From Phyllobacterium lublinensis (GTDB lineage Bacteria > Pseudomonadota > Alphaproteobacteria > Rhizobiales > Rhizobiaceae), in assembly GCF_020164435.1 (NCBI RefSeq), contig NZ_JAIUDQ010000002.1, forward strand, positions 62,001-126,000: 64,000 bases of DNA, read 5' to 3'. The stretch's first letter is position 1; each line of letters starts with the position of its first letter. A program made the position numbers and the translations under genes. This document shows positions 1 through 64,000 of this stretch, piece by piece. A model generated the notes under the pieces. It saw only the letters and a list, made by a program, of their open reading frames with translations, ran no database searches and was not told where the DNA came from.

Positions 1-280
1 TGTCGCATTTGGCGACAAGGTCATCGGCACAAATCACACACTGCCGACGAATAAGGCTGCCCGCTACACCGGCGGCCTCTGGGTCGGCAAATTCCTGAAG
101 ACCTGCACCTACCAGCGCATCGAGACGGACGCAGCGTCGGCGCTGATCGGTGCATACAGTTCAAGGCTCTGCCTCATGGAAGGCTTCGCCGGACATGCGG
201 AGCAGGCAAACGTACGCGTCCGCCGCTATGGCGGTCGCAACGTACCTTATGCAGCAGCGGCAGAGCCGATCGACGCGTAA
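1..280 (+). CDS. Histidinol-dehydrogenase-family protein, C-terminal part
   Basis: The window opens inside this gene; 92 codons remain, in frame from base 2 to the TAA at 278-280. The text [19 protein letters not shown] matches the conserved C-terminal region of NAD-dependent histidinol dehydrogenase, and GYSSR-like and HAEQA motifs follow. The same fold includes HpsN-type dehydrogenases that oxidise 2,3-dihydroxypropanesulfonate, so a role in histidine synthesis is not assured. The gene sits 75 bp before a sugar-type ABC operon on the same strand, which favours a catabolic paralogue. The missing N-terminus prevents a firm substrate call. Confidence 0.8.
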
Positions 281-355
281 TCCGAACGGCAAGTCCGGCT
301 GCCGATCAACTGCCGCACAGAGTTAACCACCAATGCCAAAAACAGGGGAACTGAC

Positions 356-1606
356 ATGAAATTGACCACTCTTCTCGCCGCTTCTATATCCCTTTTGCCG
401 GCCGTTGCCATGGCGGAAGACAAGGGCAAGGTAGAAGGCATTCATCATTGGGTATCCGAGAGTGAGGTGAACGCACTCAAGGTCATCACCGACAAGCTCT
501 CAACCAAGGGATATACCTGGCAAGACAGCGCCGTTGGCGGCCTGTCGGGCGCCAACGCCCTTCAGGCGCTCCGAACCCGGCTGGCAGCAGGTAATCCACC
601 GGCGACAATGCAGTTTCTCGGTTATGAGGGACTCGACTGGGCCAAGGAGGGTGTCCTGCGCTCGCTCAACGAGTTGTACACCACGAATGGATGGGACAAG
701 GCACTTGCGCCGCAACTCTTGGCATTCGTCAAGACCGGTGACGATTACATCTCTCTGCCGATCAACATGCACCGCCAGAACTGGGTATGGGCTAATAAGG
801 CCGTTTTCGACAAGGCCGGCATTGCCGAGCCGAAGAGCTGGGATGAACTCATCGCGGCTGGTGACAAGCTCAAACAAGCTGGCGTGGTGCCGCTCGCGAT
901 TGGCGACGAGCCGTGGCAGATACTCGAGGTCTTCGAAGCGATCCTCGTCGACGTCAACGGTCCTGATTTCTATAAGAAAGTGGTCATCGACCTCGATGAA
1001 AGTGCCCTTTCCAGCGAGCAAATGGTCGATGTTTTTGATAAACTTCGCAAGGTCCGTGGTCTCGTTGACGATGGTTTCACCGGCCGCGATTGGGCTGTCG
1101 CAACCGGTATGGTGGCGAGCGGTAAGGCTGGCATGCAGATTATGGGCGATTGGGCCAAGGGCGAATTCCTCGCCAAGGGCATGAAACCGGGCGTTGATTT
1201 CCTTTGCTTCCCCACTCCAGCTGCAACCCCCAACTATAAATTCGTCATTGACGCATTCGGACTTTTCAAAATCGATGACGCAGCGATTACGGCGGGCCAG
1301 GATGCCTGGGCAGAGTCCATCATGGATCCGGAAGTCCAGAAGAACTTCAACAAAATCAAGGGTTCAATTCCGGCCCGCTCCGACGTCTCTGTCGAAGATT
1401 TTGACGCCTGCGCCCAACGCAGCTTTGCCGATCGCGAAGCGGCCGTTTCCAGCGGTGCTATGCTCGGTGGATTAACCGAGGGTTTCGCCGCACAGCCACA
1501 GTTCGCCGGTGTCTTCAGTGACGTCGTGGGCAAGTTCTTCGTCACTGACATGTCATCTAATGATGCCGTTCAGGCGCTCGTTGATGGAATCAACAATGCG
1601 CGCTGA
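356..1606 (+). CDS. ABC transporter sugar-binding protein (CUT1 type)
   Basis: A 416-residue periplasmic solute-binding protein of extracellular binding protein family 1. A signal peptide (MKLTTLLAASISLLPAVAMA, cleavage after about residue 20) precedes a long mature domain typical of carbohydrate-binding proteins of the maltose/glycerol-3-phosphate group. The ATG follows AGGGGAA at a good distance. Two permeases and an ATPase follow on the same strand, so it should capture the substrate for that transporter. The substrate is unknown. Two GMC oxidoreductases in the same operon suggest a sugar, polyol or glycoside that is oxidised after import. Confidence 0.9.
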   Translation: MKLTTLLAASISLLPAVAMAEDKGKVEGIHHWVSESEVNALKVITDKLSTKGYTWQDSAVGGLSGANALQALRTRLAAGNPPATMQFLGYEGLDWAKEGVLRSLNELYTTNGWDKALAPQLLAFVKTGDDYISLPINMHRQNWVWANKAVFDKAGIAEPKSWDELIAAGDKLKQAGVVPLAIGDEPWQILEVFEAILVDVNGPDFYKKVVIDLDESALSSEQMVDVFDKLRKVRGLVDDGFTGRDWAVATGMVASGKAGMQIMGDWAKGEFLAKGMKPGVDFLCFPTPAATPNYKFVIDAFGLFKIDDAAITAGQDAWAESIMDPEVQKNFNKIKGSIPARSDVSVEDFDACAQRSFADREAAVSSGAMLGGLTEGFAAQPQFAGVFSDVVGKFFVTDMSSNDAVQALVDGINNAR

Positions 1607-1620
1607 TCCTGATCTGATCA

Positions 1621-1646
1621 GCCAGCCGGGGTGTCACCCGGCTGGC
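1621..1646 (+). other. Intercistronic hairpin after the binding-protein gene
   Basis: GCCAGCCGGG pairs perfectly with CCCGGCTGGC around a six-base loop, directly between the binding-protein gene and the first permease. No T-run follows, so it is not a classical terminator. Hairpins in this position commonly stabilise the upstream message or attenuate transcription, so the binding protein is made in excess over the membrane subunits. Confidence 0.7.
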
Positions 1647-1685
1647 GCGTCAAGTGGCATTAGCGAAAACATTGGGAACGCGGTC

Positions 1686-2582
1686 ATGCGCAGTACACTT
1701 TCGCTGAAGGATAGGTTCACGCTTTGGCTGCCTCGGCTCGTTCTATCTCCGAGCCTAGTTGCGGTGTTTGTGGGGGTCTATCTCTTCATTGCCTGGACAG
1801 GTTGGATTTCGCTGTCTTCGTCCAAAATGGTTCCGCAATACGATTTCGTTGGCCTCGAGCAGTATGTGCGCCTGTGGGCGACCCCACGGTGGGGCACCGC
1901 TGTGGCCAATCTGTTCGTATTCACGGCGCTGTTTCTTACAATTACAATTTCGGTCGGTTTGGCTATTGCGATTCTGCTTGACCAGCGAGTCCGCGCTGAG
2001 GGCTTCCTGCGCGCTGTATACCTGTATCCAATGGCATTGTCGTTTATCGTCACCGGAACCGCCTGGAAATGGATACTGAACCCCGATTTGGGTGTTGAGA
2101 AGGTCGTCCAGGAGCTTGGTTGGAGCAGCTTCGTCTTCGACTGGATTACAAGGCCGGAATACGCCATCTATTGCGTTGTGATTGCAGCGGTATGGCAGTC
2201 GACCGGCTTTGCAATGGCAATCTTTCTGGCCGGGCTACGTGGTATCGACAATTCAATTATCAAAGCGGCACAAATCGAAGGCGCCGGTCTGCCACGTATC
2301 TATTTGAGCATCATTGTGCCGATGCTCCGTCCGGCATTTCTGAGCGTCATCGTTCTGCTCAGCTACATATCAATCAAGAGCTTCGACCTGGTTCTCGCAT
2401 TGACCAATGCCGGGCCGGGAAACGCAACCGAAATGCCTTCAACGTTCATGTTTTCGGCCACGTTCCGGCGCAACCAAATGGGCGTCGGCGCCGCCAGCGC
2501 GATGATGATGCTGATGACGGTGGCCGCCATCATCGTTCCTTACCTGTATTCTGAACTGAGGGAGACCCGCAATGAGCACTGA
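1686..2582 (+). CDS. ABC transporter permease, MalF-like
   Basis: A 298-residue inner-membrane subunit with about six transmembrane segments and the binding-protein-dependent transport signature near IEGAGLPRIYLSIIVPML (EAA-loop type, contacts the ATPase). The reading frame is open from 1509, but the start at 1686 gives a normal N-terminus (MRSTLSLKDRF) after GGGAA, whereas an earlier start would lie inside the binding-protein gene. Its last bases overlap the next permease by 11 nt, indicating translational coupling. It pairs with the permease downstream. Confidence 0.88.
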   Translation: MRSTLSLKDRFTLWLPRLVLSPSLVAVFVGVYLFIAWTGWISLSSSKMVPQYDFVGLEQYVRLWATPRWGTAVANLFVFTALFLTITISVGLAIAILLDQRVRAEGFLRAVYLYPMALSFIVTGTAWKWILNPDLGVEKVVQELGWSSFVFDWITRPEYAIYCVVIAAVWQSTGFAMAIFLAGLRGIDNSIIKAAQIEGAGLPRIYLSIIVPMLRPAFLSVIVLLSYISIKSFDLVLALTNAGPGNATEMPSTFMFSATFRRNQMGVGAASAMMMLMTVAAIIVPYLYSELRETRNEH

Positions 2583-3450
2583 GATCAGTTCGGCGCATCG
2601 CTCTCACCAGCTCGGGCGCATCTTCATCTACGGGTCGCTGATCGTTCTGGCCGCGTTCTATTTGATGCCGCTCTGGGTGATGATCGTGACATCGCTCAAG
2701 TCGCTGGATGAGATCTACTCAGGTTCCTTCATCGGTCTGCCTAAGTTGATTACGATTGAGGCTTGGGAAAAGGCATGGGGGCAGGCCTGTATCGGGACGG
2801 CGTGCGATGGATTGCGCCCGTATTTCGTCAATTCGCTGCTGATGGTTATCCCAGCCGTCGTTCTTTCGACGGGCATCGGCGCGATAAACGGTTACATCTT
2901 GACCAAGTGGCGCTTCCCTGGCTCCAATCTGGTGTTCGGCCTGCTGCTGTTCGGCTGCTTCCTCCCGTTCCAGGCCGTTATTCTCCCCATGGCGCAATTG
3001 CTTGGCAAACTTCGGCTCTCCGGGACAATCCCGGGACTTGTCCTCGTCCACACGGTCTATGGCATCAGCTTCACAACGCTGTTCTTTCGCAACTATTTCA
3101 TCACAATTCCCGACGAGCTGACGCGTGCTGCGCAGATCGATGGGGCCGGATTCTTTCGGATATTCTTCTCGGTAATGCTGCCGGCTTCGCTTCCGATCAT
3201 TGTCGTTTCCTGTATTTGGCAGTTCACGCAGATTTGGAACGATTTCCTGTTTGGGGTGTCCTTCACCGCGGGGCAATCCTCACCGATTACCGTTGCGCTC
3301 AACAACATCGTCAACGTCACTATGGGGCGCAAGCAATACAACGTCGATATGGCCGCGGCTATGATCGCCGCCATCCCAACCCTGATCGTCTACGTCGTCG
3401 CAGGGCGTTACTTCGTCCGCGGATTGACCGCTGGCGCCGTGAAAGGCTGA
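2572..3450 (+). CDS. ABC transporter permease, MalG-like
   Basis: A 292-residue permease with six predicted transmembrane segments. The EAA-loop motif is seen as [20 protein letters not shown] about 95 residues from the C-terminus, and the protein ends in GLTAGAVKG, a usual MalG-type C-terminus (family knowledge). It begins inside the stop region of the previous permease and ends 4 nt before the ATPase gene. It forms the heterodimeric channel of the importer. Confidence 0.9.
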
Positions 3451-3454
3451 GACA

Positions 3455-4555
3455 ATGTCAACTCTTGAAATCGATCGCGTCCGCAAATCCTATGCCAGCC
3501 TCGAGGTTCTGAAGGAGGTTTCGATCTCCATTGGTACTGGCGATTTCCTCGTGTTGCTCGGCCCGTCGGGATGCGGCAAATCCACTCTCCTCAATATGAT
3601 AGCGGGGCTTGAGACCATCACGGGCGGTGAGATCCGCATTGCAGGCAAGGTCGTCAACAATCTCTCGCCTAAAGACCGAGATATCGCCATGGTGTTCCAA
3701 TCCTACGCTCTTTACCCGACGATGACGGTTCGCCAAAACATCGAGTTCGGTATGAAGATCCGCGGCCTTCCTGCGGCAGAACGGGACAAGGCCGTCAAGA
3801 TCGCCGCAGATCTGCTGCAAATGAGTCACCTTCTTGACCGCAAACCGTCCCAGCTTTCGGGTGGTCAGCGTCAGCGAGTGGCAATGGGTCGCGCGATCGT
3901 GCGCCAGCCGAAGCTGTTCCTCTTCGATGAGCCGCTTTCCAACCTTGATGCCAAGCTGCGTGTGGATATGCGTACGGAAATCAAGCGCCTGCATGCCCGT
4001 CTTGGGACGACCATCGTGTATGTCACCCACGATCAAATCGAAGCGATGACATTGGCGACGCGTGTGGCCGTCATGAAGGATGGCGTTGTGCAACATCTCG
4101 ACGAGCCGCAGGCCGTATACGACCGTCCGGCCAATGTTTATGTGGCCCGATTCGTCGGGTCGCCAGCCATGAACATCATTCCTGGCGTGCTTGAGGTAAA
4201 TGGTTCAACCGTAAGTGCCGTAATCAACGTCGCCAACAGGCCGGCGGCGAGTATCTCGGGGATGTCGCTATCCGGGGATGCTGCACGAAAGTACGCCGGC
4301 AAAAAGGTACTTGTGGGCATCCGCCCCGAAAACTTTTCCATCACCACCGGTAATGCTCGCCCGACGGTCTCCGTCGACATTGATGTGGTGGAACCCACCG
4401 GCCCCGATACGTTAGTCGTCTTCCAGCTTGGTGGCGTCGAGGTGACTGCCCGCCTGCCGCCAAAGCAGGCCAATGCCGGACAAGAGGCTATCCTGTCGGT
4501 GGATACGTCCAAGGTCGTCATCTTTGATGCTGACACCGAAACGCGAATCGACTGA
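3455..4555 (+). CDS. ABC transporter ATPase, UgpC/MalK-like
   Basis: A 366-residue ATP-binding subunit. Walker [10 protein letters not shown] is at residues 36-44, the Q-loop near FQSYALYP, the signature LSGGQ at 134-138 and Walker B LFLFDEP at 154-160. A C-terminal TOBE-type regulatory extension (about 235-366) is characteristic of MalK/UgpC/MsmK proteins. It energises import through the two preceding permeases. Such ATPases can serve several CUT1 transporters, so it may also act with other systems. Confidence 0.92.
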
Positions 4556-4565
4556 GGCGAAGTTT

Positions 4566-6068
4566 ATGACACAAACGGCGGACATGGTTATCATCGGCTC
4601 GGGCGTTGGCGGTGCATCCTTGGCTTACAGCCTGGCAGCCTCCGGATTGCGCATTGTCATACTCGAACGAGGCGACTACCTGAAGGATAGCCCGCAGGCG
4701 CGGGATGATATCGCCATCTTCCAGAGGGGCTTCTACAGGTCATCCGAGGAATGGCTGGGAACCGACGGTGAGAGCTTCCTGCCGGGCAATTACTATTATG
4801 TGGGGGGCAATTCAAAGTTCTTCGGTGCAGTCATGTACCGCTACCGTCACGAAGATTTCGCACCACGACCGCATGCAGACGGGATGTCGCCAGGATGGCC
4901 GATCTCTTACGAGGAATTAGCTCCCTGGTATGACGAGGCGGAAGCAATCTTCCGCGTGCGGGGTTCCGTGGGGCAAGACCCGACGGAGCCGGCTCATAGT
5001 AAGCCCTATGGACACCCGCCCGTGCCCGACGAACCCGCCATCGCGTCGGTCCGGCAAAGACTCGAAAGAGTGGGCATTCACCCTTCGTCGCTTCCCCTTT
5101 CGATCGATCTGGATGCTTGGCTGGAGCGCGCCGGCACCGGTTGGGATGCGTTTCCCAATACGGGTCTTGGCAAGATCGACGCTGAAGTTGGCCCTCTGAC
5201 AAAGGCGCTTGGCCATCCAAATGTCAGCATCGTGACAGGTGCAAATGTTGCGCGCCTGGAAACAGATGCAACCGGGCGTAGGGTCACGGCGGCAGTCTAC
5301 ACAAAAGAAGGTATCGAGCACCGCATCTTAGCGGATCGCTTTGCGGTCGCCGCCGGGGCTGTGCAGACTGCGGCCCTGCTTTTGCGCTCACGCAACCAAG
5401 TGCATCTGACTGGGCTCGCTAACAGCTCCGACCAGCTTGGGCGCAATTTCATGAACCATAATACGACCGCAATGCTGGCCATCGACCCATTCGCGCCGAA
5501 TACATGTGTCTATCAGAAGACGATAGCGTTCAATGATTTTTACAACGAAAACAACGAGTACGGTTTTCCGCTCGGTAACGTGCAGTTGCTGGGGCATATC
5601 ACCGGCAACATCTTGAAGGCGAATTTTCCGGTTCCCGTCCCCGCATGGTTCGCCAAAGTCGTCGCCCGCTACGCCTATGGGTGGTTCCTTACCAGCGAAG
5701 ATCTTCCAAACCCAGAGAGCCGGGTCACCGTTCACGATGACCGAATTGTCATGCATTGGGTTCGATCGAACATGCGCGCTCATGAGGCACTCATCGCAAA
5801 GACCCGCGCCGTTATGCGCAAGGCTGGGTTCCCGATTGTCCTGACCCATACGTTCGGCCGCAAGACAACATCTCACCAATGCGGCACGGCCCGCATGGGA
5901 AATGATCCCAAAACGGCAGTCGTCGACACGGATTGTCGCAGCCACGACGTCGAAAACCTTTTCATCACAGACGCTTCGGTGCTGCCGACGTCAGCTGCGG
6001 TTAATCCAGCCCTGACCATCGCTGCGCTCGCGATCAAGGCTGGCGCCGCCATTTCAAGGCAGGGATAA
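4566..6068 (+). CDS. GMC-family FAD-dependent oxidoreductase
   Basis: A 500-residue flavoprotein. The dinucleotide-binding motif GSGVGG lies at residues 11-16 with the ERG acidic end of strand 2 soon after, and the C-terminal active-site region has HQCGTARMG (from His437) and VNPALT (Asn480), the usual GMC catalytic His/Asn pair. The frame is open from 4473, but ATG 4566 behind GAGGCGA begins just after the ATPase stop and gives a normal start. It ends in a TAATG overlap with a second GMC enzyme. Likely oxidises an alcohol or sugar hydroxyl of the transported compound. Confidence 0.88.
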   Translation: MTQTADMVIIGSGVGGASLAYSLAASGLRIVILERGDYLKDSPQARDDIAIFQRGFYRSSEEWLGTDGESFLPGNYYYVGGNSKFFGAVMYRYRHEDFAPRPHADGMSPGWPISYEELAPWYDEAEAIFRVRGSVGQDPTEPAHSKPYGHPPVPDEPAIASVRQRLERVGIHPSSLPLSIDLDAWLERAGTGWDAFPNTGLGKIDAEVGPLTKALGHPNVSIVTGANVARLETDATGRRVTAAVYTKEGIEHRILADRFAVAAGAVQTAALLLRSRNQVHLTGLANSSDQLGRNFMNHNTTAMLAIDPFAPNTCVYQKTIAFNDFYNENNEYGFPLGNVQLLGHITGNILKANFPVPVPAWFAKVVARYAYGWFLTSEDLPNPESRVTVHDDRIVMHWVRSNMRAHEALIAKTRAVMRKAGFPIVLTHTFGRKTTSHQCGTARMGNDPKTAVVDTDCRSHDVENLFITDASVLPTSAAVNPALTIAALAIKAGAAISRQG

Positions 6069-7714
6069 TGGCATTTCGTGATTACGGATCGGCACGCCTC
6101 GGAATTCGTCCGCCTCGGACTGACGAGCTCGCTACGTACGACTATATTATTGTTGGCGGCGGCTCTACCGGCTGCGTGGTAGCCTCCCGTTTATCGGAAG
6201 ATCCGAACGTGAACGTGCTGCTCTTGGAGGAGGGGCCGCGCGATCTCAATCCCTATATCCATATCCCCGGTGCGTACTACAAGACGGCCCAAGGTCCGCT
6301 GCTCAAACGCATTCCGTGGGAGCCAATTACGGAGCAGGGATCGGTCGACACGCCCACTATGGTGCAGGCAAGAGTGCTCGGCGGAGGTAGTTCGGTCAAT
6401 GCGATGATCTATATAAGAGGTGTTCCTTCTGACTACGAACAGTGGGTCACCATGGGTGCAGCCGGCTGGAGCTATGCCGACGTACTGCCTTACTTCAAAC
6501 GTGCCGAGGACAACAACCGGTTCTGCAACGAGGTCCATAGCGTTGGAGGCCCGCTTGGCGTGTCCGACATTGATAGCATTCATCCTTTGACGCGAGCTTG
6601 GCTACAGGCCTGTCAACAGTCAGGTCTTCCGTACAATCCCGATTTCAATTCCGGCGATCCGACTGGCTGCGGCCTCTACCAGATCACCGCTCGCAATGGC
6701 CGCCGAAGTTCGGCGGCTGTAGCCTATCTCAAGCCAGCCCGTAAGCGACAAAATCTGCACATCGAGACTGGCTGCGCCGTGACGCGTGTGATCGTCGAGC
6801 GGGGAAGGGCGGTTGGCGTGGAGTGTAACAAGCATAACCGCACGGTCACGTTCAAGGCACGACAAGAAATAGTAATATCGGCGGGCGCGATCGCCACCCC
6901 CAAGCTGTTGATGCTATCGGGGATTGGCCCCGCTGATCAAATCTCGCGCCACGGGTTGATCGTTCATGCCGATCTGCCGGGGGTCGGACAGAACCTACAG
7001 GATCATATCGAGATTTCACTGGTCTACCAGCTCAACGGCCCCCACAGCTATGACAAATATAAAAAGTTGCATTGGAAAGCTTTAGCGGGGCTGAACTACG
7101 CCCTCTTTCGCAACGGCCCAGCTTCCTCCAACCTCATCGAAGGTGGTGCTTTCTGGTGGGGCAACAAAAAAGAAGCAGTGCCGGACATACAGTATTTCAT
7201 GGTCGTCGGCGCGGGAATCGAAGAAGGTGTAGAGGCTGTTCCCGGAGGCAATGGCTGTACCGTTAATCTTGGACAGATCAGGCCACGCTCCAGGGGGGAA
7301 GTTACGCTTGCAAGCCCCGATCCAACAGTTAACCCCCGCGTGGCTCCGCGGTATTTCTCGGATCCATACGATCTTGAAGCCATCACTGATGGAACCATGA
7401 CTGCAATGGATATCATGGCTCAACCGGCAATTGCGAAGTATGTGGCTACAAGACACACTCCGTCGCTGGGTCTCACAGCACGTCAGGACATCAGAACGTT
7501 TTGTCAGCAGAATGCGCATGCGGCTCTGCATCCTTCGGGAACATGTCGCATGGGCGTCGACCGGATGGCAGTCGTGGATCCCGAGCTGCGAGTTCGAGGG
7601 ATCGAGGGGCTGCGCGTAGCTGACGCTTCGATCATGCCGACATTGATTTCCGGCAACCCAAACGCAGTCTGCATCATGATTGGCGAGCGGGCAGCAGATT
7701 TCTTGCGTGCCTAA
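6068..7714 (+). CDS. GMC-family oxidoreductase, choline-dehydrogenase-like
   Basis: A 548-residue FAD enzyme related to choline/alcohol dehydrogenases. GGGSTG at residues 30-35 binds FAD. GGGSSVNAMIYIRG is the first GMC signature, GAIATPKLLMLSGIGP the second, and HPSGTCRMG (from His488) with GNPNA contains the catalytic residues. It starts on the last base of the preceding GMC stop codon, so the two are made together. Two non-identical GMC enzymes in tandem after an ABC importer imply successive or alternative oxidations; the substrate cannot be told from sequence. Confidence 0.9.
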   Translation: MAFRDYGSARLGIRPPRTDELATYDYIIVGGGSTGCVVASRLSEDPNVNVLLLEEGPRDLNPYIHIPGAYYKTAQGPLLKRIPWEPITEQGSVDTPTMVQARVLGGGSSVNAMIYIRGVPSDYEQWVTMGAAGWSYADVLPYFKRAEDNNRFCNEVHSVGGPLGVSDIDSIHPLTRAWLQACQQSGLPYNPDFNSGDPTGCGLYQITARNGRRSSAAVAYLKPARKRQNLHIETGCAVTRVIVERGRAVGVECNKHNRTVTFKARQEIVISAGAIATPKLLMLSGIGPADQISRHGLIVHADLPGVGQNLQDHIEISLVYQLNGPHSYDKYKKLHWKALAGLNYALFRNGPASSNLIEGGAFWWGNKKEAVPDIQYFMVVGAGIEEGVEAVPGGNGCTVNLGQIRPRSRGEVTLASPDPTVNPRVAPRYFSDPYDLEAITDGTMTAMDIMAQPAIAKYVATRHTPSLGLTARQDIRTFCQQNAHAALHPSGTCRMGVDRMAVVDPELRVRGIEGLRVADASIMPTLISGNPNAVCIMIGERAADFLRA

Positions 7715-7818
7715 CGCGCAACCTTAGTGTTCACATTCGAGTCTCCGCGGCTGTCGCCTGCGAAGCCGCACTAGCGGCATCGAGGTACAAGAAACAAGCA
7801 AAAATACGCAAAGAGTAT

Positions 7819-7847
7819 TGCATGTCTATGCATGATCATGCATAAAA
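7819..7847 (+). promoter_or_regulatory. 18-bp perfect palindrome between candidate -35 and -10 boxes
   Basis: TATGCATGATCATGCATA at 7827-7844 is a perfect palindrome. TTGCAT at 7819-7824 and an ATAAAA-like -10 about 17 bp on would place it in the promoter spacer, 29 bp before the HAD gene. Because the second gene of the downstream operon is a DeoR repressor, this is the best candidate for its operator. The promoter boxes are weak matches; the palindrome itself is certain. Confidence 0.6.
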
Positions 7848-7872
7848 GCGCAATACTGAAAAGAGGCAAAGA

Positions 7873-8502
7873 ATGATTCCAAATGCTGTGGTCTTCGATA
7901 TTGGCGGTGTGTTGATTGACTGGAACCCTGCCTATTTGTACCGGCAGCTGCTTCCTGACGAGGCATCCGTTTCGGAGTTTCTCGCAAACATCTGCACGCC
8001 TTCTTGGAACGAGCAGTTTGACGCTGGAATGCCATTTGCCGATGGGACAGCCGACCTCGTAAGTCGCTATCCCGAGAAATCCGATTTGATCGAGGCCTAT
8101 TGGCACCGGTGGCACGACATGTTGGGAGGAGAAGTCCCGGGAGTGCCCCAAATTCTCGAGCGATTGAAGTTGGCAGGCATCCCGATTCATGCCATCTCGA
8201 ATTGGTCGGCTGAGACTTTCCCCAGAGCACGTGCAATCTTTCCGTTCCTTGACGCATTCGACGTATTGGTCGTCTCCGGACAGGAGCGGATGCTGAAGCC
8301 GGACGCAGCAATCTTCAAATTGTTCCTGGAGCGTGCGGGTGTTTGCGCAGAGGAATGTCTGTTTATCGACGATAACCCAGCAAACATTGCGGCTGCGACA
8401 GCGCTCGGATTTCAGACCGAACATTTCCAGACGGCTGCCAAGCTCGAGCGGCGGCTGGTGGGCATGGGAATCCTTCCCCAAGTTCAGGAGATCGAAAGTT
8501 GA
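7873..8502 (+). CDS. HAD-superfamily hydrolase, subfamily IA
   Basis: A 209-residue haloacid-dehalogenase-like hydrolase. Motif I is VVFDIGGVL with nucleophile Asp9, in the DxG variant common to subfamily IA; motif II is SNWSAE, motif III the KPD lysine, motif IV FIDDN. Most relatives remove phosphate from sugar phosphates or small metabolites. It overlaps the DeoR regulator gene by 4 nt, so it is probably part of a regulated sugar pathway with the following genes. Confidence 0.88.
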   Translation: MIPNAVVFDIGGVLIDWNPAYLYRQLLPDEASVSEFLANICTPSWNEQFDAGMPFADGTADLVSRYPEKSDLIEAYWHRWHDMLGGEVPGVPQILERLKLAGIPIHAISNWSAETFPRARAIFPFLDAFDVLVVSGQERMLKPDAAIFKLFLERAGVCAEECLFIDDNPANIAAATALGFQTEHFQTAAKLERRLVGMGILPQVQEIES

Positions 8503-9299
8503 GCACGGACAATGCGGCTCTCTCGCTACTTTCGCCAGAAGAACGCCAAGGTATCATCATCAAGAAGGTGAATGCGGCAGGGCGGGTGATTGCGTCTGCC
8601 TTGGCCCAGGAATTCGAGGTCTCCGAGGATTCCATCCGACGAGATTTACGAGAACTTTCTGACGCCGGGCTCGTTCAACGTTTCCATGGAGGAGCATCGC
8701 GCATCGTCGCCCCCGCCCTTGATTTTCACAGGCGCGAAACGCTTGGAGCCGGCGAAAAGCACCTCATTGGCAAAGCGGCAGCAGCAACCATACCCGAAGG
8801 AGCGACGCTTCTGGTCGACTCAAGCACGACAGTGTTGCATTTCGTCCGAAATCTACCCGCAACTCTTTCCGTGCGCATCATCACAACAGCCGTCGATGTA
8901 GCAGCTGCTGCACTCGATCATCCGCTTGCCGAGGTCATCCTGCTCGGTGGTCGCCTTAGTAAATTGACACGTAGTGCTAGCGGCGCCGGTGCAATCGAAG
9001 CCATCCACTCGTTAAGGGTTGACTACTGCATCCTCGGAACATGCGGTATCGACAACGACTTGATGCTTCGCGCCGACGATTTCGATGACGCTTTCCTGAA
9101 AACGATCATGATTAAGGCGGCGAACAACATCTTGTTGCTTGTACCATCCGAGAAGCTCGGGCGAGCTGCAATTTATCAAGTGGCACCAGTCTCCGTCGTC
9201 TCAACGCTTTTCACCGGAAGTCGAGAGAGTTCCATCCTGACACGAATCCAGGAGCTTGGCGTGGGTGTCGAGGTGGTTTCACATGGAGAAGGAGTATGA
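8499..9299 (+). CDS. DeoR-family transcriptional repressor
   Basis: A 266-residue regulator with an N-terminal DeoR winged helix (about residues 18-70, recognition helix in VSEDSIRRDLREL) and a C-terminal DeoRC sensor domain that in this family binds phosphorylated sugars. It starts at a TTG codon (8499) overlapping the HAD stop, preceded by CAGGAG, and its stop overlaps the GH3 start. The likely operator is the palindrome at 7827-7844. Inducer probably a sugar phosphate of the pathway. Confidence 0.88.
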   Translation: MSTDNAALSLLSPEERQGIIIKKVNAAGRVIASALAQEFEVSEDSIRRDLRELSDAGLVQRFHGGASRIVAPALDFHRRETLGAGEKHLIGKAAAATIPEGATLLVDSSTTVLHFVRNLPATLSVRIITTAVDVAAAALDHPLAEVILLGGRLSKLTRSASGAGAIEAIHSLRVDYCILGTCGIDNDLMLRADDFDDAFLKTIMIKAANNILLLVPSEKLGRAAIYQVAPVSVVSTLFTGSRESSILTRIQELGVGVEVVSHGEGV

Positions 9300-10318
9300 C
9301 CTATTCGCTGGACCAGAACGCAAGAGCAGTACTTCTGCCCGCTTTCGACAATCTCATTTTTGCAGAAGTGATGAATCCGTTTCTGGATATGGGCGGCCAT
9401 TCCATTTTGATAGGCGAAACGCGAGCAGAATACACAGCACGGTCAATGTCGAAGGAGAGGCTTGCCACTGAAACGCCGAGCATGTTCCGCACTAGCGTCG
9501 AAAAACTCAGGGTACGGTGCCCGGAGCTCATTGTTGCCGTGGATCAGGAAATGGGCGGCATCCAGAGGCTGCAGGGGCTGGCCCCAGCGCTCCCGGAGTT
9601 GGTTGATACGAGGTCGATGACTGACGATGAGCTCGCGGAACATTGCTTCGGAACGGCCAAGGCTGCCCGCGAACTTGGCGTGTCAATGTTCCTCGCGCCA
9701 ATCGCCGATATTGTAGACGGTCAAAATCCATGGCTAGACAACCGAACCATGGGGACAGATCCGCAAAATGTGGCGAGGCTGGTCGGAGCATTTGTCAAAG
9801 GCGTGCAGAGGGCCGGGATCTCAGCTGCAACAAAACACTTCCCCGGATTCAACAATTTGAATGCTGACCCAGCACTCGTTGATGTGTCCCTGCACACCGA
9901 CCGAGACCACATCATCCGTAACGCCTTGCCGTTCACGGCCGCGATCAAGGCTGGAACCAAAGCAATCATGACTGGACCAGCACCAGTTGCCGCGCTTGAT
10001 GCCAACAATGCCGCCAGCACCTCGGCTGCTGTGATTGCTCTCTTGCGGGAGCAGTTTGGATTCACAGGTTTGATCGTGAGTGACGATCTGGACGCTCCCG
10101 CGACGATGCGGGGCAAATCGCTGCTGGACACTGCGGTCTCCGCGATCAATGCTGGGGCGGACCTCTTGTTAGTAGCTGGTGGCCCTCATCTCAACTCCTT
10201 GTCTGAAGGCATCGTAGCCGCAGTGCGCACAGGCAAGATTTCCGCTGACCGCCTGTCGGATGCGGCAACTCGCGTGAGAAAGAATGCTGGGGGTCACCAA
10301 TTTCAGTCGGATGCTTGA
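9296..10318 (+). CDS. Glycoside hydrolase family 3 protein, NagZ-like
   Basis: A 340-residue single-domain GH3 protein similar to beta-N-acetylhexosaminidases. KHFPG is at 180-184 and the nucleophile motif SDDLD at 262-266. In NagZ the loop after KHFPG carries a His (GHG...DSH) that acts as acid/base; here it reads GFNNLNADPALVDV without it, so activity or mechanism may differ. No signal peptide, so cytoplasmic. Its ATG overlaps the DeoR stop. It may release sugars from an imported glycoside. Confidence 0.82.
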   Translation: MTYSLDQNARAVLLPAFDNLIFAEVMNPFLDMGGHSILIGETRAEYTARSMSKERLATETPSMFRTSVEKLRVRCPELIVAVDQEMGGIQRLQGLAPALPELVDTRSMTDDELAEHCFGTAKAARELGVSMFLAPIADIVDGQNPWLDNRTMGTDPQNVARLVGAFVKGVQRAGISAATKHFPGFNNLNADPALVDVSLHTDRDHIIRNALPFTAAIKAGTKAIMTGPAPVAALDANNAASTSAAVIALLREQFGFTGLIVSDDLDAPATMRGKSLLDTAVSAINAGADLLLVAGGPHLNSLSEGIVAAVRTGKISADRLSDAATRVRKNAGGHQFQSDA

Positions 10319-10809
10319 TCTCAGCTGCCCTTCTTGCGTTGTTTGCCGATGGCGCCGAAGTTAGAACACGGACCTGCCCCAAATCAGGCGGAGTGAAGAC
10401 GACCGCTTTGCGTCTCCAAACCGGACATACAGGCAAATTTTTGCTGTGTCCGGAAGTAGACGTCGCCACTGACATGCCGGAGGTCGTGGTTGCGCCAGAA
10501 GCGTCATTCGTTAAGAACCTTGAAAACGCAGGAGTTAGCTATAGTGGGCTGGTTTGCGTTATGCCATGATAGTCGTAGATTGAATTGAGCAATCATGCGT
10601 TGAGCTGGTAACCGCATTCGGGTCAGTCAGGAACTGCATGCTACGCCGTGCAGCAGCGTTCCGCCTTGTAAGCGTTCAAGGCCGCTGGGAATTCAACCGG
10701 CTGTGAACGATCACCTTTCAGTTGTTTCTAATTGTATCTATTCGTTTAAATGGGCAGAAATGTGTCGCATGCTAAGCATTCGCACATCAAATGCGCGGAG
10801 TTCTTGGAT
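10319..10809. other. Long intergenic stretch with a dispersed-repeat copy
   Basis: No convincing gene. Bases 10401-10476 resemble 25582-25656 at roughly 64 of 76 positions (counted by eye), indicating a short dispersed or decayed element. The last about 80 bases are AT-rich and should hold the promoter of the small exported protein that follows. Confidence 0.5.
10401..10476 (+). repeat. Dispersed repeat, copy A
   Basis: The stretch from GACCGCTTTGCG to CCACTGACATG is shared with 25582-25656 in the same orientation, with one single-base indel and about a dozen substitutions. Neither copy lies in a recognisable intact gene. It looks like a relic of a duplicated sequence. Confidence 0.6.
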
Positions 10810-11142
10810 ATGTACAATAAAAACGAAGTATTAACTATCAAAACAAGTAAAGTAAAAATTAAAAAAACAGCGTATTCGCTGCTCTCTGTCAAAGGCATGC
10901 CGACGATTGCTTTTGTGATGGCCGCTTCATTGTGTACTATGTTGCCTGCAAATGCTGGCGAAGTGCGGTCGAATTCGATGAAGCTGGGTTACTCTGGCTC
11001 AGCGAAAACATACGTCATAACGAGAAAAAACATCAAGACCCGCAACGTCGTGACTGTTGCAAAATCGGCCTATCTCGGGCAGGCCCCTTTTATTTGCACG
11101 CCAAGCGGATTTGGACGTACTTCGACCTGCTTTGCCAGGTGA
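10810..11142 (+). CDS. Small exported protein of unknown function
   Basis: A 110-residue basic protein. The N-terminus is Lys-rich and followed by a hydrophobic stretch ending LCTMLPANAGE, which looks like a signal peptide with cleavage after ANA. The mature part ends GQAPFICTPSGFGRTSTCFAR, with two Cys around a PSGFG motif that recurs in small secreted proteins of Rhizobiales. The frame is open from 10750, but ATG 10810 has GGAG upstream. Function unknown. The AT-rich 5' end differs from the neighbours. Confidence 0.6.
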   Translation: MYNKNEVLTIKTSKVKIKKTAYSLLSVKGMPTIAFVMAASLCTMLPANAGEVRSNSMKLGYSGSAKTYVITRKNIKTRNVVTVAKSAYLGQAPFICTPSGFGRTSTCFAR

Positions 11143-11193
11143 CAGTTGTGGAAGCGGCCGGGCAAAGAACCTGGCCTTTCTTCACAGCTGTCA
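11140..11193. terminator. Long imperfect hairpin between convergent genes
   Basis: Outer arms TGACAG...GGAAG and CTTCACAGCTGTCA enclose an inner stem GGCCGGG/CCTGGCC. It begins at the stop codon of the exported-protein gene and ends 11 bp before the stop of apsH2, so it may end transcription in both directions. It lacks a clear T-run. Confidence 0.5.
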
Positions 11194-11203
11194 AACCTTC
11201 TGC

Positions 11204-11716
11204 CTAGCTGCCGCGCGATATTTTGGACTTCATCCGATTCATTCGGGTTGTAACATAATCACCTGGCCGTATCTTGCGATATTCGTCATCAGCTCGAGCC
11301 GGCGTGGTCTTGAACTGGTACCAATCCCCATCAGGCTCGCGTTTCTGGAACACAGCATTCCCCTTCTTGCGATGGCTGAAACAGGTCAGCGCCGGAGCAC
11401 TACCCCCCTTCGCGTGCCATACCGCCCTGAAGCACAGTTTGCCCGGATCTGTGATGAACCAGCGCCCCACACCGTATGATCCTCCGCCGTCAGCAGTCCA
11501 GGATATAAACTCGCGCTGCCTGTTCGCGAAATATCCCGCGCCATCCTTCCAGATCCAGGATCGATTGCTGTAGAGATTGAACAGTTCCTGGCTGGATAGC
11601 GGTTCAGACATCGCCGGCGGTTTCGAGGGCTTGCTTTGTGCAGCACTGGAAGCTTGGGCAAATGTGCCCACTATACCAACGATGCACAGCAACGATATCG
11701 CTCGGAACATGGTCAT
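11204..11716 (-). CDS. apsH2: DUF995 protein of the arabinose-polysaccharide operon (ApsH2-like)
   Basis: A 170-residue exported protein with a signal peptide (SLLCIVGIVGTFAQASSAAQ) and one DUF995 domain, recognised by SWIWKDGAGYF, YGVGRWFITDPGKLCF and EPDGDWYQFK. It is the last gene of the operon. AGGAGG lies just before ATG 11716; the frame extends upstream to 11800 but without a ribosome site. In S. meliloti the equivalent gene apsH2 (SMb20463) ends the cluster for an arabinose-containing polysaccharide. Its molecular role is unknown; a periplasmic assembly or export role is inferred. Confidence 0.82.
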   Translation of the reverse strand: MTMFRAISLLCIVGIVGTFAQASSAAQSKPSKPPAMSEPLSSQELFNLYSNRSWIWKDGAGYFANRQREFISWTADGGGSYGVGRWFITDPGKLCFRAVWHAKGGSAPALTCFSHRKKGNAVFQKREPDGDWYQFKTTPARADDEYRKIRPGDYVTTRMNRMKSKISRGS

Positions 11717-11742
11717 TTTTACCTCCTGAAGGGGCATCCTGG

Positions 11743-12705
11743 TTAATTCGTCGCTTCTCTCACAACTCGCCAATCGGGAAGGCCGTAGGGGCGAGGCCAA
11801 GGATAAACTTCCTTGTCGTTGAAATACACGACGGCTGTCAGATCCGGAAACTCCGGAGACCGTTTGGCGGCGTCTTCAGCCCAGCTGCGAACGTAGTCGG
11901 AGTCACCTTCGTAGCCAAGTTCTGCAACAACGATAGGTTTGCCCAAGGCTTTGACCAAGCGGTACTTGGACGAGAGCGCCTCAGCGAATGTCTGATCTTT
12001 GCCAAGATGATCCCGGTCATATTGTTGCAGGCCGAATACGGAAAGGCCAACCACATCAACGAATTCATCGCCTGGATAGAATGCTGAGAGGGTTGGTTCT
12101 CCCTTGGGTGACCACATGTACTTCGCCGTTTTATTATGCTCGCGGCAAACCGTTACCATCCGTTGGTAAGCGGTGACATAGTCGGCTGGAGACCAATGGG
12201 CCCAGGTAAACTGGTTGTCGGTTTCGTCCATCTCCTGCGCCCAGCGAATAGTTACGTCGCTCTTGAGTGTTGCTGCTGTCGAGCATACCGCTGCCATGTT
12301 GGCATCGTACCTGCCCGCCAGAATGCCGCTGATCAGCGCCTCAGGGGAAGATCGCCAGTCCGCTGCCCATGACCAGGGCTCCACAGTGATGAATAGTTTT
12401 CGTCCGCGTTTTTGGGCATATTCATCGGCTAGCGATAGCGTCGACAGATCAACATCTTCCCAGGGCAGGAACAGATGTTCGATCTTTGAATTGGGATCGT
12501 CAGTGAAGTCACCATGCGGATCATATGCTCCAAACGTGAGGGAGTCAGGACCGATGATTGGCCGTTTATCACCAAGGTTGCCCGTAGCAACAGGTTTTGC
12601 ACCAGTTGGGATGCCGCGTGGAATGCTTGCCGCCAGCACGCTACCTGTCAGAACCAGGGTCGCAATTGAGACCACAATTGCAGTACGAGTCTTCTTGTTT
12701 TTCAT
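11743..12705 (-). CDS. apsE: Exported glycanase, GH26-like (ApsE-like)
   Basis: A 320-residue protein with an N-terminal signal/anchor segment (about residues 8-26). The barrel has RWAQEMDE, with the likely acid/base Glu, and VVAELGYEGD, with the likely nucleophile Glu, both typical of clan GH-A and closest in pattern to family 26 beta-mannanases. Position matches apsE, the predicted endoglycanase of the S. meliloti APS cluster; such enzymes trim or release the polymer during synthesis. It starts in an ATGA overlap with apsH1 after a strong AGGAGG. Confidence 0.8.
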   Translation of the reverse strand: MKNKKTRTAIVVSIATLVLTGSVLAASIPRGIPTGAKPVATGNLGDKRPIIGPDSLTFGAYDPHGDFTDDPNSKIEHLFLPWEDVDLSTLSLADEYAQKRGRKLFITVEPWSWAADWRSSPEALISGILAGRYDANMAAVCSTAATLKSDVTIRWAQEMDETDNQFTWAHWSPADYVTAYQRMVTVCREHNKTAKYMWSPKGEPTLSAFYPGDEFVDVVGLSVFGLQQYDRDHLGKDQTFAEALSSKYRLVKALGKPIVVAELGYEGDSDYVRSWAEDAAKRSPEFPDLTAVVYFNDKEVYPWPRPYGLPDWRVVREATN

Positions 12706-13319
12706 TGAGTTTTCCTCCTGCCAGGGGTCGCATTGCCCGCTAGTCGATTCTGATCCTCAAGATCAGATTTCATGGTCGCCAGATCTGGAGAGACCAGATT
12801 CTCTGCGACAAGCTTCTTGAATTCATCACTCTCTGTCGGCGCGGCGTGCTTGAAAATGTACCAGTCGCCCGATGGCTCTTTCTTCTGATAGATCGTTCCG
12901 CCATTACGCTTGTGGCTAAAACACGTTTTGTTGGCGAAAACGCCAGACTTCATGTGCCACCCTGCAATGAGGCACATTTGGCCATCGTCCGTTACGGCCC
13001 ATCGTCCTTGCGCCCAGGTGGTCGCATTTCCGGAGCCTGTCCGGGCAGTGAAACGTCTCCCCTGATCATCGAAGCGTCCGGCTCCATCCGGCCACACCCA
13101 CGTCTTGTCGCGGTAAAGCAGGTAAAGCTCCAGGGCATTCATTGCCCGGGCATCGGCCGACGGGACGTTTGTTTCGCCGGCGAAGCAAGGACCTGCGAGT
13201 GTTGCCGAGAGACAGGCCGCAATTACCAGCGACACGCTACGGCAGGAACCGGACCAACGCGTTCCCACTTTGGCGGCTTGCTGTAAACTTAAAGAACTCG
13301 TTCTTCTGTTTGTCATCAT
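12702..13319 (-). CDS. apsH1: DUF995 protein of the arabinose-polysaccharide operon (ApsH1-like)
   Basis: A 205-residue paralogue of the protein at 11204-11716. A basic N-terminus and hydrophobic segment (LVIAACLSATLAGPCFAG) form a signal peptide, possibly a lipoprotein-like one because of the Cys. The DUF995 core shows KTWVWPDGAGRF, WAQGRWAVTDDGQMC and EPSGDWYIFK. The start overlaps the apsS stop (ATGA). Two DUF995 proteins flanking a glycanase is the APS operon arrangement known from S. meliloti. Biochemical function unknown. Confidence 0.82.
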   Translation of the reverse strand: MMTNRRTSSLSLQQAAKVGTRWSGSCRSVSLVIAACLSATLAGPCFAGETNVPSADARAMNALELYLLYRDKTWVWPDGAGRFDDQGRRFTARTGSGNATTWAQGRWAVTDDGQMCLIAGWHMKSGVFANKTCFSHKRNGGTIYQKKEPSGDWYIFKHAAPTESDEFKKLVAENLVSPDLATMKSDLEDQNRLAGNATPGRRKTQ

Positions 13320-15184
13320 CTTGTTCCGCTCTTACGAACACCTTCCAGGAAGGCATTGTTGTCTGATTCGGGAAGCCAGCGTGGCTTGAAGGTCAGCTTG
13401 CGCAATTCTCCACCTTTGAGACCTGCGCCAGCCACCGCATACGTGGTTTCATAAAGCCGCAATCGCCCGCCACCCCAAGTGAGGGAATCCAGTCCGTCCT
13501 TTCCGCGCTCAACAGTCGCGATTCCTGGCAGGACGATGAGGGAGAGGAGGGCGGCCGCCATTGCTGGACGATATGTTCTGCTCTTGAACCTGACCACATT
13601 CTCTCGAGCGTGCTGGATGACGATTGTCAGCAAGAGCACGGTATAGATCACGGCATTGACGATTGCGAAAATGTAAAAACCCCTTGTTTCGCCGGCATCC
13701 GTTACAAACAGCACAGGCAATACTGAAACAATTGACAGAAATGCGTAGGGCATCAGAACTCGCGCAGGCAGTGGATCCACCTCAGACGTGCCCTTGGGTG
13801 TGATGCGAAAATCCACAAAAGACCCAGTCATCCAGTCGCGAACTGCAGCGACGGTTCCAGCCAAGGCCCAAGGCCAGCGAGCAAAGAGGAAAAACATCGC
13901 CTCCCAGCTCAAGACCTTTGAATCAAAGGGACGGAACGAGCCGGTTGCGCGCCAGCGATAGACCAGCACTATCAACGTGATGTAGAGCGGCATGAAGTGC
14001 GCAAGAAAAGCCGGATAGGTTACTGCGACGAACGTCTGTTTTGTCACAAGCGCCAGGATGGGCATGGCGAACATCATCGCCATGAACAGCGCAAACAGTG
14101 GGTACCACAGCTGCGCAAACACAAATGAAAACTTTAGTTTCAACGGCAGGCGCGGCACGTACGTTGGCGAATATTGCAACAGCAACATGACGAGGCTGCG
14201 CGACCACTGGAACTCCTGCGTGACGAGATCGGCGAATGTTGCCGGGCCGTCGCCATGTGCGATCGCATCAAGCGCATGAACGCCACGCCAGCCATGCGCA
14301 TTCATCATCAGGGTAGTTGAGTGGTCTTCGGCCAGCTCCGGCCCGAGCCCACCTATTTGGCGCAAGGCGACGGTACGTACGGCATAGTGTGATCCGATGC
14401 AGAGTGGTGCCAGTCCACCAGTATAGCCGGCCTGGAGCGAACCGTGCATGTTCGCTTCCGCGTAAAGGCGCCCGCGTGCAGACCAGCTTTCTGATGCGTT
14501 CTTATCGCAAATGCTTGGTGCAGATACGTATCCGACATCTTCATCGGCAAACGGGCGCAACATTTCGACGAGATAGCCTTGCTCTGGAACATGATCAGCA
14601 TCGAGCTGCACGACGAAGTCATAGCGCTCATAGCCGAAATGATCATAGAAAAACGCAAGGTTGCCTTCCTTGCAGCGCGTGCGGCGCGGCCAGGTGGCCA
14701 AATGATAGTCCGGTCTGTTCTTTCGCGTTGAGACAAGAACGCCGTTCTCTTTGCACCAATTCAACGTCTCCAGGCTTGGATCTTCATCCGCAAGCCATGT
14801 GTCGTGTGGATAGTCCTGGGCAAGCATGGCTTCCAGTGTTTCCGCGACGATTGAAAATGGTTCAGACGGCGCCTTGGTCACCACCATGGCCACTCTGCTG
14901 CCATCTGGCAGTCGAAGCGGTCCGTTGGGTTTGCGGGCACGGTAGAATATTGTCATGAAATAGGCGGGCAGAAGGGTTACCCATGCCAGCGTCGCTGTGA
15001 CCAGAGCGAAACTCCAGGAACCGATAATATGCTCTGGCTTCAGCCACCAGGCCCAGAAATAAAAGAGCATGGCCAGCCAGATTGCCGTACATGCGAGATA
15101 TTCAATCTTGCCATATCCCTTGAGGACCGGAACGAGGGTTGGTTCGGTCACACCTGCCGTAATTTTGGGCGTTGTGCTGGTCAT
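13316..15184 (-). CDS. apsS: Processive family 2 glycosyltransferase (ApsS-like polysaccharide synthase)
   Basis: A 622-residue membrane enzyme of the cellulose-synthase type. Two N-terminal membrane helices precede the GT2 domain: LADEDPS (Asp133/135), QLDADHV (195-197), AEDHST (Asp287, catalytic base) and QEFQW (323-327). The last motif replaces the usual Arg of Q(Q/R)xRW by Gln. Several helices follow to the C-terminus. In S. meliloti ApsS is the proposed synthase of the arabinose polysaccharide, using nucleotide-arabinose made by Uxs1 and Uxe. Coupled by overlaps to uxe and apsH1. Confidence 0.88.
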   Translation of the reverse strand: MTSTTPKITAGVTEPTLVPVLKGYGKIEYLACTAIWLAMLFYFWAWWLKPEHIIGSWSFALVTATLAWVTLLPAYFMTIFYRARKPNGPLRLPDGSRVAMVVTKAPSEPFSIVAETLEAMLAQDYPHDTWLADEDPSLETLNWCKENGVLVSTRKNRPDYHLATWPRRTRCKEGNLAFFYDHFGYERYDFVVQLDADHVPEQGYLVEMLRPFADEDVGYVSAPSICDKNASESWSARGRLYAEANMHGSLQAGYTGGLAPLCIGSHYAVRTVALRQIGGLGPELAEDHSTTLMMNAHGWRGVHALDAIAHGDGPATFADLVTQEFQWSRSLVMLLLQYSPTYVPRLPLKLKFSFVFAQLWYPLFALFMAMMFAMPILALVTKQTFVAVTYPAFLAHFMPLYITLIVLVYRWRATGSFRPFDSKVLSWEAMFFLFARWPWALAGTVAAVRDWMTGSFVDFRITPKGTSEVDPLPARVLMPYAFLSIVSVLPVLFVTDAGETRGFYIFAIVNAVIYTVLLLTIVIQHARENVVRFKSRTYRPAMAAALLSLIVLPGIATVERGKDGLDSLTWGGGRLRLYETTYAVAGAGLKGGELRKLTFKPRWLPESDNNAFLEGVRKSGTR

Positions 15185-16167
15185 GCCCGCGACTCCAGGC
15201 CAAAGAAGGGAGCCGCGGTCCGCACAATCGTATCGATGTCCGAATATTCGGGAGCAAAGCCAAGCGCCCGGCGTGCAAATGCTGGATCGGCATAAAGCGC
15301 AGGGGGGTCACCAGCTCGCCTTGGATGCATTTCAACCGGGACTTCACACTTGGTAACACGGCTGATTGCCTTCAGTATCTCGCCAACTGACAGGCCGCGG
15401 CCAGTTCCAAGGTTGACCGAAAGGTTTTGACCGCCACTGATGAGGTGATCGAGCGCCAGAACATGCGCCTTGGCCAGATCGGTCACGTGGATATAATCAC
15501 GAACACACGTTCCGTCTTCGGTGTCATAGTCGTCGCCGAAGACTGCAAGATGCGAGATCGCCCCCGCTGCCGCGAGCAACGCTCTCGGGATAAGATGTGT
15601 TTCAGGGTTGTGCCACTCGCCCAGTTCTCCGTCAGGATCCGCCCCACACGCGTTAAAGTACCGCAGGGCCACATACTTCAAATCATAGGCAGCCGCATAG
15701 TCCTCCAAAATCTGCTCGGCTATGAGTTTCGTCCTGCCGTAGGGATTGATTGGCTGCTGCGGGGTCGTTTCGGTAATGGGAAGCGACCGCGGTGCTCCAT
15801 AGGTTGCGCAACTTGAGGAAAAGATGATCTTGTCGATTTGCGCATGGCGGCAGGCATCCAGGAGAGAAAGTGTCCCTGCGACATTGTTCCGGTAGTATTT
15901 TGAGGGGTCCTCGACGGACTCTCCGACATAAGCAGACGCGGCAAAATGCACGACTGCATCGGGCTTGTACTGCATGAGGGTCCTCGTCAGACTGCTCGTA
16001 TCGAGGATGTCACCATGCACGAACGGGCCCCAGCGTACCGAGGAGAGATGGCCTGTAACCAGATTGTCAAAGACAATCGGTTCGATGCCGCATGAGTGGA
16101 GTTGTTTGGCGGTGTGACTGCCAATGTAACCGGCGCCGCCCGCTACCAGAACCCTGGGCTGAGCCAT
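15181..16167 (-). CDS. uxe: UDP-xylose/UDP-glucose 4-epimerase
   Basis: A 328-residue short-chain dehydrogenase/reductase of the GalE type: NAD motif GGAGYIG near the N-terminus, SSCATYG with the catalytic Ser, and YGRTK with the Tyr/Lys pair. GalE, ExoB and Uxe are near-identical in plan; the call of Uxe rests on position between the UDP-xylose synthase and the synthase gene, as in S. meliloti SMb20459, where the enzyme interconverts both UDP-Xyl/UDP-Ara and UDP-Glc/UDP-Gal. Starts on the last base of the uxs1 stop. Confidence 0.85.
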   Translation of the reverse strand: MAQPRVLVAGGAGYIGSHTAKQLHSCGIEPIVFDNLVTGHLSSVRWGPFVHGDILDTSSLTRTLMQYKPDAVVHFAASAYVGESVEDPSKYYRNNVAGTLSLLDACRHAQIDKIIFSSSCATYGAPRSLPITETTPQQPINPYGRTKLIAEQILEDYAAAYDLKYVALRYFNACGADPDGELGEWHNPETHLIPRALLAAAGAISHLAVFGDDYDTEDGTCVRDYIHVTDLAKAHVLALDHLISGGQNLSVNLGTGRGLSVGEILKAISRVTKCEVPVEMHPRRAGDPPALYADPAFARRALGFAPEYSDIDTIVRTAAPFFGLESRA

Positions 16168-17219
16168 TATGCAGTCTCCGCCAGTTCAACTGCTTCCTCG
16201 GCAAGGAGGCGATCAAAATAGACGATTGTTTTTTCCAGACCGACCAGGAGTGGCACCTTCGGCTGCCATCCGAGTTCTCGCTGCGCAAGGGATATATCGG
16301 GACGGCGCTGGCGAGGATCATCGGTTGGCAATGGTTTGCAGATGGTGGTCGAACGGGAACCGGTCAGTTTGATCACCTGTTCGGCGAGCTCCAAAATCGT
16401 GAACTCACCTGGATTCCCAAGATTGACAGGCCCGGTGAATGAAGGGTCGGTTGCCATCAACTGCTGAAAGCCGTCGATGAGATCATTGACGAAACAGAAC
16501 GAGCGTGTCTGTGAACCATCGCCATAGATGGTTATGTCCTGACCCTTCAGTGCCTGCACAACGAAGTTTGACACGACACGGCCATCGTCTGGGCGCATGT
16601 TGGGACCATAGGTATTGAATATTCGGGCGATTTTGATCTCAACATGGTGCTGCTTGTGAAAATCGAAGAACAGTGTTTCAGCACTGCGCTTGCCTTCGTC
16701 GTAGCAGGACCGGGGTCCGAACGAGTTCACGTTGCCCCAGTAACCCTCGACCTGAGGGTGAACCAGTGGATCGCCGTATACTTCTGATGTGGATGCCTGG
16801 AAAATGCGAGCACCAGTCCGTGCTGCAAGTTCCAGCAAATTGAGCGCTCCAAGAACGCACGTTTTCATCGTGTGTACGGGATCGGCCTGATAATGAGGAG
16901 GTGATGCGGGGCACGCAAGGTTGTAAATTTCATCAACTTCAACGTCGATTGGATCGACAACATCATGCTTAATGACGCTGAACCGTTCGAAATTGCGCAG
17001 ATGGCGTATGTTGCGTTCAAGCCCTGTAGAGAAGTTGTCCAGGCAGATTACAGTGTGTCCTGCCTTAAGGAGGCGTTCGCAAAGATGTGATCCGAGGAAG
17101 CCGGCACCGCCAGTCACAAGAATATGTTGAGACTTTTGCTTTGAGTGGACGACACGTACATCACCAAAGAGGGAATTAATATTATGCCGACTGGGATTAG
17201 GACGCATTTTCTTCATCAT
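16167..17219 (-). CDS. uxs1: UDP-glucuronate decarboxylase (UDP-xylose synthase)
   Basis: A 350-residue SDR enzyme that converts UDP-glucuronate to UDP-xylose. GGAGFLG is the NAD motif, [12 protein letters not shown] and STSEVYGDP are family hallmarks, SCYDEGKR holds the catalytic Tyr/Lys, and [13 protein letters not shown] the substrate-binding part. It is the first gene of the six-gene operon and supplies the precursor to Uxe. The equivalent S. meliloti enzyme (SMb20458) has been characterised. An inverted repeat lies 29 bp before its start. Confidence 0.92.
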
Positions 17220-17247
17220 TCGAGCCCCAAAATTTGCCGATTCTTTT

Positions 17248-17267
17248 CTGATTAAGGACCTAATCAG
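17248..17267. promoter_or_regulatory. Inverted repeat upstream of uxs1
   Basis: CTGATTAAGGACCTAATCAG has 7-bp perfect arms (CTGATTA/TAATCAG) around six bases. It lies 29-48 bp before uxs1, inside the only non-coding gap (17220-17463) between the regulator gene and the operon, so it is a plausible operator or activator site for the adjacent AraC regulator or for MucR. Which protein binds is unknown. Confidence 0.5.
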
Positions 17268-17463
17268 TTCAAAGTGCTTTTATATCGGCGTTGTTCTTGT
17301 AGCTTTCGTATAATTGGGCCTCTGCCGACTGTCGTTAGACGCGCATCCTGATACTTGCCGCAGCGTCCATTTCTGCAGACGAAGGGTTATATCGCTCGTG
17401 ATCCGAAGCGATTACACCGCTCTGGACGCTCCTTGTTCGATAGAATGTTGGTCAGATATTGCC

Positions 17464-18633
17464 TTAATGTCCGAGGGACTTGAGCCACTCACCAAATGAG
17501 TTTGCACTTTGCCCAAGTTCCACGAGCGGAACTGCGTGGGCGAAATAAGGCGGCACCACGACATTTCTGGCTTCGCGCGGGCTATAGCCAAATTCCTTGC
17601 TGAACGCTCGGCTGAAATGGGCGGCAGATGTGTATCCAACAGCGGCGGCGATCTCGACAATTTGCTGCCGATTGGCCGAATTACTTAAGGCGGCGTGAGC
17701 TGCCAGTAGACGTCGCTTTTGAATATAATGAAGAACACCTCCGCTCGGCTCGAACAACTGATAGAGCCGGGTGCGCGATATGCCGAGCTCTCGACTAAGC
17801 CTATCCGGCGTCAGGTCAGGTGAGCTCAAGTTTCTCTGTATGAAACGACGGACGCGTTCCATCAACGCAAAGTTCCCCTGTGACTCCGTACTGGCGTGCT
17901 GTTCGGCAGTCGATGCCAGCCAGGTAACGATCATATCACGTGTCGTCTGTACGACTCGGGGAAGGTCCGGTACTGCCAGGCTGGCTAGTTTTGCCTCCAG
18001 ACTGTCCATGTATTCGATCAGCAGGTTGGTGTAGGTCCCGGACAATGCCGCATTGACTACATTTGCGTCTGAAAACAACTCGCGTGGAAGATAAAATGAG
18101 AGGCTTTCTGCCGCCGTTGCTCGGCCAGTAAAAGGCTGACCAAGGGACGTAAGTTCTACGCTTCCGGGCTTGCCCTGAAAGACCTGCCCCTCAACTTCGG
18201 TCCATGTCTTGCCGCTGCGTAACAGCGTTAAGTGCCAGTGATCAATCGAATTTGACCGGAGTTTAGCCGCTGATCGCGCGAAGCTGTGAGGGGGGGCGCT
18301 CTGTTGAACGACGAGCATGCTACCAAGATTCCAGGCTGTGTGCGCGGCCGGAAATCCAGATTCCTCAGACACACCATCAGGCAATCTGATATCGACCAGG
18401 GGTGACAAGTAGGCCTGCCAAGCTGCAAATTGATCCTTGGCGTCAATATTTCGGGTTGAAAAGGTTAGTGGTTCAAGCGCCGGTGGCGGAATAGCTGCTT
18501 CTGCAGTAGTCGTTGGTTGGCGTGGCCAGCGACGGCGCTCAACCGCCGGATCGGAACTGGCTCTGGTTTCCGCGCCCTCGTGTGCTTCAATCGAGTTTAG
18601 CGGCTGCTGTCCCTTTTGCGGAGAATCAGGCAC
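17464..18633 (-). CDS. cuxR: CuxR-like AraC-family regulator with c-di-GMP motif
   Basis: A 389-residue transcription factor. Residues 34-38 (RRWPR) form an RxxxR motif ahead of a cupin-like domain (about 60-200), then a helical linker, then a two-helix-turn-helix AraC DNA-binding domain (about 285-375; SRTRLYQLFEPSGG and YTSAAHFSRAFSKEFGYSPR). S. meliloti CuxR has exactly this plan, binds c-di-GMP through RxxxR and the cupin, and activates the uxs1 operon. Start is GTG 18633 behind GGAGGG. It precedes uxs1 by 244 bp on the same strand. The C-terminal 20 residues are an extra tail. Confidence 0.88.
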   Translation of the reverse strand: MPDSPQKGQQPLNSIEAHEGAETRASSDPAVERRRWPRQPTTTAEAAIPPPALEPLTFSTRNIDAKDQFAAWQAYLSPLVDIRLPDGVSEESGFPAAHTAWNLGSMLVVQQSAPPHSFARSAAKLRSNSIDHWHLTLLRSGKTWTEVEGQVFQGKPGSVELTSLGQPFTGRATAAESLSFYLPRELFSDANVVNAALSGTYTNLLIEYMDSLEAKLASLAVPDLPRVVQTTRDMIVTWLASTAEQHASTESQGNFALMERVRRFIQRNLSSPDLTPDRLSRELGISRTRLYQLFEPSGGVLHYIQKRRLLAAHAALSNSANRQQIVEIAAAVGYTSAAHFSRAFSKEFGYSPREARNVVVPPYFAHAVPLVELGQSANSFGEWLKSLGH

Positions 18634-19017
18634 CTTGCCCTCCCGAAAGCCGAACGCCTTCCCGGATTTCTACTACCAAATCGCGATCAACGCACTTTAA
18701 AGTTAATGTGGAGTTAACAGGGACGTCGGAAGGGCAGGGACATCGGAGCCACACCTAATAGGTCATCTCGATGGTCACAGTTACGGAATCGATCAGGACC
18801 CACAATCCGAGCATGCGCCCCGAGAGATTCTATTACTTTATCGAAGGCACGCAGCATAGCGACGCATTGCCAAAATGAGCGCTTTGTTCATGTCCCATGA
18901 ATTCGCCGTTGCCCCAAGAAAATCGTCGGAATTCGATGGGAGCCAGTTGCAACATGAAAGCGGAGAAGCGGTTGTGCCAACTCTTGGATAACATGTTGAT
19001 TCTTGTTTGGAAAAGTT

Positions 19018-19062
19018 TGGCTGGGGAACCTGGATTCGAACTAGGACTAACGGAGTCAGAGT
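19018..19062 (-). repeat. Partial tRNA-Gln copy (candidate attachment-site repeat)
   Basis: These 45 bases match the 3' part of the intact tRNA-Gln at 37089-37162 (anticodon loop through CCA) with one mismatch, at 19042 in the T-arm. Weaker similarity runs on for about 33 bases beyond the CCA end. The 5' half of the tRNA is absent, so this is not a functional tRNA. Same orientation as the intact gene, 18 kb away: the expected footprint of integration into a tRNA 3' end. Confidence 0.75.
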
Positions 19063-19136
19063 GTTTGAAAAAAAGTTGTTCTAATTGTGCTTTTTGACGT
19101 CATGTTGCGCTTATGCCAGCACGAAGAGCGCGTCGC

Positions 19137-19290
19137 ATGCCCCGCTTTCTCGCCGTCTACACCGTGAAGGCCGAAGACCTCGCCCGCTCTCGCAGCATTT
19201 CGCGATCGACACCGCCGGGTTAAAGCAGCGGACGGACTGGAAGACGAGGAGCGCCGCATCACTTGCCGTGTGGGTTGTCGCCGACCAAGC
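19137..19290 (+). pseudogene. Relic of a small YCII/DUF3303-like protein
   Basis: MPRFLAVYTVKAEDLAR begins in one frame, then AIDTAGLKQRTDWKTRSAAS continues in another. Together they resemble a common rhizobial protein of about 100 residues that starts MPRFLAVYTM. A frameshift and loss of the second half make it a pseudogene. The family name is from memory and should be treated as tentative. Confidence 0.45.
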
Positions 19291-19318
19291 GGCGTCTCCG
19301 ATCGAAGCTATGGCGGCA

Positions 19319-22300
19319 TCAACCGTCCTCACGGGGGATTTGAAAATCTTCGATTTCGTGATGCGCCAGGTTCGCGAGGACAGCCACTGCTTCAGGCAGC
19401 AACGGCTTGTGGATCCGCTGACCAAACTCTCGTCTGAAACCAAGTGCCTTCTCGACAAGAATTTTGGTGAAAATACCCGCACCGCTGGAATATATCCGCC
19501 ATCCTCCGTCTACGGAAATCCGACCGTATCGGAGTTTTTCCCAATCGGTAGTAGCTTCGTAACGGTCGTTGAAGCCGGGATCACTGCTGCTGAAATAGGT
19601 ATTTAGCTGTCGCAGCGAAGCCTGTGGCAGCAGGTCGGCCAGCGATATGGGATTGGCTAGCGCAAGCCCATTCCACAGGCCGTCAGCATCGCCAACAAGT
19701 GCCAACGCTTCGCAATACCGAAGATGGGCATGCGTATACATCAGGCCGATCTCACGCCCGAAAAACGCCGACGTTTCAGCGCGCCGAAAGAGTTTCTCAG
19801 TTCCGCCTGAATAGCCAACGGGTTTCTCCATAAGCCGTACGCCGTCGGGAAACAGGAGGTGTTCCTTAATGACTGCCAAATGCCGTTCGCGCTGCTCGGG
19901 CGTAAAAAGTCCACCAATGATCGGCTGCGTCATCGAGATCAGCGAGTATTGAAGGCCTGTACGTCTGTCGGATGGATGGATGAGTAACTCGACGTCTCCA
20001 CTGGGCTCGAATATGCAGTAGCCGGCAACGACGTTGTCACGGATCAGAAAATTACCGAAATCCTCGCGCATGCTTGCAGCCTTGCGCTGCAATTGCGCCG
20101 ATTCCTCAGCTCGTTCCGCTCGAGCAAGAATGTCAGCATAACGCGCCATCTGTTCGTAAAGCAGTGCGACGGTCCAGCTACTTACCAGGCAGTCCCGAAG
20201 TTGCGGATCGGCGGGCTGAAGGGAATCGTTCCAATCTCCTTCGCCGTAACGGATGAGGCTCGTCCCGGGAATGTACCTTTCTTGGACAGTTTGGAGCAAC
20301 TTTTCGATGTGGTTGGCGAGTGTCGACGTTTCCTTGGTTTGCTCCAACGTGTCGTCGGACCGCCACGGAATATCGACATCGAGAACCGCAATGTCACCTG
20401 TCGCCTCGACGTAGTCGCACAGGGCCTTCAGCGGCCAGATAACAATGTCCCCGTGGCTTTCCCCGGCGCGGATGTTTGAATACGGCTCGAGCATAAACCA
20501 TTGTGGCCAGTCCCCTCGGTCCCGAAACTGTTCACCAAATACAATCCGGATGACCTCTCGAGCCTCGTTGTCGTGCTCGAAGGCCAGAAGAAGCTCAATC
20601 GGACCCTGGCAGACATCGCGCGTTCCCCAGGCGGCGCCCGTAAATTGCTCAAGACCGTGCGGAACACTCGCGTGAATAATTGCATCATGAGCGAGCCAAG
20701 GAAGGAAAGTTGCTTGGGCGAGAAGGTTGGGACCGTCTCCCTGTATCACAGTCTTCTGCGTGACGCGGCTCCAAAAATCAAAGGCGGAGGCAAGCATGTC
20801 GGCTAGATGGTTACCAGCCTCATAACGTTCGGCGCGTTCTTCCCCCCGGCTCGTATCAACCATCGACCCAGTCACAGCAAAACAAAATCGATGGGTCTCA
20901 AGGACCTTTACGACTATAAATGGGCCGCCACGCGCTATGCCGTCGGTATACAGGAGCTCGTCTCCTCCAATCTCTCCGACGACTTCAGGCGTTGACGTTA
21001 CAAGATAATAGGCGGCGTCCGGAAATTTGTTCCCCCAGAGGCCAGCCGCATCCGGCCGGAAAATAATAAGTTTGCGTGCGACGTTAATATCGACACGGCC
21101 TCCACTCTCAAATTCGCGTTCACCTAGCGTTAAATGTCCAAAGATGAGGAAACGGCAAGGAGCACCTTCGCTCGTAATTTCCCACTGCATTGCCGGTTCC
21201 TTGCCGGACACGGCTGCCGTGATGGTCACGGTGCGCCCCGAAAGTTTATAGACCCACCGGGAATCGCTCAGTCCCATCTCAAAGACGGAAGGAACACCTA
21301 AGAGCCTCCAGCCATCGCCCTCGTCAATAAGGATCCTTAGACCATTGGAGATCGTTAAATTGTAGGGATCGCGCGAGACCGAGAAGAGTTTGTGGAAAGA
21401 CGTATTTCCAATTGTCAGTTGTGCGGCAAAGATTCCTTGCATCCAACAGGTTACAGCAAGAGTATCATTGTCCGGTAGGATGCTCTGACCGCTTCGGAGG
21501 ATCGCGCCGTGGCGCCTGACGGTGACACGTTCCTTGTCTTTCAGGACGATATGGCGGTTTTGTCGGCTGTCCTGCACGAAGAAGGATAGAAGTTTTCCAT
21601 CTCTACGTTCTTCTAGGTGCCTCGTGGGGTATAAAGCCGCCACGGACTCGGTATCTAATTCTAATGACATCGCTTCGGCAACGTCCTGAAGCACACTACG
21701 AGATACACCTGCTGCCGCCATCTTGTTTCGCAACGGATCGGGACCGACCGGCGCATGTTCGATTCCGTCGAGTCTCGAGAGGTCCTTTTCGCTTGAAGGC
21801 TCCGGATGATCGGGTACGAACAGACCAAAAAATGTAGATGATGAACTCGTGGCCGGTGCTATGAAAAGAGGTGTAGATTGGATACTTGGACACGCCAATT
21901 CATGCTGCCGACGGAATGCGGGGAGGTTTTCTCCGAAAGCCGGAACCATTGCGCTGTGGCAAGCCTGCCTCGGAAATGCCAGTTGGATCGCGTCTGTCGC
22001 GTACGCAGCAGCGCCCGTAACACAACCTTGGGCGAGCCACGGGTTTCGACCGCCCGGCTGCTTGAGGTTCTGGCGGTTCATTACCACCGAACCGAATACT
22101 GGGTGATTTGCGATCGTGTGGTCGATGTAATGCGAGGCATAAGCTTCGCTTCCCATCAGAAACTCGGGGGCTCCAATGCCGACGTCCTGCACGAGGACCA
22201 AGTCAGCCTCTACAGTGACCTTGGAGGGGTTTTCCAACGTCACGTTCCAGAACCACGTCGCCTGGGTCGGGTGTAGTTCAAGCCGAACAGAATGTGTAAT

Positions 22301-22615
22301 TTCGCGGGATTTGCCCTTCCAGAAGAAGGCTGTCTCGCCCTGACTGAACAAGACCTTTGCTCGCGGTCCAACAATTTCAAAGACACCAGGTTGCGTACCA
22401 CCAATTCTGAGATAGAGCCTACCAATCCCACCATAGACCGGTGATCCCAAAACCTGATTGATCATAATCACGCCAGCAACATCGCTGTATTCGATAGCAA
22501 ATAATGTCCCGTTCGGCAGAAGTGAGATCGAAAGACCACTTTCGTTTGACAAGCTTGCGAGACCAAGCCTGTCTCGATGAGGCATCTGGAACGAACGGTG
22601 CGTGGCAGAAGGCAT
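19319..22615 (-). CDS. GH94 phosphorylase, 1,2-beta-oligoglucan phosphorylase-like
   Basis: A 1098-residue protein with N-terminal beta-sandwich regions and a C-terminal (alpha/alpha)6 catalytic domain (about 620-1060). WGTRDVCQG at 663-671 and YGEGDWND (catalytic acid Asp794) are GH94 marks. The length is close to 1,2-beta-oligoglucan phosphorylases, much shorter than NdvB cyclic-glucan synthases, and there is no glycosyltransferase part or membrane segment. Rhizobia make cyclic beta-1,2-glucans, so phosphorolysis of sophoro-oligosaccharides is the best guess. AGGAGG precedes the ATG. It lies just inside the tRNA-bounded segment. Confidence 0.75.
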   Translation of the reverse strand: MPSATHRSFQMPHRDRLGLASLSNESGLSISLLPNGTLFAIEYSDVAGVIMINQVLGSPVYGGIGRLYLRIGGTQPGVFEIVGPRAKVLFSQGETAFFWKGKSREITHSVRLELHPTQATWFWNVTLENPSKVTVEADLVLVQDVGIGAPEFLMGSEAYASHYIDHTIANHPVFGSVVMNRQNLKQPGGRNPWLAQGCVTGAAAYATDAIQLAFPRQACHSAMVPAFGENLPAFRRQHELACPSIQSTPLFIAPATSSSSTFFGLFVPDHPEPSSEKDLSRLDGIEHAPVGPDPLRNKMAAAGVSRSVLQDVAEAMSLELDTESVAALYPTRHLEERRDGKLLSFFVQDSRQNRHIVLKDKERVTVRRHGAILRSGQSILPDNDTLAVTCWMQGIFAAQLTIGNTSFHKLFSVSRDPYNLTISNGLRILIDEGDGWRLLGVPSVFEMGLSDSRWVYKLSGRTVTITAAVSGKEPAMQWEITSEGAPCRFLIFGHLTLGEREFESGGRVDINVARKLIIFRPDAAGLWGNKFPDAAYYLVTSTPEVVGEIGGDELLYTDGIARGGPFIVVKVLETHRFCFAVTGSMVDTSRGEERAERYEAGNHLADMLASAFDFWSRVTQKTVIQGDGPNLLAQATFLPWLAHDAIIHASVPHGLEQFTGAAWGTRDVCQGPIELLLAFEHDNEAREVIRIVFGEQFRDRGDWPQWFMLEPYSNIRAGESHGDIVIWPLKALCDYVEATGDIAVLDVDIPWRSDDTLEQTKETSTLANHIEKLLQTVQERYIPGTSLIRYGEGDWNDSLQPADPQLRDCLVSSWTVALLYEQMARYADILARAERAEESAQLQRKAASMREDFGNFLIRDNVVAGYCIFEPSGDVELLIHPSDRRTGLQYSLISMTQPIIGGLFTPEQRERHLAVIKEHLLFPDGVRLMEKPVGYSGGTEKLFRRAETSAFFGREIGLMYTHAHLRYCEALALVGDADGLWNGLALANPISLADLLPQASLRQLNTYFSSSDPGFNDRYEATTDWEKLRYGRISVDGGWRIYSSGAGIFTKILVEKALGFRREFGQRIHKPLLPEAVAVLANLAHHEIEDFQIPREDG

Positions 22616-22698
22616 AACTTATAACCTCCTATATTCCCATTAAGGAAGCGGGCATGGACGCTGAATTGAGAACCTCCATTGGTCGATTGCACCTTGGC

Positions 22699-23250
22699 TC
22701 AAGTATTATCCCCTTCCGTTGAGGTTCGCGCCGACTCCGTAGTTCCCCCTTTGGCCCCCCATTTCCAGCCGCTTATCGCGGGCATGTCGTCGCCGTGTTG
22801 CTCGATATACTGCCTGTGTTCGGCCAGCTTGCCGTGGATGGCCTGCTTGAAATAGGCGGCACGCGCACCCAGTTGCGGAAGCCTGTCAATGACGTCTTCG
22901 ACCAGATGGAAACGGTCGATCTCATTCAGAACGGCCATGTCGAAAGGCGTCGTCGTCGTACCTTCTTCCTTGTAGCCGCGGACATGCAGATTGCGATGGT
23001 TCGTGCGGCGGTAGGTCAGCCGGTGGATAAGGGTCGGATAGCCATGGAAGGCAAAGATGATCGGCTTGTCCTTGGTAAACAGAGCGTCGAAATCGGGATC
23101 CGACAGTCCATGCGGATGCTCCTTGGTTGGCTGCAACTTCATGAGGTTGACGACATTGATGACGCGGACCTTCAACTCGGGCAAGTGCTCCCTGGCGGTA
23201 TTCGCCTCATTCGACCGACGAGCAGTGCGTTCAGTGGTAAGTGAAACCAT
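22699..23250 (-). pseudogene. Truncated phosphoketolase (C-terminal fragment)
   Basis: A frame of 183 residues whose part from [17 protein letters not shown] onward matches the C-terminal domain of xylulose-5-phosphate/fructose-6-phosphate phosphoketolase, a protein of about 790 residues. [18 protein letters not shown] and [15 protein letters not shown] are intact. The thiamine-diphosphate-binding domains are gone, and sequence before about 23195 is unrelated, so this is a 5'-truncated relic rather than a functional gene. Confidence 0.8.
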
Positions 23251-23910
23251 AGTTGCCTCCCGTCAAGGACGAACCGAATAGCTGGGTCTTGTGGCTCGAT
23301 ATGATTTGCGGTTTCGCCTTTATGTGGAATGTTCCGGAAAACTCGCCGGTAATCAATTCTCGCAGATAGCGTCAAAGCGCTTTTTGCCACCGACGTGCAC
23401 AGTCCCGCAATTGGCAGTACTTCTAATATACACAATCGACGCGACTTCGTCGCGATCAATATTCTCCATTTGTATTCAGCATGTGACGCAATTCTCCAGC
23501 TTACCCAGAATTTATCCGGACTCATCATAGGCTATGGCAACCGCTGTTGAGGCACCTAATCTGTATTCGGAAAGCAAGAACAGCGCAAAAGGCCTTACCC
23601 CGGTCGTGCTAGCCGCCAAGGAAGGGCTGGCGCTGATGAACGGCAGCAGGTCTCGACCGCGTTGGCGCTTGCCGGCCTGTTCCGCGCGCCCACCGCGCCG
23701 CGCATTAAGTCAGCGTTTTTGGACGTCAACAACACGCCGATCGCCATGGGCACCGCGATAGGGCCGTCCAGATTATGCTTGGCCTGAAAGCAATCCGGTC
23801 TCGTGGAATCGAAATAGACGATGCTCTGCACATTTCGGAGCAAATTGAACTCTGAGGAGATCAACGGCGACTTTACGTCAACGCCTGCCACGCTGCATCG
23901 CTATTCGCTC
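23251..23910. other. Gene graveyard without intact genes
   Basis: Between the phosphoketolase fragment and the antiporter there is no intact gene. Only a frameshifted ammonia-lyase piece (23591-23690) is recognisable. Short frames on both strands lack family resemblance and ribosome sites. Confidence 0.5.
23591..23690 (+). pseudogene. Histidine ammonia-lyase family fragment, frameshifted
   Basis: LTPVVLAAKEGLALMNG, then after a shift of frame QQVSTALALAGLFRA, reproduces the segment following the MIO active-site loop in histidine/aromatic amino-acid ammonia-lyases (compare KEGLALINGTQVSTALALAGL). The match covers only about 33 residues of a roughly 510-residue protein, so it is a small relic. 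Confidence 0.6.
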
Positions 23911-24996
23911 CTACTGGCCACTGGGCGGTAGCAAGTACAGCGTCATGGCAAGAATGAGGTAGACCATTAGCATCAACACGCCCACGAACCATGAAGAGCG
24001 CCCACCATTGGTGACTATGGTCGCTGTCGCAGTTGCGATCAACACCATGGCAACTGCGCCCGACCAAAATTGCAGGTCCATGGGCGCAGGACCTATGGCG
24101 TAACTCAGCAGCACCAGGACTGGAGCGACGAACAGGGCAATCTGCGCAGCGCTCCCGAGAGCAATGCCGACACTTAGATCGAGCCTGTTCTTACGTGCCG
24201 CGGAAAAGGCTGACGCCATTTCTGCCGCACCGCCGACCAATGCCACGACGATAAAGCCGACGAATGCAGGCGTCATTCCGAATGTTACCGCTGCTTCCTG
24301 AACCGATTCGACAAAAATTTCGCTGACGAGCGCCACCAGCACCGTCACGCCGCCCAAGGTGACCAGGGCCACATTGAGTGGCCAGGTCACCTCCTTCAAA
24401 CCCTCTTCTGAACTGCCAAAGAGTTCGCGGTGACTCTTCAGTGAGAACACAAGGCCCAGTCCATAGGTGATGATCAGGACGACGGACAGTCCCAAGCTTA
24501 GCTGTTGCATGAACTTCGAAGGTACGTCGTTCGAGGCAACGGCCGAGGGGATGATCAGCGCAACTGTGGCCAGGAACAACAGGCTTGTCTGCAGCCGCGC
24601 ATTGACGCGATTGTAGTCCTGAACGTGGTACTTTAGCCCGCCGAGCAGAAACGATGCTCCCAACATGAACAGCGTGTTTGTAACAATCGCCCCGGCCAAG
24701 GATGCCTTCACCAAGGTGAACTGACCGAGGCGCAGCGCGGCCAGCGCAATGATAAGTTCAGTGAGATTGCCGAGTGTTGCATTGAGGAGGCCACCCACCG
24801 CATCGCCGGTTTTAGCAGCCACGGATTCCGTGGCATGACTGAGCAAAGTGGCCAACGGAACGATGGCGAGTACCGAGAGCACAAAAAGCAGCGTGTGCGC
24901 CTCTGGACCGACCGCCTGCGCCAAAAAAACGACAGGTACCAGGACGAGGAGCCACAGGATTGGATTGTGCCCGATTTCTCGCCACAGATGGTTCAT
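23911..24996 (-). CDS. Calcium/proton antiporter (CaCA family, ChaA/CaxA-like)
   Basis: A 361-residue inner-membrane protein with about eleven hydrophobic segments and the two internally repeated exchanger motifs, NATLGNLTELIIALAAL in the first half and ALVGGAAEMASAFSAARKNR in the second. It exchanges Ca2+ or Na+/K+ for protons. GGGGGAC precedes the ATG. A small potassium channel lies just upstream on the same strand (41 bp), so the two may serve ion homeostasis under salt or osmotic stress. Confidence 0.88.
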   Translation of the reverse strand: MNHLWREIGHNPILWLLVLVPVVFLAQAVGPEAHTLLFVLSVLAIVPLATLLSHATESVAAKTGDAVGGLLNATLGNLTELIIALAALRLGQFTLVKASLAGAIVTNTLFMLGASFLLGGLKYHVQDYNRVNARLQTSLLFLATVALIIPSAVASNDVPSKFMQQLSLGLSVVLIITYGLGLVFSLKSHRELFGSSEEGLKEVTWPLNVALVTLGGVTVLVALVSEIFVESVQEAAVTFGMTPAFVGFIVVALVGGAAEMASAFSAARKNRLDLSVGIALGSAAQIALFVAPVLVLLSYAIGPAPMDLQFWSGAVAMVLIATATATIVTNGGRSSWFVGVLMLMVYLILAMTLYLLPPSGQ

Positions 24997-25037
24997 GAGT
25001 CCCCCATTTCAACAAGTGCCCAATCGCGCATGAGCAG

Positions 25038-25361
25038 TTAGGAATTTCGGTCAACCCCACGCAGCGCCTGCACGCTGACCGCTGCGACGAGTCCGGCCAG
25101 AACGATGCCACAGAAGCCGATTGCGATGGCCAGAATACGCGATGAGAGGTGTTTCGGTGTCAAATCCCCATACCCGATGGTAAGGCCAGTAACAAAGGTG
25201 AAGTAGAGTGAGTCGGTCACCCCCCAGCCTTCCATCTGCCCGACCAGAAAGCCACACAGCACCATTACCAAGATGATCCCAGACAAGATTGGCCATACAA
25301 CGCGAACCTGATGATACAGCGCCTTGAAGAAGATGCGTCTGGTCTGCCTATATCCCATCAA
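25038..25361 (-). CDS. Two-TM potassium channel protein
   Basis: A 107-residue protein with two transmembrane helices flanking a pore loop with the selectivity filter TIGYGDL. It lacks the cytoplasmic RCK/TrkA domain of larger bacterial channels, so gating would reside elsewhere or in membrane voltage or lipids. AGGAGGG precedes ATG 25361. Probably co-transcribed with the antiporter that follows. Confidence 0.87.
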   Translation of the reverse strand: MMGYRQTRRIFFKALYHQVRVVWPILSGIILVMVLCGFLVGQMEGWGVTDSLYFTFVTGLTIGYGDLTPKHLSSRILAIAIGFCGIVLAGLVAAVSVQALRGVDRNS

Positions 25362-25706
25362 CCCTCCTGATATGAGCGGACGTGGATAATTGTAGGCAAC
25401 CGTGCGAATAGCAAAAGTACGTTACAGTAAAACACTTGCGAAAACCGTTCTAATGGCAGCTTCGGTTCAATCCCAAACCTTGGCAGGACGAACTCTGGTT
25501 TCCGCTTCTCGTGTTAGGGTCCTAGCAGCGGACAGTCGGCTATCGGCCCCGAAGCTGCCGCTTGGCGATCGTGGCGGGACTGACCGCTTTGCGCCCTCAT
25601 TCCAGACATACATGCAAATTTTGCTGTACCCGGAAGCAGACATCACCACTGACATGATCATGCCATCAGCGGTCATTTCCAGTCGGCGAGCGTCGCATTT
25701 AGCTTG
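25362..25706. other. Gap with repeat copy B and a relic gene end
   Basis: No intact gene. Bases 25463-25514 match the 3' end of the zinc-ribbon gene at 36640 in the same orientation, 25517-25550 match 29132-29163, and 25582-25656 match 10401-10476. It is a mosaic of pieces found elsewhere in the window. Confidence 0.55.
25463..25656 (-). repeat. Dispersed repeat, composite copy B with relic of a zinc-ribbon gene end
   Basis: On the minus strand the text ends LTREAETRVRPAKVWD, matching CTREAVIRVRAAKVWD at the C-terminus of the protein at 36640-37065. The upstream part carries the element shared with 10401-10476. A remaining frame of 69 residues has no start signal. Read as a decayed gene end joined to repeat material. 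Confidence 0.55.
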
Positions 25707-27164
25707 TCAGTTTGCCATCTCGAAATCCGGCATCTTGAACGTCTTGTTGTTCATCGCATCCGTCGGACCGTAGAACCGAATAGCTGGCAGCGGCCGCTTG
25801 CCCGCCGTGGGTATCCAGTTGGCCTCCAGCCCCTCTGGTGCTTTCGGACCGACATAGAGAGTGACGCTGCCGTCGGCATTCTTCTTCATCCTGTCGAGGT
25901 CGTAGGAAGACAAGGTCGTCCGATTGCTGTCGCTGTAGATGAAGGCCATCGTCGCCCGGTCATAGACCGTCAGCGCCCAGAACTGTTTGACAGGCATATC
26001 CGCCGGCACATCAAGTTTGTAGAGCTTGCCCGCTTCCAGCAGCTTCCCCTCCTTGTCGGCGATTGCCATCATGTATTGCGTGGCCGGTGTGTCGCTCAGC
26101 ACCTTGGGCATGTAGGTGCACCAGAAATACTCTGCAGCACGTCCTATCAGATCGATGCGGTCGTCATAGACAAAGGTGAACTTCTTGTTCGTGTCGGTCA
26201 TCAGCAGGGAGGCGTAGTGCCGGTCTGGCCAGTAGAGCTTGTCCTTGGGGAAGTTGTCGAACCAGTGCTGCAAATAGAACCAGCCATCGGTGGCTGCCTG
26301 CCGCATCGCCCGCTTGGTCGTCTCATCGGGAGCAAAGCGCTTGCCTTTTTCAATTCCGAGCGAGGCTAGCATTCCCATCATAACTTTGTCCTGCGGGTTG
26401 ACTGGTTCAGCGCTCACAACGGCGTGCAAGTCTTCGAAATAGCGCTCGTCATAGATCGGCAGCGTCGGATAACGGTCATTGATCGGATCGACGAAGCGTT
26501 GCTTCGGAGGATTGCTGGCCTCTGACAGATAGTACATTCGCAGCTTCTGGGCGTAGCGGTATGCGTCCGCGACGCTCTTGCCCTTTGCGGGTACCGATCG
26601 GAAGGCAAACGCAATCCGGAAGTTCGGCGAGGCAACGTTGATGTATTCGTTCGGAACCTTCCCTGTGTAGTCCGGTGGCGTAAAAAGCAGTTTTCCGCCT
26701 TTGCCCTTGTCAAGGCCGGACGGTCCAACGTCGGCAATCGTGAGCTGCCACGCATCGACTACCTGACCATAGATGCTGCCTTCAACACCCGCGACGGGGA
26801 GCTCTAGTACCACAGGGCCTTTCCGCAAATCCGTAAACGCGGAAATGTAGGGTGTAACGCTGTTGGCGGTAATGGCCTCGAGCTTGGGCGTGGCGGGCGC
26901 TGAATACGCGATAATATCGTTGTCCTTCATGCCGAGATCATCAACTGCCGCGCGACGAAAGCTATAGATGGCTGCGGCGGGTATGCCCCACAACACGGCT
27001 TCAAATGCCCGCTGGTACTTGATCTGGTATTCAAAATCTTTGACCGATGCGGTCGCACCGGCTGGCGGTTGTCCACCGTTGGGTGCAGTTCCTTCTTGTG
27101 CAATGCTTGGTGTGACGACAAGAAACGCCACAAATACAGCTGCTAACCGATGGCTTGCACGCAT
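25707..27164 (-). CDS. Exported DUF1254/DUF1214 protein
   Basis: A 485-residue protein with a signal peptide (LAAVFVAFLVVTPSIAQ). The first half (about 45-180) is DUF1254, with AVLWGIPAAAIYSFRRA, and the last third (about 350-475) is DUF1214, with FWALTVYDRATMAFIYSDSNR and YVGPKAPEGLEANWIPT. Proteins of this pair are widespread, periplasmic and of unknown activity. ATG 27164 has GGAGGG seven bases before it; a GTG one codon earlier is less likely. Single-gene transcription unit by spacing. Confidence 0.88.
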   Translation of the reverse strand: MRASHRLAAVFVAFLVVTPSIAQEGTAPNGGQPPAGATASVKDFEYQIKYQRAFEAVLWGIPAAAIYSFRRAAVDDLGMKDNDIIAYSAPATPKLEAITANSVTPYISAFTDLRKGPVVLELPVAGVEGSIYGQVVDAWQLTIADVGPSGLDKGKGGKLLFTPPDYTGKVPNEYINVASPNFRIAFAFRSVPAKGKSVADAYRYAQKLRMYYLSEASNPPKQRFVDPINDRYPTLPIYDERYFEDLHAVVSAEPVNPQDKVMMGMLASLGIEKGKRFAPDETTKRAMRQAATDGWFYLQHWFDNFPKDKLYWPDRHYASLLMTDTNKKFTFVYDDRIDLIGRAAEYFWCTYMPKVLSDTPATQYMMAIADKEGKLLEAGKLYKLDVPADMPVKQFWALTVYDRATMAFIYSDSNRTTLSSYDLDRMKKNADGSVTLYVGPKAPEGLEANWIPTAGKRPLPAIRFYGPTDAMNNKTFKMPDFEMAN

Positions 27165-27482
27165 CACATGTCCCTCCTATCGAAACGTCCGAACCGAGTC
27201 GGTGCTGCCAATACGTGCTTACAGAGTCGCAGCTAACCAAGCCTAACTATGGACAGATTGAAAGCCGGTTGTAAGTAACGCAACGGTTACAGCTAATTAG
27301 AGGTCCGGATTGGGGCCGGTAGCTGACTGTCCGGTTTTTTTGGCCGAGAGACGGTCCGCGACGATCACAGCCGTTGCTCGAAAGCTGACACTCCATAGGC
27401 GCTCACGGTGGGCGATCGACCTCAAGGACATAGGCCAACAAGCCTGGGGCCCGCTCAAGGAGTCATTTCCAGATGGGCATAA
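27165..27482. other. Intergenic stretch
   Basis: Between DUF1254 and the SnoaL-like gene I see no gene. A weak CCGG...CCGG pair followed by TTTTTTT near 27325-27340 faces plus-strand transcription, but there is no plus-strand gene for it to end. Confidence 0.4.
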
Positions 27483-27866
27483 TCAGAACATTCCGTTTGA
27501 GTTGGCGGCGTTCTCGGGCATCATCTGGAGCACGTCCCAGTGTTCAACGATCTTACCGTTATCATCGAGCCGGAAAATGTCGATTCCGGCATAGTCGTTG
27601 TTGTTGGGCCAGTGCTGGAAGCAATGCAAAACGACCAGATTGCCCTCTGCAATGGTCCGTTTGACCTCGACCCGCTTGCCCGGCCACTCCCGCGCCATTC
27701 GCTCAAAATAATCTATGAAGCCGACCTTGCCGGTTGCGACATGGGGGTTGTGCTGTATGTAGTCATCACCAGCATATCTCTCGATTGCCTCGCGCGGTTT
27801 GCAGTCGTTGAACATGAGTAGATAAAAGGCGATCACGTTCGCCTTGTTGCGTTGTAGTGTTTCCAT
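27483..27866 (-). CDS. SnoaL/NTF2-like polyketide-cyclase-fold protein
   Basis: A 127-residue single-domain protein of the SnoaL-like NTF2 superfamily: [28 protein letters not shown] followed by VVLHCFQHW and [17 protein letters not shown], the usual pattern with a cone-shaped pocket. Many such proteins are annotated as predicted ester cyclases; actual activity unknown. GGAGG precedes ATG 27866; the frame extends upstream only to a TTG within that ribosome site. Confidence 0.8.
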
Positions 27867-28262
27867 GCCGTCCTCCAAGTGAGAATGGGCGCTTACGCGC
27901 CACTCTGTAGATTTGGAGCTTGAAGTTGCCGCCTGGTTCCTCCAATCGCGACGCGCGGATCGTCACGACTGCATCCAATGCTCTCGGTGAGTTTGCCGGC
28001 CTCAATGCGAAACTGAGTAGCCTGCTCGCCACCACAAATGCCACACATGAAAATATTTGCTAACCCAAAAATTCTTTGCCGCCATTTGCGTCCCGGAAAG
28101 GAACTTACGATGACTGTTCTAGTTTCAGTACGCGAAAAGTTCTGACGATGGCAAGCAATTGGAGCATCTTCGATCAGCTGCTCGACAGGTCCGACTATTT
28201 TCGTTCATGGTGCGTTCACCCTCAAAGGCGCATCACTCAGCGTATTGTTAACAGGAGTTACA
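27867..28262. other. Divergent intergenic stretch
   Basis: Promoter space for the SnoaL-like gene (minus) and the small secreted protein (plus). No gene, repeat or clear operator recognised. Confidence 0.4.
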
Positions 28263-28616
28263 ATGAAAAAAATTGTTTCGTTATTTACTGCGGGATTCCT
28301 CGCCGTCTTCATGGGGCTAACATCGCTAAGTGCGGCGTTCGCGTCACCAATTGCTGTGCAGAGCCTTCCGGCTGCTTCAAACGTCGTGCAGGTCCAGTAC
28401 CGTGACGACAGGCGTTATGAACATCCGAGAAAGAAGCGTTGGGATCGCCGCGAACATCGCTACGAGAGCCGTCGTGATCGGCGGGAACATGGCTACGAGA
28501 ACCGTCGTGATCGGCGCGGATACTGGAATGGCCATCGTGGTTATCGCGAACAACGCCGCGGCTATCGTCGCCACAATGACGGGTATTGGTACCCCCTGGC
28601 ACTGTTCCGACTCTAA
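28263..28616 (+). CDS. Small secreted Arg/Tyr-rich repeat protein
   Basis: A 117-residue protein. Signal peptide [20 protein letters not shown]...AFA, then a mature part dominated by a repeated RRDRR(E/G)(H/Y)xYE pattern (about residues 55-100) and a Tyr/Gly/Arg tail ending [12 protein letters not shown]. Strongly basic and probably disordered. Similar tails occur in exported Rhizobiales proteins of unknown function. AGGAG lies before ATG 28263; the frame opens slightly earlier without a ribosome site. A terminator follows at once, so it is monocistronic. Confidence 0.75.
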
Positions 28617-28644
28617 GCTAATTTCTTCTGCTCTGAGTTAGCAG

Positions 28645-28670
28645 AAGGCGGCTCTTAGGGCCGCCTTTTT
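28645..28670 (+). terminator. Rho-independent terminator
   Basis: AAGGCGGC pairs with GCCGCCTT around a seven-base loop and runs into TTTTT, 28 bp after the stop of the small secreted protein. Confidence 0.85.
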
Positions 28671-28724
28671 CTATGGGAATATCGCTGAATTCTACTGGCA
28701 GTGATGAATAGTGGGCCTTGGCTA

Positions 28725-28910
28725 CTAGTCCCCTTCGTCTTCATCGTCAGACTCAATTACTTCCCATATAAAAGCGTGCAAACGCTCTTCGATGGTTTTC
28801 TTCGCGGCTCCGGATTTTTCCATCTCACGCTTGATTTTGAAAAACTGATCTCTGTCGGCTGGCGTGAGGTATTTGGTGGCGTTTTCTAGCGATGATAATT
28901 GGCTGGACAT
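28725..28910 (-). CDS. Small acidic-tailed protein, unknown
   Basis: A 61-residue frame, mainly helical by composition, with a charged C-terminus ESDDEDEGD. AAGGTAG lies upstream of the ATG at a reasonable distance. No family recognised. It is kept because composition and start signal look gene-like, but length alone gives little support. Confidence 0.45.
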   Translation of the reverse strand: MSSQLSSLENATKYLTPADRDQFFKIKREMEKSGAAKKTIEERLHAFIWEVIESDDEDEGD

Positions 28911-29340
28911 ACGCGGTTACTACCTTTTCGGCCATGACAATGGAAGTAACATATCATGCTCAAGCGCTTTTGATGTCCACCAACCGCATCTTCTTGAACA
29001 ACTGCGCGACAAGTACGATGCAGCGCTCGCCGAAGTTTTCTTTCAAGGGATTGATTCGATCAAATCGCAGATAACCCCGCGGATCGTGGACGAACGCCTG
29101 GAAAGGACGAATCCCAGACCTCGTGTTGAGCGTCCTGAGCGCGGACAGGCCGCTGTCGGCCCCGTTTCCGTCTGCGATGTCCTTGCGGCAAGTGGATTTA
29201 TATTGAGGAGCGGGAAGTGCTCGATCTCGTCGGGCAAGTGACAGAGATGGTCTATCAGTGCGATCGATCTGGAGTTGAATCGGGAACGATCGAACTAGCT
29301 GCGAGTTGTTGAGGTGCTGATTTGAAACCGGAGCATCAAT
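28911..29340. other. Intergenic stretch with dispersed-repeat copy C
   Basis: No convincing gene. Bases 29110-29163 are related to copy B. The last bases hold the ribosome site of the DUF892 gene. Confidence 0.45.
29110..29163 (+). repeat. Dispersed repeat, copy C
   Basis: AATCCCAGACCT then CGTGTTGAGCGTCCTGAGC, GCGGACAG and CTGTCGGCCCC line up with 25467-25550 if 29 bases of copy B are skipped. It shares its first bases with the 3' end of the gene at 36640. Confidence 0.5.
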
Positions 29341-29811
29341 ATGAAAACACTTGCAGAGCTGTTCGAGCACACCCTCAAAGATGTCTATTACGCCGAGAAT
29401 GCTATCGCAAAAGCCCTTCCGAAAGTATCAAGTGCGGTAAAGAACGCAGCGCTTAAGCAGACCTTGGCTGACCACCTCGCAGAAACAAAGGGCCAGATCA
29501 AGACCTTGGAAAAGGTTTTCAAGACCATTGGCGTAAGGGCCGAAGGTGAGAAATGCGATGCTACGGATGGTCTCCTAAAAGAGGCGGACGGTGTTCTTGC
29601 GGAAGCCCAGGGTGTTGCCTTAGAAGCTGGTGCATTGGCAGCCTGCCAAGCCGTGGAACATTATGAAATAGCCCGCTATGGCTCGCTGCGCGAATGGGCA
29701 AAGGTCCTTGGAAATGAACAGGCTCATGTTCTGCTGAGTGAGATTCTTGATCAAGAAAAAGCCGCAAACAACAAGCTTACCAACTTGGCCGTCACCTCCA
29801 TCAATAAGTAA
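29341..29811 (+). CDS. DUF892 ferritin-like stress protein (YciE/YciF family)
   Basis: A 156-residue four-helix-bundle protein: FEHTLKDVYYAENAIAKALPK at the start and AVEHYEIARYGSL in the third helix carry the Glu/His residues of the ferritin-like core. Family members are induced by osmotic or oxidative stress; a di-iron site is expected but its activity is not settled. It stands alone, with GGAG at usual distance. Confidence 0.88.
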   Translation: MKTLAELFEHTLKDVYYAENAIAKALPKVSSAVKNAALKQTLADHLAETKGQIKTLEKVFKTIGVRAEGEKCDATDGLLKEADGVLAEAQGVALEAGALAACQAVEHYEIARYGSLREWAKVLGNEQAHVLLSEILDQEKAANNKLTNLAVTSINK

Positions 29812-29977
29812 CTGTCAGTTGGCGGATAGTGCTCGATGCCGATAGTTATACCCATTTTGGGCACTGTTCCCGGCTTTGTCGGCGCGCCATCGTTTGACTG
29901 GATGTGGCCTTCAAAAAGTCGCCCAGCTAATAGCTTTTCGAGATCACGCGGATTGGAGAGTGGCTATCTCGAAGCGC

Positions 29978-30250
29978 TTATCCGTTCGATTCGACGAGGA
30001 TTACCAGAGACTCAGGCACCACTCCATCGAATGCCATCGCATCGCCGGCGGCCTTGCTCTGCATCGCCGTCTGCAAGGCATTCATATCAGGAACGTCCAT
30101 CATCAACGCCACACGAGCCGGATCCTCAGGATCAACAAACGTTCGGATGTTGGTCACTCCGAGCGAACCGAAAAATTCCTTGCGCTTCGGTGAAGTAAGC
30201 CAGTGGTTCGCGTCCTTTGTGATGTTGTGATGGGCAATAATCGTTGGCAT
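29978..30250 (-). CDS. Small conserved protein, unknown (about 90 residues)
   Basis: A 90-residue soluble protein starting MPTIIAHHNITKDANHWL and ending PESLVILVESNG. The pattern (beta-alpha-beta with HH near the start and ARVALMMDVPDMNAL) suggests a small ferredoxin-like fold, and I recall similar hypothetical proteins in Rhizobiales, but no function is known to me. GGGAGGG is placed correctly before ATG 30250, which is preferred over the longer frame to 30307. Confidence 0.7.
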   Translation of the reverse strand: MPTIIAHHNITKDANHWLTSPKRKEFFGSLGVTNIRTFVDPEDPARVALMMDVPDMNALQTAMQSKAAGDAMAFDGVVPESLVILVESNG

Positions 30251-30342
30251 AGTACCCTCCCTGCGACGACGATGACGGCCGGATCGAGGCCGCGCTTCAT
30301 AACGCAAGGCTACTGTGCCGCGTTTTTAATAAGCTGTAAATT

Positions 30343-30834
30343 GTGGCGCTCATGTGGGATGGTCACCCAACGACGGAAGCCATCCACTGCAGGTCGACAG
30401 GTGGGGCGCCGCTGCCGGCGGTCAGCCACTTTGGCCATGGAATTCCTACCTTCCACATTCCTTGCCTGTTCGAAACAGATCCGGGTGTCGACCTGCTGAC
30501 GGCTGACGAGCCGTTCTGCCACATATTCCCGGTGGCGCGCGGAGCGTTGGAAGAAATATCTCCGACGATTGAGCCACTCTCATCAAGACCTGACCTTGAG
30601 CGGGAATACAAGCTGTGGACCAAGAGCCGCGATCACTTCAATGCGGCACTCACGGACCCAGCTCTACGGCGGCTCGGGAAAAATGGCAGAAATCCTATTT
30701 CAGGGGAATTTGCCCCTCAGGAGGTGCAGGTCCCGATGGACATCCCAGCAAGCTGCGGCTTAACTCCTTCAAACGGGGAGCCTGACTTTATTATAATGCT
30801 GTTAGGCCTGTCCCCACCAGGAACAGGAAGGTAA
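30343..30834 (+). pseudogene. DUF6065-like gene with internal deletion
   Basis: GHGIPTFHIPCLFETDPGVDLL is followed directly by TADEPFCHIFPVARGALEEI. In the family these two blocks are, as I recall, separated by several dozen residues (TxMNWRFTRPG region). The N-terminal third is also missing or altered, and no ribosome site precedes the first ATG. Ending ELEREYKLWTKSRDHFN-like text is well kept. Read as a shortened, probably inactive copy. Confidence 0.55.
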
Positions 30835-31011
30835 ATTTAGGGACATTAGCAATTGCGTAAAACGTGGGTCCCGTGCCGCTTACACGTAAACGTCTTTATC
30901 GACTTTGCGCCGGCATACTGCGTATACAGGTTAATTTTGTTGTGCCGGAAACAGCCATCGCCCAGATTTTACAGTGTCGTGATCGCGCCATATGCGGACA
31001 TTGTTGTGAGT

Positions 31012-31722
31012 TCAAACCGCGTTCTTAAGATTGACGCGCTTCTCTAATTTTGCTGCGCTCTCCTTGCGCTCGCTATAGCGGTCAGTGAGATATCCAGAGA
31101 CCTCGCGTGTGAGTAGTGTGAATTTGACCAGTTCCTCCATCACATCAACTACGCGATCATAGTAGGCGGACGGCTTCATCCGACTGTGATCGTCAAATTC
31201 CTGAAACGCCTTGGCCACAGATGACTGGTTGGGAATAGTTATCATCCGCATCCAGCGCCCGAGCACTCGCATTTGGTTAACAGCGTTGAACGACTGCGAA
31301 CCGCCAGACACCTGCATGACGGCAAGAGTACGCCCTTGCGTGGGACGGATTGCGCCAACGGAAAGCGGGATCCAGTCGATCTGAGATTTCATCACGCCCG
31401 ACATGGCACCGTGCCGTTCGGGGCTGGTCCAGACCTGACCTTCTGACCACTGTGACAATTCCCGGAGTTCTTGAACTTTCGGATGATCGATTGACGCTCC
31501 ATCGGGAAGCGGAAGCCCAGCGGGGTCGTAGATGCGTGTCTCGGCACCAAAATGCTCCAGCAAGCGAGACGCTTCTTGGGTGAGCAGGCGACTATAGGAC
31601 ACTTTGCGCAGTGACCCGTAGAGCAAAAGGATGCGTGGACGGTGCGTGGATCGCGGAGCAGTAAGCTTCGAAGCCTCCGGGATATGCAGCGCATCTGGGA
31701 CAACATTCGGCAGATCAGACAA
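31012..31722 (-). CDS. arsH: ArsH NADPH-dependent FMN reductase
   Basis: A 236-residue flavoprotein with [10 protein letters not shown] at 36-45, the phosphate-binding part of the FMN site, and the conserved [18 protein letters not shown] region. ArsH oxidises trivalent organoarsenicals and can act as a quinone/metal reductase. TTG start at 31722 overlaps the arsC end, with AAGGA eight bases before it. Last gene of the five-gene arsenic operon. Confidence 0.92.
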
Positions 31723-32143
31723 CGCGCTTTCCTTCAGAGTCGATTACGACCTCACCATCCTCTTTTGTAAACGCGCCTTGTTGAGGTGTTGGCAGAATGT
31801 CGAGGACCAGTTCTGATGGCCGACTGAGACGCACACCTTTCTCGGTGACGACGAATGGGCGATTAATCAAGATCGGATGGGCTTCCATGGCGTCGAGCAG
31901 CAGCTCGTCCGTCAAGGACATGTCTTCCAGACCAAGCTCGGCATAGGGCGTGTCTTTTTCGCGTATGGCCTCGCGGATGGTCAGACCGGCTCTGCGGATC
32001 AGGTCCTTGAGTTCCTGACGGCCAGGGGGCGATTTCAGATATTCGATGACGGTCGGTTCAATACCCGCATTGCGGATGAGAGCCAGCGTGTTGCGGGAAG
32101 TGCCACAAGAGGGGTTGTGGTAGATGGTGACGTTCATGGTCAT
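31715..32143 (-). CDS. arsC: Glutaredoxin-dependent arsenate reductase
   Basis: A 142-residue thioredoxin-fold ArsC of the plasmid R773 type: catalytic Cys13 in [10 protein letters not shown], plus the Arg residues that bind arsenate further on ([15 protein letters not shown]). Reduces arsenate to arsenite with glutathione/glutaredoxin. Start overlaps the aqpS stop and its end overlaps arsH. It is the second arsenate reductase of the operon, of a different fold from the one at 32847. Confidence 0.93.
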
Positions 32144-32838
32144 TCAGCACCTTTCAATTTGTTGAGCGCTTGGGGCGTAGGGTTCTGTTCAGCCAGCATC
32201 CAACTGGCTAGTCCCATCGCGAGCAGTGCGCCGAGCAACTCTGCGATGATGAAGCCGGGCAAATCGATGGGTCGGATGCCTGCAAAGGTATTGGACAGGG
32301 CTCGCGCGATAGCGACGGCCGGATTGGCAAATGATGTCGAGGCAGTGAACCAGTAGGCGGCAGTGATATAGAGCCCAACCAGCCACGGAATTGCATTCGG
32401 CCGAAAGCGAAGGCAAGCGAGAATGGTAAAGACCAGTCCGAAGGCTGCTACGGCTTCTGCAATCCACTGTCCCGTCCCGGTGCGAGCCGTATCCGAAACC
32501 TCGATGATTGGAAGTTCAAACATGGCGTGTGCCAGAAGCGTTCCGGCTATGCCGCCTGCTATTTGTGCCAGGATGTAGAGGAGTGCTCCATTCGCCTCGA
32601 TTTCCCGCCGAAGCGCAAAGATCATCGTTACGGCCGGATTGAAGTGCGCGCCCGAGATCGGTCCGAGGATGGTAATCAGCACCACCAAAATCGCGCCCGT
32701 AGGGATCGTGTTCCCGAGCAGCGACAGCGCCACGTCGTTAGTCAGCCGGTCGGCCATTATGCCGGAACCGACAACGGTAGCAACGAGCATCGCCGTGCCG
32801 AGCGCTTCTGCCGTAAGGCGGCGGGACAGGTTGGGCAT
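32140..32838 (-). CDS. aqpS: Aquaglyceroporin for arsenite efflux
   Basis: A 232-residue MIP-family channel with six transmembrane helices and two NPA boxes (residues 67-69 and 172-174). In rhizobia AqpS sits in the place of an ArsB pump and lets arsenite made by ArsC flow out down its gradient. Start at ATG 32838 behind AAGGA, 8 bp after the preceding gene; the frame runs further upstream inside that gene. Confidence 0.9.
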   Translation of the reverse strand: MPNLSRRLTAEALGTAMLVATVVGSGIMADRLTNDVALSLLGNTIPTGAILVVLITILGPISGAHFNPAVTMIFALRREIEANGALLYILAQIAGGIAGTLLAHAMFELPIIEVSDTARTGTGQWIAEAVAAFGLVFTILACLRFRPNAIPWLVGLYITAAYWFTASTSFANPAVAIARALSNTFAGIRPIDLPGFIIAELLGALLAMGLASWMLAEQNPTPQALNKLKGAE

Positions 32839-32846
32839 GGCTTTCC

Positions 32847-33779
32847 TTAAATTGAAACGGAACGCGTCAGCACAGACGCTGTCGCAGGGCATAGGGTCGA
32901 GGCCTGCGGCGTTGCCAGGATTGCGGCGGGCAAAGCGGTTCGTTCAATCGGATGAAACCCGAGTTTGCCGAAAAACGGGGCCGCATCGGTTGTTAGGACA
33001 TAACCCGCTTCCGCACCCCGAATATCAGCATAACGCAGCAACAGTCGCGTGATCGCGCTGCCGTGTCCGTGCTTTCTTGTTTCGGGGGGGACCGCGATCG
33101 AGCGCAATAGCGCATCCTTGCCGTAAAGCTCGACGCCGCCATACCCGACCCGATTGCCTTGTCGGTCCGAGAAGCGAAAGAACGTTCCATTCGACATGCC
33201 AAGATCTTCAGTCGGAAGCGATGCCGAGCGCAAAATTGCGTCAAACTCAGCGTCAATCGGGCTGATCTCTTCAGCTTCCAAGCCCTCACGGCGGCCGATG
33301 GCTTGCAGCTTTGTTGTCAGCCACAGCCGATCGATGGAGTCGTGCCGCAGGTTGAGGAACGCCATGATTCTGTTCTTCATGTAGCGGGCAGCGAGCGAGA
33401 AAGCCGTTTCCTTTTCGATGTCCTTGCCTTCAACGGCGGCTGGATCTTCGATACCCCAGTGAGCGCTTAACGGATGGCCAGGCCAAATCGGGCAGGCTTC
33501 CCCCGCTGCGCTGTCGCAGACCGTGAAAATGAAATCCATCTCCGGCGCGCCGGGTTCGGCAAATTCGTCCCAACTTTTAGAACGGAAGCCTTCCGTAGGA
33601 TAACCAAGGGCATCGAGAACTTTCAAGGCAAATGGATTGACCTCACCCTTCGGCTGGCTGCCGGCAGAATACGCGCGAAATCGCCCTTTGCCTTCCGCAT
33701 TCAAGATCGATTCAGCCAGGATCGATCTTGCAGAGTTTCCGGTGCAGAGAAAGAGGACATTATAAACCCGATCATGCAT
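32847..33779 (-). CDS. Fusion of low-molecular-weight-phosphatase-type ArsC and GNAT acetyltransferase
   Basis: A 310-residue two-domain protein. Residues about 5-140 are a thioredoxin-linked arsenate reductase/LMW tyrosine phosphatase: P-loop CTGNSARS from Cys12 and the Cys-bearing VCDSAAGEACPIWPG loop. Residues about 185-310 are a GNAT N-acetyltransferase with the acetyl-CoA motif RKHGHGSA and AAPFFGKLGFHPIERT, of the ArsN type known to acetylate the glutamine-synthetase inhibitor arsinothricin. AAGGAGA precedes ATG 33779. It overlaps arsR by 8 nt. Confidence 0.85.
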   Translation of the reverse strand: MHDRVYNVLFLCTGNSARSILAESILNAEGKGRFRAYSAGSQPKGEVNPFALKVLDALGYPTEGFRSKSWDEFAEPGAPEMDFIFTVCDSAAGEACPIWPGHPLSAHWGIEDPAAVEGKDIEKETAFSLAARYMKNRIMAFLNLRHDSIDRLWLTTKLQAIGRREGLEAEEISPIDAEFDAILRSASLPTEDLGMSNGTFFRFSDRQGNRVGYGGVELYGKDALLRSIAVPPETRKHGHGSAITRLLLRYADIRGAEAGYVLTTDAAPFFGKLGFHPIERTALPAAILATPQASTLCPATASVLTRSVSI

Positions 33780-34128
33780 TGGAAATCTCCTTGGGCGGGC
33801 AGCATGGAACAATGTCGGCAAGCAACGGCGCGCAAATGTCGGGGTGACCCGCACAGCAATCCTTCAGAAGGTAATTGATTGCTTCCCGGAGGTTCTCGAA
33901 ATTGGCCCGGTAGATGATCGAACGACTCTGTCGCACCGATGAGATCAACCCCGCCCGTGTCAGGATCGCGAGGTGGGTCGACATGGTGTTCTGCGGCACG
34001 TCGAGGATGCGCGAAACTTCACCTGCGGCAATACCATCCGGCTCATGCATTACGATAAGCTTGAATGCATCCATGCGCGTTGATTGGGCGATAGCCGAGA
34101 ACGCTTCAATAGTTCTTTCTTTTTCCAT
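33772..34128 (-). CDS. arsR: ArsR-family arsenic repressor
   Basis: A 118-residue winged-helix repressor. HTH at VSRILDVPQNTMSTHLAILTRAGL, C-terminal Cys cluster DCCAGHPDIC plus a CC pair near the end, the likely arsenite site. Arsenite binding would release it from the promoter just upstream. ATG 34128 is chosen because the frame beyond it starts in the -35 box. The message appears nearly leaderless. First gene of arsR-(arsC-GNAT)-aqpS-arsC-arsH. Confidence 0.92.
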   Translation of the reverse strand: MEKERTIEAFSAIAQSTRMDAFKLIVMHEPDGIAAGEVSRILDVPQNTMSTHLAILTRAGLISSVRQSRSIIYRANFENLREAINYLLKDCCAGHPDICAPLLADIVPCCPPKEISNA

Positions 34129-34164
34129 ATATCGGGATATAAAGATATTTTGGATTACTGTCAA
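34129..34164 (-). promoter_or_regulatory. Strong sigma-70-type promoter of the ars operon
   Basis: On the minus strand TTGACA (34159-34164), a 17-bp spacer and TATATC (34136-34141) lead to a start point about one or two bases from the arsR ATG. ATATC and GATAT arms flank the -10 box and may be the ArsR operator. No ribosome site fits between, implying a leaderless transcript. Confidence 0.75.
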
Positions 34165-34290
34165 CCGCCATTACTGGGAACAGCACTGTCACAACGCCGA
34201 ATCCAGAAGCGAAGCGAATAAAAATGCAGACACCTTGCCTCCTTCAGTGTTCAAGGTCTGGCGATGCGCATGAACGCGCGCTGAACTGTA

Positions 34291-34815
34291 CTACGGACAG
34301 CACCCGGTGTTGTTCGCTGAAGTCCCGCAACAGGCCCTGGCCGCAGCATGCTCAGCTCGATGCCTCGGCTTGCAGATGGCAGGGCGTGAAGCAAGGCGCA
34401 GGAGAACGTGGTCCGTGCCGAACTCCAAGGCGTGAACATCAAACACCTGCATGGGCGTATCGGGTGGGCCAACTTCGAAAGTGAGGCGCGCGTCCCGGTC
34501 GATCTCTACTTTCATCGCCACCTGGTCAAGGATCTTGCGAAATTTCTCGACCGTCATGAAGTCGCGTCCATCCTGTGAAGCAATGTCTTCAACCTGCAAA
34601 ATGGTTTCGCGCCATTGGTCGGAATTCCCGCCGCAATCGAGCGTAATGAATGAACCTGCCTTCACTTCAGTAACATGGTAGCCCGACTGGATTTTCCGAC
34701 CTGCATACTCGAGGACAAGAGATTTTGTGCTGTGCGGCTCCAGTCCGGTAAACAGGACGTTGAGCGTTGCTTCATCGCGAAAATCGATCCGGGAAGGGCT
34801 GGTCATCGTGTCCAT
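34291..34815 (-). CDS. DUF6428 family protein with Cys-rich tail
   Basis: A 174-residue cytoplasmic protein. The body (about 1-145) contains FTGLEPHSTKSLVLEYAGR and FEVGPPDTPMQVFDVHALEF. The end reads RACCGTSANNTGCCP, two Cys pairs that could hold As(III) or another soft metal. It is divergently transcribed from a second arsR with 46 bp between them, so it is likely controlled by arsenic. Family number is from memory; function unknown. AAGGAT precedes the ATG. Confidence 0.75.
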   Translation of the reverse strand: MDTMTSPSRIDFRDEATLNVLFTGLEPHSTKSLVLEYAGRKIQSGYHVTEVKAGSFITLDCGGNSDQWRETILQVEDIASQDGRDFMTVEKFRKILDQVAMKVEIDRDARLTFEVGPPDTPMQVFDVHALEFGTDHVLLRLASRPAICKPRHRAEHAAARACCGTSANNTGCCP

Positions 34816-34832
34816 ATTGATCTATCCTTATT

Positions 34833-34854
34833 TCAACATCTTTTGAGATATTGA
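34833..34854. promoter_or_regulatory. Imperfect dyad in the divergent arsR2 promoter
   Basis: TCAACATCT and AGATATTGA (one mismatch) face each other across TTTG in the 46-bp gap between the DUF6428 gene and arsR2. Its place over both start regions makes it a good ArsR operator candidate. Confidence 0.55.
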
Positions 34855-34861
34855 GGTAATT

Positions 34862-35191
34862 ATGAACGAATTGCAAGCGCTCGATGCCTTTGCTTCACTC
34901 TCCCAAGAAACTCGGCTTCGGATTGTGCGTCTGCTTGTTATTGCCGGACCGGACGGAATGGCCGCCGGCGCTGTCGGCGATGCCATGGGAGCGTCATCCT
35001 CCAAAATATCGTTTCACCTCAGTCATCTGGAGCGTGCGGGACTGATCCAGTCGCGTCGGGAGGCGCGCTCGATAATCTACAGCGCAGTCTATCCCGCCCT
35101 TTCCGGTCTCATAGAGTTTCTGATGAAGGACTGTTGCCAGGGCCGCTGCGATCCCTCAGTCGACACCTGTTCCACGGCTTGTGAGGCGTGA
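34862..35191 (+). CDS. ArsR-family repressor, second copy
   Basis: A 109-residue winged-helix regulator with HTH MGASSSKISFHLSHLERAGL. Cys residues cluster at KDCCQGRCDP and DTCSTAC, different in spacing from the first ArsR, so the ligand-binding geometry differs. GAGG precedes the ATG. Followed at 7 bp by an efflux pump gene. It probably controls itself, the pump and the divergent DUF6428 gene. Confidence 0.9.
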   Translation: MNELQALDAFASLSQETRLRIVRLLVIAGPDGMAAGAVGDAMGASSSKISFHLSHLERAGLIQSRREARSIIYSAVYPALSGLIEFLMKDCCQGRCDPSVDTCSTACEA

Positions 35192-35198
35192 AGACCAA

Positions 35199-36431
35199 AT
35201 GGCCGGGCATCAAATTTTACTGGATGCTACCCGCACCCATATCGTAGTGGCAGCACTCGGCATCACCCAGATCATCGGTTATGGCACCCTTTATTACAGT
35301 TTCAGCGCCCTTGCTGCATCTATGGCGAAGGATATCGGCTGGCCCCAGGAATGGGTATTTGGGGTTTTTTCGATCTCGCTGCTTGTTGGCGGCCTCGCCG
35401 CTCCAATCGCGGGAAGCTGGATCGACAGGTACGGAGCGGGTTCCGTGATGGCCGTTGGCTCAACAGGTGCCGCCATCTCTCTTGTCGTCTGTGCACTTGC
35501 GCCTGGTCCGTTCATGTTTGCAGTTGCATTGATGGCAATCGAACTTGCCGCGACATTCGTGCTTTATAACGCCGCGTTCGCTCTCCTCGTTCAGCTCAAT
35601 CCGACGACGGCACAGCGGAACATAGTCCATCTAACGTTGATTGCAGGTTTCGCATCTACCATCTTTTGGCCACTGACTTCCACCCTGCACGAACAGCTGT
35701 CCTGGCGAGAAGTCTACCTCGTCTTTGCCGCCGTCCACCTGCTTCTCTGTCTGCCAATCCATATCTGGTTGGCGAGGCTATCGGGAGTTGCGATTGCGGT
35801 GGATCCACGGGCTGCAAGCACCAAGCGGCATGTTGAAGGAAGTCTTCCTGCCGAGCACCGTCAATCAGCGTTTGTATTGATGGTGATTGGCTTTGCCTTG
35901 CTCAGCCTCGTAGATGCAGCCATCCTCGTCCACATGTTGCCGATGCTATCCGCATTAGGCCTTGGTAGTACCAGCGTTCTAATAGGTACGCTTTTTGGCC
36001 CTGCTCAAGTGGCCAGTCGTCTCTTCAGCATGCTGAGTGGCGAAAGGATACCTGCACTTGGACTGGCGTTGATTTCCAGTCTTCTCGTTCCGCTGTCTGT
36101 AGCCGTACTGCTCAGCAGTGGCACGTGGATTCCGGGAGCATTGGCGTTCGCCGTGCTATTCGGTCTGGGAGCGGGCCTTGCAAGTATCGTCCAAGGCACC
36201 CTTCCTCTCACCTTGTTCGGCAGCAGCGGCTATGGCCAACGTGTCGGCAAGGCAACAGCGGTTAGATTAACTACCTCAGCGGCAGCACCTTTTGTGTTCG
36301 CATTCATGATGCAGCACGTTGGTGTGGAGGTTTCCCTGGCAATATTTGCTGCGCTCGCAGTCACAGCCGCAATTTCGTTCGCAGCGATTCATCAACCAAA
36401 GCGGCGAAGCTTGATCCGAGAGCCTTCATAA
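35199..36431 (+). CDS. arsK: MFS efflux transporter, ArsK-like
   Basis: A 410-residue major-facilitator protein with twelve predicted transmembrane helices. Position behind an ArsR gene and the overall pattern (TRTHIVVAALGITQIIGYGTLYY) fit the ArsK group that exports arsenite, antimonite and some organoarsenicals in Agrobacterium relatives. ATG 35199 is preferred; a GTG at 35181 overlapping the arsR2 stop is possible. A GCCGGC-TGTT-GCCGGC hairpin sits about 40 bp after its stop. Confidence 0.8.
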   Translation: MAGHQILLDATRTHIVVAALGITQIIGYGTLYYSFSALAASMAKDIGWPQEWVFGVFSISLLVGGLAAPIAGSWIDRYGAGSVMAVGSTGAAISLVVCALAPGPFMFAVALMAIELAATFVLYNAAFALLVQLNPTTAQRNIVHLTLIAGFASTIFWPLTSTLHEQLSWREVYLVFAAVHLLLCLPIHIWLARLSGVAIAVDPRAASTKRHVEGSLPAEHRQSAFVLMVIGFALLSLVDAAILVHMLPMLSALGLGSTSVLIGTLFGPAQVASRLFSMLSGERIPALGLALISSLLVPLSVAVLLSSGTWIPGALAFAVLFGLGAGLASIVQGTLPLTLFGSSGYGQRVGKATAVRLTTSAAAPFVFAFMMQHVGVEVSLAIFAALAVTAAISFAAIHQPKRRSLIREPS

Positions 36432-36639
36432 ACGAACCTTTGGAGGGGCGGGGCATTCACAAAGGGCGGAGCCGGCTGTTGCCGGCGAAGGCGCACGGTG
36501 TAACGATCATGATCCATGAGATAATGCGTTCAAGGCAACCATCAACAAGATCGTGGTGAAAACACAGCACGTCATTAACGCCGTTGACGGGCGCATGACA
36601 TAGACCGCAAGCGTCAGGCCTTTGATCTCTCCGCTTGGG

Positions 36640-37065
36640 TCAATCCCAGACCTTGGCGGCACGAACTCTGATGACCGCTTCTCGTGTGCACTCGTCGCTT
36701 TCTTCGCCTTCGCGTGTGATGATGGGCTGCCCTTCCTCGAGGTCGAGGATTGGAACGGGCCGGCCGCCCCATCCGCAGTGGGCGCAACGCGGACGTTCCC
36801 AAAGTACGCCGGGTGCCTCATTATTTTCGCCATGTTCGGGTTCGAGATGCGGCGAGCCGCAGTTCGGGCATTCGGGAGGCACCTGGCGCAATTCGCGAAT
36901 GATCGATGATGTTGCCATGCCGATGGCGTGTTGGTTTAACGATTGCGCCATCTCGGCATCAGTCCACGTGGCCGACTTTGAATGCGTCAGCCAATTTGAG
37001 ATGTCCATGCGGACTCGAGTGCACTCTTCAAGGCCCCGCGGCGGGTATGCGTTCTCGGATAACAT
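36640..37065 (-). CDS. Zinc-ribbon protein, unknown
   Basis: A 141-residue protein with a likely zinc ribbon, CPNCG...CAHCG (about residues 68-97), and a C-terminus TREAVIRVRAAKVWD. A later Met (MDISNWLTHSK, start 37008) may be the true start, since the first 19 residues lie in sequence partly repeated near the 19-kb tRNA fragment. No function known. The last 16 codons are mirrored by a relic at 25463. Confidence 0.6.
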   Translation of the reverse strand: MLSENAYPPRGLEECTRVRMDISNWLTHSKSATWTDAEMAQSLNQHAIGMATSSIIRELRQVPPECPNCGSPHLEPEHGENNEAPGVLWERPRCAHCGWGGRPVPILDLEEGQPIITREGEESDECTREAVIRVRAAKVWD

Positions 37066-37088
37066 ATTGATTTTCTTTAAGAAAACTT

Positions 37089-37162
37089 TGGCTGGGGAAC
37101 CTGGATTCGAACCAGGACTAACGGAGTCAGAGTCCGTGGGTCTACCGTTAACCTATTCCCCA
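37089..37162 (-). tRNA. tRNA-Gln, anticodon CUG
   Basis: A 74-nt gene including encoded CCA. Acceptor TGGGGAA pairs with TTCCCCA, discriminator G; D-arm GGTT...GACC; anticodon stem ACGGA/TCCGT with loop CTCTGAC giving anticodon CTG; T-arm CCTGG TTCGAAT CCAGG. Reads codon CAG. Its 3' part is duplicated at 19018-19062. Confidence 0.97.
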
Positions 37163-37304
37163 ACAGTCGCCTGTATGCGGCGGCGGCAATGCCTGTGCGG
37201 GTCGTCATATAATTGAATTATCTCAGGATGCAAACCCCCTGTCAGTGGTTTTTGCCAATTCTTTTTGGTTTGGCCAAGTCATGCCCGATAACTTGACCCA
37301 GGCA

Positions 37305-38387
37305 TCAGACCATGTGGCCAAGGCGGAGCCCGTTTTCATTGAACAGATGAACCGGCGCTGCCGACAGCGACAGGTGAATACCCTCACCCACCATGAGGTC
37401 ATGTTGCCCCGGCGCAACCAGCAACACCTTCTGACCCGAGACGTCGGCGTGGAGCACTGTCTCAGAGCCCAGCGCCTCCACGAGCTTGATCTGGGCGGGA
37501 ATGCCTTTAGTGTCGCCGATAGAAATGTGCTGAGGACGCACGCCCAAGGTCACGCGGGCGCCTTTGGCCGTGCCGTTGCCTTCAATCGGGACTTCCACCC
37601 GATGTCCCCCGGCCAGTGTCACGACGGCCTTGTCCGATCCCGAAGATTCTATAGTGCCCTCGAGGAAATTCATGTGCGGTGAGCCGATAAATCCTGCGAC
37701 AAAACGGTTGGCTGGCGAATTATAAAGTTCAAGCGGCGTCCCGACCTGCTCGATGCGTCCGGCGCGCAATACCACGATCCTGTCGGCGAGCGTCATGGCC
37801 TCCACCTGATCGTGCGTGACATAGATCATCGTGGCCGAGAGCCGTGCATGAAGCGCAGCAAGCTCTGCGCGGGTGGAGCCGCGAAGCTCGGCGTCCAGAT
37901 TTGACAGGGGCTCATCAAGCAGAAAAGCGACTGGCCGCCGTACAATGGCACGGCCAATGGCGACACGTTGGCGCTGGCCGCCCGACAACTGACCTGGCCG
38001 CCGCTCGAGATATGGCTCTATTTCCAGCATCCTGGCCGCCTCAGCAATTCGCTCGGCAATCTCCGTCTTCGCCATTTTGGTGTTTTCCAGACCAAATGCG
38101 AGATTTTGACGGACACTCATGTGCGGATAGAGTGCATAGGATTGAAATACCATCGCCAGTCCACGATCGGCTGCCGGAATATTGTTGACAACCTTGCCAT
38201 CGATCGTGAGTTCGCCCCGGCTCGGGCGGTCAAGACCCGCAATCATGCGGAGCAAGGTGGATTTGCCGCAGCCGGAGGGGCCAACGAAAACAACGAATTC
38301 GCCGTCGGCTATTTCAAGACTGATGTCGTGGATGACATCGACACTGCCGAAGGACTTTGCGACGTTGGTGAGCTTGATATGTCCCAT
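37305..38387 (-). CDS. ABC transporter ATPase, UgpC-like (uronate-oligosaccharide locus)
   Basis: A 360-residue ATPase with Walker [10 protein letters not shown] at 36-44, signature LSGGQ at 134-138, Walker B ending in LLDEP, and a C-terminal TOBE-type domain. GAGGGG precedes ATG 38387; the longer frame to 38510 runs into the permease gene. Last gene of the seven-gene uronate operon. Powers the permease pair that precedes it. Confidence 0.92.
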   Translation of the reverse strand: MGHIKLTNVAKSFGSVDVIHDISLEIADGEFVVFVGPSGCGKSTLLRMIAGLDRPSRGELTIDGKVVNNIPAADRGLAMVFQSYALYPHMSVRQNLAFGLENTKMAKTEIAERIAEAARMLEIEPYLERRPGQLSGGQRQRVAIGRAIVRRPVAFLLDEPLSNLDAELRGSTRAELAALHARLSATMIYVTHDQVEAMTLADRIVVLRAGRIEQVGTPLELYNSPANRFVAGFIGSPHMNFLEGTIESSGSDKAVVTLAGGHRVEVPIEGNGTAKGARVTLGVRPQHISIGDTKGIPAQIKLVEALGSETVLHADVSGQKVLLVAPGQHDLMVGEGIHLSLSAAPVHLFNENGLRLGHMV

Positions 38388-38398
38388 AAAATCCCCTC

Positions 38399-39451
38399 TT
38401 ATTTCAGCCCGGTTCCGGCAATGCCCGTGGTAATGAAGCGCTGCAGGAAGATGAACACCAGAACAACCGGGATCATGGTCACGACTGTCATGGCAAGGAT
38501 GAAGTGCCATTGCACGTTCAGCTCACCGGAGTAGATGCTGAGCCCTACCTGCAACGTGTACAGTTCCTTGCGCGACAGGACGATCAGGGGCCAGAGGAAG
38601 TCGTTCCAGCGCCAGACCACGGAAAAGATCGCAAGCACTGCGAGCGCCGGAGCCGTCAACGGCAGAATGATACGCCAGTAGATTTGCCATTCGGACGCCT
38701 TGTCCATGCGGGCCGCATCAATCAGCTCATCGGGAATGGTCAGCATGTATTGGCGGAGAATGAAGACGCCGGTCGGCGTTGCGACCGTCGGCAGGATAAC
38801 GCCCCAGAGACTGTTGAAGAGGCCAAGCGCAGAGACGATCGAATAAAGCGGTACCATGATGACCGACAAGGGCACCATGAGCGTAGCCAAAATAAGCAGC
38901 ATCGCTACCGTTCGACCACGAAACTCATATTTGCTGAGCGCAAAGGCCGCCATTGAATTGACGATCAGCGTGATCAGGGTAGCCACCACGGTCACGAAGA
39001 CCGAGTTCCAAAGATACCGTACAAAATCAAAATGCGTGAACGGCTCGGCATAATTCTCTGACGCGAAAGTCATTTCACGCACCGGTTTGCGCTGGGCGAT
39101 ATTCACCTTGATGATCTCGCCCGGATTGCTCGGGTCGATCATCTGGCTCACGACGCCGATGCGCCGCAGTTCGGCGAGCCGCACCGTCTTGCCGCCCTCA
39201 AGCGTCACTTCATAAAGATCAAGCGGCTTGTCAATTCCCTCGACGGTGACCTTCTGGGTAACATAGGGCAATATGGTTGGCGGAAATTCCGCAAGCGCAG
39301 CCGGCGTTTTGAACGACGAACCGACGAGCCAGATCGCCGGGCCAAACATGATGAACAGCCCCCCGATGAGCCAGATCCAGGTGACGATGTCAGTCCAATG
39401 CCAGCCCTTGCCGCCCTTGCGACGGAAAAGAAACTGCGCGACTCGGCTCAT
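38399..39451 (-). CDS. ABC transporter permease, MalG-like, with periplasmic insertion
   Basis: A 350-residue permease. After the first transmembrane helix (about 25-47) there is a beta-rich soluble stretch (about 55-130: LPYVTQKVTVEG..., VRLAELRRIGVV...) before the remaining five helices. This is longer than the usual MalG loop. EAA-loop: DAARMDKASEWQIYWRIILP. Overlaps the preceding permease by 4 nt. The extra domain may contact the binding protein. Confidence 0.88.
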   Translation of the reverse strand: MSRVAQFLFRRKGGKGWHWTDIVTWIWLIGGLFIMFGPAIWLVGSSFKTPAALAEFPPTILPYVTQKVTVEGIDKPLDLYEVTLEGGKTVRLAELRRIGVVSQMIDPSNPGEIIKVNIAQRKPVREMTFASENYAEPFTHFDFVRYLWNSVFVTVVATLITLIVNSMAAFALSKYEFRGRTVAMLLILATLMVPLSVIMVPLYSIVSALGLFNSLWGVILPTVATPTGVFILRQYMLTIPDELIDAARMDKASEWQIYWRIILPLTAPALAVLAIFSVVWRWNDFLWPLIVLSRKELYTLQVGLSIYSGELNVQWHFILAMTVVTMIPVVLVFIFLQRFITTGIAGTGLK

Positions 39452-40476
39452 TTGCGGCCACCTTTCTTTTCTCCTGATCGGCTGAGGCTGAGTTGAAGCA
39501 GCGTCAGAACGACAAGCACTGCACCCATGAGGATTGAAGCAGCCGCAGCGAGTCCCGGATTGCGGAGTTGGGCGGCGAAGCCCGTTTCGTAAATGTACTG
39601 GGTCAGGAACAGAGTGCTGGTGCCTGGTCCCCCGCCGGTCAGAACGTAGACTTCGTCGAAGATCTGCACGGCACGGATCAGCACCAACACGATGACGACA
39701 AGGAGGTTGGGCGCTAGCAGGGGAAGGGTAATCCGCAGGAAGACACGCGTCGGTTTTGTGCCGTCCATCTCGGCAGCTTCATAAAGATCTCTGGGTATCG
39801 CCTGTAGCCCGGCCAAGAGGATGAGCGTATAGAATCCCATATGTGCCCAAATCGACACGCCGACAGCCGCGGCAAACGACCAGCTACGGTCGTTCAGCCA
39901 GACGTGGGGTTCGAAGCCGAGGCTGTAAAGTCCGAAGTTGAGAAGTCCCTGGCGTTGGAGGATCCACTTCCAAATGAGGCCAACCACCACCGGCGACAGC
40001 AATACCGGAAAGAAGAACACGGCACGCCAGAAACTGCGTGCCCTGAGGTCGCGGTTCAGAATAAGGGCGGTCACCAGCGACACGACGATCATCAGCGTTA
40101 CCTGGAGAAGGACGAACCATGCGGTATTGCCCACGGCTGTCCAGAACGTGTCTTCGGCGCAGCTGTTGGCATCGAGATAGTTTGAGCAGTCGAAGAGGCG
40201 CGCATACTGATCCGTGCCGACAAAAGTGCGGTCTGGCAGGAAGAGGGCTGTTCCGCCAGTCATCGAATAGGCAAAGTTGATGAAGAACGGCAGCAGCACG
40301 AAAATGCCGAATATCAGCATGTTTGGCAGGAGGAAAAAGGTCGCCATGCCACCGATGCCGGTCGTCCTTTGAAGAAAGCGCAACGGTGGATCGATAAGGT
40401 CCATCACAAAGCGAACGGGCTTCGCGATGGCTTCTCCGAAGCTGAAACCGGACTGTTCACGTGGGTCTGTTGTCAT
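39448..40476 (-). CDS. ABC transporter permease, MalF-like
   Basis: A 342-residue permease with six helices and EAA-loop EAAEMDGTKPTRVFLRITLP. A soluble segment with two Cys (FDCSNYLDANSCAED, near residue 100) between the first two helices could form a periplasmic disulfide. ATG 40476 behind AGGAAG is preferred to the earlier in-frame start at 40509. Partner of the MalG-like permease that overlaps its end. Confidence 0.88.
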   Translation of the reverse strand: MTTDPREQSGFSFGEAIAKPVRFVMDLIDPPLRFLQRTTGIGGMATFFLLPNMLIFGIFVLLPFFINFAYSMTGGTALFLPDRTFVGTDQYARLFDCSNYLDANSCAEDTFWTAVGNTAWFVLLQVTLMIVVSLVTALILNRDLRARSFWRAVFFFPVLLSPVVVGLIWKWILQRQGLLNFGLYSLGFEPHVWLNDRSWSFAAAVGVSIWAHMGFYTLILLAGLQAIPRDLYEAAEMDGTKPTRVFLRITLPLLAPNLLVVIVLVLIRAVQIFDEVYVLTGGGPGTSTLFLTQYIYETGFAAQLRNPGLAAAASILMGAVLVVLTLLQLSLSRSGEKKGGRK

Positions 40477-40590
40477 CGTCGCTTCCTCGGCAAAACCGAA
40501 ATCGGCCACATCCCGGCCGCTGCCTCAACGCGCTTTGCGACCGGCAACGCTTATGGAGGGACCATGACGGTCCCCGCATATGCTTGACAT

Positions 40591-40614
40591 AGCGGCCGTC
40601 ACCCAGCGGTCGCT
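40591..40614 (-). other. Intercistronic hairpin at the binding-protein stop
   Basis: AGCGGCCG and CGGTCGCT (one mismatch) form a stem overlapping the stop codon of the binding-protein gene; GGGACC/GGTCCC at 40558-40574 forms a second short stem before the permease. As at 1621, these probably set a higher level of the binding-protein message. Confidence 0.55.
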
Positions 40615-41881
40615 ATCGGCCGGAGTCCTTGACCTTGGTGGCGATATCGGCGTCGATACGCGCGAAGGCTTCTTCAAGGTTCAATTCGCCGGCCGCTGCC
40701 TGACTCACACGGGTGACCAAAGCGCCGTAGTACGTATCCGACCAATACCAGCCGGGTAGCTTTTGCGCGATGTCGGACAGCGAAGACGTGGACGTAACAA
40801 AATTATTCAGGGCCGCCTTTGCCTGCTGGTCATCCGTCTTGAAATCGAGCCCTTTCTCGAGCAGGCCCTTATGGGCCGGCAGGAACAGCGTGCGCTCCGA
40901 GAACTCCTTTACGATGTCTTCCCGTGCCAGGTAGTCCATCACCTTGGCAACTTCCTTCGGGTTCTTCGTGTACTTGACCGCTACCAGACCGGCTCCACCC
41001 GGCATTCCGGTGCAATTGGCGGGGCCGCATGGACTGCCGGTGGCAACCCAGTCGAAGTTGGTGCCGATCTTCGTCGAGAAGTTTGGTACCTGCCATGAGC
41101 CGGAGTAGTAGTAGACGAGCTGGCCGTTGATGAAATCATCTGCGGCGGCCCGATAGGTCGAACCAGCGGCCGAGACCCAGACATCCTTGCTCATTGTGCC
41201 GTCAGTGACCCACCCGACGAACTTGGTTATGAAGTTCTTGGCGCCTTCATCGAGCGGCGCGGGCTTACCATCCGCACCAATGTAGTTGGAGCCGTAGGAA
41301 AGATTGGGTCCGGTCAAGCGATGGCCCGAGCGATCAAGGGCCATGGCGAACGAGACCTGCTGGCTGTCGGCGACTTGCTTCGCAGCCTTGGCCCAATCAT
41401 CCCAAGTTGCATCCTTTGGCGGGAGGGCTACGCCGGCCTGGTCGAACAGCGTCTTGTTGGCGAAGCCGCCAGTCAGCGTGATCTGGGTCATGAAGCCCGA
41501 AATCTGGTTTGTACCATCGGGGCGCATCCAGTCGGCCTGTCCGCCAAAATTCTTGTCCCAATAGCTCGCATCGGCGACAAGCGGACGCAGGTCGAGCCAA
41601 TGTTGGCTCATTGCCTTCAAATTGGTCACACGCGCTATGTCCGGACCGTCACCGGCCTCCAGTTGGACGGGCAACTGCTCGCGCACCACGCCATACGCAA
41701 CGTTGTCGAGAATAACGTTGATTCCCGGGTTTTCCTTCATGAAGCGGTCGAGCAGATCCTTCAGGACCTCGCCCTCCACACCGTCGGAATACCACATGAT
41801 CCGCACATCGCCGGCCATCGCGGCGGTCGAAGCCAGAAGTCCGACAGCGAATGCTGCCAGCATCGTACTTGTCTTGATCAT
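40613..41881 (-). CDS. ABC transporter oligosaccharide-binding protein
   Basis: A 422-residue periplasmic binding protein with a signal peptide ending STAAMAGD. Family 1 solute-binding pattern. Its neighbours, a GH105 hydrolase and KduI, indicate that it captures unsaturated uronic-acid oligosaccharides from pectin or a related polymer. AGGAGG stands six bases before ATG 41881. Second in rank only to the hydrolase genes in the same operon. Confidence 0.88.
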   Translation of the reverse strand: MIKTSTMLAAFAVGLLASTAAMAGDVRIMWYSDGVEGEVLKDLLDRFMKENPGINVILDNVAYGVVREQLPVQLEAGDGPDIARVTNLKAMSQHWLDLRPLVADASYWDKNFGGQADWMRPDGTNQISGFMTQITLTGGFANKTLFDQAGVALPPKDATWDDWAKAAKQVADSQQVSFAMALDRSGHRLTGPNLSYGSNYIGADGKPAPLDEGAKNFITKFVGWVTDGTMSKDVWVSAAGSTYRAAADDFINGQLVYYYSGSWQVPNFSTKIGTNFDWVATGSPCGPANCTGMPGGAGLVAVKYTKNPKEVAKVMDYLAREDIVKEFSERTLFLPAHKGLLEKGLDFKTDDQQAKAALNNFVTSTSSLSDIAQKLPGWYWSDTYYGALVTRVSQAAAGELNLEEAFARIDADIATKVKDSGR

Positions 41882-41899
41882 CACGTTCCTCCTCTTGGT

Positions 41900-41920
41900 C
41901 CGAGCCCTGTTCCCGCTCGG
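41900..41920 (-). other. Short hairpin before the binding-protein gene
   Basis: CCGAGC and GCTCGG pair across nine bases in the 74-bp gap between the 827-residue protein gene and the binding-protein gene. May protect or process the message; no T-run. Confidence 0.45.
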
Positions 41921-41955
41921 TTATGGATCGCCGGCATGAGGGCCAGCGTTCTTCC

Positions 41956-44439
41956 CTATTTGGCTGCCAGCATCGTCACTTCGCCAGCAACCGTAAAATG
42001 CTTTGGTAGAATGCGTCGGCCTTCGGCCTCCACGGAGCCATCTGAATGGAATTGGACGGGACCGTATTCAGGATCCTCGATCATGAGAGTGCCGTCTGCT
42101 CTTTCGATGACCGCGAGCCCGGCAAACCTTGTCTCGACCGCGTTAAGACTTGAGGCTTTGCAGACCCGGACGATCCAGCGTGTGTTTCGCCCGTACTGGC
42201 GCAACTCCGCGTTGGCAGATGGTCCAACCTTGACGGTTACCAGTTCCGTGTTGCCGCGCAGCAAGACTGCGCCGTCACCGCTACGGGCAAGTGCGAGGCT
42301 GCCCTTTACGGTACTTTCGTCGAAACTGGAGATCGGGAACCAGGCGTGCGTAAAGTCCGGTTGCTCGTCGAACGCCGTGAACTCCAGAACGGCCAACCCT
42401 CGATATTGATGAACGCGGGGAAGAGTGCCGCTGCCTCCCCAAAACGATGGCCGCCCATATCCGAACTGAATGGACTCGCCGGGGTGATTGATCCAGATAG
42501 CAGCTTCGGGACACTCACCAATGCGAAGGTGAAGTACGGTCTCCTGGTAGCCCCATTCGTTCCAGCGGTAATGAGCGGCTGATCCCATGGCGAAATCACG
42601 ACTCTTGTAGTGATAGAGCGCAGCGAAGCGGTTCTCACCCTGTGCGAAACACCATTCCTGATGATCGTAACTCTGATGGCTGGCGATCCCCTGCAAGCCT
42701 TCCGGGATAACCAGGCCATGGTCACGCAGGCAGACGGCAAGCTGTGGAAGCGCATGGACACGGCGTCCGTACCAGCCCGCACCCCAGAGCAGGCGTGCGA
42801 CACCAGACAGCTCGAGCGAGCGACCGGCGCAAAGCGTATGCTCGTAGGACCGGCCCTGAGCGGCCGTGATCATCCCGTGATGGGCCGAACGGGCAATGAT
42901 TTCGCAAAGACGTACGATACCGTTCCTGGCTCGCTCTGCAATATCGGCATCAGGCGAGAGGGCGGCGAGAGCAGTCAGTCCCTTGAGATCGATCGGGAAA
43001 TAGGGTGCGGAGTTGAACTCCGCCATCTCCCAGGCTTCGAAATGGTCAAGCCATGCCCGCACGCGTGCAGCACCCACGGCGCTCTGTGCCCTGCCGTCGC
43101 GGCCCGAACGCATGAACGTCGATCCTGGCAGAAGATGCCCGGCGAGATAGGCGGCGGTATGGAACAGGAGTGCATGGTTTTCGGAGAAGTACCACTGCAC
43201 GTCGTTACCAGGCTCGTCCATCCAATACCGGTAGTTGAGGATTGCCGCGTCGATGCGGTGACGTGTCCTCTCGCCAATATCAGGGGCCCACGTGGTGCGC
43301 GCCCAGATCAGCGGAACAAGTGAAAAGTCAGCACAGTCATGGCAATCTTCGATGGAGGGTAAAATTTCCTCGATCATGGCGTCGGTGTCGGCACCGCCAC
43401 GACCACTTGCCAGCCGTGCGAAGGCCCGAACCGTGTCGCGTTCCGAATGTTCGGAGATTTCATCCAGTGTTTCCGCAATCCGATCGGCGAGTGTGGCCGG
43501 TGCAGCTCCCTGGCGACCGGTATGACAGATCTCGACGCCCAATGAGCGGGAGGCAACGAAACCGTCGACGTCCAGCGTTATGCGGAAATGACGAAAATCG
43601 GCGGATGCCTTGTCGGTAGAACCAACGGTAAGGTGGGTATCGCCTGCCGACAGCACGAAGTCGTAGTCAAACCGCTCGGTCGACATGAAGTCGCCTTCGA
43701 TTGCCACGTTAACCGCTACGTCGACAGACAATGGGTTGGCCAGGAGCAGCGTAATGTCACCATCGAAATATGCCGTGCGGTCGAAATGCATGCCGTCGAG
43801 CGCGGCTTCCATATCTTCCGCCACGTCACTTGCACACGGAACCGGAACGACCACTCTCGCTGCAGGGCCGGATAGATAGTCAAGCTGGAAAAAGTAGCGT
43901 GCATCCCTCTCGGCGAGATCGTCGAAAAAGATGATGATCTCGTTCAACCCTGTTTTGATCGAGAGGCTCCACTCGGACTTCGACTCGAGATTGCGGCTGT
44001 AGGGCGCCGTCCAGCCGACTTCATCGCCATTCAACCAGAGTATGGCGCCACCGCAGGTTCCGAGCCGGACTTTGGCTTCGCCCGCCTCTTCGGCAAGCAC
44101 GAAGGTGCGTGCCCAGGTGGCAATACGAGTTGGCCGGAACCAGAATCCGGAAAGGTCCAGCCGCGGAGACGCGAAGGGCAGCCACCACCGATCGGCGTTG
44201 AACTCGCCGCACACCACCGGTCGCTTGCCGCGATAGCGCTCAGCGAAGGTGGTGCGGCAGGGATATTCATGCGGAATGAAATTCTTGTGTTTGGTCAGAA
44301 AGAAGAAGGGGTCCATCTCTCCTTTCATGGGAACGTCGGGAACGTCGAAACGCTCCTCTGCAGTCGCCCCGAGCTGCCAGTAGCGAATTGCTTCACCCGG
44401 TTTCAGGTCTCTCGTCAATCGGGAGTTCATTTCAGTCAT
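41956..44439 (-). CDS. Large unrecognised protein of the uronate operon, possible polysaccharide-active enzyme
   Basis: An 827-residue protein without signal peptide. The N-terminal third looks beta-rich, with a jelly-roll-like segment (LRLGTCGGAILWLNGDEVGW-like, about 122-142) resembling the accessory domains of glycosidases. The middle (about 330-620) is helical with NDVQWYFSENHALLFHTAAY and repeated Trp/His, suggesting an (alpha/alpha) barrel; the last 200 residues look beta-rich. This order resembles polysaccharide lyases or hydrolases, but I cannot assign a family. ATGA overlap with kduI places it in the degradative pathway. Function not claimed. Confidence 0.7.
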   Translation of the reverse strand: MTEMNSRLTRDLKPGEAIRYWQLGATAEERFDVPDVPMKGEMDPFFFLTKHKNFIPHEYPCRTTFAERYRGKRPVVCGEFNADRWWLPFASPRLDLSGFWFRPTRIATWARTFVLAEEAGEAKVRLGTCGGAILWLNGDEVGWTAPYSRNLESKSEWSLSIKTGLNEIIIFFDDLAERDARYFFQLDYLSGPAARVVVPVPCASDVAEDMEAALDGMHFDRTAYFDGDITLLLANPLSVDVAVNVAIEGDFMSTERFDYDFVLSAGDTHLTVGSTDKASADFRHFRITLDVDGFVASRSLGVEICHTGRQGAAPATLADRIAETLDEISEHSERDTVRAFARLASGRGGADTDAMIEEILPSIEDCHDCADFSLVPLIWARTTWAPDIGERTRHRIDAAILNYRYWMDEPGNDVQWYFSENHALLFHTAAYLAGHLLPGSTFMRSGRDGRAQSAVGAARVRAWLDHFEAWEMAEFNSAPYFPIDLKGLTALAALSPDADIAERARNGIVRLCEIIARSAHHGMITAAQGRSYEHTLCAGRSLELSGVARLLWGAGWYGRRVHALPQLAVCLRDHGLVIPEGLQGIASHQSYDHQEWCFAQGENRFAALYHYKSRDFAMGSAAHYRWNEWGYQETVLHLRIGECPEAAIWINHPGESIQFGYGRPSFWGGSGTLPRVHQYRGLAVLEFTAFDEQPDFTHAWFPISSFDESTVKGSLALARSGDGAVLLRGNTELVTVKVGPSANAELRQYGRNTRWIVRVCKASSLNAVETRFAGLAVIERADGTLMIEDPEYGPVQFHSDGSVEAEGRRILPKHFTVAGEVTMLAAK

Positions 44440-45272
44440 TTCAAATCTGCCAATGCTACGGGGGCTACGTCGTTATATTCCTGGTTTTCGCCAGTCATCC
44501 CCCATACGAAGGCATAGGGACCTGTCCCGGCACCCATGTGTATCGACCAGGCAGGGGAGAGCACAGCCTCTCCGTTGGCCACAAGCAAATGCCGGGTTTC
44601 TTCGGGGCGCCCCATGAGATGAACAACCCGGTCTTCATCCGCCATGTCAAAATAGCAATAGGCTTCCATTCGGCGCTCATGCAGATGGGGTGGCATTGTG
44701 TTCCACGCGCTTCCTTCGGCTAGGTCGGTAATGCCCATCAACAACAGGCAGGACGGCGCCACTTCCGGATGAATGTACATGGCAAGGCGACGCTTGTTGG
44801 ATCTGCGTGCATCACCAAGTTCGATCGGCTTCGAGTCCGCTTTTGTGATCAGACGATGGGGAAAATCCGCGCCTGCTGGAACCGAGTTCATATAGAACCG
44901 GGCAGGAGTACCAGCAGTGCGACTAGCAACGGTGATTTGCCGGGCCCCCCGTCCGACGTAGAGGACGTCACGGTTCTCCAAAGTGAAGATTTTTCCATCG
45001 ATGCTGACGGTGCCTGTTCCGCCCAGATTGGCAATGCCCATTTCCCGCGCGGACAAGAGGTATGGCGTGCCGATGTCAGTTCCGGCTCCGAACGAAAGGC
45101 TTTCGGCAACTGGCATTGCACCGCCGACAATGAGGCGATCGACATGGGTATAGGTAAAATTGACGCGATCTGCCGCAAACAGCCCAGTTAAAAGGAACGC
45201 AGTGCGCAGGCGCTCAGTGTCATAGCTCTTAATGTCTTCGGGACCCGCCCCGTACAAGACCTTCATTGTCAT
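44436..45272 (-). CDS. kduI: 5-keto-4-deoxyuronate isomerase
   Basis: A 278-residue cupin enzyme, exactly the usual length, that converts 4-deoxy-L-threo-5-hexosulose uronate to 3-deoxy-D-glycero-2,5-hexodiulosonate in pectin and hyaluronate breakdown. Metal ligands His196, His198, Glu203 (PPHLHERRMEAY) and His245 are all present. ATG 45272 overlaps the GH105 stop and follows AAGGA. Receives the unsaturated monomer released by the GH105 enzyme. Confidence 0.93.
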   Translation of the reverse strand: MTMKVLYGAGPEDIKSYDTERLRTAFLLTGLFAADRVNFTYTHVDRLIVGGAMPVAESLSFGAGTDIGTPYLLSAREMGIANLGGTGTVSIDGKIFTLENRDVLYVGRGARQITVASRTAGTPARFYMNSVPAGADFPHRLITKADSKPIELGDARRSNKRRLAMYIHPEVAPSCLLLMGITDLAEGSAWNTMPPHLHERRMEAYCYFDMADEDRVVHLMGRPEETRHLLVANGEAVLSPAWSIHMGAGTGPYAFVWGMTGENQEYNDVAPVALADLK

Positions 45273-46369
45273 GCCGATTGTCCTTCTGTGCCGACGTGCT
45301 GCAATGCTTCTGAAAGACACAAGATCGCGAGTGCCTGGCCATAGCCCGTCGGCTGGATTGGAATATCCCTGTAGAACTGGAAATCGTGGCCCATGCGCGT
45401 ACCGTAGGAAACATTGAGTACGGTGCCGGTCTCGTCAATGTTGTTCATCACAGCCTGCAGTGCCTTCAGGCCCGCAACCCGCCAGGCGGGTGTTCCAATA
45501 CCGAGCCTGTAACCCTTCAGCAAACCGTAGCCGATACCGGCTGTCGCCGAGATCTCTTCATACGACTCGGGATCGTCCAGTAGTGTTCGCCATGCGCCGG
45601 ATGTGGTCTGGAGCGGCAAAAGCGCATCAACCTGTGCAACGAGAACGCCCTGGAGATAGTCCTTCACCGGCCTTGCTAATTCGGCCAGGTCGAAAAGGTC
45701 GAGAATGCCTGCAGTAATCCAGGCATTGCCGCGCGCCCAATGCGCCCGGGCAAAATTATGCCGGCCCTGAAAAGTCCAGCCGTGAAACCACAAGCCTGTG
45801 TGGGGGTTGGCGAGGTAGCGCGCATGAACGAGGAACTGCCTGGACGCCTCGTCAATCAATTCCTGTCGTCCGCTCGCCTGACCATACGAGGCAAGGAAAA
45901 GCGCAACCATGTAGAGTGTATCGTCCCACAATTCATTGTCATTGATCCTGTCGGACACGTGGTGTTCGAAGCCGCCCTCCGGTGTGCGTCCCATGTCTGA
46001 AATTACACGGTTCGCCCAATCGTCCAGCAGGGGTTTCCAACGCGGGTCGCCTGTCTTGGCCCAAAGAACAGAAAGACCAAGCATGGGCGCTGTTGTGTTG
46101 ACATTGAGTTGCGGCAATCCGGCATCAAGCCTTGCCACGTACCAGTTTTCCACTAGCTCACGAAGGTCTTCGCGTCCCGTGAAAAGCCAAAGGCGGACCA
46201 GTCCGTACAGTCCCACGCCTTGCGGCCACTCCCAGCTATCGAAGCTGATATAGTCACCGGCGGTACCATCGAGATTTGGTTCGTGGAAGCGGCCCTCATG
46301 TTTCAGACCTGTCATTCCGGCGACAAGCCGATCGAGACCAACACGGATGTCGTGGCCATTCGGGCCCAT
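45269..46369 (-). CDS. GH105 unsaturated uronyl hydrolase
   Basis: A 366-residue cytoplasmic (alpha/alpha)6-barrel enzyme of the YteR/YesR family. LWDDTLYMVALFLA contains the catalytic Asp (150), and RGNAWITAG is a second family mark. It releases the 4,5-unsaturated uronic acid from oligosaccharides produced by lyases, for example rhamnogalacturonan disaccharide. GGAGGAG precedes ATG 46369. First gene of the operon, divergent from the LacI regulator. Confidence 0.9.
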   Translation of the reverse strand: MGPNGHDIRVGLDRLVAGMTGLKHEGRFHEPNLDGTAGDYISFDSWEWPQGVGLYGLVRLWLFTGREDLRELVENWYVARLDAGLPQLNVNTTAPMLGLSVLWAKTGDPRWKPLLDDWANRVISDMGRTPEGGFEHHVSDRINDNELWDDTLYMVALFLASYGQASGRQELIDEASRQFLVHARYLANPHTGLWFHGWTFQGRHNFARAHWARGNAWITAGILDLFDLAELARPVKDYLQGVLVAQVDALLPLQTTSGAWRTLLDDPESYEEISATAGIGYGLLKGYRLGIGTPAWRVAGLKALQAVMNNIDETGTVLNVSYGTRMGHDFQFYRDIPIQPTGYGQALAILCLSEALQHVGTEGQSA

Positions 46370-46437
46370 AGTGCTCCTCCCTGTCGTTCCACGCTTGCCG
46401 GTGGTTCCGCACGACATTAGATGCATGATGAATTATC

Positions 46438-46445
46438 TTGCGCAA
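46438..46445. promoter_or_regulatory. TTGCGCAA operator candidate
   Basis: TTGCGCAA is a perfect 8-bp palindrome, the typical core of LacI-family operators, in the 116-bp divergent gap between the GH105 operon and the LacI gene. A second imperfect palindrome around GTGAAAATTTTTTTCAT follows at 46447-46463. Confidence 0.5.
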
Positions 46446-46485
46446 TGTGAAAATTTTTTTCATGATGCGGTAACGGGGGTTCATA

Positions 46486-47544
46486 ATGGCTGCCAAACCA
46501 TTGCCGGGTAAGCGCGGAAAGAAGAGTCGCCGTGTGCGACTGTCCGATATTGCCAAGTCATGCGGCGTTTCTCTGAGCACTGCGTCGCGTGCCCTGGCGG
46601 GTGAAAAAGGAGTGCGGCCGGAAATCCGCCAGCAGGTTCTCGAAGCAGCCAAGCTCGCCAATTATGTGATACCGACGGCAGTTGCGGGGCAAAAGGTCAT
46701 CCTCGCTGCCTCCAGTGCGGCCATGATTGACTATGTACGCAACCAGTTCACACTTTACGTTCTTGAGGGCTTGAACGAACGTGCCCATGCATTGGATCTC
46801 GAGATCGTGACGCGTCCGATTGGCGACAAGCGTGAGGAACTGGCGGTCCTGGACGAAGCGCGCGAAGATCCGCAAGTTGCAGGTGTCCTGTTCCTTACGG
46901 TAGACGATGAGGAAATGCTTGAGGCCACACGCGGCTTCGATAAGCCGCTGGTTCTTTTGAACGGCGACGATCCATTCATGAGACTTTCCAGTGTGACGCC
47001 CTGCAATCGATCGAGCGCGCGACTTGCGGCCGATCACCTGATCGGTCTGGGCCACCAGCGTATCCTGTTTCTGATGCGGCCAGGTCGGCGAACGATCGAA
47101 AGACGATACGAGGGCTGGCAGGATGCGTTGCTGGACCGTGGCTTGACATGTGATCTGGACCTCGTCGTTCACGTGGACGACTGGTTGCCGGAACTCGCGG
47201 CCGAGGCCATCGCTTCACGGATACAAACGCGCGGGCTTGATTTTACTGCCGTCCTGGCTGCAGGCGACAGTCTCGCAGTCGGCGCCATGATGGGCGTTCA
47301 GCAAAGAGGGTACTCGGTGCCCGGTGACGTTTCCGTGGTGGGAATGGACGACCTGCCACAGGCAGCTTTTTTGAGCCCCCCATTGACGACCATGCACATT
47401 CCCATGCGCGAAATCGGCTCTGTCGCGCTTGATCTACTGCGTGACAATCTGTCCGGTATCCCCATGCCGCCGCGCAGGGTCGAACTTGCGTGCCACCTTG
47501 TCGAACGCTCTTCCACCGGACCTCGACGCGATGTGCGCGACTGA
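46486..47544 (+). CDS. LacI-family transcriptional regulator
   Basis: A 352-residue repressor: HTH VRLSDIAKSCGVSLSTASRA at about 17-36 followed by the hinge, then a periplasmic-binding-protein-like sensor domain (about 70-340) with GDVSVVGMDDLPQA. Expected to repress the divergent uronate operon until an oligosaccharide or KduI-pathway intermediate binds. A basic N-terminal tail of 16 residues precedes the HTH. Confidence 0.9.
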   Translation: MAAKPLPGKRGKKSRRVRLSDIAKSCGVSLSTASRALAGEKGVRPEIRQQVLEAAKLANYVIPTAVAGQKVILAASSAAMIDYVRNQFTLYVLEGLNERAHALDLEIVTRPIGDKREELAVLDEAREDPQVAGVLFLTVDDEEMLEATRGFDKPLVLLNGDDPFMRLSSVTPCNRSSARLAADHLIGLGHQRILFLMRPGRRTIERRYEGWQDALLDRGLTCDLDLVVHVDDWLPELAAEAIASRIQTRGLDFTAVLAAGDSLAVGAMMGVQQRGYSVPGDVSVVGMDDLPQAAFLSPPLTTMHIPMREIGSVALDLLRDNLSGIPMPPRRVELACHLVERSSTGPRRDVRD

Positions 47545-47588
47545 CGACGGCCACGTTGCCGCAAATGCTTTCCCCAGCGATGAAACGA

Positions 47589-48458
47589 TCAGGCTACGCC
47601 TTCCAGCATGTGGCGGAAGCGCGCCGCATCATATCGCGTTGCCATGTGCGGTGCTGGCTCAGGAACGCGGCCGATATCGTCGGCGGAAGTAAATTGCTGG
47701 GAGAACACGACCGCCTCGGTTCGGTTTGTAGCGTTTAGTTTCCGCATGATATGCGAGATGTGGACCTTGATCGTGTTCTCCGAGAGATCAAGTTCACTGG
47801 CGATGATCTTGTTTGGAAGGCCCCGCCGCAGCGTTGCCAATACCTGCCTTTCACGCTCGGTGAATGCAATTTTCGATTTCTTTGTCATGACTGGCGTTTC
47901 ATCCGGCGCTTGGTTGGCGACCGGCATTGGCAGCGCGCTGATTGTAATAGGCGAAGGCAGGGGATCCGATTGCGTACCAGTGTCGATGGCCATGGACCGT
48001 GGGTAATAGGCTCCACCTGCCAGAATGAGGCGGATGGCGGCAAGGACGACCTCGACCTGCGCAGTGTTGGTCGTATAACCTTTGACACCCAAACGGGCGA
48101 CCTCGGATACAATCGCATCGGTAATCGATGCCTCATCAAGTTGGGTCAAAACCATGAGCGGTGTCTCGGGCCGCACTTGGTGAATGTAGGCAAGATTCAA
48201 CGAAACCCACTCATCGGTCAGGTTTCGGTATCCTATGTTCAATATTGCGAGATTGATCGATTTCTCGATGATGCCGCCCAATCCGTCCGATGTGGCAATG
48301 TCGTAGATGGCGACATCTGGAAGGTCCCTTTGCAGGGCCCGAATGAGACAACTCCGCGACAAAGCCTGGCAATCGATGATGGCAATTGAAGTGCGCTCGC
48401 TGGCAATGCTACGCATATCATTGAAGCCGTGTACGTCGGCAGCAAATGAAACTGACAT
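47589..48458 (-). CDS. LuxR-family regulator with degenerate receiver domain (first)
   Basis: A 289-residue regulator. Residues about 20-150 resemble a response-regulator receiver, but the phosphoacceptor position reads LAILNIG with Asn74 instead of Asp, so phosphorylation is unlikely. A LuxR/FixJ HTH follows (about 205-262; FTERERQVLATLRRG, SENTIKVHISHIMRKL). ATG 48458 behind AGGGGGA is chosen over the open frame to 48572. A conserved tandem-repeat block lies 113 bp upstream. Paralogous in plan to the regulator at 49244. Confidence 0.85.
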   Translation of the reverse strand: MSVSFAADVHGFNDMRSIASERTSIAIIDCQALSRSCLIRALQRDLPDVAIYDIATSDGLGGIIEKSINLAILNIGYRNLTDEWVSLNLAYIHQVRPETPLMVLTQLDEASITDAIVSEVARLGVKGYTTNTAQVEVVLAAIRLILAGGAYYPRSMAIDTGTQSDPLPSPITISALPMPVANQAPDETPVMTKKSKIAFTERERQVLATLRRGLPNKIIASELDLSENTIKVHISHIMRKLNATNRTEAVVFSQQFTSADDIGRVPEPAPHMATRYDAARFRHMLEGVA

Positions 48459-48570
48459 AAATCCCCCTACGCTTTCCCAATGACTCTTGCAACGCGCCGA
48501 AAAACGGCCGGCTTCCAGCTTCTGCTGCATGGGCGACATCGCTCTCCATGCCAAAGCATCTGAGGAAACC

Positions 48571-48612
48571 ATACAGGCCGCCTGTCACGCCAACGTGAAA
48601 CCAACGTGAATG
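48571..48612 (-). promoter_or_regulatory. Tandem-repeat regulatory block 1 (SARP-type site)
   Basis: On the minus strand two TTCACGTTGG units start 11 bp apart (plus-strand positions 48601-48610 and 48590-48599), followed by TGACAGGCGGCCTGTAT. The 42-bp block is identical at 36 positions to 55591-55632. It precedes the LuxR-type gene at 47589-48458. Confidence 0.7.
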
Positions 48613-48627
48613 GGAGAAAAAAGTCCG

Positions 48628-49062
48628 CTAGGTTTCTATCGCCGTCGCGGTATCAACCACTACGAAGTCATGGGTAATCGTGGCGGTCTTGGCCAACATC
48701 GCTGATGCCGAGCAGTATTTTTCAATTGACAGTGCGATGGCACGCTCGACCTTGTTGGTGGCCAGACCGCGTCCTTTGACGATGAAATGCATGTGAATGC
48801 GTACAAAAACCTTCGGATCCTGCTCCGCCCGGTCGGCGTCGATCTCGACAACGCAGTCCTCGACCGCCTCACGAGATTTTTCAAGGATGTGAACGACATC
48901 GAAAGCCGAACATCCCCCAGTGCCAATAAGTACCAGCTCCATGGGGCTTGGTCCTGGTGTTCGTCCGTCGGGCCCGAAGGCTGTTCCGAGTACAACATTA
49001 TGGCCGCTTCCGGACTCGCCGATAAAGGTTCGATCTTCCACCCATTTGATACGTGCTTTCAT
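48628..49062 (-). CDS. OsmC/Ohr-family protein (YhfA-like)
   Basis: A 144-residue OsmC-fold protein. The two redox Cys are Cys51 (TGGCSAFDV) and Cys117 (EKYCSASAM), placed as in peroxide-reducing relatives. Closest in pattern to the YhfA group, whose substrates are not well known; peroxide or disulfide metabolism is likely. AAGGAAG precedes the ATG. Its transcription may run into the block upstream of the LuxR gene. Confidence 0.88.
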   Translation of the reverse strand: MKARIKWVEDRTFIGESGSGHNVVLGTAFGPDGRTPGPSPMELVLIGTGGCSAFDVVHILEKSREAVEDCVVEIDADRAEQDPKVFVRIHMHFIVKGRGLATNKVERAIALSIEKYCSASAMLAKTATITHDFVVVDTATAIET

Positions 49063-49157
49063 CAGATTCTTCCTTTGGTCGATATGCGACCACCATAAAT
49101 CAGAGGAGGTTGCTGATGTCCAAGCATTTGGCCGCTGGAGTTTCGAGTGCAGGGATC

Positions 49158-49186
49158 AAAAAAATCCCTCCCTGTAGAAGGGAGGG
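49158..49186 (-). terminator. Rho-independent terminator of the second LuxR gene
   Basis: Minus strand CCCTCCC and GGGAGGG arms (49166-49172 and 49180-49186) with a seven-base loop, followed by ATTTTTTTG. It ends transcription about 58 bp after the LuxR-type gene at 49244. Confidence 0.85.
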
Positions 49187-49243
49187 TAGAAGGGTGGGGC
49201 GGTCCCCATCGCCCCAAAGGCGTCTTGTTTGTGAAACGACGCT

Positions 49244-49993
49244 CTAGATCACTTCGTCGAACATGGCGTTTATCTTATAGATCGCTTCTGCCCGATTTGT
49301 TGCGTGTATCTTCTTCAATATGTTCCTGACGTGAACCTTCACCGTGTTTGGTGCCAGTTTGAGCGCATAGGCAATTATCTTGTTGGCCTTCCCCTGCCTC
49401 AGAACCTTGATGACGTCCTGTTCCCGCGGCGTGAACATGTCCCAGCGGTCGGATTGGGGGCGTTTTACCCCGAGAACGCGTTGAATATCATGCAAGCTTT
49501 CGGCAGCCAGGAAAACACCGCCGGCCAACGCCATCGATATGGCTTCGATGCACACGGAAATTCCGGCATTACCAGGAAGATAGCCACGCGCACCGTGCTC
49601 GAGAACGTTTAGAATCTGCGGGGATCCGCACAATTCGGCTTGAACGATGACCGGTATATCCGGAAACCGGCGGACGAGCGCCTCGATTTCGAGCATGATG
49701 GAATCAGCCATGCCGTCGTCGATGCTTACAAGTATCACCGAGAACTCGTTGGCTTCGTATTCTTCAATATCCTCCATGGTACCGTAAGTGACCATGCGCA
49801 GGCCAAGTCCATTCGAAACCAGCCCCCATGAAAGGCGTTGTCGAGCAACGTCACGTCGCTCAATTATGGCAAGCGTGCGCTGTGGAAGCAGTTCTGTGGA
49901 TGCGATGCGGAACTCTGCGCGGCGGGCTGCCGCGTGCCGATTGAAAACGGCATGGCCTGCATCCGGTATTCTTTCGTACACGATTCCTGACAT
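49244..49993 (-). CDS. LuxR-family regulator with degenerate receiver domain (second)
   Basis: A 249-residue regulator: receiver-like part (about 38-160) in which the phosphoacceptor position is Ser90 (VILVSIDDG), then a LuxR/FixJ HTH (about 185-245; FTPREQDVIKVLRQG, APNTVKVHVRNILKKIHATNR). The HTH resembles that of the gene at 47589. ATG 49993 follows GGGGGTAAG; the frame to 50035 is longer but unsupported. Last gene behind two small unknown genes on the same strand. Confidence 0.85.
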   Translation of the reverse strand: MSGIVYERIPDAGHAVFNRHAAARRAEFRIASTELLPQRTLAIIERRDVARQRLSWGLVSNGLGLRMVTYGTMEDIEEYEANEFSVILVSIDDGMADSIMLEIEALVRRFPDIPVIVQAELCGSPQILNVLEHGARGYLPGNAGISVCIEAISMALAGGVFLAAESLHDIQRVLGVKRPQSDRWDMFTPREQDVIKVLRQGKANKIIAYALKLAPNTVKVHVRNILKKIHATNRAEAIYKINAMFDEVI

Positions 49994-50038
49994 TTTCTTA
50001 CCCCCATAAACGTGCTCACAAATGCACGCTCGCACTAT

Positions 50039-50401
50039 TCAATGGCACCAAGTTTGATCGCCGTGTTTCCTCGCCCGGCTTATGCGGGCCATGCGCTCTG
50101 TTAAGAGGCGCATTGCTGCGCAAGAGAGTTCGATACGGTCTCTCTTCTTTTGCAAGGCACCGATATCAGTCAGCCGTTGAACCGTTTGGCCGTCAATTTG
50201 CCGAACGGGATCACCGTGTAACAGACGTTTCAATGCTTCCCATTCCTCAAGTGAAAGTTCACTCATCAAAACCATTTCCATCGAGCTCCAGTCCAGACTG
50301 TCAGACAAGTTGTCTGGCAGAAGTTGCAGATAAACCCGCCGTCGTGTGACTTTCGTCAGTTTTGGGCGGCCACATTTGTTTGATCCAGCCAACGTGCTCA
50401 T
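50039..50401 (-). CDS. Small unknown protein, upstream partner of the second LuxR gene
   Basis: A 120-residue basic protein with a helical stretch LSLEEWEALKRLLHGDPVRQI and VQRLTDIGALQKKRDRIEL, suggestive of a winged-helix-like fold but not assignable. Start overlaps the stop of the next upstream frame (ATGA), and 45 bp separate its stop from the LuxR gene, so the three form one unit. Confidence 0.6.
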   Translation of the reverse strand: MSTLAGSNKCGRPKLTKVTRRRVYLQLLPDNLSDSLDWSSMEMVLMSELSLEEWEALKRLLHGDPVRQIDGQTVQRLTDIGALQKKRDRIELSCAAMRLLTERMARISRARKHGDQTWCH

Positions 50402-50634
50402 AGATCAGAGCTGCCTTGCCAGCTTCGCTGCTTGCCGGATTTCAAGTTATTGTCATTGCTTGGAATCGGTATTAAAGCCGGCCTGTGCAATGGCGCCAGG
50501 ATGGAAGAAATATAAACACTGACCTGTCGTTCCATTGTTGCTTTGAAAAAGTTTCCATGACTACGCAAGCCAAGGGAATGCTTCAGCTTCTGGATCAATT
50601 TGGCCAGTGATGGGCGGGTATGAACGGTTGACAT
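50398..50634 (-). CDS. Small unknown protein, first gene of the LuxR2 unit
   Basis: A 78-residue protein from ATG 50634 (GGAG nine bases before). Basic N-terminal half with SLAKLIQKLKHSLGL, then a Pro/Ile-rich middle. The frame continues upstream to 50754, but that would start inside the tandem-repeat block, so the inner start is preferred. Its stop overlaps the next gene. No family recognised. Confidence 0.5.
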   Translation of the reverse strand: MSTVHTRPSLAKLIQKLKHSLGLRSHGNFFKATMERQVSVYISSILAPLHRPALIPIPSNDNNLKSGKQRSWQGSSDL

Positions 50635-50745
50635 TGTCTCGACTCCAGTTGGTGCAAATCCAAAGACCGGTTCTAATCTCCGCAGGTCGGAACCCCGGTG
50701 TATTTGTTGGATATTACTGGAGCAGGCGTCTCGCGAGCGCTGCCT

Positions 50746-50765
50746 CACCGTCAACGCACCGTCAA
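50746..50765 (-). promoter_or_regulatory. Tandem-repeat regulatory block 2 (SARP-type site)
   Basis: On the minus strand TTGACGGTG occurs twice with an 11-bp period (plus-strand CACCGTCAA at 50746-50754 and 50757-50765). It fits the TT(C/G)ACGnTG pattern of the blocks at 48571 and 55591 but lacks the ACAGG/CCTGT part. It lies about 110 bp before the first gene of the LuxR2 unit. Confidence 0.6.
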
Positions 50766-50780
50766 AAATGAAGAGCAGAA

Positions 50781-50815
50781 CGCAAAAAAGGGCCCGCGGG
50801 GAGCCCTTTTTTGCG
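50781..50815. terminator. Bidirectional terminator after the subtilase gene
   Basis: CGCAAAAAAGGGC and GCCCTTTTTTGCG are perfect 13-bp arms around a nine-base loop; T-runs arise in both directions. It ends the SARP-PAP2-subtilase operon 20 bp after the subtilase stop. Confidence 0.9.
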
Positions 50816-50834
50816 CGTTTAGTTTGCTGTCACT

Positions 50835-52535
50835 TCAAATCTTCAGGACAGTACCCACGGCTGTGGCTGCATTGAGCAACCCCGCTCCAAAAAAATACCT
50901 GGGATCGATGACATCTTCGTTGTCCGCATTCATACAGTCGGGGGTGAGGGGACGAAGACCCGGTCCAACAGTGCTGTTTTGGCTGGACGCTTCCTCAAGG
51001 ATAGCCTTCACAGCTACACCGTCTAGTTTGGCCGATCCCCCGTGAACGGCACGGTGCGCTCGCTGGACAAGAGCAGCAACGCCACCGACCAAGGCTGCGG
51101 CTCCGGACGTACCGCCAAAGCTCGTATAGTAACCACCGCCAACGCCGGGATTGTTTGCAGAGGGGAGAAGTGATGACCAAGGCGCCTTTCCCTCATCATA
51201 ACCAAAAACGCCGGGAAGGTCCGTACTCAGAAGACTGAAGTGGGAATAACAATATTCCTTCCCGGTATCGGCATTGTATTGGTGCTTGGCGGTGAAGGGA
51301 GACAGACGATTGATCCGCAATTGATGGCGATTGAATACCTCGCCATCGTCAGAGGGTGCAACGAGAGTGAGACCTTCGCCGTAATTGCTGTAGCCGGATC
51401 GGAAACCTTCAACTGTTACTGCGCCGACCGCGACAATACCATTATCTGGAGCTGCGAGGCTCGCCGGGTAGATCAACTGGCTTTCACCGCTGTTGCCGGC
51501 AGCGCAGATCACCGGGATCTTGCGGCTCACGGCAATGATCAGATGTTTGAGGATCTTCCAAATACGGTCCGGGTTGGAACCGGGCTGTGTTGCCTTTGGT
51601 TCAAGCTCTACTGGCCCCTGTTCTGCCACCGCGAGACGGGCAAACAGGTCCGCAGCATCACGATTTGCCCAGCGCTCCAGGTCAGCCTTCAATTCGTTCT
51701 TGGGTTGCATGGCGCTACGCTTCGGATCGGGTATGCCTCGGGGCATAACGATGACGTCAACGTTCTGTGAATATGCATAAAGGAATGCAGCAATGAACTG
51801 CACAGCATCCTCCTCGAACGAAGTCGTGATGTTGACGAGGCGCGAAAAAGGATCAGCGCCAAAATACGGCAATAAATTGGGATTCTTGTTGGGAAAGGTC
51901 CCTGTCGAATCTGGATTCGTGAAGATATATTCTGGTGGAGCCGGGACTTTGCCGTCCTCCGCCGGCAGGGCAGCGGGCTCGGCCACAATCAGACCGGCGC
52001 AGGCTGTGCCGTGCGATGCGAACATCGTGTTGGAGTCGAGAATACGGCGTAATACTCCTTGGGAGACCGCATATTCTGCCACGATATCGTCCAGGTAATC
52101 CTTGTCATCAACCGATAGCCCGAGGTTTCCGAGTCCGGATATGTCAAGTTCAGCGAAGAAGGCCTGTTTCTCCTCCTTGTAGGTACTGTCTGTCTCGTCG
52201 AGAATTTCCGCCGCTCGCGCACCATATTTGTGCGTCGACAAATCGATCGAAGCGCCATGATCGATCCGTGTCGTCAGGTTCGGGTGATCTGGTGATATCC
52301 CAACGTCGATCAGTGCCACTCTTGCGGGTGAGATTGCCCCCACGCCGGCAATGGTATCCCAGACCGAACCGGAAATGACCGGAGACGACGTGGTACGCAA
52401 CGCGCTCTCGTTATTGGGGGGTATCGGATTTTTCGAGGTTCCGAAGTCGGCGGTAATTACTCCCAAAGCAGCCAAATGCCAGAGGTAATAATAGCCGGCA
52501 GGCGCAGGCTGTGTGTTGTCCGGTTGAAGGGCCAT
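50835..52535 (-). CDS. Subtilisin-family (S8) serine protease without signal peptide
   Basis: A 566-residue protease. Catalytic Asp77 (ALIDVGI), His175 (ASHGTACAG), oxyanion Asn348 (CAAGNSG) and Ser477 (GGTSGAAAL) are all present, so it should be active. There is no signal peptide, propeptide or membrane anchor, so it appears cytoplasmic or exported by an unknown route. A large insert separates Asp and His. ATG 52535 behind GAGG is preferred over the frame to 52547. Third gene of the SARP operon, before a terminator. Confidence 0.88.
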   Translation of the reverse strand: MALQPDNTQPAPAGYYYLWHLAALGVITADFGTSKNPIPPNNESALRTTSSPVISGSVWDTIAGVGAISPARVALIDVGISPDHPNLTTRIDHGASIDLSTHKYGARAAEILDETDSTYKEEKQAFFAELDISGLGNLGLSVDDKDYLDDIVAEYAVSQGVLRRILDSNTMFASHGTACAGLIVAEPAALPAEDGKVPAPPEYIFTNPDSTGTFPNKNPNLLPYFGADPFSRLVNITTSFEEDAVQFIAAFLYAYSQNVDVIVMPRGIPDPKRSAMQPKNELKADLERWANRDAADLFARLAVAEQGPVELEPKATQPGSNPDRIWKILKHLIIAVSRKIPVICAAGNSGESQLIYPASLAAPDNGIVAVGAVTVEGFRSGYSNYGEGLTLVAPSDDGEVFNRHQLRINRLSPFTAKHQYNADTGKEYCYSHFSLLSTDLPGVFGYDEGKAPWSSLLPSANNPGVGGGYYTSFGGTSGAAALVGGVAALVQRAHRAVHGGSAKLDGVAVKAILEEASSQNSTVGPGLRPLTPDCMNADNEDVIDPRYFFGAGLLNAATAVGTVLKI

Positions 52536-52585
52536 TTGTAACCTCATTTACGCTAGAGGAACCACTGAAGACAAATGCAATGGCT

Positions 52586-53515
52586 TCACACCCATTCCTT
52601 GTGCACTGCGTTATATGTCGCAGCGAACGCATCTCGCAGATAAGGAGCAAACCGCCGAGCCAGCTCACGCCCACCCTTCGTGTCGCTCGGATAATGGAGA
52701 CCTGCCCATTCCCGATTTTCTGCAACATTCTGGGCAATGCGAGACAACTCTTCGGTTGCGGGATGCTCGGGAAGGATCGTGTTGAAAGCAAATGCAATGG
52801 AAAAGCATTGGAATGCGTGATTGCTGTGGAAAGACTCGTGAGCTGGAACGGCGAGAAGCGGACGTAGCCGAGGCTCGAACTGACTGGGTCGCAACCGATT
52901 GAACTTGTTCTTGTAAATAAGGCCGACATACTCGCACGCTGTCAGGATATTCTGGAAAAGCCCCTCGGTCTGTTCGAACCCGGCTATGTTCTCAATATAG
53001 AGAGGCCGCGTGAACTCGGCGACAGACAGCGAGGCCTCCTGTTGAATATCCGGGAGTCGTCTGGCCCGTTCGCGGTCACGCTTTTGCATTGACAGCATCA
53101 CCTTGGTTTCAAGACGGGTGAAGTCGGGTCCGGGTGGTGGAGTAATGTCGAGCATTTCCCACGTGAACCGCGCGGCCGCTGTAAAGGCGTTGCGGGAGGG
53201 TTGCTGGTGCAGACGGCGTAATTGAAACGCAGGTATCAATTGTGCATTGCCAGGGCTTATTCCACCGAACGAACTTTTATTCTTGTTTTTGTTCTTGTTC
53301 AGGGATGACTTGTTCATGACCGTTTTGTTGGCAACGCCGCCACTCGCCAGAGCGGCTCCGGCCTCCGGCACTTCGGGGCTGACGATACCGGCTCCGTCTG
53401 TCGTCCGCGTGGTGAATGGCAAGGGAGGGCAAGGCGACACGTTGTCCGCGTCGACCTCAAATCGAAAACTGTTCAAGAATCGTATCAGCGGTGATTGGGG
53501 AGCAACCTTGACCAT
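52586..53515 (-). CDS. PAP2/vanadium-haloperoxidase-fold protein
   Basis: A 309-residue soluble protein. The C-terminal half has the three motifs of acid phosphatase/vanadium haloperoxidases: KNKFNRLRP (202-210), ESFHSNH (227-233) and REWAGLHYPSD (268-278, Arg, catalytic His274 and Asp278). No transmembrane segments, unlike lipid phosphatases, so nearer to haloperoxidase or class A phosphatase relatives. The first 110 residues are low-complexity, with an NKNKNKNK run (73-80). Lies 50 bp before the subtilase gene. Confidence 0.82.
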   Translation of the reverse strand: MVKVAPQSPLIRFLNSFRFEVDADNVSPCPPLPFTTRTTDGAGIVSPEVPEAGAALASGGVANKTVMNKSSLNKNKNKNKSSFGGISPGNAQLIPAFQLRRLHQQPSRNAFTAAARFTWEMLDITPPPGPDFTRLETKVMLSMQKRDRERARRLPDIQQEASLSVAEFTRPLYIENIAGFEQTEGLFQNILTACEYVGLIYKNKFNRLRPSQFEPRLRPLLAVPAHESFHSNHAFQCFSIAFAFNTILPEHPATEELSRIAQNVAENREWAGLHYPSDTKGGRELARRFAPYLRDAFAATYNAVHKEWV

Positions 53516-53559
53516 TTCGCATGTCCTTCATCTATTCGAGCCGAATATTGTTGAGGAAA

Positions 53560-55398
53560 CTATCGGAGCTTGACGCCGGCTTTCGTAAGCCCGGCGATCA
53601 GCATCTTGCCCCCGCCGGTCTGAAGCAGCGGGTAGCGATTGTCCTGGAGGGATTCGATCGAGAAATTCGGTTCGACTGTCTCAAGTCGCTCCACGCACTT
53701 TCTTGCCAAGTCCATCTCGTCGCGATGCGCGTGGCTCGCTGCCAGGTAACGCAACAGAGAATTGAAATCCGGCCGCATCTTCAGGGCCTCTTCGCCTGCA
53801 GAAATCGCTGCGGCATGGTCGCCGGCAAGAGCGGCGCTGATGCACTTGGTTGTATCGAAATAATATTTGTGTGGGCTGTAAAATCCCAGATTCTGAACCC
53901 AGTTCGCCATGGCCATGGCTTTCTCGGGCTGCCCGGCATAGCAGTGCAGCATGGAATAGAGATCCCAGCCGAGTGGTTGGGCGGGGTTGAGCCTTATGGC
54001 TCTCTCGAACAATCCGGCGGCATAGTCGTATTCGCAGAACAGGAACGAATGGACGTGTCCAACGAGGGCAAGCGCCACGGAATTGTTCACATCCAACTCC
54101 AATGCCTTGCGGGCGTAGAATTGGGCTTCCTCGACTATCGTTGCATCATAGGCATTGAAACGTTGCCCCACCCGGAACGTTCGTATGAAGGCGAGCCACG
54201 CGTAAACCGAGGAGGAAGGCCGGTTGGCGGCAATTTTATGAAGAATGCGCTCCGCCCTGTCGAGATCGTCCCTGGAAAGTCGGAAGACCGAGTTGACCGC
54301 TTCGATCATGGTGGTTTCCCGCTCCCAGTTTCCTCCTTCGCCGCTGAAAAGAAAGCAACCGTGAACTTCATCAATCAGGTGATTGATCAAACCGTGCAAC
54401 TGATTGGCTTCACCTCGTTCCAGATATAGCCGATCAGCGATGCAACTGTCTTTCCAGACCAGGCTGTGATCCGCCAACCGCAACACGCTGACCACGACAA
54501 GGACAGTCTGGCTGGAGAGTGTCAGTTCCAGCTGTATGCCGATGGGCGTTGCCAAGGAGATATCGCTGCTACCAGGGTTGCCACCATGCACGTCCGTCCA
54601 ACCTCCTCCCCCGAACGAGAAGTCGGTAACGCGGATATCAGTCCCCTCGACGAGTGTTTTCTCGATGAGATTCAATATTCCCGACGCCAGGATCGGGCCA
54701 TTTTCGCTTTGTCCAGCTATGCGGGGCGGTAGGATCGCAACGACCCATTGCCGCGAACCAATACTGGTAATTGAGCCAGGGGAGGACGATGCGTCGTCCG
54801 TTTCTCCGGACGCCGTTCTCTCATCGTCTTGGACCCGTTTACTTGCCGTCAAAGGAACGAGAGACGTCTGCCCCCGGCGTTCACGCGAGAGCTCGAGCTT
54901 TGGTTCGATTCTATGCTGTATCTGACCCTCGTCATAACGGCGCTGCCACACCTGTCGCTCAAGCGTCAGCCATTCCTCGAATTCGGGATCTCTGACGTCG
55001 ACACCTTCGAGAAAATGTTCGGCGGCCGCTTCATCATCGCCTGCAGCGTGGCCACCAGCAAGGATTTCGTCAATATCCAGCCGTACCCGGTCCATGCGAA
55101 GCGATACCGTATTCTTGTCAGCCACCAGGATATCGCGTGCATCACCTAGGCACTTCCTGATATCGAGCAATGCCTGACGCAGACTGGCGGAGGCCTGATC
55201 TTCAGGGCGGTCGCTCCAAAGTTTGTCGCGGAGCCAGACCCGCGAACGGGATCCCCGCAGGGAAAGAGCCAGCATGGCAAGAATGGCTTGAGACTTTTGG
55301 GACTTTGGCGTCAGAGTCCTTCCCGACGGATCGGTGATCGCGAAGGGTCCGATAAGATACATGCGATAGGCCGCTTCGTGCTGCTGACTGCCGTCCAT
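53560..55398 (-). CDS. SARP-like regulator: winged helix, BTAD-like and TPR domains
   Basis: About 612 residues from ATG 55398. The N-terminus (about 10-110) is an OmpR-type winged helix of SARP kind (LIGPFAITDPSGRTLTPKSQ, SASLRQALLDIRK), followed by a short linker, a middle domain (about 205-330) and C-terminal TPR-like helices (about 375-580; AQFYARKALELDVNNSVAL, GLFERAIRLNPAQPLGW). SARPs bind direct repeats with 11-bp period, as found at three promoters nearby. The frame is open to 55608, so starts at 55506 or 55608 remain possible. Heads an operon with PAP2 and subtilase. Confidence 0.8.
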   Translation of the reverse strand: MDGSQQHEAAYRMYLIGPFAITDPSGRTLTPKSQKSQAILAMLALSLRGSRSRVWLRDKLWSDRPEDQASASLRQALLDIRKCLGDARDILVADKNTVSLRMDRVRLDIDEILAGGHAAGDDEAAAEHFLEGVDVRDPEFEEWLTLERQVWQRRYDEGQIQHRIEPKLELSRERRGQTSLVPLTASKRVQDDERTASGETDDASSSPGSITSIGSRQWVVAILPPRIAGQSENGPILASGILNLIEKTLVEGTDIRVTDFSFGGGGWTDVHGGNPGSSDISLATPIGIQLELTLSSQTVLVVVSVLRLADHSLVWKDSCIADRLYLERGEANQLHGLINHLIDEVHGCFLFSGEGGNWERETTMIEAVNSVFRLSRDDLDRAERILHKIAANRPSSSVYAWLAFIRTFRVGQRFNAYDATIVEEAQFYARKALELDVNNSVALALVGHVHSFLFCEYDYAAGLFERAIRLNPAQPLGWDLYSMLHCYAGQPEKAMAMANWVQNLGFYSPHKYYFDTTKCISAALAGDHAAAISAGEEALKMRPDFNSLLRYLAASHAHRDEMDLARKCVERLETVEPNFSIESLQDNRYPLLQTGGGKMLIAGLTKAGVKLR

Positions 55399-55869
55399 TA
55401 CGGTGAGCCCCGGAGTAGCGTTGCGGGTTTCTTTATCTTTCTTAAAATCAGCCTCTTGCACCAAGTTTGGCACAAAACACAACTTTAGCAATATGTCTGA
55501 GGGCATTGGGAGCCGCAGACCATAACCAGGAACGCCCATTTCCGAAAGAACGTGCACAATTCCGCTCCCATTTTTGACGCTTGTCCTGAAATACAGGGCG
55601 CCTGTCATTCCAGCGTGAAAACATCGTGAATGACGGGAAAAAAAGAAACAGATGCATTATCCCTTCGATATGCCTATCCGCGAGAGGAACCGAGCAGGCC
55701 AATGAGCGCAGGATCATTCCGGCACAGGCGTGCTTCGATCCATTGACCCGTCCAATTGCAGGCATCCGAGAACAACTCGAAATGCCGGCTCCAATCCATA
55801 GAGCCGATCAGGATTGCGGCAGAACTCCCGGGCTCGAGCCGGATGCCCGAACCAGGGTAGCTTGGAATT
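55399..55869. other. Promoter region of the SARP operon
   Basis: A 471-bp stretch (261 bp if the longest SARP frame is used) containing the conserved block at 55591-55632. The remainder up to the end of the small exported protein gene shows no gene. Confidence 0.5.
55591..55632 (-). promoter_or_regulatory. Tandem-repeat regulatory block 3 (SARP-type site)
   Basis: On the minus strand TTCACGATGT and TTCACGCTGG start 11 bp apart (plus-strand 55621-55630 and 55610-55619), followed by TGACAGGCGCCCTGTAT. It matches the block at 48571-48612 in 36 of 42 positions without gaps. Being upstream of the SARP gene, it suggests autoregulation. Confidence 0.7.
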
Positions 55870-56247
55870 TTACATGCACCCCTTGTTGAGGAAGTACTTC
55901 TCGATACTGGCCAATGCGCCCCCTTGGTATTCCTTAGGGTTGAGGTCGGCTATCAAATCTGGAATTGCGATCTTTGAGTTTGGGGAGTCGATATACTCCT
56001 TTAGAAGTGTGCAGTTCTTGTGATCTTGGACGACACGAAGCGCCACTGCTTCAAGAAACCCAACGCAGTATCCATATTTTCCGGAGTCCTTTGTGTTGCT
56101 GCACATCGCTTGGAGTTCGGCGAATGTCGGTTCTTGAGCGAGGGCAGGGATCGCAAGCAATGCGATAAGCATCGTAAACAGAATCCTGCACTGGTGCATT
56201 TTTACGGCGCATCTTGATGCCGAATTTGCAGGTACTGAAGCAGACAT
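55870..56247 (-). CDS. Exported Rap1a/Tai-like small protein
   Basis: A 125-residue protein with a signal peptide (LFTMLIALLAIPALAQE). The mature part has MCSNTKDSGKYGYCVGFLEAV and later Cys residues, the pattern of the Rap1a/Tai immunity-protein family. Many such proteins in Rhizobiales stand alone without a secretion system, so an immunity role is not implied. GGGAGG precedes ATG 56247; the frame extends to 56325. Confidence 0.65.
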   Translation of the reverse strand: MSASVPANSASRCAVKMHQCRILFTMLIALLAIPALAQEPTFAELQAMCSNTKDSGKYGYCVGFLEAVALRVVQDHKNCTLLKEYIDSPNSKIAIPDLIADLNPKEYQGGALASIEKYFLNKGCM

Positions 56248-56321
56248 GGTTGTTCCCTCCCGGACAGCGGGACATTTGATCCACAGTGCATTATCTCGGG
56301 CATCGTGCCGCTTGACGCGCT

Positions 56322-56795
56322 TCACGCGCCTATGTCCGAGCCCCAGTTCAAGAAGAAGCCGACATCGCCCGGCATGCCGCCTGGGAAACTGATAATCATG
56401 GCCTTTAGGCGATATCCCTGGGGTTTTCCAAATTTCTGATAGCGATCATAGAACTCCTTAGCCTTCCCCTGGAGGGTGTCGGGCCAATTCTTGTCGCCAC
56501 TGTTGATTGCGCGACCGCTGTCTGAACAAAGGTCTGAGGAGAAGCTGTAAACCATTGCCTCAAACTTGCCGTTCTGGACCGCTGCCGCCACGGTTCGGCG
56601 TACCGTCTGAATGTCCGCTTCGCTCACATGATTCTTGAGAAAGTCGGCAGCGAAGTTTGCCAGTTTCTGTTCCTGGACAGACTTGGCTTTCGCCTGTTTT
56701 TCCATTTCTTCCATCTCGCGCCGTATGACTTCCTGGCGAAGCTCGGCGGCGCTTAAAGGCATCGCGTTCACGTCAACTTCTTTTTTCTCTGACAT
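56322..56795 (-). CDS. Unknown 157-residue protein
   Basis: A soluble protein with a charged coiled-coil-like N-terminus (AAELRQEVIRREMEEMEKQAK, about 16-36) and a globular C-terminal half ending PGDVGFFLNWGSDIGA. No family recognised. Located 74 bp before the Rap1a/Tai-like gene and 42 bp after the PPK2 gene on the same strand, so possibly co-transcribed with both. Confidence 0.65.
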   Translation of the reverse strand: MSEKKEVDVNAMPLSAAELRQEVIRREMEEMEKQAKAKSVQEQKLANFAADFLKNHVSEADIQTVRRTVAAAVQNGKFEAMVYSFSSDLCSDSGRAINSGDKNWPDTLQGKAKEFYDRYQKFGKPQGYRLKAMIISFPGGMPGDVGFFLNWGSDIGA

Positions 56796-56837
56796 CTCTC
56801 TGATCCACTTCGTCTGGAGTTAACATGCCAACGGCGC

Positions 56838-57656
56838 TCACAGCACGTTGGGTACGACGTTCAAAGCTGTCTCTGGGTCCGTGTAGTCAGCAGGTCGTTT
56901 CTGACGCTTGCCCAGATCGGGTGCGTCAAACTTTACCCTTTCATAGGGGATCGACTTGAGGATGTGGGAGATACAGTTGACCCTCGCGCGTTCCTTGTTC
57001 TCGGAAGGCACGATCCACCACGGCGCATGTTGGCTGTCGCTCATCTTCAACATCTCATCATAGGCACGCGTATAATCCCACCAGCGACGATAGGATTCCA
57101 CATCCATTGGGCTCAGCTTCCACTGCCGCAAGGGGTCGTCGATCCGACGGCGGAACCGGCGCTCCTGCTCTTCCTCGCTGACAGTGAGAAAATATTTCAG
57201 CAGAATGATACCGCTTTCCACGATTGCTGCTTCAAAGCGGGGAGCCAGTTCCAGGAAGCGACGTGCTTTCTTCTCGCTGCAGAAGCCCATCACACGTTCG
57301 ACACCCGCCCGATTGTACCAACTCCGGTCAAAGATGACGAGTTCGCCAGCGGCGGGGAGATATCCAATGTACCGTTGCATGAAGATCTGGGATTTCTCCC
57401 GGTCACTCGGTGTCGGGAGTGCGACGACGCGAAAAACGCGGGGACTGACGCGCTCCGTGATCCGTTTGATCATGCCGCCCTTTCCGGCTGCATCGCGTCC
57501 TTCGAACAAAATGACAATGCGGGCTCCTGATTTCTTTATCCACGCCTGCAGATGCGCCAGCTCAATCTGAAGCTTCTTCATCTCCTTATTGTAGCGGTCT
57601 TTGGCAACCTTCTTGTCCCCTTCACCGGCAGCCAGCTTGTTATTGTGCTTGTTCAT
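56838..57656 (-). CDS. ppk2: Polyphosphate kinase 2
   Basis: A 272-residue PPK2 of the single-domain kind. Walker A FEGRDAAGKGG at 51-61, RYIGYLPAAGE and Walker B VIFDRSWYNRAGVERV, and the lid module near the ERRFRRRIDDPLRQWKLSP stretch. It moves phosphate between polyphosphate and nucleoside diphosphates or monophosphates. ATG overlaps the stop of the SulP transporter gene (4 nt), linking it with anion transport. Confidence 0.93.
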   Translation of the reverse strand: MNKHNNKLAAGEGDKKVAKDRYNKEMKKLQIELAHLQAWIKKSGARIVILFEGRDAAGKGGMIKRITERVSPRVFRVVALPTPSDREKSQIFMQRYIGYLPAAGELVIFDRSWYNRAGVERVMGFCSEKKARRFLELAPRFEAAIVESGIILLKYFLTVSEEEQERRFRRRIDDPLRQWKLSPMDVESYRRWWDYTRAYDEMLKMSDSQHAPWWIVPSENKERARVNCISHILKSIPYERVKFDAPDLGKRQKRPADYTDPETALNVVPNVL

Positions 57657-59386
57657 TCTCTCTCCTCCGATAACTGGGTTGAAAATGCCGACGGCTGTTC
57701 TTCCTTCTTGTGAAAAGCGCGTATCGCGTCTTCCAGATCGTCGAAGACATATTCAGCACCCACGCGCTCGACCACACCGCCTCGTTCAAGGATCTCCCTT
57801 ACCTCGGCATGGACTTCTGCAAGACACAGCCTCATGCCCTTGGCAGCGAGTTCTGCTCTGACCTGATCCAGCATTGCGGTGGCCGTGCTGTCGATCTGGA
57901 CGATTGCGCTGGCGTCAATGACAAACCATTGCGATCCCGGAGGCAATTTGAGAACCGTGGCCCTGATGCGTTCTCCGACGTAGTCAGCATTGAAGAACAG
58001 GAGGCTGCCTTGAACCATATAGAGGATGAGACCCGGTATCAGGGTTGCCTCGGGGGAGCGATGCAGTTTGTAAAGGCCATCACGCCCACTTATCCTGCCA
58101 AGCAGCGCATCACGGGGATACATTGTCTTGCTCAACAGATAGACCAACGTTGCAGCGATAGCGATGATGACACCATTGAGTACGCCAAAACTTATCGCGC
58201 CCCACATTGTGATCATCGCGAAAGCGAATTCGGGACGGCTGATCTGCCAAATGCGCCGCAACTCGCCGATATCGATCAAGCTGAGCGCAGCTGAAATCAG
58301 GATAGCCCCGAGCGCAGGCAGAGGCAGGATGCGAAGGATCTCGCCAAGGTAGAGCAGGGTAGCGATCAAGATGGCTGCTGATACGAGCCCTACGACCTGA
58401 GACCTGCCGCCTGCCGAAAAGGAGATCGCCGTGCGCGAGTCTGATACGCTGATCGGAAACGCCCCGAAAAAGCCGGCGGCGAGGTTGCCGGCCGATAGCC
58501 CTATCAATTCCTTGTTTGCATCGACGGTCTCGCCCGAACGCGTCGCGAAACTGCGAACCGTGATTATGCCCGATCCGAAACTCACCAAAAAGATCGCCGC
58601 ACCGCCGAGGATCATTTTGTCCAATGGCATGGCCCAAAAGGACGGGATCGAAAATGATGGAAGTCCGAGGGGAACGTCTCCGACTACTCTCACGCCCATT
58701 TCGCGAAAACCCAGAAGTGCTGAGAGAATTACGGACACGACCACCACAAAAACCGCACCAGGAATGGGAATTCGCCACGCGGTTACTGCTTGCAGGAGCA
58801 CGAACATGCTCACACCGAGCAGGAGTGACGGCCAATGGATTGTCGCGCTTTTGCTGATGAGTTCCAGCACGGGTGCGACTAATCCATCGGAATCGATGTC
58901 AACTCCGGTGAGTCGACCAAGTTGACCGACCATGATCGATACAGAGATTCCGGCGAAGAAACCAACGAGAATAGGGCGAGACAGGAAGTGTGCGACAACA
59001 CCGAGACGCAATAGTCGCGCTGCCAGGCAGATGCCCCCTACCACCAAAGCAAAAGCTGAGGCAATTGCAGCGCGGTCTACCGCCGCGTCCGCCGGTAACG
59101 ATGCAACCACTGACGCTACGACCGCCGCCAGCACAGTCATTGTGGCCGCGTCAGGTCCTACGATCAATTGGCGGGAAGGTCCAAATATTGCATAGGCTAT
59201 GGGTGGGGCTATGCTGGCGTAAATGCCTGTCTCCGGAGGCAATCCAACGATGGCTGGATAGGCGATAGCGCTCGGCAAGCCGACCGCTGCAACCGCGAGA
59301 CCCGCGGCTATGTCACTTGACAGCCAACTCGGGCGATAACCTGCCAAACTTTTGAATACCGGCAAGGATTGGGCTTCCGCTACCAT
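57653..59386 (-). CDS. SulP-family anion transporter with STAS domain
   Basis: A 577-residue inner-membrane protein with 10-14 helices (the signature GLPPETGIYASIAPPIAYAIFG region lies near the start) and a cytoplasmic STAS domain (about 445-560). Family members carry sulfate, bicarbonate or dicarboxylates. ATG 59386 with GGAG nine bases before it is preferred; a GTG three codons earlier overlaps that site. Coupled to ppk2. Confidence 0.9.
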   Translation of the reverse strand: MVAEAQSLPVFKSLAGYRPSWLSSDIAAGLAVAAVGLPSAIAYPAIVGLPPETGIYASIAPPIAYAIFGPSRQLIVGPDAATMTVLAAVVASVVASLPADAAVDRAAIASAFALVVGGICLAARLLRLGVVAHFLSRPILVGFFAGISVSIMVGQLGRLTGVDIDSDGLVAPVLELISKSATIHWPSLLLGVSMFVLLQAVTAWRIPIPGAVFVVVVSVILSALLGFREMGVRVVGDVPLGLPSFSIPSFWAMPLDKMILGGAAIFLVSFGSGIITVRSFATRSGETVDANKELIGLSAGNLAAGFFGAFPISVSDSRTAISFSAGGRSQVVGLVSAAILIATLLYLGEILRILPLPALGAILISAALSLIDIGELRRIWQISRPEFAFAMITMWGAISFGVLNGVIIAIAATLVYLLSKTMYPRDALLGRISGRDGLYKLHRSPEATLIPGLILYMVQGSLLFFNADYVGERIRATVLKLPPGSQWFVIDASAIVQIDSTATAMLDQVRAELAAKGMRLCLAEVHAEVREILERGGVVERVGAEYVFDDLEDAIRAFHKKEEQPSAFSTQLSEERE

Positions 59387-59601
59387 ATTCGCCACTCCGA
59401 TGGCATGGAAATCGAAAAGGCTTTGATGCGATTGGGGCTGTGAGCGGGGGCTTCATCGACAACATTGGTAAGAAAATTACGCTCTCTCTCCGGGAGATCG
59501 AACTCGACGCTCAATCGAATGCGATCCAGTTGTTCAAGGATGTAAGCATCGGCCAGTTCAATTTGTGAGTTGGCCGACGGACCCATCAAAACAACGCCCA
59601 C
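59380..59601 (-). CDS. Possible small protein upstream of the SulP gene
   Basis: A 73-residue frame (or 68 from the second Met) rich in charged residues, ending SMPSEWRIW. Its stop overlaps the SulP start by 7 nt, a spacing typical for coupled genes, but no family or firm ribosome site supports it. Could be a leader frame. Confidence 0.35.
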   Translation of the reverse strand: MGVVLMGPSANSQIELADAYILEQLDRIRLSVEFDLPERERNFLTNVVDEAPAHSPNRIKAFSISMPSEWRIW

Positions 59602-59980
59602 TTCTTGTTCCCCCGAACAACAACTTTAGCCACAGCTGTATGTTACAGTATTTTACGTCCCTGTCTGCGATTATTGCAATATAATCGAAGGCCGTACCGG
59701 GTGCGGTGTACGACTTCGACAAAGGTGCCGATGACAGCGCAATTCGGGGGATAATGACATAGGCCGTCAGGGGTTCACCAACCAATGAATGGGAGTTAGG
59801 GTTTGTTGTGGTCCGCGCGGCGGTTTATCAGACCAGGGGCGATCGTTAGGACAGTAATCATGAATCTCGCCCTAATTCGGCTGATGATTACGTTACCAGT
59901 TAGTGGCATTCTGAATTTGAACCCCGGCAACCGCAATTCTTTGATATGTTTTCACTCTAATTGCCGCAAAGGCTTAAAAC
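59602..59980. other. Divergent intergenic stretch
   Basis: Holds the promoters of the SulP operon and of the AI-2E-family permease. AT-rich near 59635-59690 (several TATA-like runs), no gene, repeat or clear operator seen. Confidence 0.4.
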
Positions 59981-61090
59981 ATGCTTCAGCCGCGCCAGGA
60001 CATTACCCGTTTGACGCTAGCTGTCCTCTTCATCGGGGGGCTTCTCGTCAGTTCGATTTGGATCATGCTGCCGTTTCTCGCCGCGATTATCTGGGCGCTG
60101 ACTTTGGTCATCGCAACGTGGCCCTTGATGATTTGGGTGCAGCGTCACACGGGCAACCGTCGCAACGTCGCCGTTCTCATCATGACGGGTTTGCTTCTGC
60201 TGATCCTTATAGTGCCGTTCTGGTTGGCAATCAGTCTTATCATGGACAATACGGACCGGATCACGGAGTACATTCATATCGGGTTTAACCTCAAACTTCC
60301 GCAGCCTCCAATCTGGTTAGGTGACATTCCGCTGGTCGGTGAGCGCCTGCGCTCCAGCTGGGAAAAAATCGGAATGCTGGGGGTGAATGAGCTTGGACCA
60401 AGGTTGAGGCCTTATGCCGGCTCCCTTGCGCACTGGTTCGCGACCGCTGCGGGAAGTCTTGGTGGCGTTCTCCTTCAATTTCTTTTGACAACAGCGATCG
60501 CCGCAATCATTTACGCCAATGGCGAGAAAGGGGCCGCAACCGCCATCCGGTTTGGCCGTCGGCTCGGAGGTGACCGGGGCGAAATGGCGGTGCGCCTCGC
60601 TGGCCAGGCCATCCGCAGCGTCGCCCTCGGCGTCGTTGTCACCGCAGTGGCCCAAACCGCCGTCAGCGCAAGCGGCCTGCTGATCGTCGGCATTCCATAT
60701 GCGGGCGTATTGACGGCCCTGATCTTTGTCCTTTGCCTGATGCAGATTGGCCCCGTCCTTGTGTTGGCACCGACGGTCCTCTGGATGTACTACAGCGGCG
60801 ACACCCTGTGGGCGTCCGTCCTTTTGCTGGTCGCAATTGTTGCCGGCACGATGGATGGGTTCCTGCGTCCGATCCTGATCCGACAAGGTGCCGATCTTCC
60901 TTTGTTGCTCATATTTGCGGGCGTTATCGGTGGCCTGATCTCGTTCGGTATCCTGGGAATATTTGTAGGGCCTACATTGCTTGCAGTCGCCTATGTCCTC
61001 TTGGAGGCCTGGATGGCGGAAGGGGATCCCACTTCCCGTCAGGTTGCTGCTGAAGACTTGCAGTCGGGGCCAACGCCGCCGCCAATATGA
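59981..61090 (+). CDS. AI-2E family transporter (PerM/YdiK-like)
   Basis: A 369-residue membrane protein with about eight helices and the family pattern: two N-terminal helices, an extended periplasmic part (about 95-165), then a C-terminal helical bundle with GIPYAGVLTALIFVLCLMQIG and FLRPILIRQGADLPLLLIFAGVIGGL. Substrates vary in this family, including sodium/proton exchange; autoinducer transport is not implied. Single gene, AAAGG before the ATG. Confidence 0.88.
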   Translation: MLQPRQDITRLTLAVLFIGGLLVSSIWIMLPFLAAIIWALTLVIATWPLMIWVQRHTGNRRNVAVLIMTGLLLLILIVPFWLAISLIMDNTDRITEYIHIGFNLKLPQPPIWLGDIPLVGERLRSSWEKIGMLGVNELGPRLRPYAGSLAHWFATAAGSLGGVLLQFLLTTAIAAIIYANGEKGAATAIRFGRRLGGDRGEMAVRLAGQAIRSVALGVVVTAVAQTAVSASGLLIVGIPYAGVLTALIFVLCLMQIGPVLVLAPTVLWMYYSGDTLWASVLLLVAIVAGTMDGFLRPILIRQGADLPLLLIFAGVIGGLISFGILGIFVGPTLLAVAYVLLEAWMAEGDPTSRQVAAEDLQSGPTPPPI

Positions 61091-61107
61091 GGCGGGATTG
61101 TCCCGCC
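61091..61107 (+). terminator. Short hairpin after the permease gene
   Basis: GGCGGGA-TTG-TCCCGCC starts one base after the stop codon of the AI-2E-family gene. Perfect 7-bp arms but no T-run; likely marks the end of the transcript between convergent genes. Confidence 0.55.
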
Positions 61108-61175
61108 CCATTACGTCAACGAATGTGTGGTGCCGGTCTTTCGCTCGAGGCGACACGCCCGGAGTGCCCCTGGCT

Positions 61176-61703
61176 CTATGACTTGTAGTCCGCGAAAGCA
61201 GAACTCATGATGGCTTCTTCCTGACGGATCCTGATGATCAGCGGAATAAGGTAGATCGGCAACCCCACAATAAGTGTCCAGAACGCATTGAGCGCCAAAG
61301 CAAACCCTACCAACTCCGGCAAGATGTTGAGAAAGTAATTGGGGTGGCGAACATAGGCGAAGAGGCCGTTACGTATCAGGCGATGATTTTGGCTGATCAT
61401 GATTTTGATGGTCCAAAGCTCACCGAGCGACCGCATTACAAGGATCAGGATCAGAGCAGATGCGATATAGAGCACCACACCTATAGTGGCGACCGTCGTG
61501 TCGATTGACGGCCTGTATGCCGCTTCAACGGTGGCGGCGATATAGAACAGGATATGTACCGCCGCCAAGCACTTGCTATTTGTGGCACCATATTCCTTTG
61601 CGGAATTCTTCCTGAGATTTCGCTCGTGGGTTCTGGAGATTAATACGGTCAGCAGACGCCAGGCGTAAGCGGCGCATATGAACAGGACCAGATAGGGATT
61701 CAT
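61176..61703 (-). CDS. Isoprenylcysteine carboxyl methyltransferase-like membrane protein
   Basis: A 175-residue protein with four to five transmembrane segments and the ICMT/PEMT signature GLFAYVRHPNYF with ELVG following, which binds S-adenosylmethionine. Bacterial members methylate membrane-embedded or lipid substrates that are mostly unknown. GAGGT precedes the ATG. Monocistronic by spacing. Confidence 0.85.
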   Translation of the reverse strand: MNPYLVLFICAAYAWRLLTVLISRTHERNLRKNSAKEYGATNSKCLAAVHILFYIAATVEAAYRPSIDTTVATIGVVLYIASALILILVMRSLGELWTIKIMISQNHRLIRNGLFAYVRHPNYFLNILPELVGFALALNAFWTLIVGLPIYLIPLIIRIRQEEAIMSSAFADYKS

Positions 61704-61876
61704 TTTTACCTCAGCGTTGATCGGATTGGATCATTGTTGGAAATGACTTCAGGGCGGCTGTGCCGCGCGCTGGCGGGGAGCGGGGAGACATACTCGGTCT
61801 CCCAGAGCGGTACAAGCGGATGGGGATAGTGCCCCCGTGCCCAAACAGATTGGCGGCAAACTTCGGAGAATCCCTG

Positions 61877-62830
61877 CTAACGGGAGAAACTTTTTCGATA
61901 GCTGGCAGGCGAGATCGAAAACTTGCGCAGGAAGGCACGACGCAACGTAATGATGTCACCAAATCCCGATTGCGTCGCAACCGACTTCATCGGGATTTTT
62001 GCGTCCTCCGCCAGACGCCGAGCAGCCTCCAAACGCATTGATTCCACATATTGCGCAGGAGTCATCTGTACTTCCTGTTTGAACAAGCGTGCAAAATTGC
62101 GCTCACTCATGCCCACGCGCTTCGCGAGCTCGGGCACGGCCAGATTCGCCGACAGGTGGTCATTGATGAACTCTTGAGCCGTTCTTATCGGCGACCTCTG
62201 GGCAGTTTGTGCGATCAAATGTGTACTGAACTGAGACTGGCCGCCAGGCCGCTTCAAAAACACAACGAGCTCTCGCGCAACTGCAAGGGCGATGTCCATA
62301 CCGACATCTTTCTCAACCAGTGCAAGTGCCAGATCAATGCCTGCCGTAACACCGGCCGAGGTCCATACTTTGCCGTCGGAAGTAAAAATACGGTCGGGCT
62401 CCAACCGGACGTCGGGATATCGGCGGGCGAACTCGCCCGCCTGCGACCAGTGTGTTGTAGCCCGCAGCCCATCAAGCAGACCTGCCTCTGCCAAAACAAA
62501 GGCTCCCGAGCATACCGACCCAAATCGGTCGGCCTGTTTGGATACAGACTTGACCCAAAGCAGAATCGCCTCTGATATTGGCCGCTCCTGGATTTGTGGA
62601 TCGCCAGCAATCAGCAGGGTGTCGATCTCGCCAGGGGGTTCGTAAATCGTTCGATCGACCATAACCTGTACCCCGGATGATCCTCGGACTGGTCCCGGCT
62701 TCGTACTGACAATCTCAATGGTATAATATCCATACCCCAACTGACGGTTTGCCTCGGCAAACACGTCGGAGGGTCCAATAACATCGAGAAGCTGGACTCC
62801 TGGCATGGCCAGGATAGCGACTTTTTTCAT
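61877..62830 (-). CDS. GlxA-type transcriptional regulator (DJ-1/PfpI plus AraC HTH)
   Basis: A 317-residue regulator. Residues 1-185 form a DJ-1/PfpI class I amidotransferase-like domain with the nucleophile-elbow Cys107 (GSVCSGAF); residues about 215-315 are an AraC DNA-binding domain (MSERNFARLFKQE, RLAEDAKIPMKSVATQSGFGD). Its start overlaps the stop of the anion-channel gene. It may regulate that channel through the palindrome upstream; ligand unknown. Confidence 0.9.
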   Translation of the reverse strand: MKKVAILAMPGVQLLDVIGPSDVFAEANRQLGYGYYTIEIVSTKPGPVRGSSGVQVMVDRTIYEPPGEIDTLLIAGDPQIQERPISEAILLWVKSVSKQADRFGSVCSGAFVLAEAGLLDGLRATTHWSQAGEFARRYPDVRLEPDRIFTSDGKVWTSAGVTAGIDLALALVEKDVGMDIALAVARELVVFLKRPGGQSQFSTHLIAQTAQRSPIRTAQEFINDHLSANLAVPELAKRVGMSERNFARLFKQEVQMTPAQYVESMRLEAARRLAEDAKIPMKSVATQSGFGDIITLRRAFLRKFSISPASYRKSFSR

Positions 62831-63834
62831 TTACCGGACTCCAGCCGGAACAATTGGCCCGAAAAGACGATGAGCAGCGTCCGGACAAACAGCACGGCGA
62901 TCGCAACAGTCAGAAACACGAACAAAGCTATTGCGAAAATCTGCAGCAAGGCACTGTCAACTTCTGATGAATAGCGGAACGTGGCAATGGAAAAGGCAGC
63001 GAGCGGAAAGCTGATTGCCCACCAATTCACACCAAAGGGAATGTCGGCACGAAAGACCTTCGGAGCGAGAACCAGCAGCATGAAGAATGCGTAATAAAAG
63101 AGTGACGAAGCGAACATGTCGACATGACCGGTGAGGTTCGTATAGGCCAGATACCCTACGGCAAAGGGTGCAATCAGAACCAGCAAGGACGGACGCATGG
63201 GCATGGGCATGGCCTCGTGATGGCGTAATCGGCTGAAGATCAATACAACCAGGACACCGGCGACAACCGAACCGACGGCGAAGGCAAGCATATTGACTTC
63301 GTGAGCCCATGCGAACGGCATGGCCGATCCGGTTACAGCAATGTCAAGCGTGGCAACCCCCGGTATCAGCAAGGCAGGCAACGTATCCTCTCCCTTGTGC
63401 TGTTTGCTTACAAAACGCTGCATGACGGCATAGGCGATTATGAAGGTCAGTATCGTACCGGCAGTCCAGACAGACTGTCCAACGATGGCATCATACGGAC
63501 CCAGGAACGAGGACAAGAGAAGCATGCCGATGGCGATCGTGGCGAAAAAATTGTTCATGACCGGATGGCTATACTCGGCCATGATAGCACTTGGATGGCG
63601 CGCAAACTTCATGCCGTAACCGAGCACAAGACCAACAAAGACAGCGACGGCGATCCAGCCGATCAATTCTCCGGGAAGCACATTGACGAAACCGAGCTTG
63701 GCGGCCTCCCGCCAAGCCAGGCTCAGTCCGGCAATACCCATGACGGATGCGAAGAGATTGACCGGTAGCATCCGTATGGAATGCTTCGGTTTCGATTTCA
63801 TCGTGACCTGATCGTTCAAAACGAACTCGGACAT
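62827..63834 (-). CDS. TDT/SLAC1-family anion channel (TehA-like)
   Basis: A 335-residue membrane protein with ten predicted helices of the tellurite-resistance/dicarboxylate transporter (TDT) family; LPVNLFASVMGIAGLSLAWR and HPVMNNFFATIAIGMLLLS are typical. Family members are anion channels or carry dicarboxylates, sulfite or formate. AGGAGC precedes ATG 63834, preferred over the frame to 63855. ATGA overlap with the GlxA-type regulator. Confidence 0.85.
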   Translation of the reverse strand: MSEFVLNDQVTMKSKPKHSIRMLPVNLFASVMGIAGLSLAWREAAKLGFVNVLPGELIGWIAVAVFVGLVLGYGMKFARHPSAIMAEYSHPVMNNFFATIAIGMLLLSSFLGPYDAIVGQSVWTAGTILTFIIAYAVMQRFVSKQHKGEDTLPALLIPGVATLDIAVTGSAMPFAWAHEVNMLAFAVGSVVAGVLVVLIFSRLRHHEAMPMPMRPSLLVLIAPFAVGYLAYTNLTGHVDMFASSLFYYAFFMLLVLAPKVFRADIPFGVNWWAISFPLAAFSIATFRYSSEVDSALLQIFAIALFVFLTVAIAVLFVRTLLIVFSGQLFRLESGK

Positions 63835-63905
63835 AATAGAGCTCCTGTGAGGCAAGAATTTTCCAACGCCTATGTAAGCAGTCCGGAGTTTGTCTGATAT
63901 AGTGC

Positions 63906-63942
63906 ATTATATACGAATCCTGCCAAAACTTGGCAGGATTCG
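63906..63942 (-). promoter_or_regulatory. TATAAT box next to a 13-bp-arm palindrome
   Basis: Minus strand TATAAT at 63906-63911; two bases away CGAATCCTGCCAA and TTGGCAGGATTCG (63914-63926 and 63930-63942) form perfect arms around AAC. The core TGCCAA-N3-TTGGCA is operator-like and would cover the -35 region of the anion-channel operon. No recognisable -35 box at 17 bp, suggesting an activator or a repressor with high occupancy. Confidence 0.65.
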
Positions 63943-64000
63943 GCCGATCCAAGGTCTGGGGTTCCCTCAGACGCCATTCATGCTCATGGATGAGGACATG
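63943..64000. other. Window end, unassigned
   Basis: The last 58 bases show no start or ribosome site. On the minus strand a frame closes at a TGA near 63969 and could be the end of a gene lying outside, but it is too short to judge. Confidence 0.3.

Follow-up and report, generated by a model that had tools for sequence, protein, structure and literature searches.

Tandem 11-bp repeats upstream of a SARP-like gene and two LuxR-type units: a probable three-site control circuit in Phyllobacterium

Whether three pairs of direct repeats can serve a single regulator is the question raised by a 64,000-nt stretch of the Phyllobacterium lublinensis genome (hereafter the window), in which one of the pairs precedes a gene for a SARP-like protein. 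SARPs have been studied as antibiotic-cluster activators of actinomycetes, and the Phyllobacterium source is plant-associated. All three repeat pairs of the original prediction were found on the minus strand with an exact 11-bp period, at positions 48590-48610, 50746-50765 and 55611-55630 (the last previously given as 55610-55630). Site A (48570..48612, minus strand) holds two TTCACGTTG units at 48590-48610, a third unit GTGACAG at about 48582-48588 and a -10-like TGTATG at about 48570-48575. Site B (50725..50765, minus strand) carries TTGACGGTG twice at 50746-50765 and, 33 bp further along, the degenerate unit (G)AGACGCC. Site C (55590..55632, minus strand) consists of TTCACGATG/TTCACGCTG at 55611-55630, a third unit ATGACAG and a -10-like TGTATT at about 55590-55595. 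As claimed, the 42-bp blocks 48571-48612 and 55591-55632 are identical at 36 of 42 positions. The ACAGG/CCTGT arms described for these blocks do occur within the sites, but comparison of orthologues did not bear them out as an independent, conserved palindrome. In that comparison the left arm turns out to be the third repeat unit, TGACAG, 11 bp further on, while the right arm varies and overlaps a -10-like TGTAT/TATAT element, and the palindromic operator was therefore ruled out.

The gene context is also as first described. Site A lies upstream of LuxR327 (47589..48458, minus strand), a GerE-type regulator and its proposed target, whose open reading frame is open to 48572 and contains a conserved ATG at 48458. 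Site B precedes a three-gene unit composed of orf118 (50398..50634, minus strand; frame open to 50754, predicted start 50634), orf120 (50039..50401, minus strand) and, as the last gene, the GerE-type regulator LuxR263 (49244..50035, minus strand). Site C is found upstream of the wHTH-TPR gene encoding the SARP-like regulator (53560..55398, minus strand; 612-aa core, frame open to 55608, predicted start 55398), which is followed in the same operon by genes for a PAP2-superfamily protein (52586..53515, minus strand; Pfam match just under the curated cut-off) and an S8 subtilase-family protein (50835..52547, minus strand). The open reading frame starts at 48572 and 55608 adjoin or fall inside the repeats. 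Because homology begins near 48458 for LuxR327 and near 55398 for the SARP-like gene, the true starts are suggested to lie there, and the sites would thus be located roughly 110-230 bp upstream of coding regions. PADLOC returned no match at E 0.001 for the SARP, PAP2 and S8 proteins, and a defence-system label was rejected, as both LuxR proteins match only CARF3 models over stretches of about 50 residues in the GerE region.

The motif is rare. In the 4.53-Mb Phyllobacterium assembly (88% complete), exact TTSACGNTGNNTTSACGNTG (TTSACGNTG-N2-TTSACGNTG) has 3 matches, and all of them are sites A, B and C. By chance, the window should contain 0.00023 matches and the genome 0.016 (order-1 Markov model, window composition), so that in this comparison, set beforehand, the motif is far rarer at random than observed. 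Allowing one mismatch yields a single further assembly match, C40:222092, which overlaps the 3' coding end (encoding the C-terminus) of the gene preceding a LuxR paralogue. Other copies of this paralogue carry the near-match with 3 mismatches (G137 C1, G122 C44) or 5 (G125, G131). Given its position within a coding end and its weakness or absence in other copies, this near-match is probably a coincidence, and it was set aside as a fourth site. A looser degenerate pattern, searched genome-wide in six genomes, gave no consistent excess over the reversed control.

Within the genus, 7 of the 9 genomes that carry the SARP-like gene have exact sites, versus 0 of 11 genomes without it (Fisher p 0.0005). 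Likewise, the LuxR263 unit is preceded by a site in all 9 orthologues from genomes with the gene versus none of 3 from genomes without it (p 0.0045), the latter orthologues sitting in different gene surroundings. With one mismatch allowed, 20 genus genomes gave 38 matches versus 7 control matches, and 4 of the 11 genomes without the SARP-like gene hold such a match. The same target units were found again in other Phyllobacterium genomes. The site A core also occurs upstream of LuxR327 copies in G122 (C86) and G137 (C3), and other Phyllobacterium genomes and two Pseudorhizobium loci have a site-B-like repeat at roughly +4620 to +4660, counted from the start of the SARP core. At the position of site B, ten Rhizobium loci hold a repeat site of variant sequence. 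Across 394 genomes of the family, 15 exact matches were detected and none for the reversed control. Ten of these 15 have a SARP-family gene no more than about 6 kb away. Four of the ten adjoin distant homologues (33-35% over the N-terminus) and precede haem-peroxidase or subtilase genes by 43 to about 800 bp; for another 4 of the 15, no SARP-family gene is present in the stretch examined around the match.

Conservation upstream of orthologues, likewise chosen as a test beforehand, pointed in the same direction, and the repeats are retained beside SARP-like relatives. In 63 of 77 loci, or 21.5 of 33 when weighted by sequence cluster, a T-N-ACG pair with an 11-bp period precedes the SARP-like gene by no more than 350 bp, although cluster weighting, like the Fisher tests above, removes shared ancestry only in part. 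The remaining 14 loci, both Pseudorhizobium among them, have no 11-bp pair upstream of the SARP gene. Other spacings (6 to 23 bp tested) were each found in at most 6 loci, and T.ACG was the best of 256 cores at 11 bp, the runner-up reaching 6.0 clusters. Triple repeats numbered 44 in 76 loci (a count that includes overlapping starts) versus 1, 0, 1, 0 and 0 in five controls. In the 76 named loci of SARP-like relatives, the motif with at most one mismatch matched 30 times versus 0 for the reversed pattern, and 25 of these matches, spread over 24 loci, are placed 216-261 bp ahead of the start of the SARP core. Two to four units are held at exactly 11 bp across loci although their sequence changes, with TTCACG, CTAACG and ATAACG as common variants. 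The 11- or 22-bp spacing of direct repeats that marks target promoters of the SARP family is thus present. CTAACG sites go with R-S-S-T/N recognition helices and TTSACG sites with Q-A-S/A-A-S helices; as this pattern resembles one clade, it was left out as proof.

A general 11-bp rule for SARP-like wHTH-TPR proteins was unsupported. Among further paralogues in the family, only 3 of 14 carry the 11-bp pair (1 sense, 2 antisense), and 3 of 14 show a 22-bp pair in antisense, of which one also belongs to the 11-bp set. These 14 of 30 loci are those with a match spanning the winged helix; the locus studied here, its G047 orthologue and 14 TPR-only loci were left out, and locus L046 offered just about 130 bp of upstream sequence. 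Repeating the test with tblastn match positions gave the same outcome.

In part of the loci the repeats also stand at a recurrent distance from a -10-like element. In 42 of the 63 loci a [CGT]TA follows the T of the last unit at a distance of exactly 13 bp; by cluster weight this is only 5.8 of 21.5, with Rhizobiales-type clusters showing this spacing and most others not. This is close to the published spacing of 8 bp between the 3' repeat and the -10 element (PMC10936776). A sigma-70 consensus scan listed no promoter at the three repeats, with counts at shuffle level.

The SARP-like protein is predicted to comprise, in order, an OmpR-type winged helix, short BTAD-like helices, a linker, a CadC-like alpha/beta part and TPR. 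The winged helix is of the SARP kind: when the N-terminal model was compared with PDB folds, AfsR and EmbR chains took the first six places (E 1.1e-5 to 3.5e-4), and the AfsR match spans 170-181 columns of the 165-residue model. The wHTH sequence profile matches AfsR and EmbR at E 0.0003-0.002, and ToxR equally well. Past the winged helix the helices of the model are few and reach to around residue 158, followed by a low-confidence linker. The earlier SARP label therefore holds for the predicted N-terminal fold, nearest to AfsR and EmbR, but not for Pfam BTAD, which was detected at E 0.01 in 0 of 42 members; the distant homologues L231 and L234 do carry it. A Foldseek search with the full model placed the CadC periplasmic domain at ranks 2, 4, 6 and 9 (E 5.5e-6 to 3.9e-5, TMt 0.36-0.41, rmsd 17-19). 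A VIA search with the full model had no SARP or CadC chains among the 50 matches listed (TPR chains), which excludes neither. The protein would be an atypical SARP with a short BTAD-like part and a putative CadC-like/TPR sensor half.

Taken at the level of sequence, these observations support the SARP-like protein as the putative reader of the sites, and we consider it likely that the repeats are its operators, through which it would regulate its own gene and activate both LuxR units. Another OmpR/PhoB-type winged-helix regulator, such as a two-component response regulator, might instead read the sites, the SARP-like gene being merely one target. OmpR-type regulators other than SARPs, such as PhoB and CtrA, bind tandem repeats of 11-bp period, and the wHTH profile fits ToxR and AfsR about equally. 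Yet within the genus the sites track the presence of the SARP-like gene, in other genera they adjoin SARP-family genes, and no further exact site exists in the assembly where a general regulator would be expected to have distant targets, so we regard such a reader as unlikely. That the repeats are simply -35 elements (TTGAC-like) of strong promoters, with no dedicated reader, is highly improbable. TTGACG is similar to the sigma-70 -35 hexamer and many loci have a -10-like CTA/GTA at constant spacing, but many units are TTCACG, CTAACG or ATAACG, the two to four exact 11-bp units are maintained despite sequence change, the repeats associate with SARP genes, and the consensus scan gave no sigma-70-like promoter at the three sites. 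We give equally little credence to recent copying of a promoter segment as the sole cause of the 36 shared positions of sites A and C, with no shared regulation. The LuxR327 sites of three genomes share 40, 37 and 43 of 48 bp among themselves but only 36, 36 and 38 of 48 bp with the SARP site of their own genome, and the repeat core is retained in both groups of sites alike; any copying would therefore be old, with the core maintained.

In the preferred reading, with the SARP-like protein as reader, monomers would occupy adjacent 11-bp units, two to four in number and each with a T-N-ACG core, that overlap the -35 region and the -35/-10 spacer. The bound protein would recruit RNA polymerase to the promoter of its own SARP-PAP2-S8 subtilase operon, and likewise to the two units encoding LuxR-type regulators. 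It would thereby regulate itself and head a small cascade over these regulators, with the signal entering through its CadC-like/TPR half. Activation rather than repression, the cascade and the route of the signal are all inferred. Since many related bacteria have versions of the switch next to this regulator, the three-site switch is probably a real, undescribed control circuit.

The closest parallels are from Streptomyces. The AfsR winged helix (8hvr, 8k60) is the best N-terminal fold match, and the afs box consists of two 11-bp direct repeats over the -35 and spacer at a short fixed distance from the -10 (PMC10936776). Unlike AfsR, the protein described here has a short BTAD-like part unrecognised by Pfam, a CadC-like middle instead of NOD, a T-N-ACG core, hosts that are mostly alphaproteobacteria and, as proposed, its own operon plus LuxR units as targets. 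PimR, a Streptomyces SARP-LAL, binds three heptamer repeats of 11-bp period ahead of pimM, a LuxR-type gene, and also has a second operator made up of two repeats and a 3-nt spacer (PMC5930380). Repeats ahead of a LuxR-type gene and a SARP above LuxR in a cascade would be common to both systems, whereas PimR uses the half-site CGGCAAG, belongs to an antibiotic cluster and has an operator clear of the -35. As in CadC/ToxR one-component regulators, the winged helix would be followed by an alpha/beta plus TPR-like half, but the N-terminal model fits AfsR and EmbR better than ToxR. A literature search of open-licence papers, hence weak evidence of absence, retrieved no report of SARP-type regulators or such an operator in Alphaproteobacteria.

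More tentatively, and with somewhat less than even confidence, a widespread and so far undescribed SARP/CadC-hybrid family with the operator code (T-N-ACG-N6)2-4 may run an effector module. Its hosts would be Alphaproteobacteria and at least some gammaproteobacteria. The module would be subtilase plus peroxidase-type, one branch having PAP2-superfamily proteins and another haem peroxidases, with LuxR regulators enlisted in some lineages. If the three-site circuit is real, a conserved circuit in rhizobia and relatives, with a SARP-over-LuxR cascade resembling PimR-PimM, would run on the same promoter logic of 11-bp tandem operators that cover the -35 and spacer. A concrete operator would make the targets of uncharacterised regulators readable from sequence and would help to work out what the conserved SARP-PAP2-subtilase cluster does.

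Three pairs of direct repeats, each fitting TT(C/G)ACGnTG twice on the minus strand with an exact 11-bp period, precede three gene units in the window. Site A (48590-48610) lies before LuxR327, a gene for a GerE-type regulator, and site B (50746-50765) before orf118-orf120-LuxR263, the last encoding another regulator of this type. Site C (55611-55630) precedes a minus-strand unit made up of the SARP-like regulator gene (53560-55398), a PAP2-superfamily gene (52586-53515) and an S8 subtilase gene (50835-52547). Along the minus strand this unit is followed by orf118, orf120 and LuxR263, then OsmC, then LuxR327. Between the subtilase gene and site B, a hairpin of the form A6-GGGC...GCCC-T6 (~50783-50812) was noted by eye; a computed scan lists a portion of this hairpin, and only for the plus strand. 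Blocks A and C are identical at 36 of 42 bases. Across the whole assembly (4.53 Mb, 88% complete), the exact pattern occurs three times, at sites A, B and C, against 0.016 occurrences expected under an order-1 Markov model. The three repeat pairs of the original prediction were thus borne out and its reading of them as a small SARP-linked network was supported, while its palindromic arms and start codons had to be corrected. The repeat finding is real, and stronger than a first reading of the sequence could show. A literature search limited to open-licence papers returned no published account of the repeat circuit.

The proposed reader of these sites is SARP-like rather than a full SARP. This label reflects the following sequence and fold matches. 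The best NCBIfam match is AfsR, a weak one that spans residues 72-182 in the long ORF at E 3.5e-6 and does not come near the curated cut-off. Among the best matches of the full model are the CadC periplasmic domain and many TPR proteins. Of 42 members, none has a Pfam BTAD match and 5 have one to Trans_reg_C. Searches with phmmer returned AfsR (E 0.003) and EmbR (E 0.035), and these two proteins make up the six best PDB matches of the N-terminal model. In AlphaFold2 models (mean pLDDT 80.7 and 86.4), a winged helix is followed by short BTAD-like helices and a linker of low confidence, and these by an alpha/beta part and TPR.

Relatives of the protein were collected by contig scan from the best 80 of 170 candidates, giving 76 named loci (1.52 Mb in total), the closest among these candidates being from four Phyllobacterium species (82-85%), which suggests that the window, too, comes from Phyllobacterium. 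Fifty-nine of the 76 loci contain relatives of both PAP2 and S8 genes, and they extend from Phyllobacterium, Rhizobium, Neorhizobium and Aminobacter as far as Roseovarius and further Rhodobacterales; contig ends truncate several of the 17 loci lacking the full set. The PAP2-superfamily product of this cluster (50835-55398; L048-L123) carries an NKNKNK tract. With at most one mismatch, the pattern occurs 30 times in these loci and the reversed control pattern 0 times. Twenty-five matches, in 24 loci, sit 216-261 bp upstream of the SARP core start; the others lie at +4620 to +4650 (four) and -3074 (one).

Spacing was examined blindly by scoring T.ACG pairs at every spacing from 6 to 23 within 350 bp upstream of the gene in 77 loci (the 76 plus the window). 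A pair at spacing 11 was found in 63 loci, followed by spacing 22 with 6, and no other spacing exceeded 4. When loci are weighted by 75%-identity clusters, the spacing-11 pair accounts for 21.5 of 33 clusters, and T.ACG ranks first of 256 cores of the same form (runner-up, 6.0 clusters). The 14 loci without a pair are L084, L085, L086, L093, L094, L098, L102, L105, L107, L110, L111, L112, L115 and L120; L085, scored as a miss, has only 211 bp of upstream sequence, and L102 carries the pair in antisense. The 76 loci contain 44 runs of three consecutive units, overlapping starts counted, compared with 1 for the reversed control, 0 for spacings 9, 10 and 13 and 1 for spacing 12.

In 42 of the 63 loci, a -10-like [CGT]TA lies exactly 13 bp beyond the T of the final unit, other offsets from 6 to 33 yielding 0-4 loci each except offset 32 (15). 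Weighting by clusters reduces this to 5.8 of 21.5 (next, offset 31 at 4.0), so the geometry characterizes Rhizobiales-type clusters rather than the set as a whole. According to PMC10936776, SARP promoters carry repeats spaced by 11 or 22 bp, the 3' repeat being 8 bp away from the -10 element; in the afs box it is the upstream repeat that overlaps the -35. The corresponding distance here is 7-8 bp if the heptamer is taken to begin at the first T of TTNACG.

Within the genus, the SARP-like gene was found in 9 of 20 genomes (E 1e-30). Exact sites are present in 7/9 genomes with the gene vs 0/11 without it (Fisher 0.0005), and sites with one mismatch in 9/9 vs 4/11 (Fisher 0.0047); at the latter level the genus genomes hold 38 matches vs 7 for the reversed control. 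LuxR263 orthologues of at least 66% identity occur in 12 genomes, and site B (0-3 mismatches) precedes the gene in all 9 that encode the SARP-like regulator vs 0 of 3 that do not, where the best match within 1500 bp has 4-5 mismatches. The expected conservation upstream of orthologues is thus seen at LuxR263 as well as at SARP-like loci. Since LuxR263 sits in a different context in the genomes lacking the regulator, this pattern is an association, not proof. Among eight LuxR327 copies, site A has 0-1 mismatches at three (G000 C12, G122 C86 and G137 C3); at the other five, which adjoin another gene, it is not convincing (1, 3, 3, 5 and 5 mismatches). In the source assembly, a second LuxR327 paralogue (G000:C40; L004, 436-2971) with 72-74% identity lies behind a gene whose 348-aa product is rich in DQD-like repeats; the next gene resembles, by eye, a secretion adaptor.

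Eighteen of the 44 triple repeats fall outside the SARP promoter window, including those of ten Rhizobium loci, which occupy the site-B position at +4620 to +4659. Similarly, Pseudorhizobium L084 has four in-phase units in this region. In the one Rhizobium locus inspected for downstream genes (L066, Rhizobium johnstonii pRL12, 14700-17224), the site-B position precedes a 527-aa gene and a ThiF-family gene instead of LuxR263; the post-subtilase position of the site has therefore persisted through at least one change of the downstream genes. PADLOC likened the ThiF/E1-like gene to E1-E2 proteins. The same genome (G139) carries TTCACGTCGTCTTCACGCTG in three identical copies on C1, C5 and C6, perhaps inside a repeated element. 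In an Arenicella MAG (L106), TTAACG repeats of 11-bp period lie upstream of a SARP-like gene and recur 6.5 kb further along, where genes matching P450, DyP-peroxidase and radical-SAM proteins are located.

A scan of 394 family genomes gave 15 exact matches, spread over 10 genomes, and 0 for the reversed control. Ten matches are within ~6 kb of a SARP-family gene and one precedes LuxR327 in G122; no such gene was found in the fetched stretches of L233, L235, L236 and L237, and the L233 genome has one on a different contig. The SARP-family genes of G080, G183 and G376 reach only 33-35% identity over the N-terminal part. Both proteins examined, from L231 and L234, contain Pfam BTAD, and that of L234 also has TPR above the cut-off. 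Exact sites lie upstream of an animal-type haem peroxidase gene (43 bp in L234, ~560 bp in L231, ~800 bp in L232) and 46 bp upstream of an S8 subtilase gene in L232, so a further SARP-family branch has this sequence coupled to targets of a like kind. A YcaO gene adjoins the regulator in L231. Upstream of other SARP-like paralogues in the family, the 11-bp pair is absent in 11 of 14.

We infer binding by the SARP-like protein, as well as the sign of control and the input signal. Most likely, regulator monomers would occupy consecutive 11-bp units across the -35 and spacer and bring in polymerase, a mode of action published for AfsR. The regulator most likely stands above the LuxR genes as PimR stands above pimM; PimR binding requires at least two units (PMC5930380). 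Such a circuit would combine positive autoregulation with two LuxR outputs.
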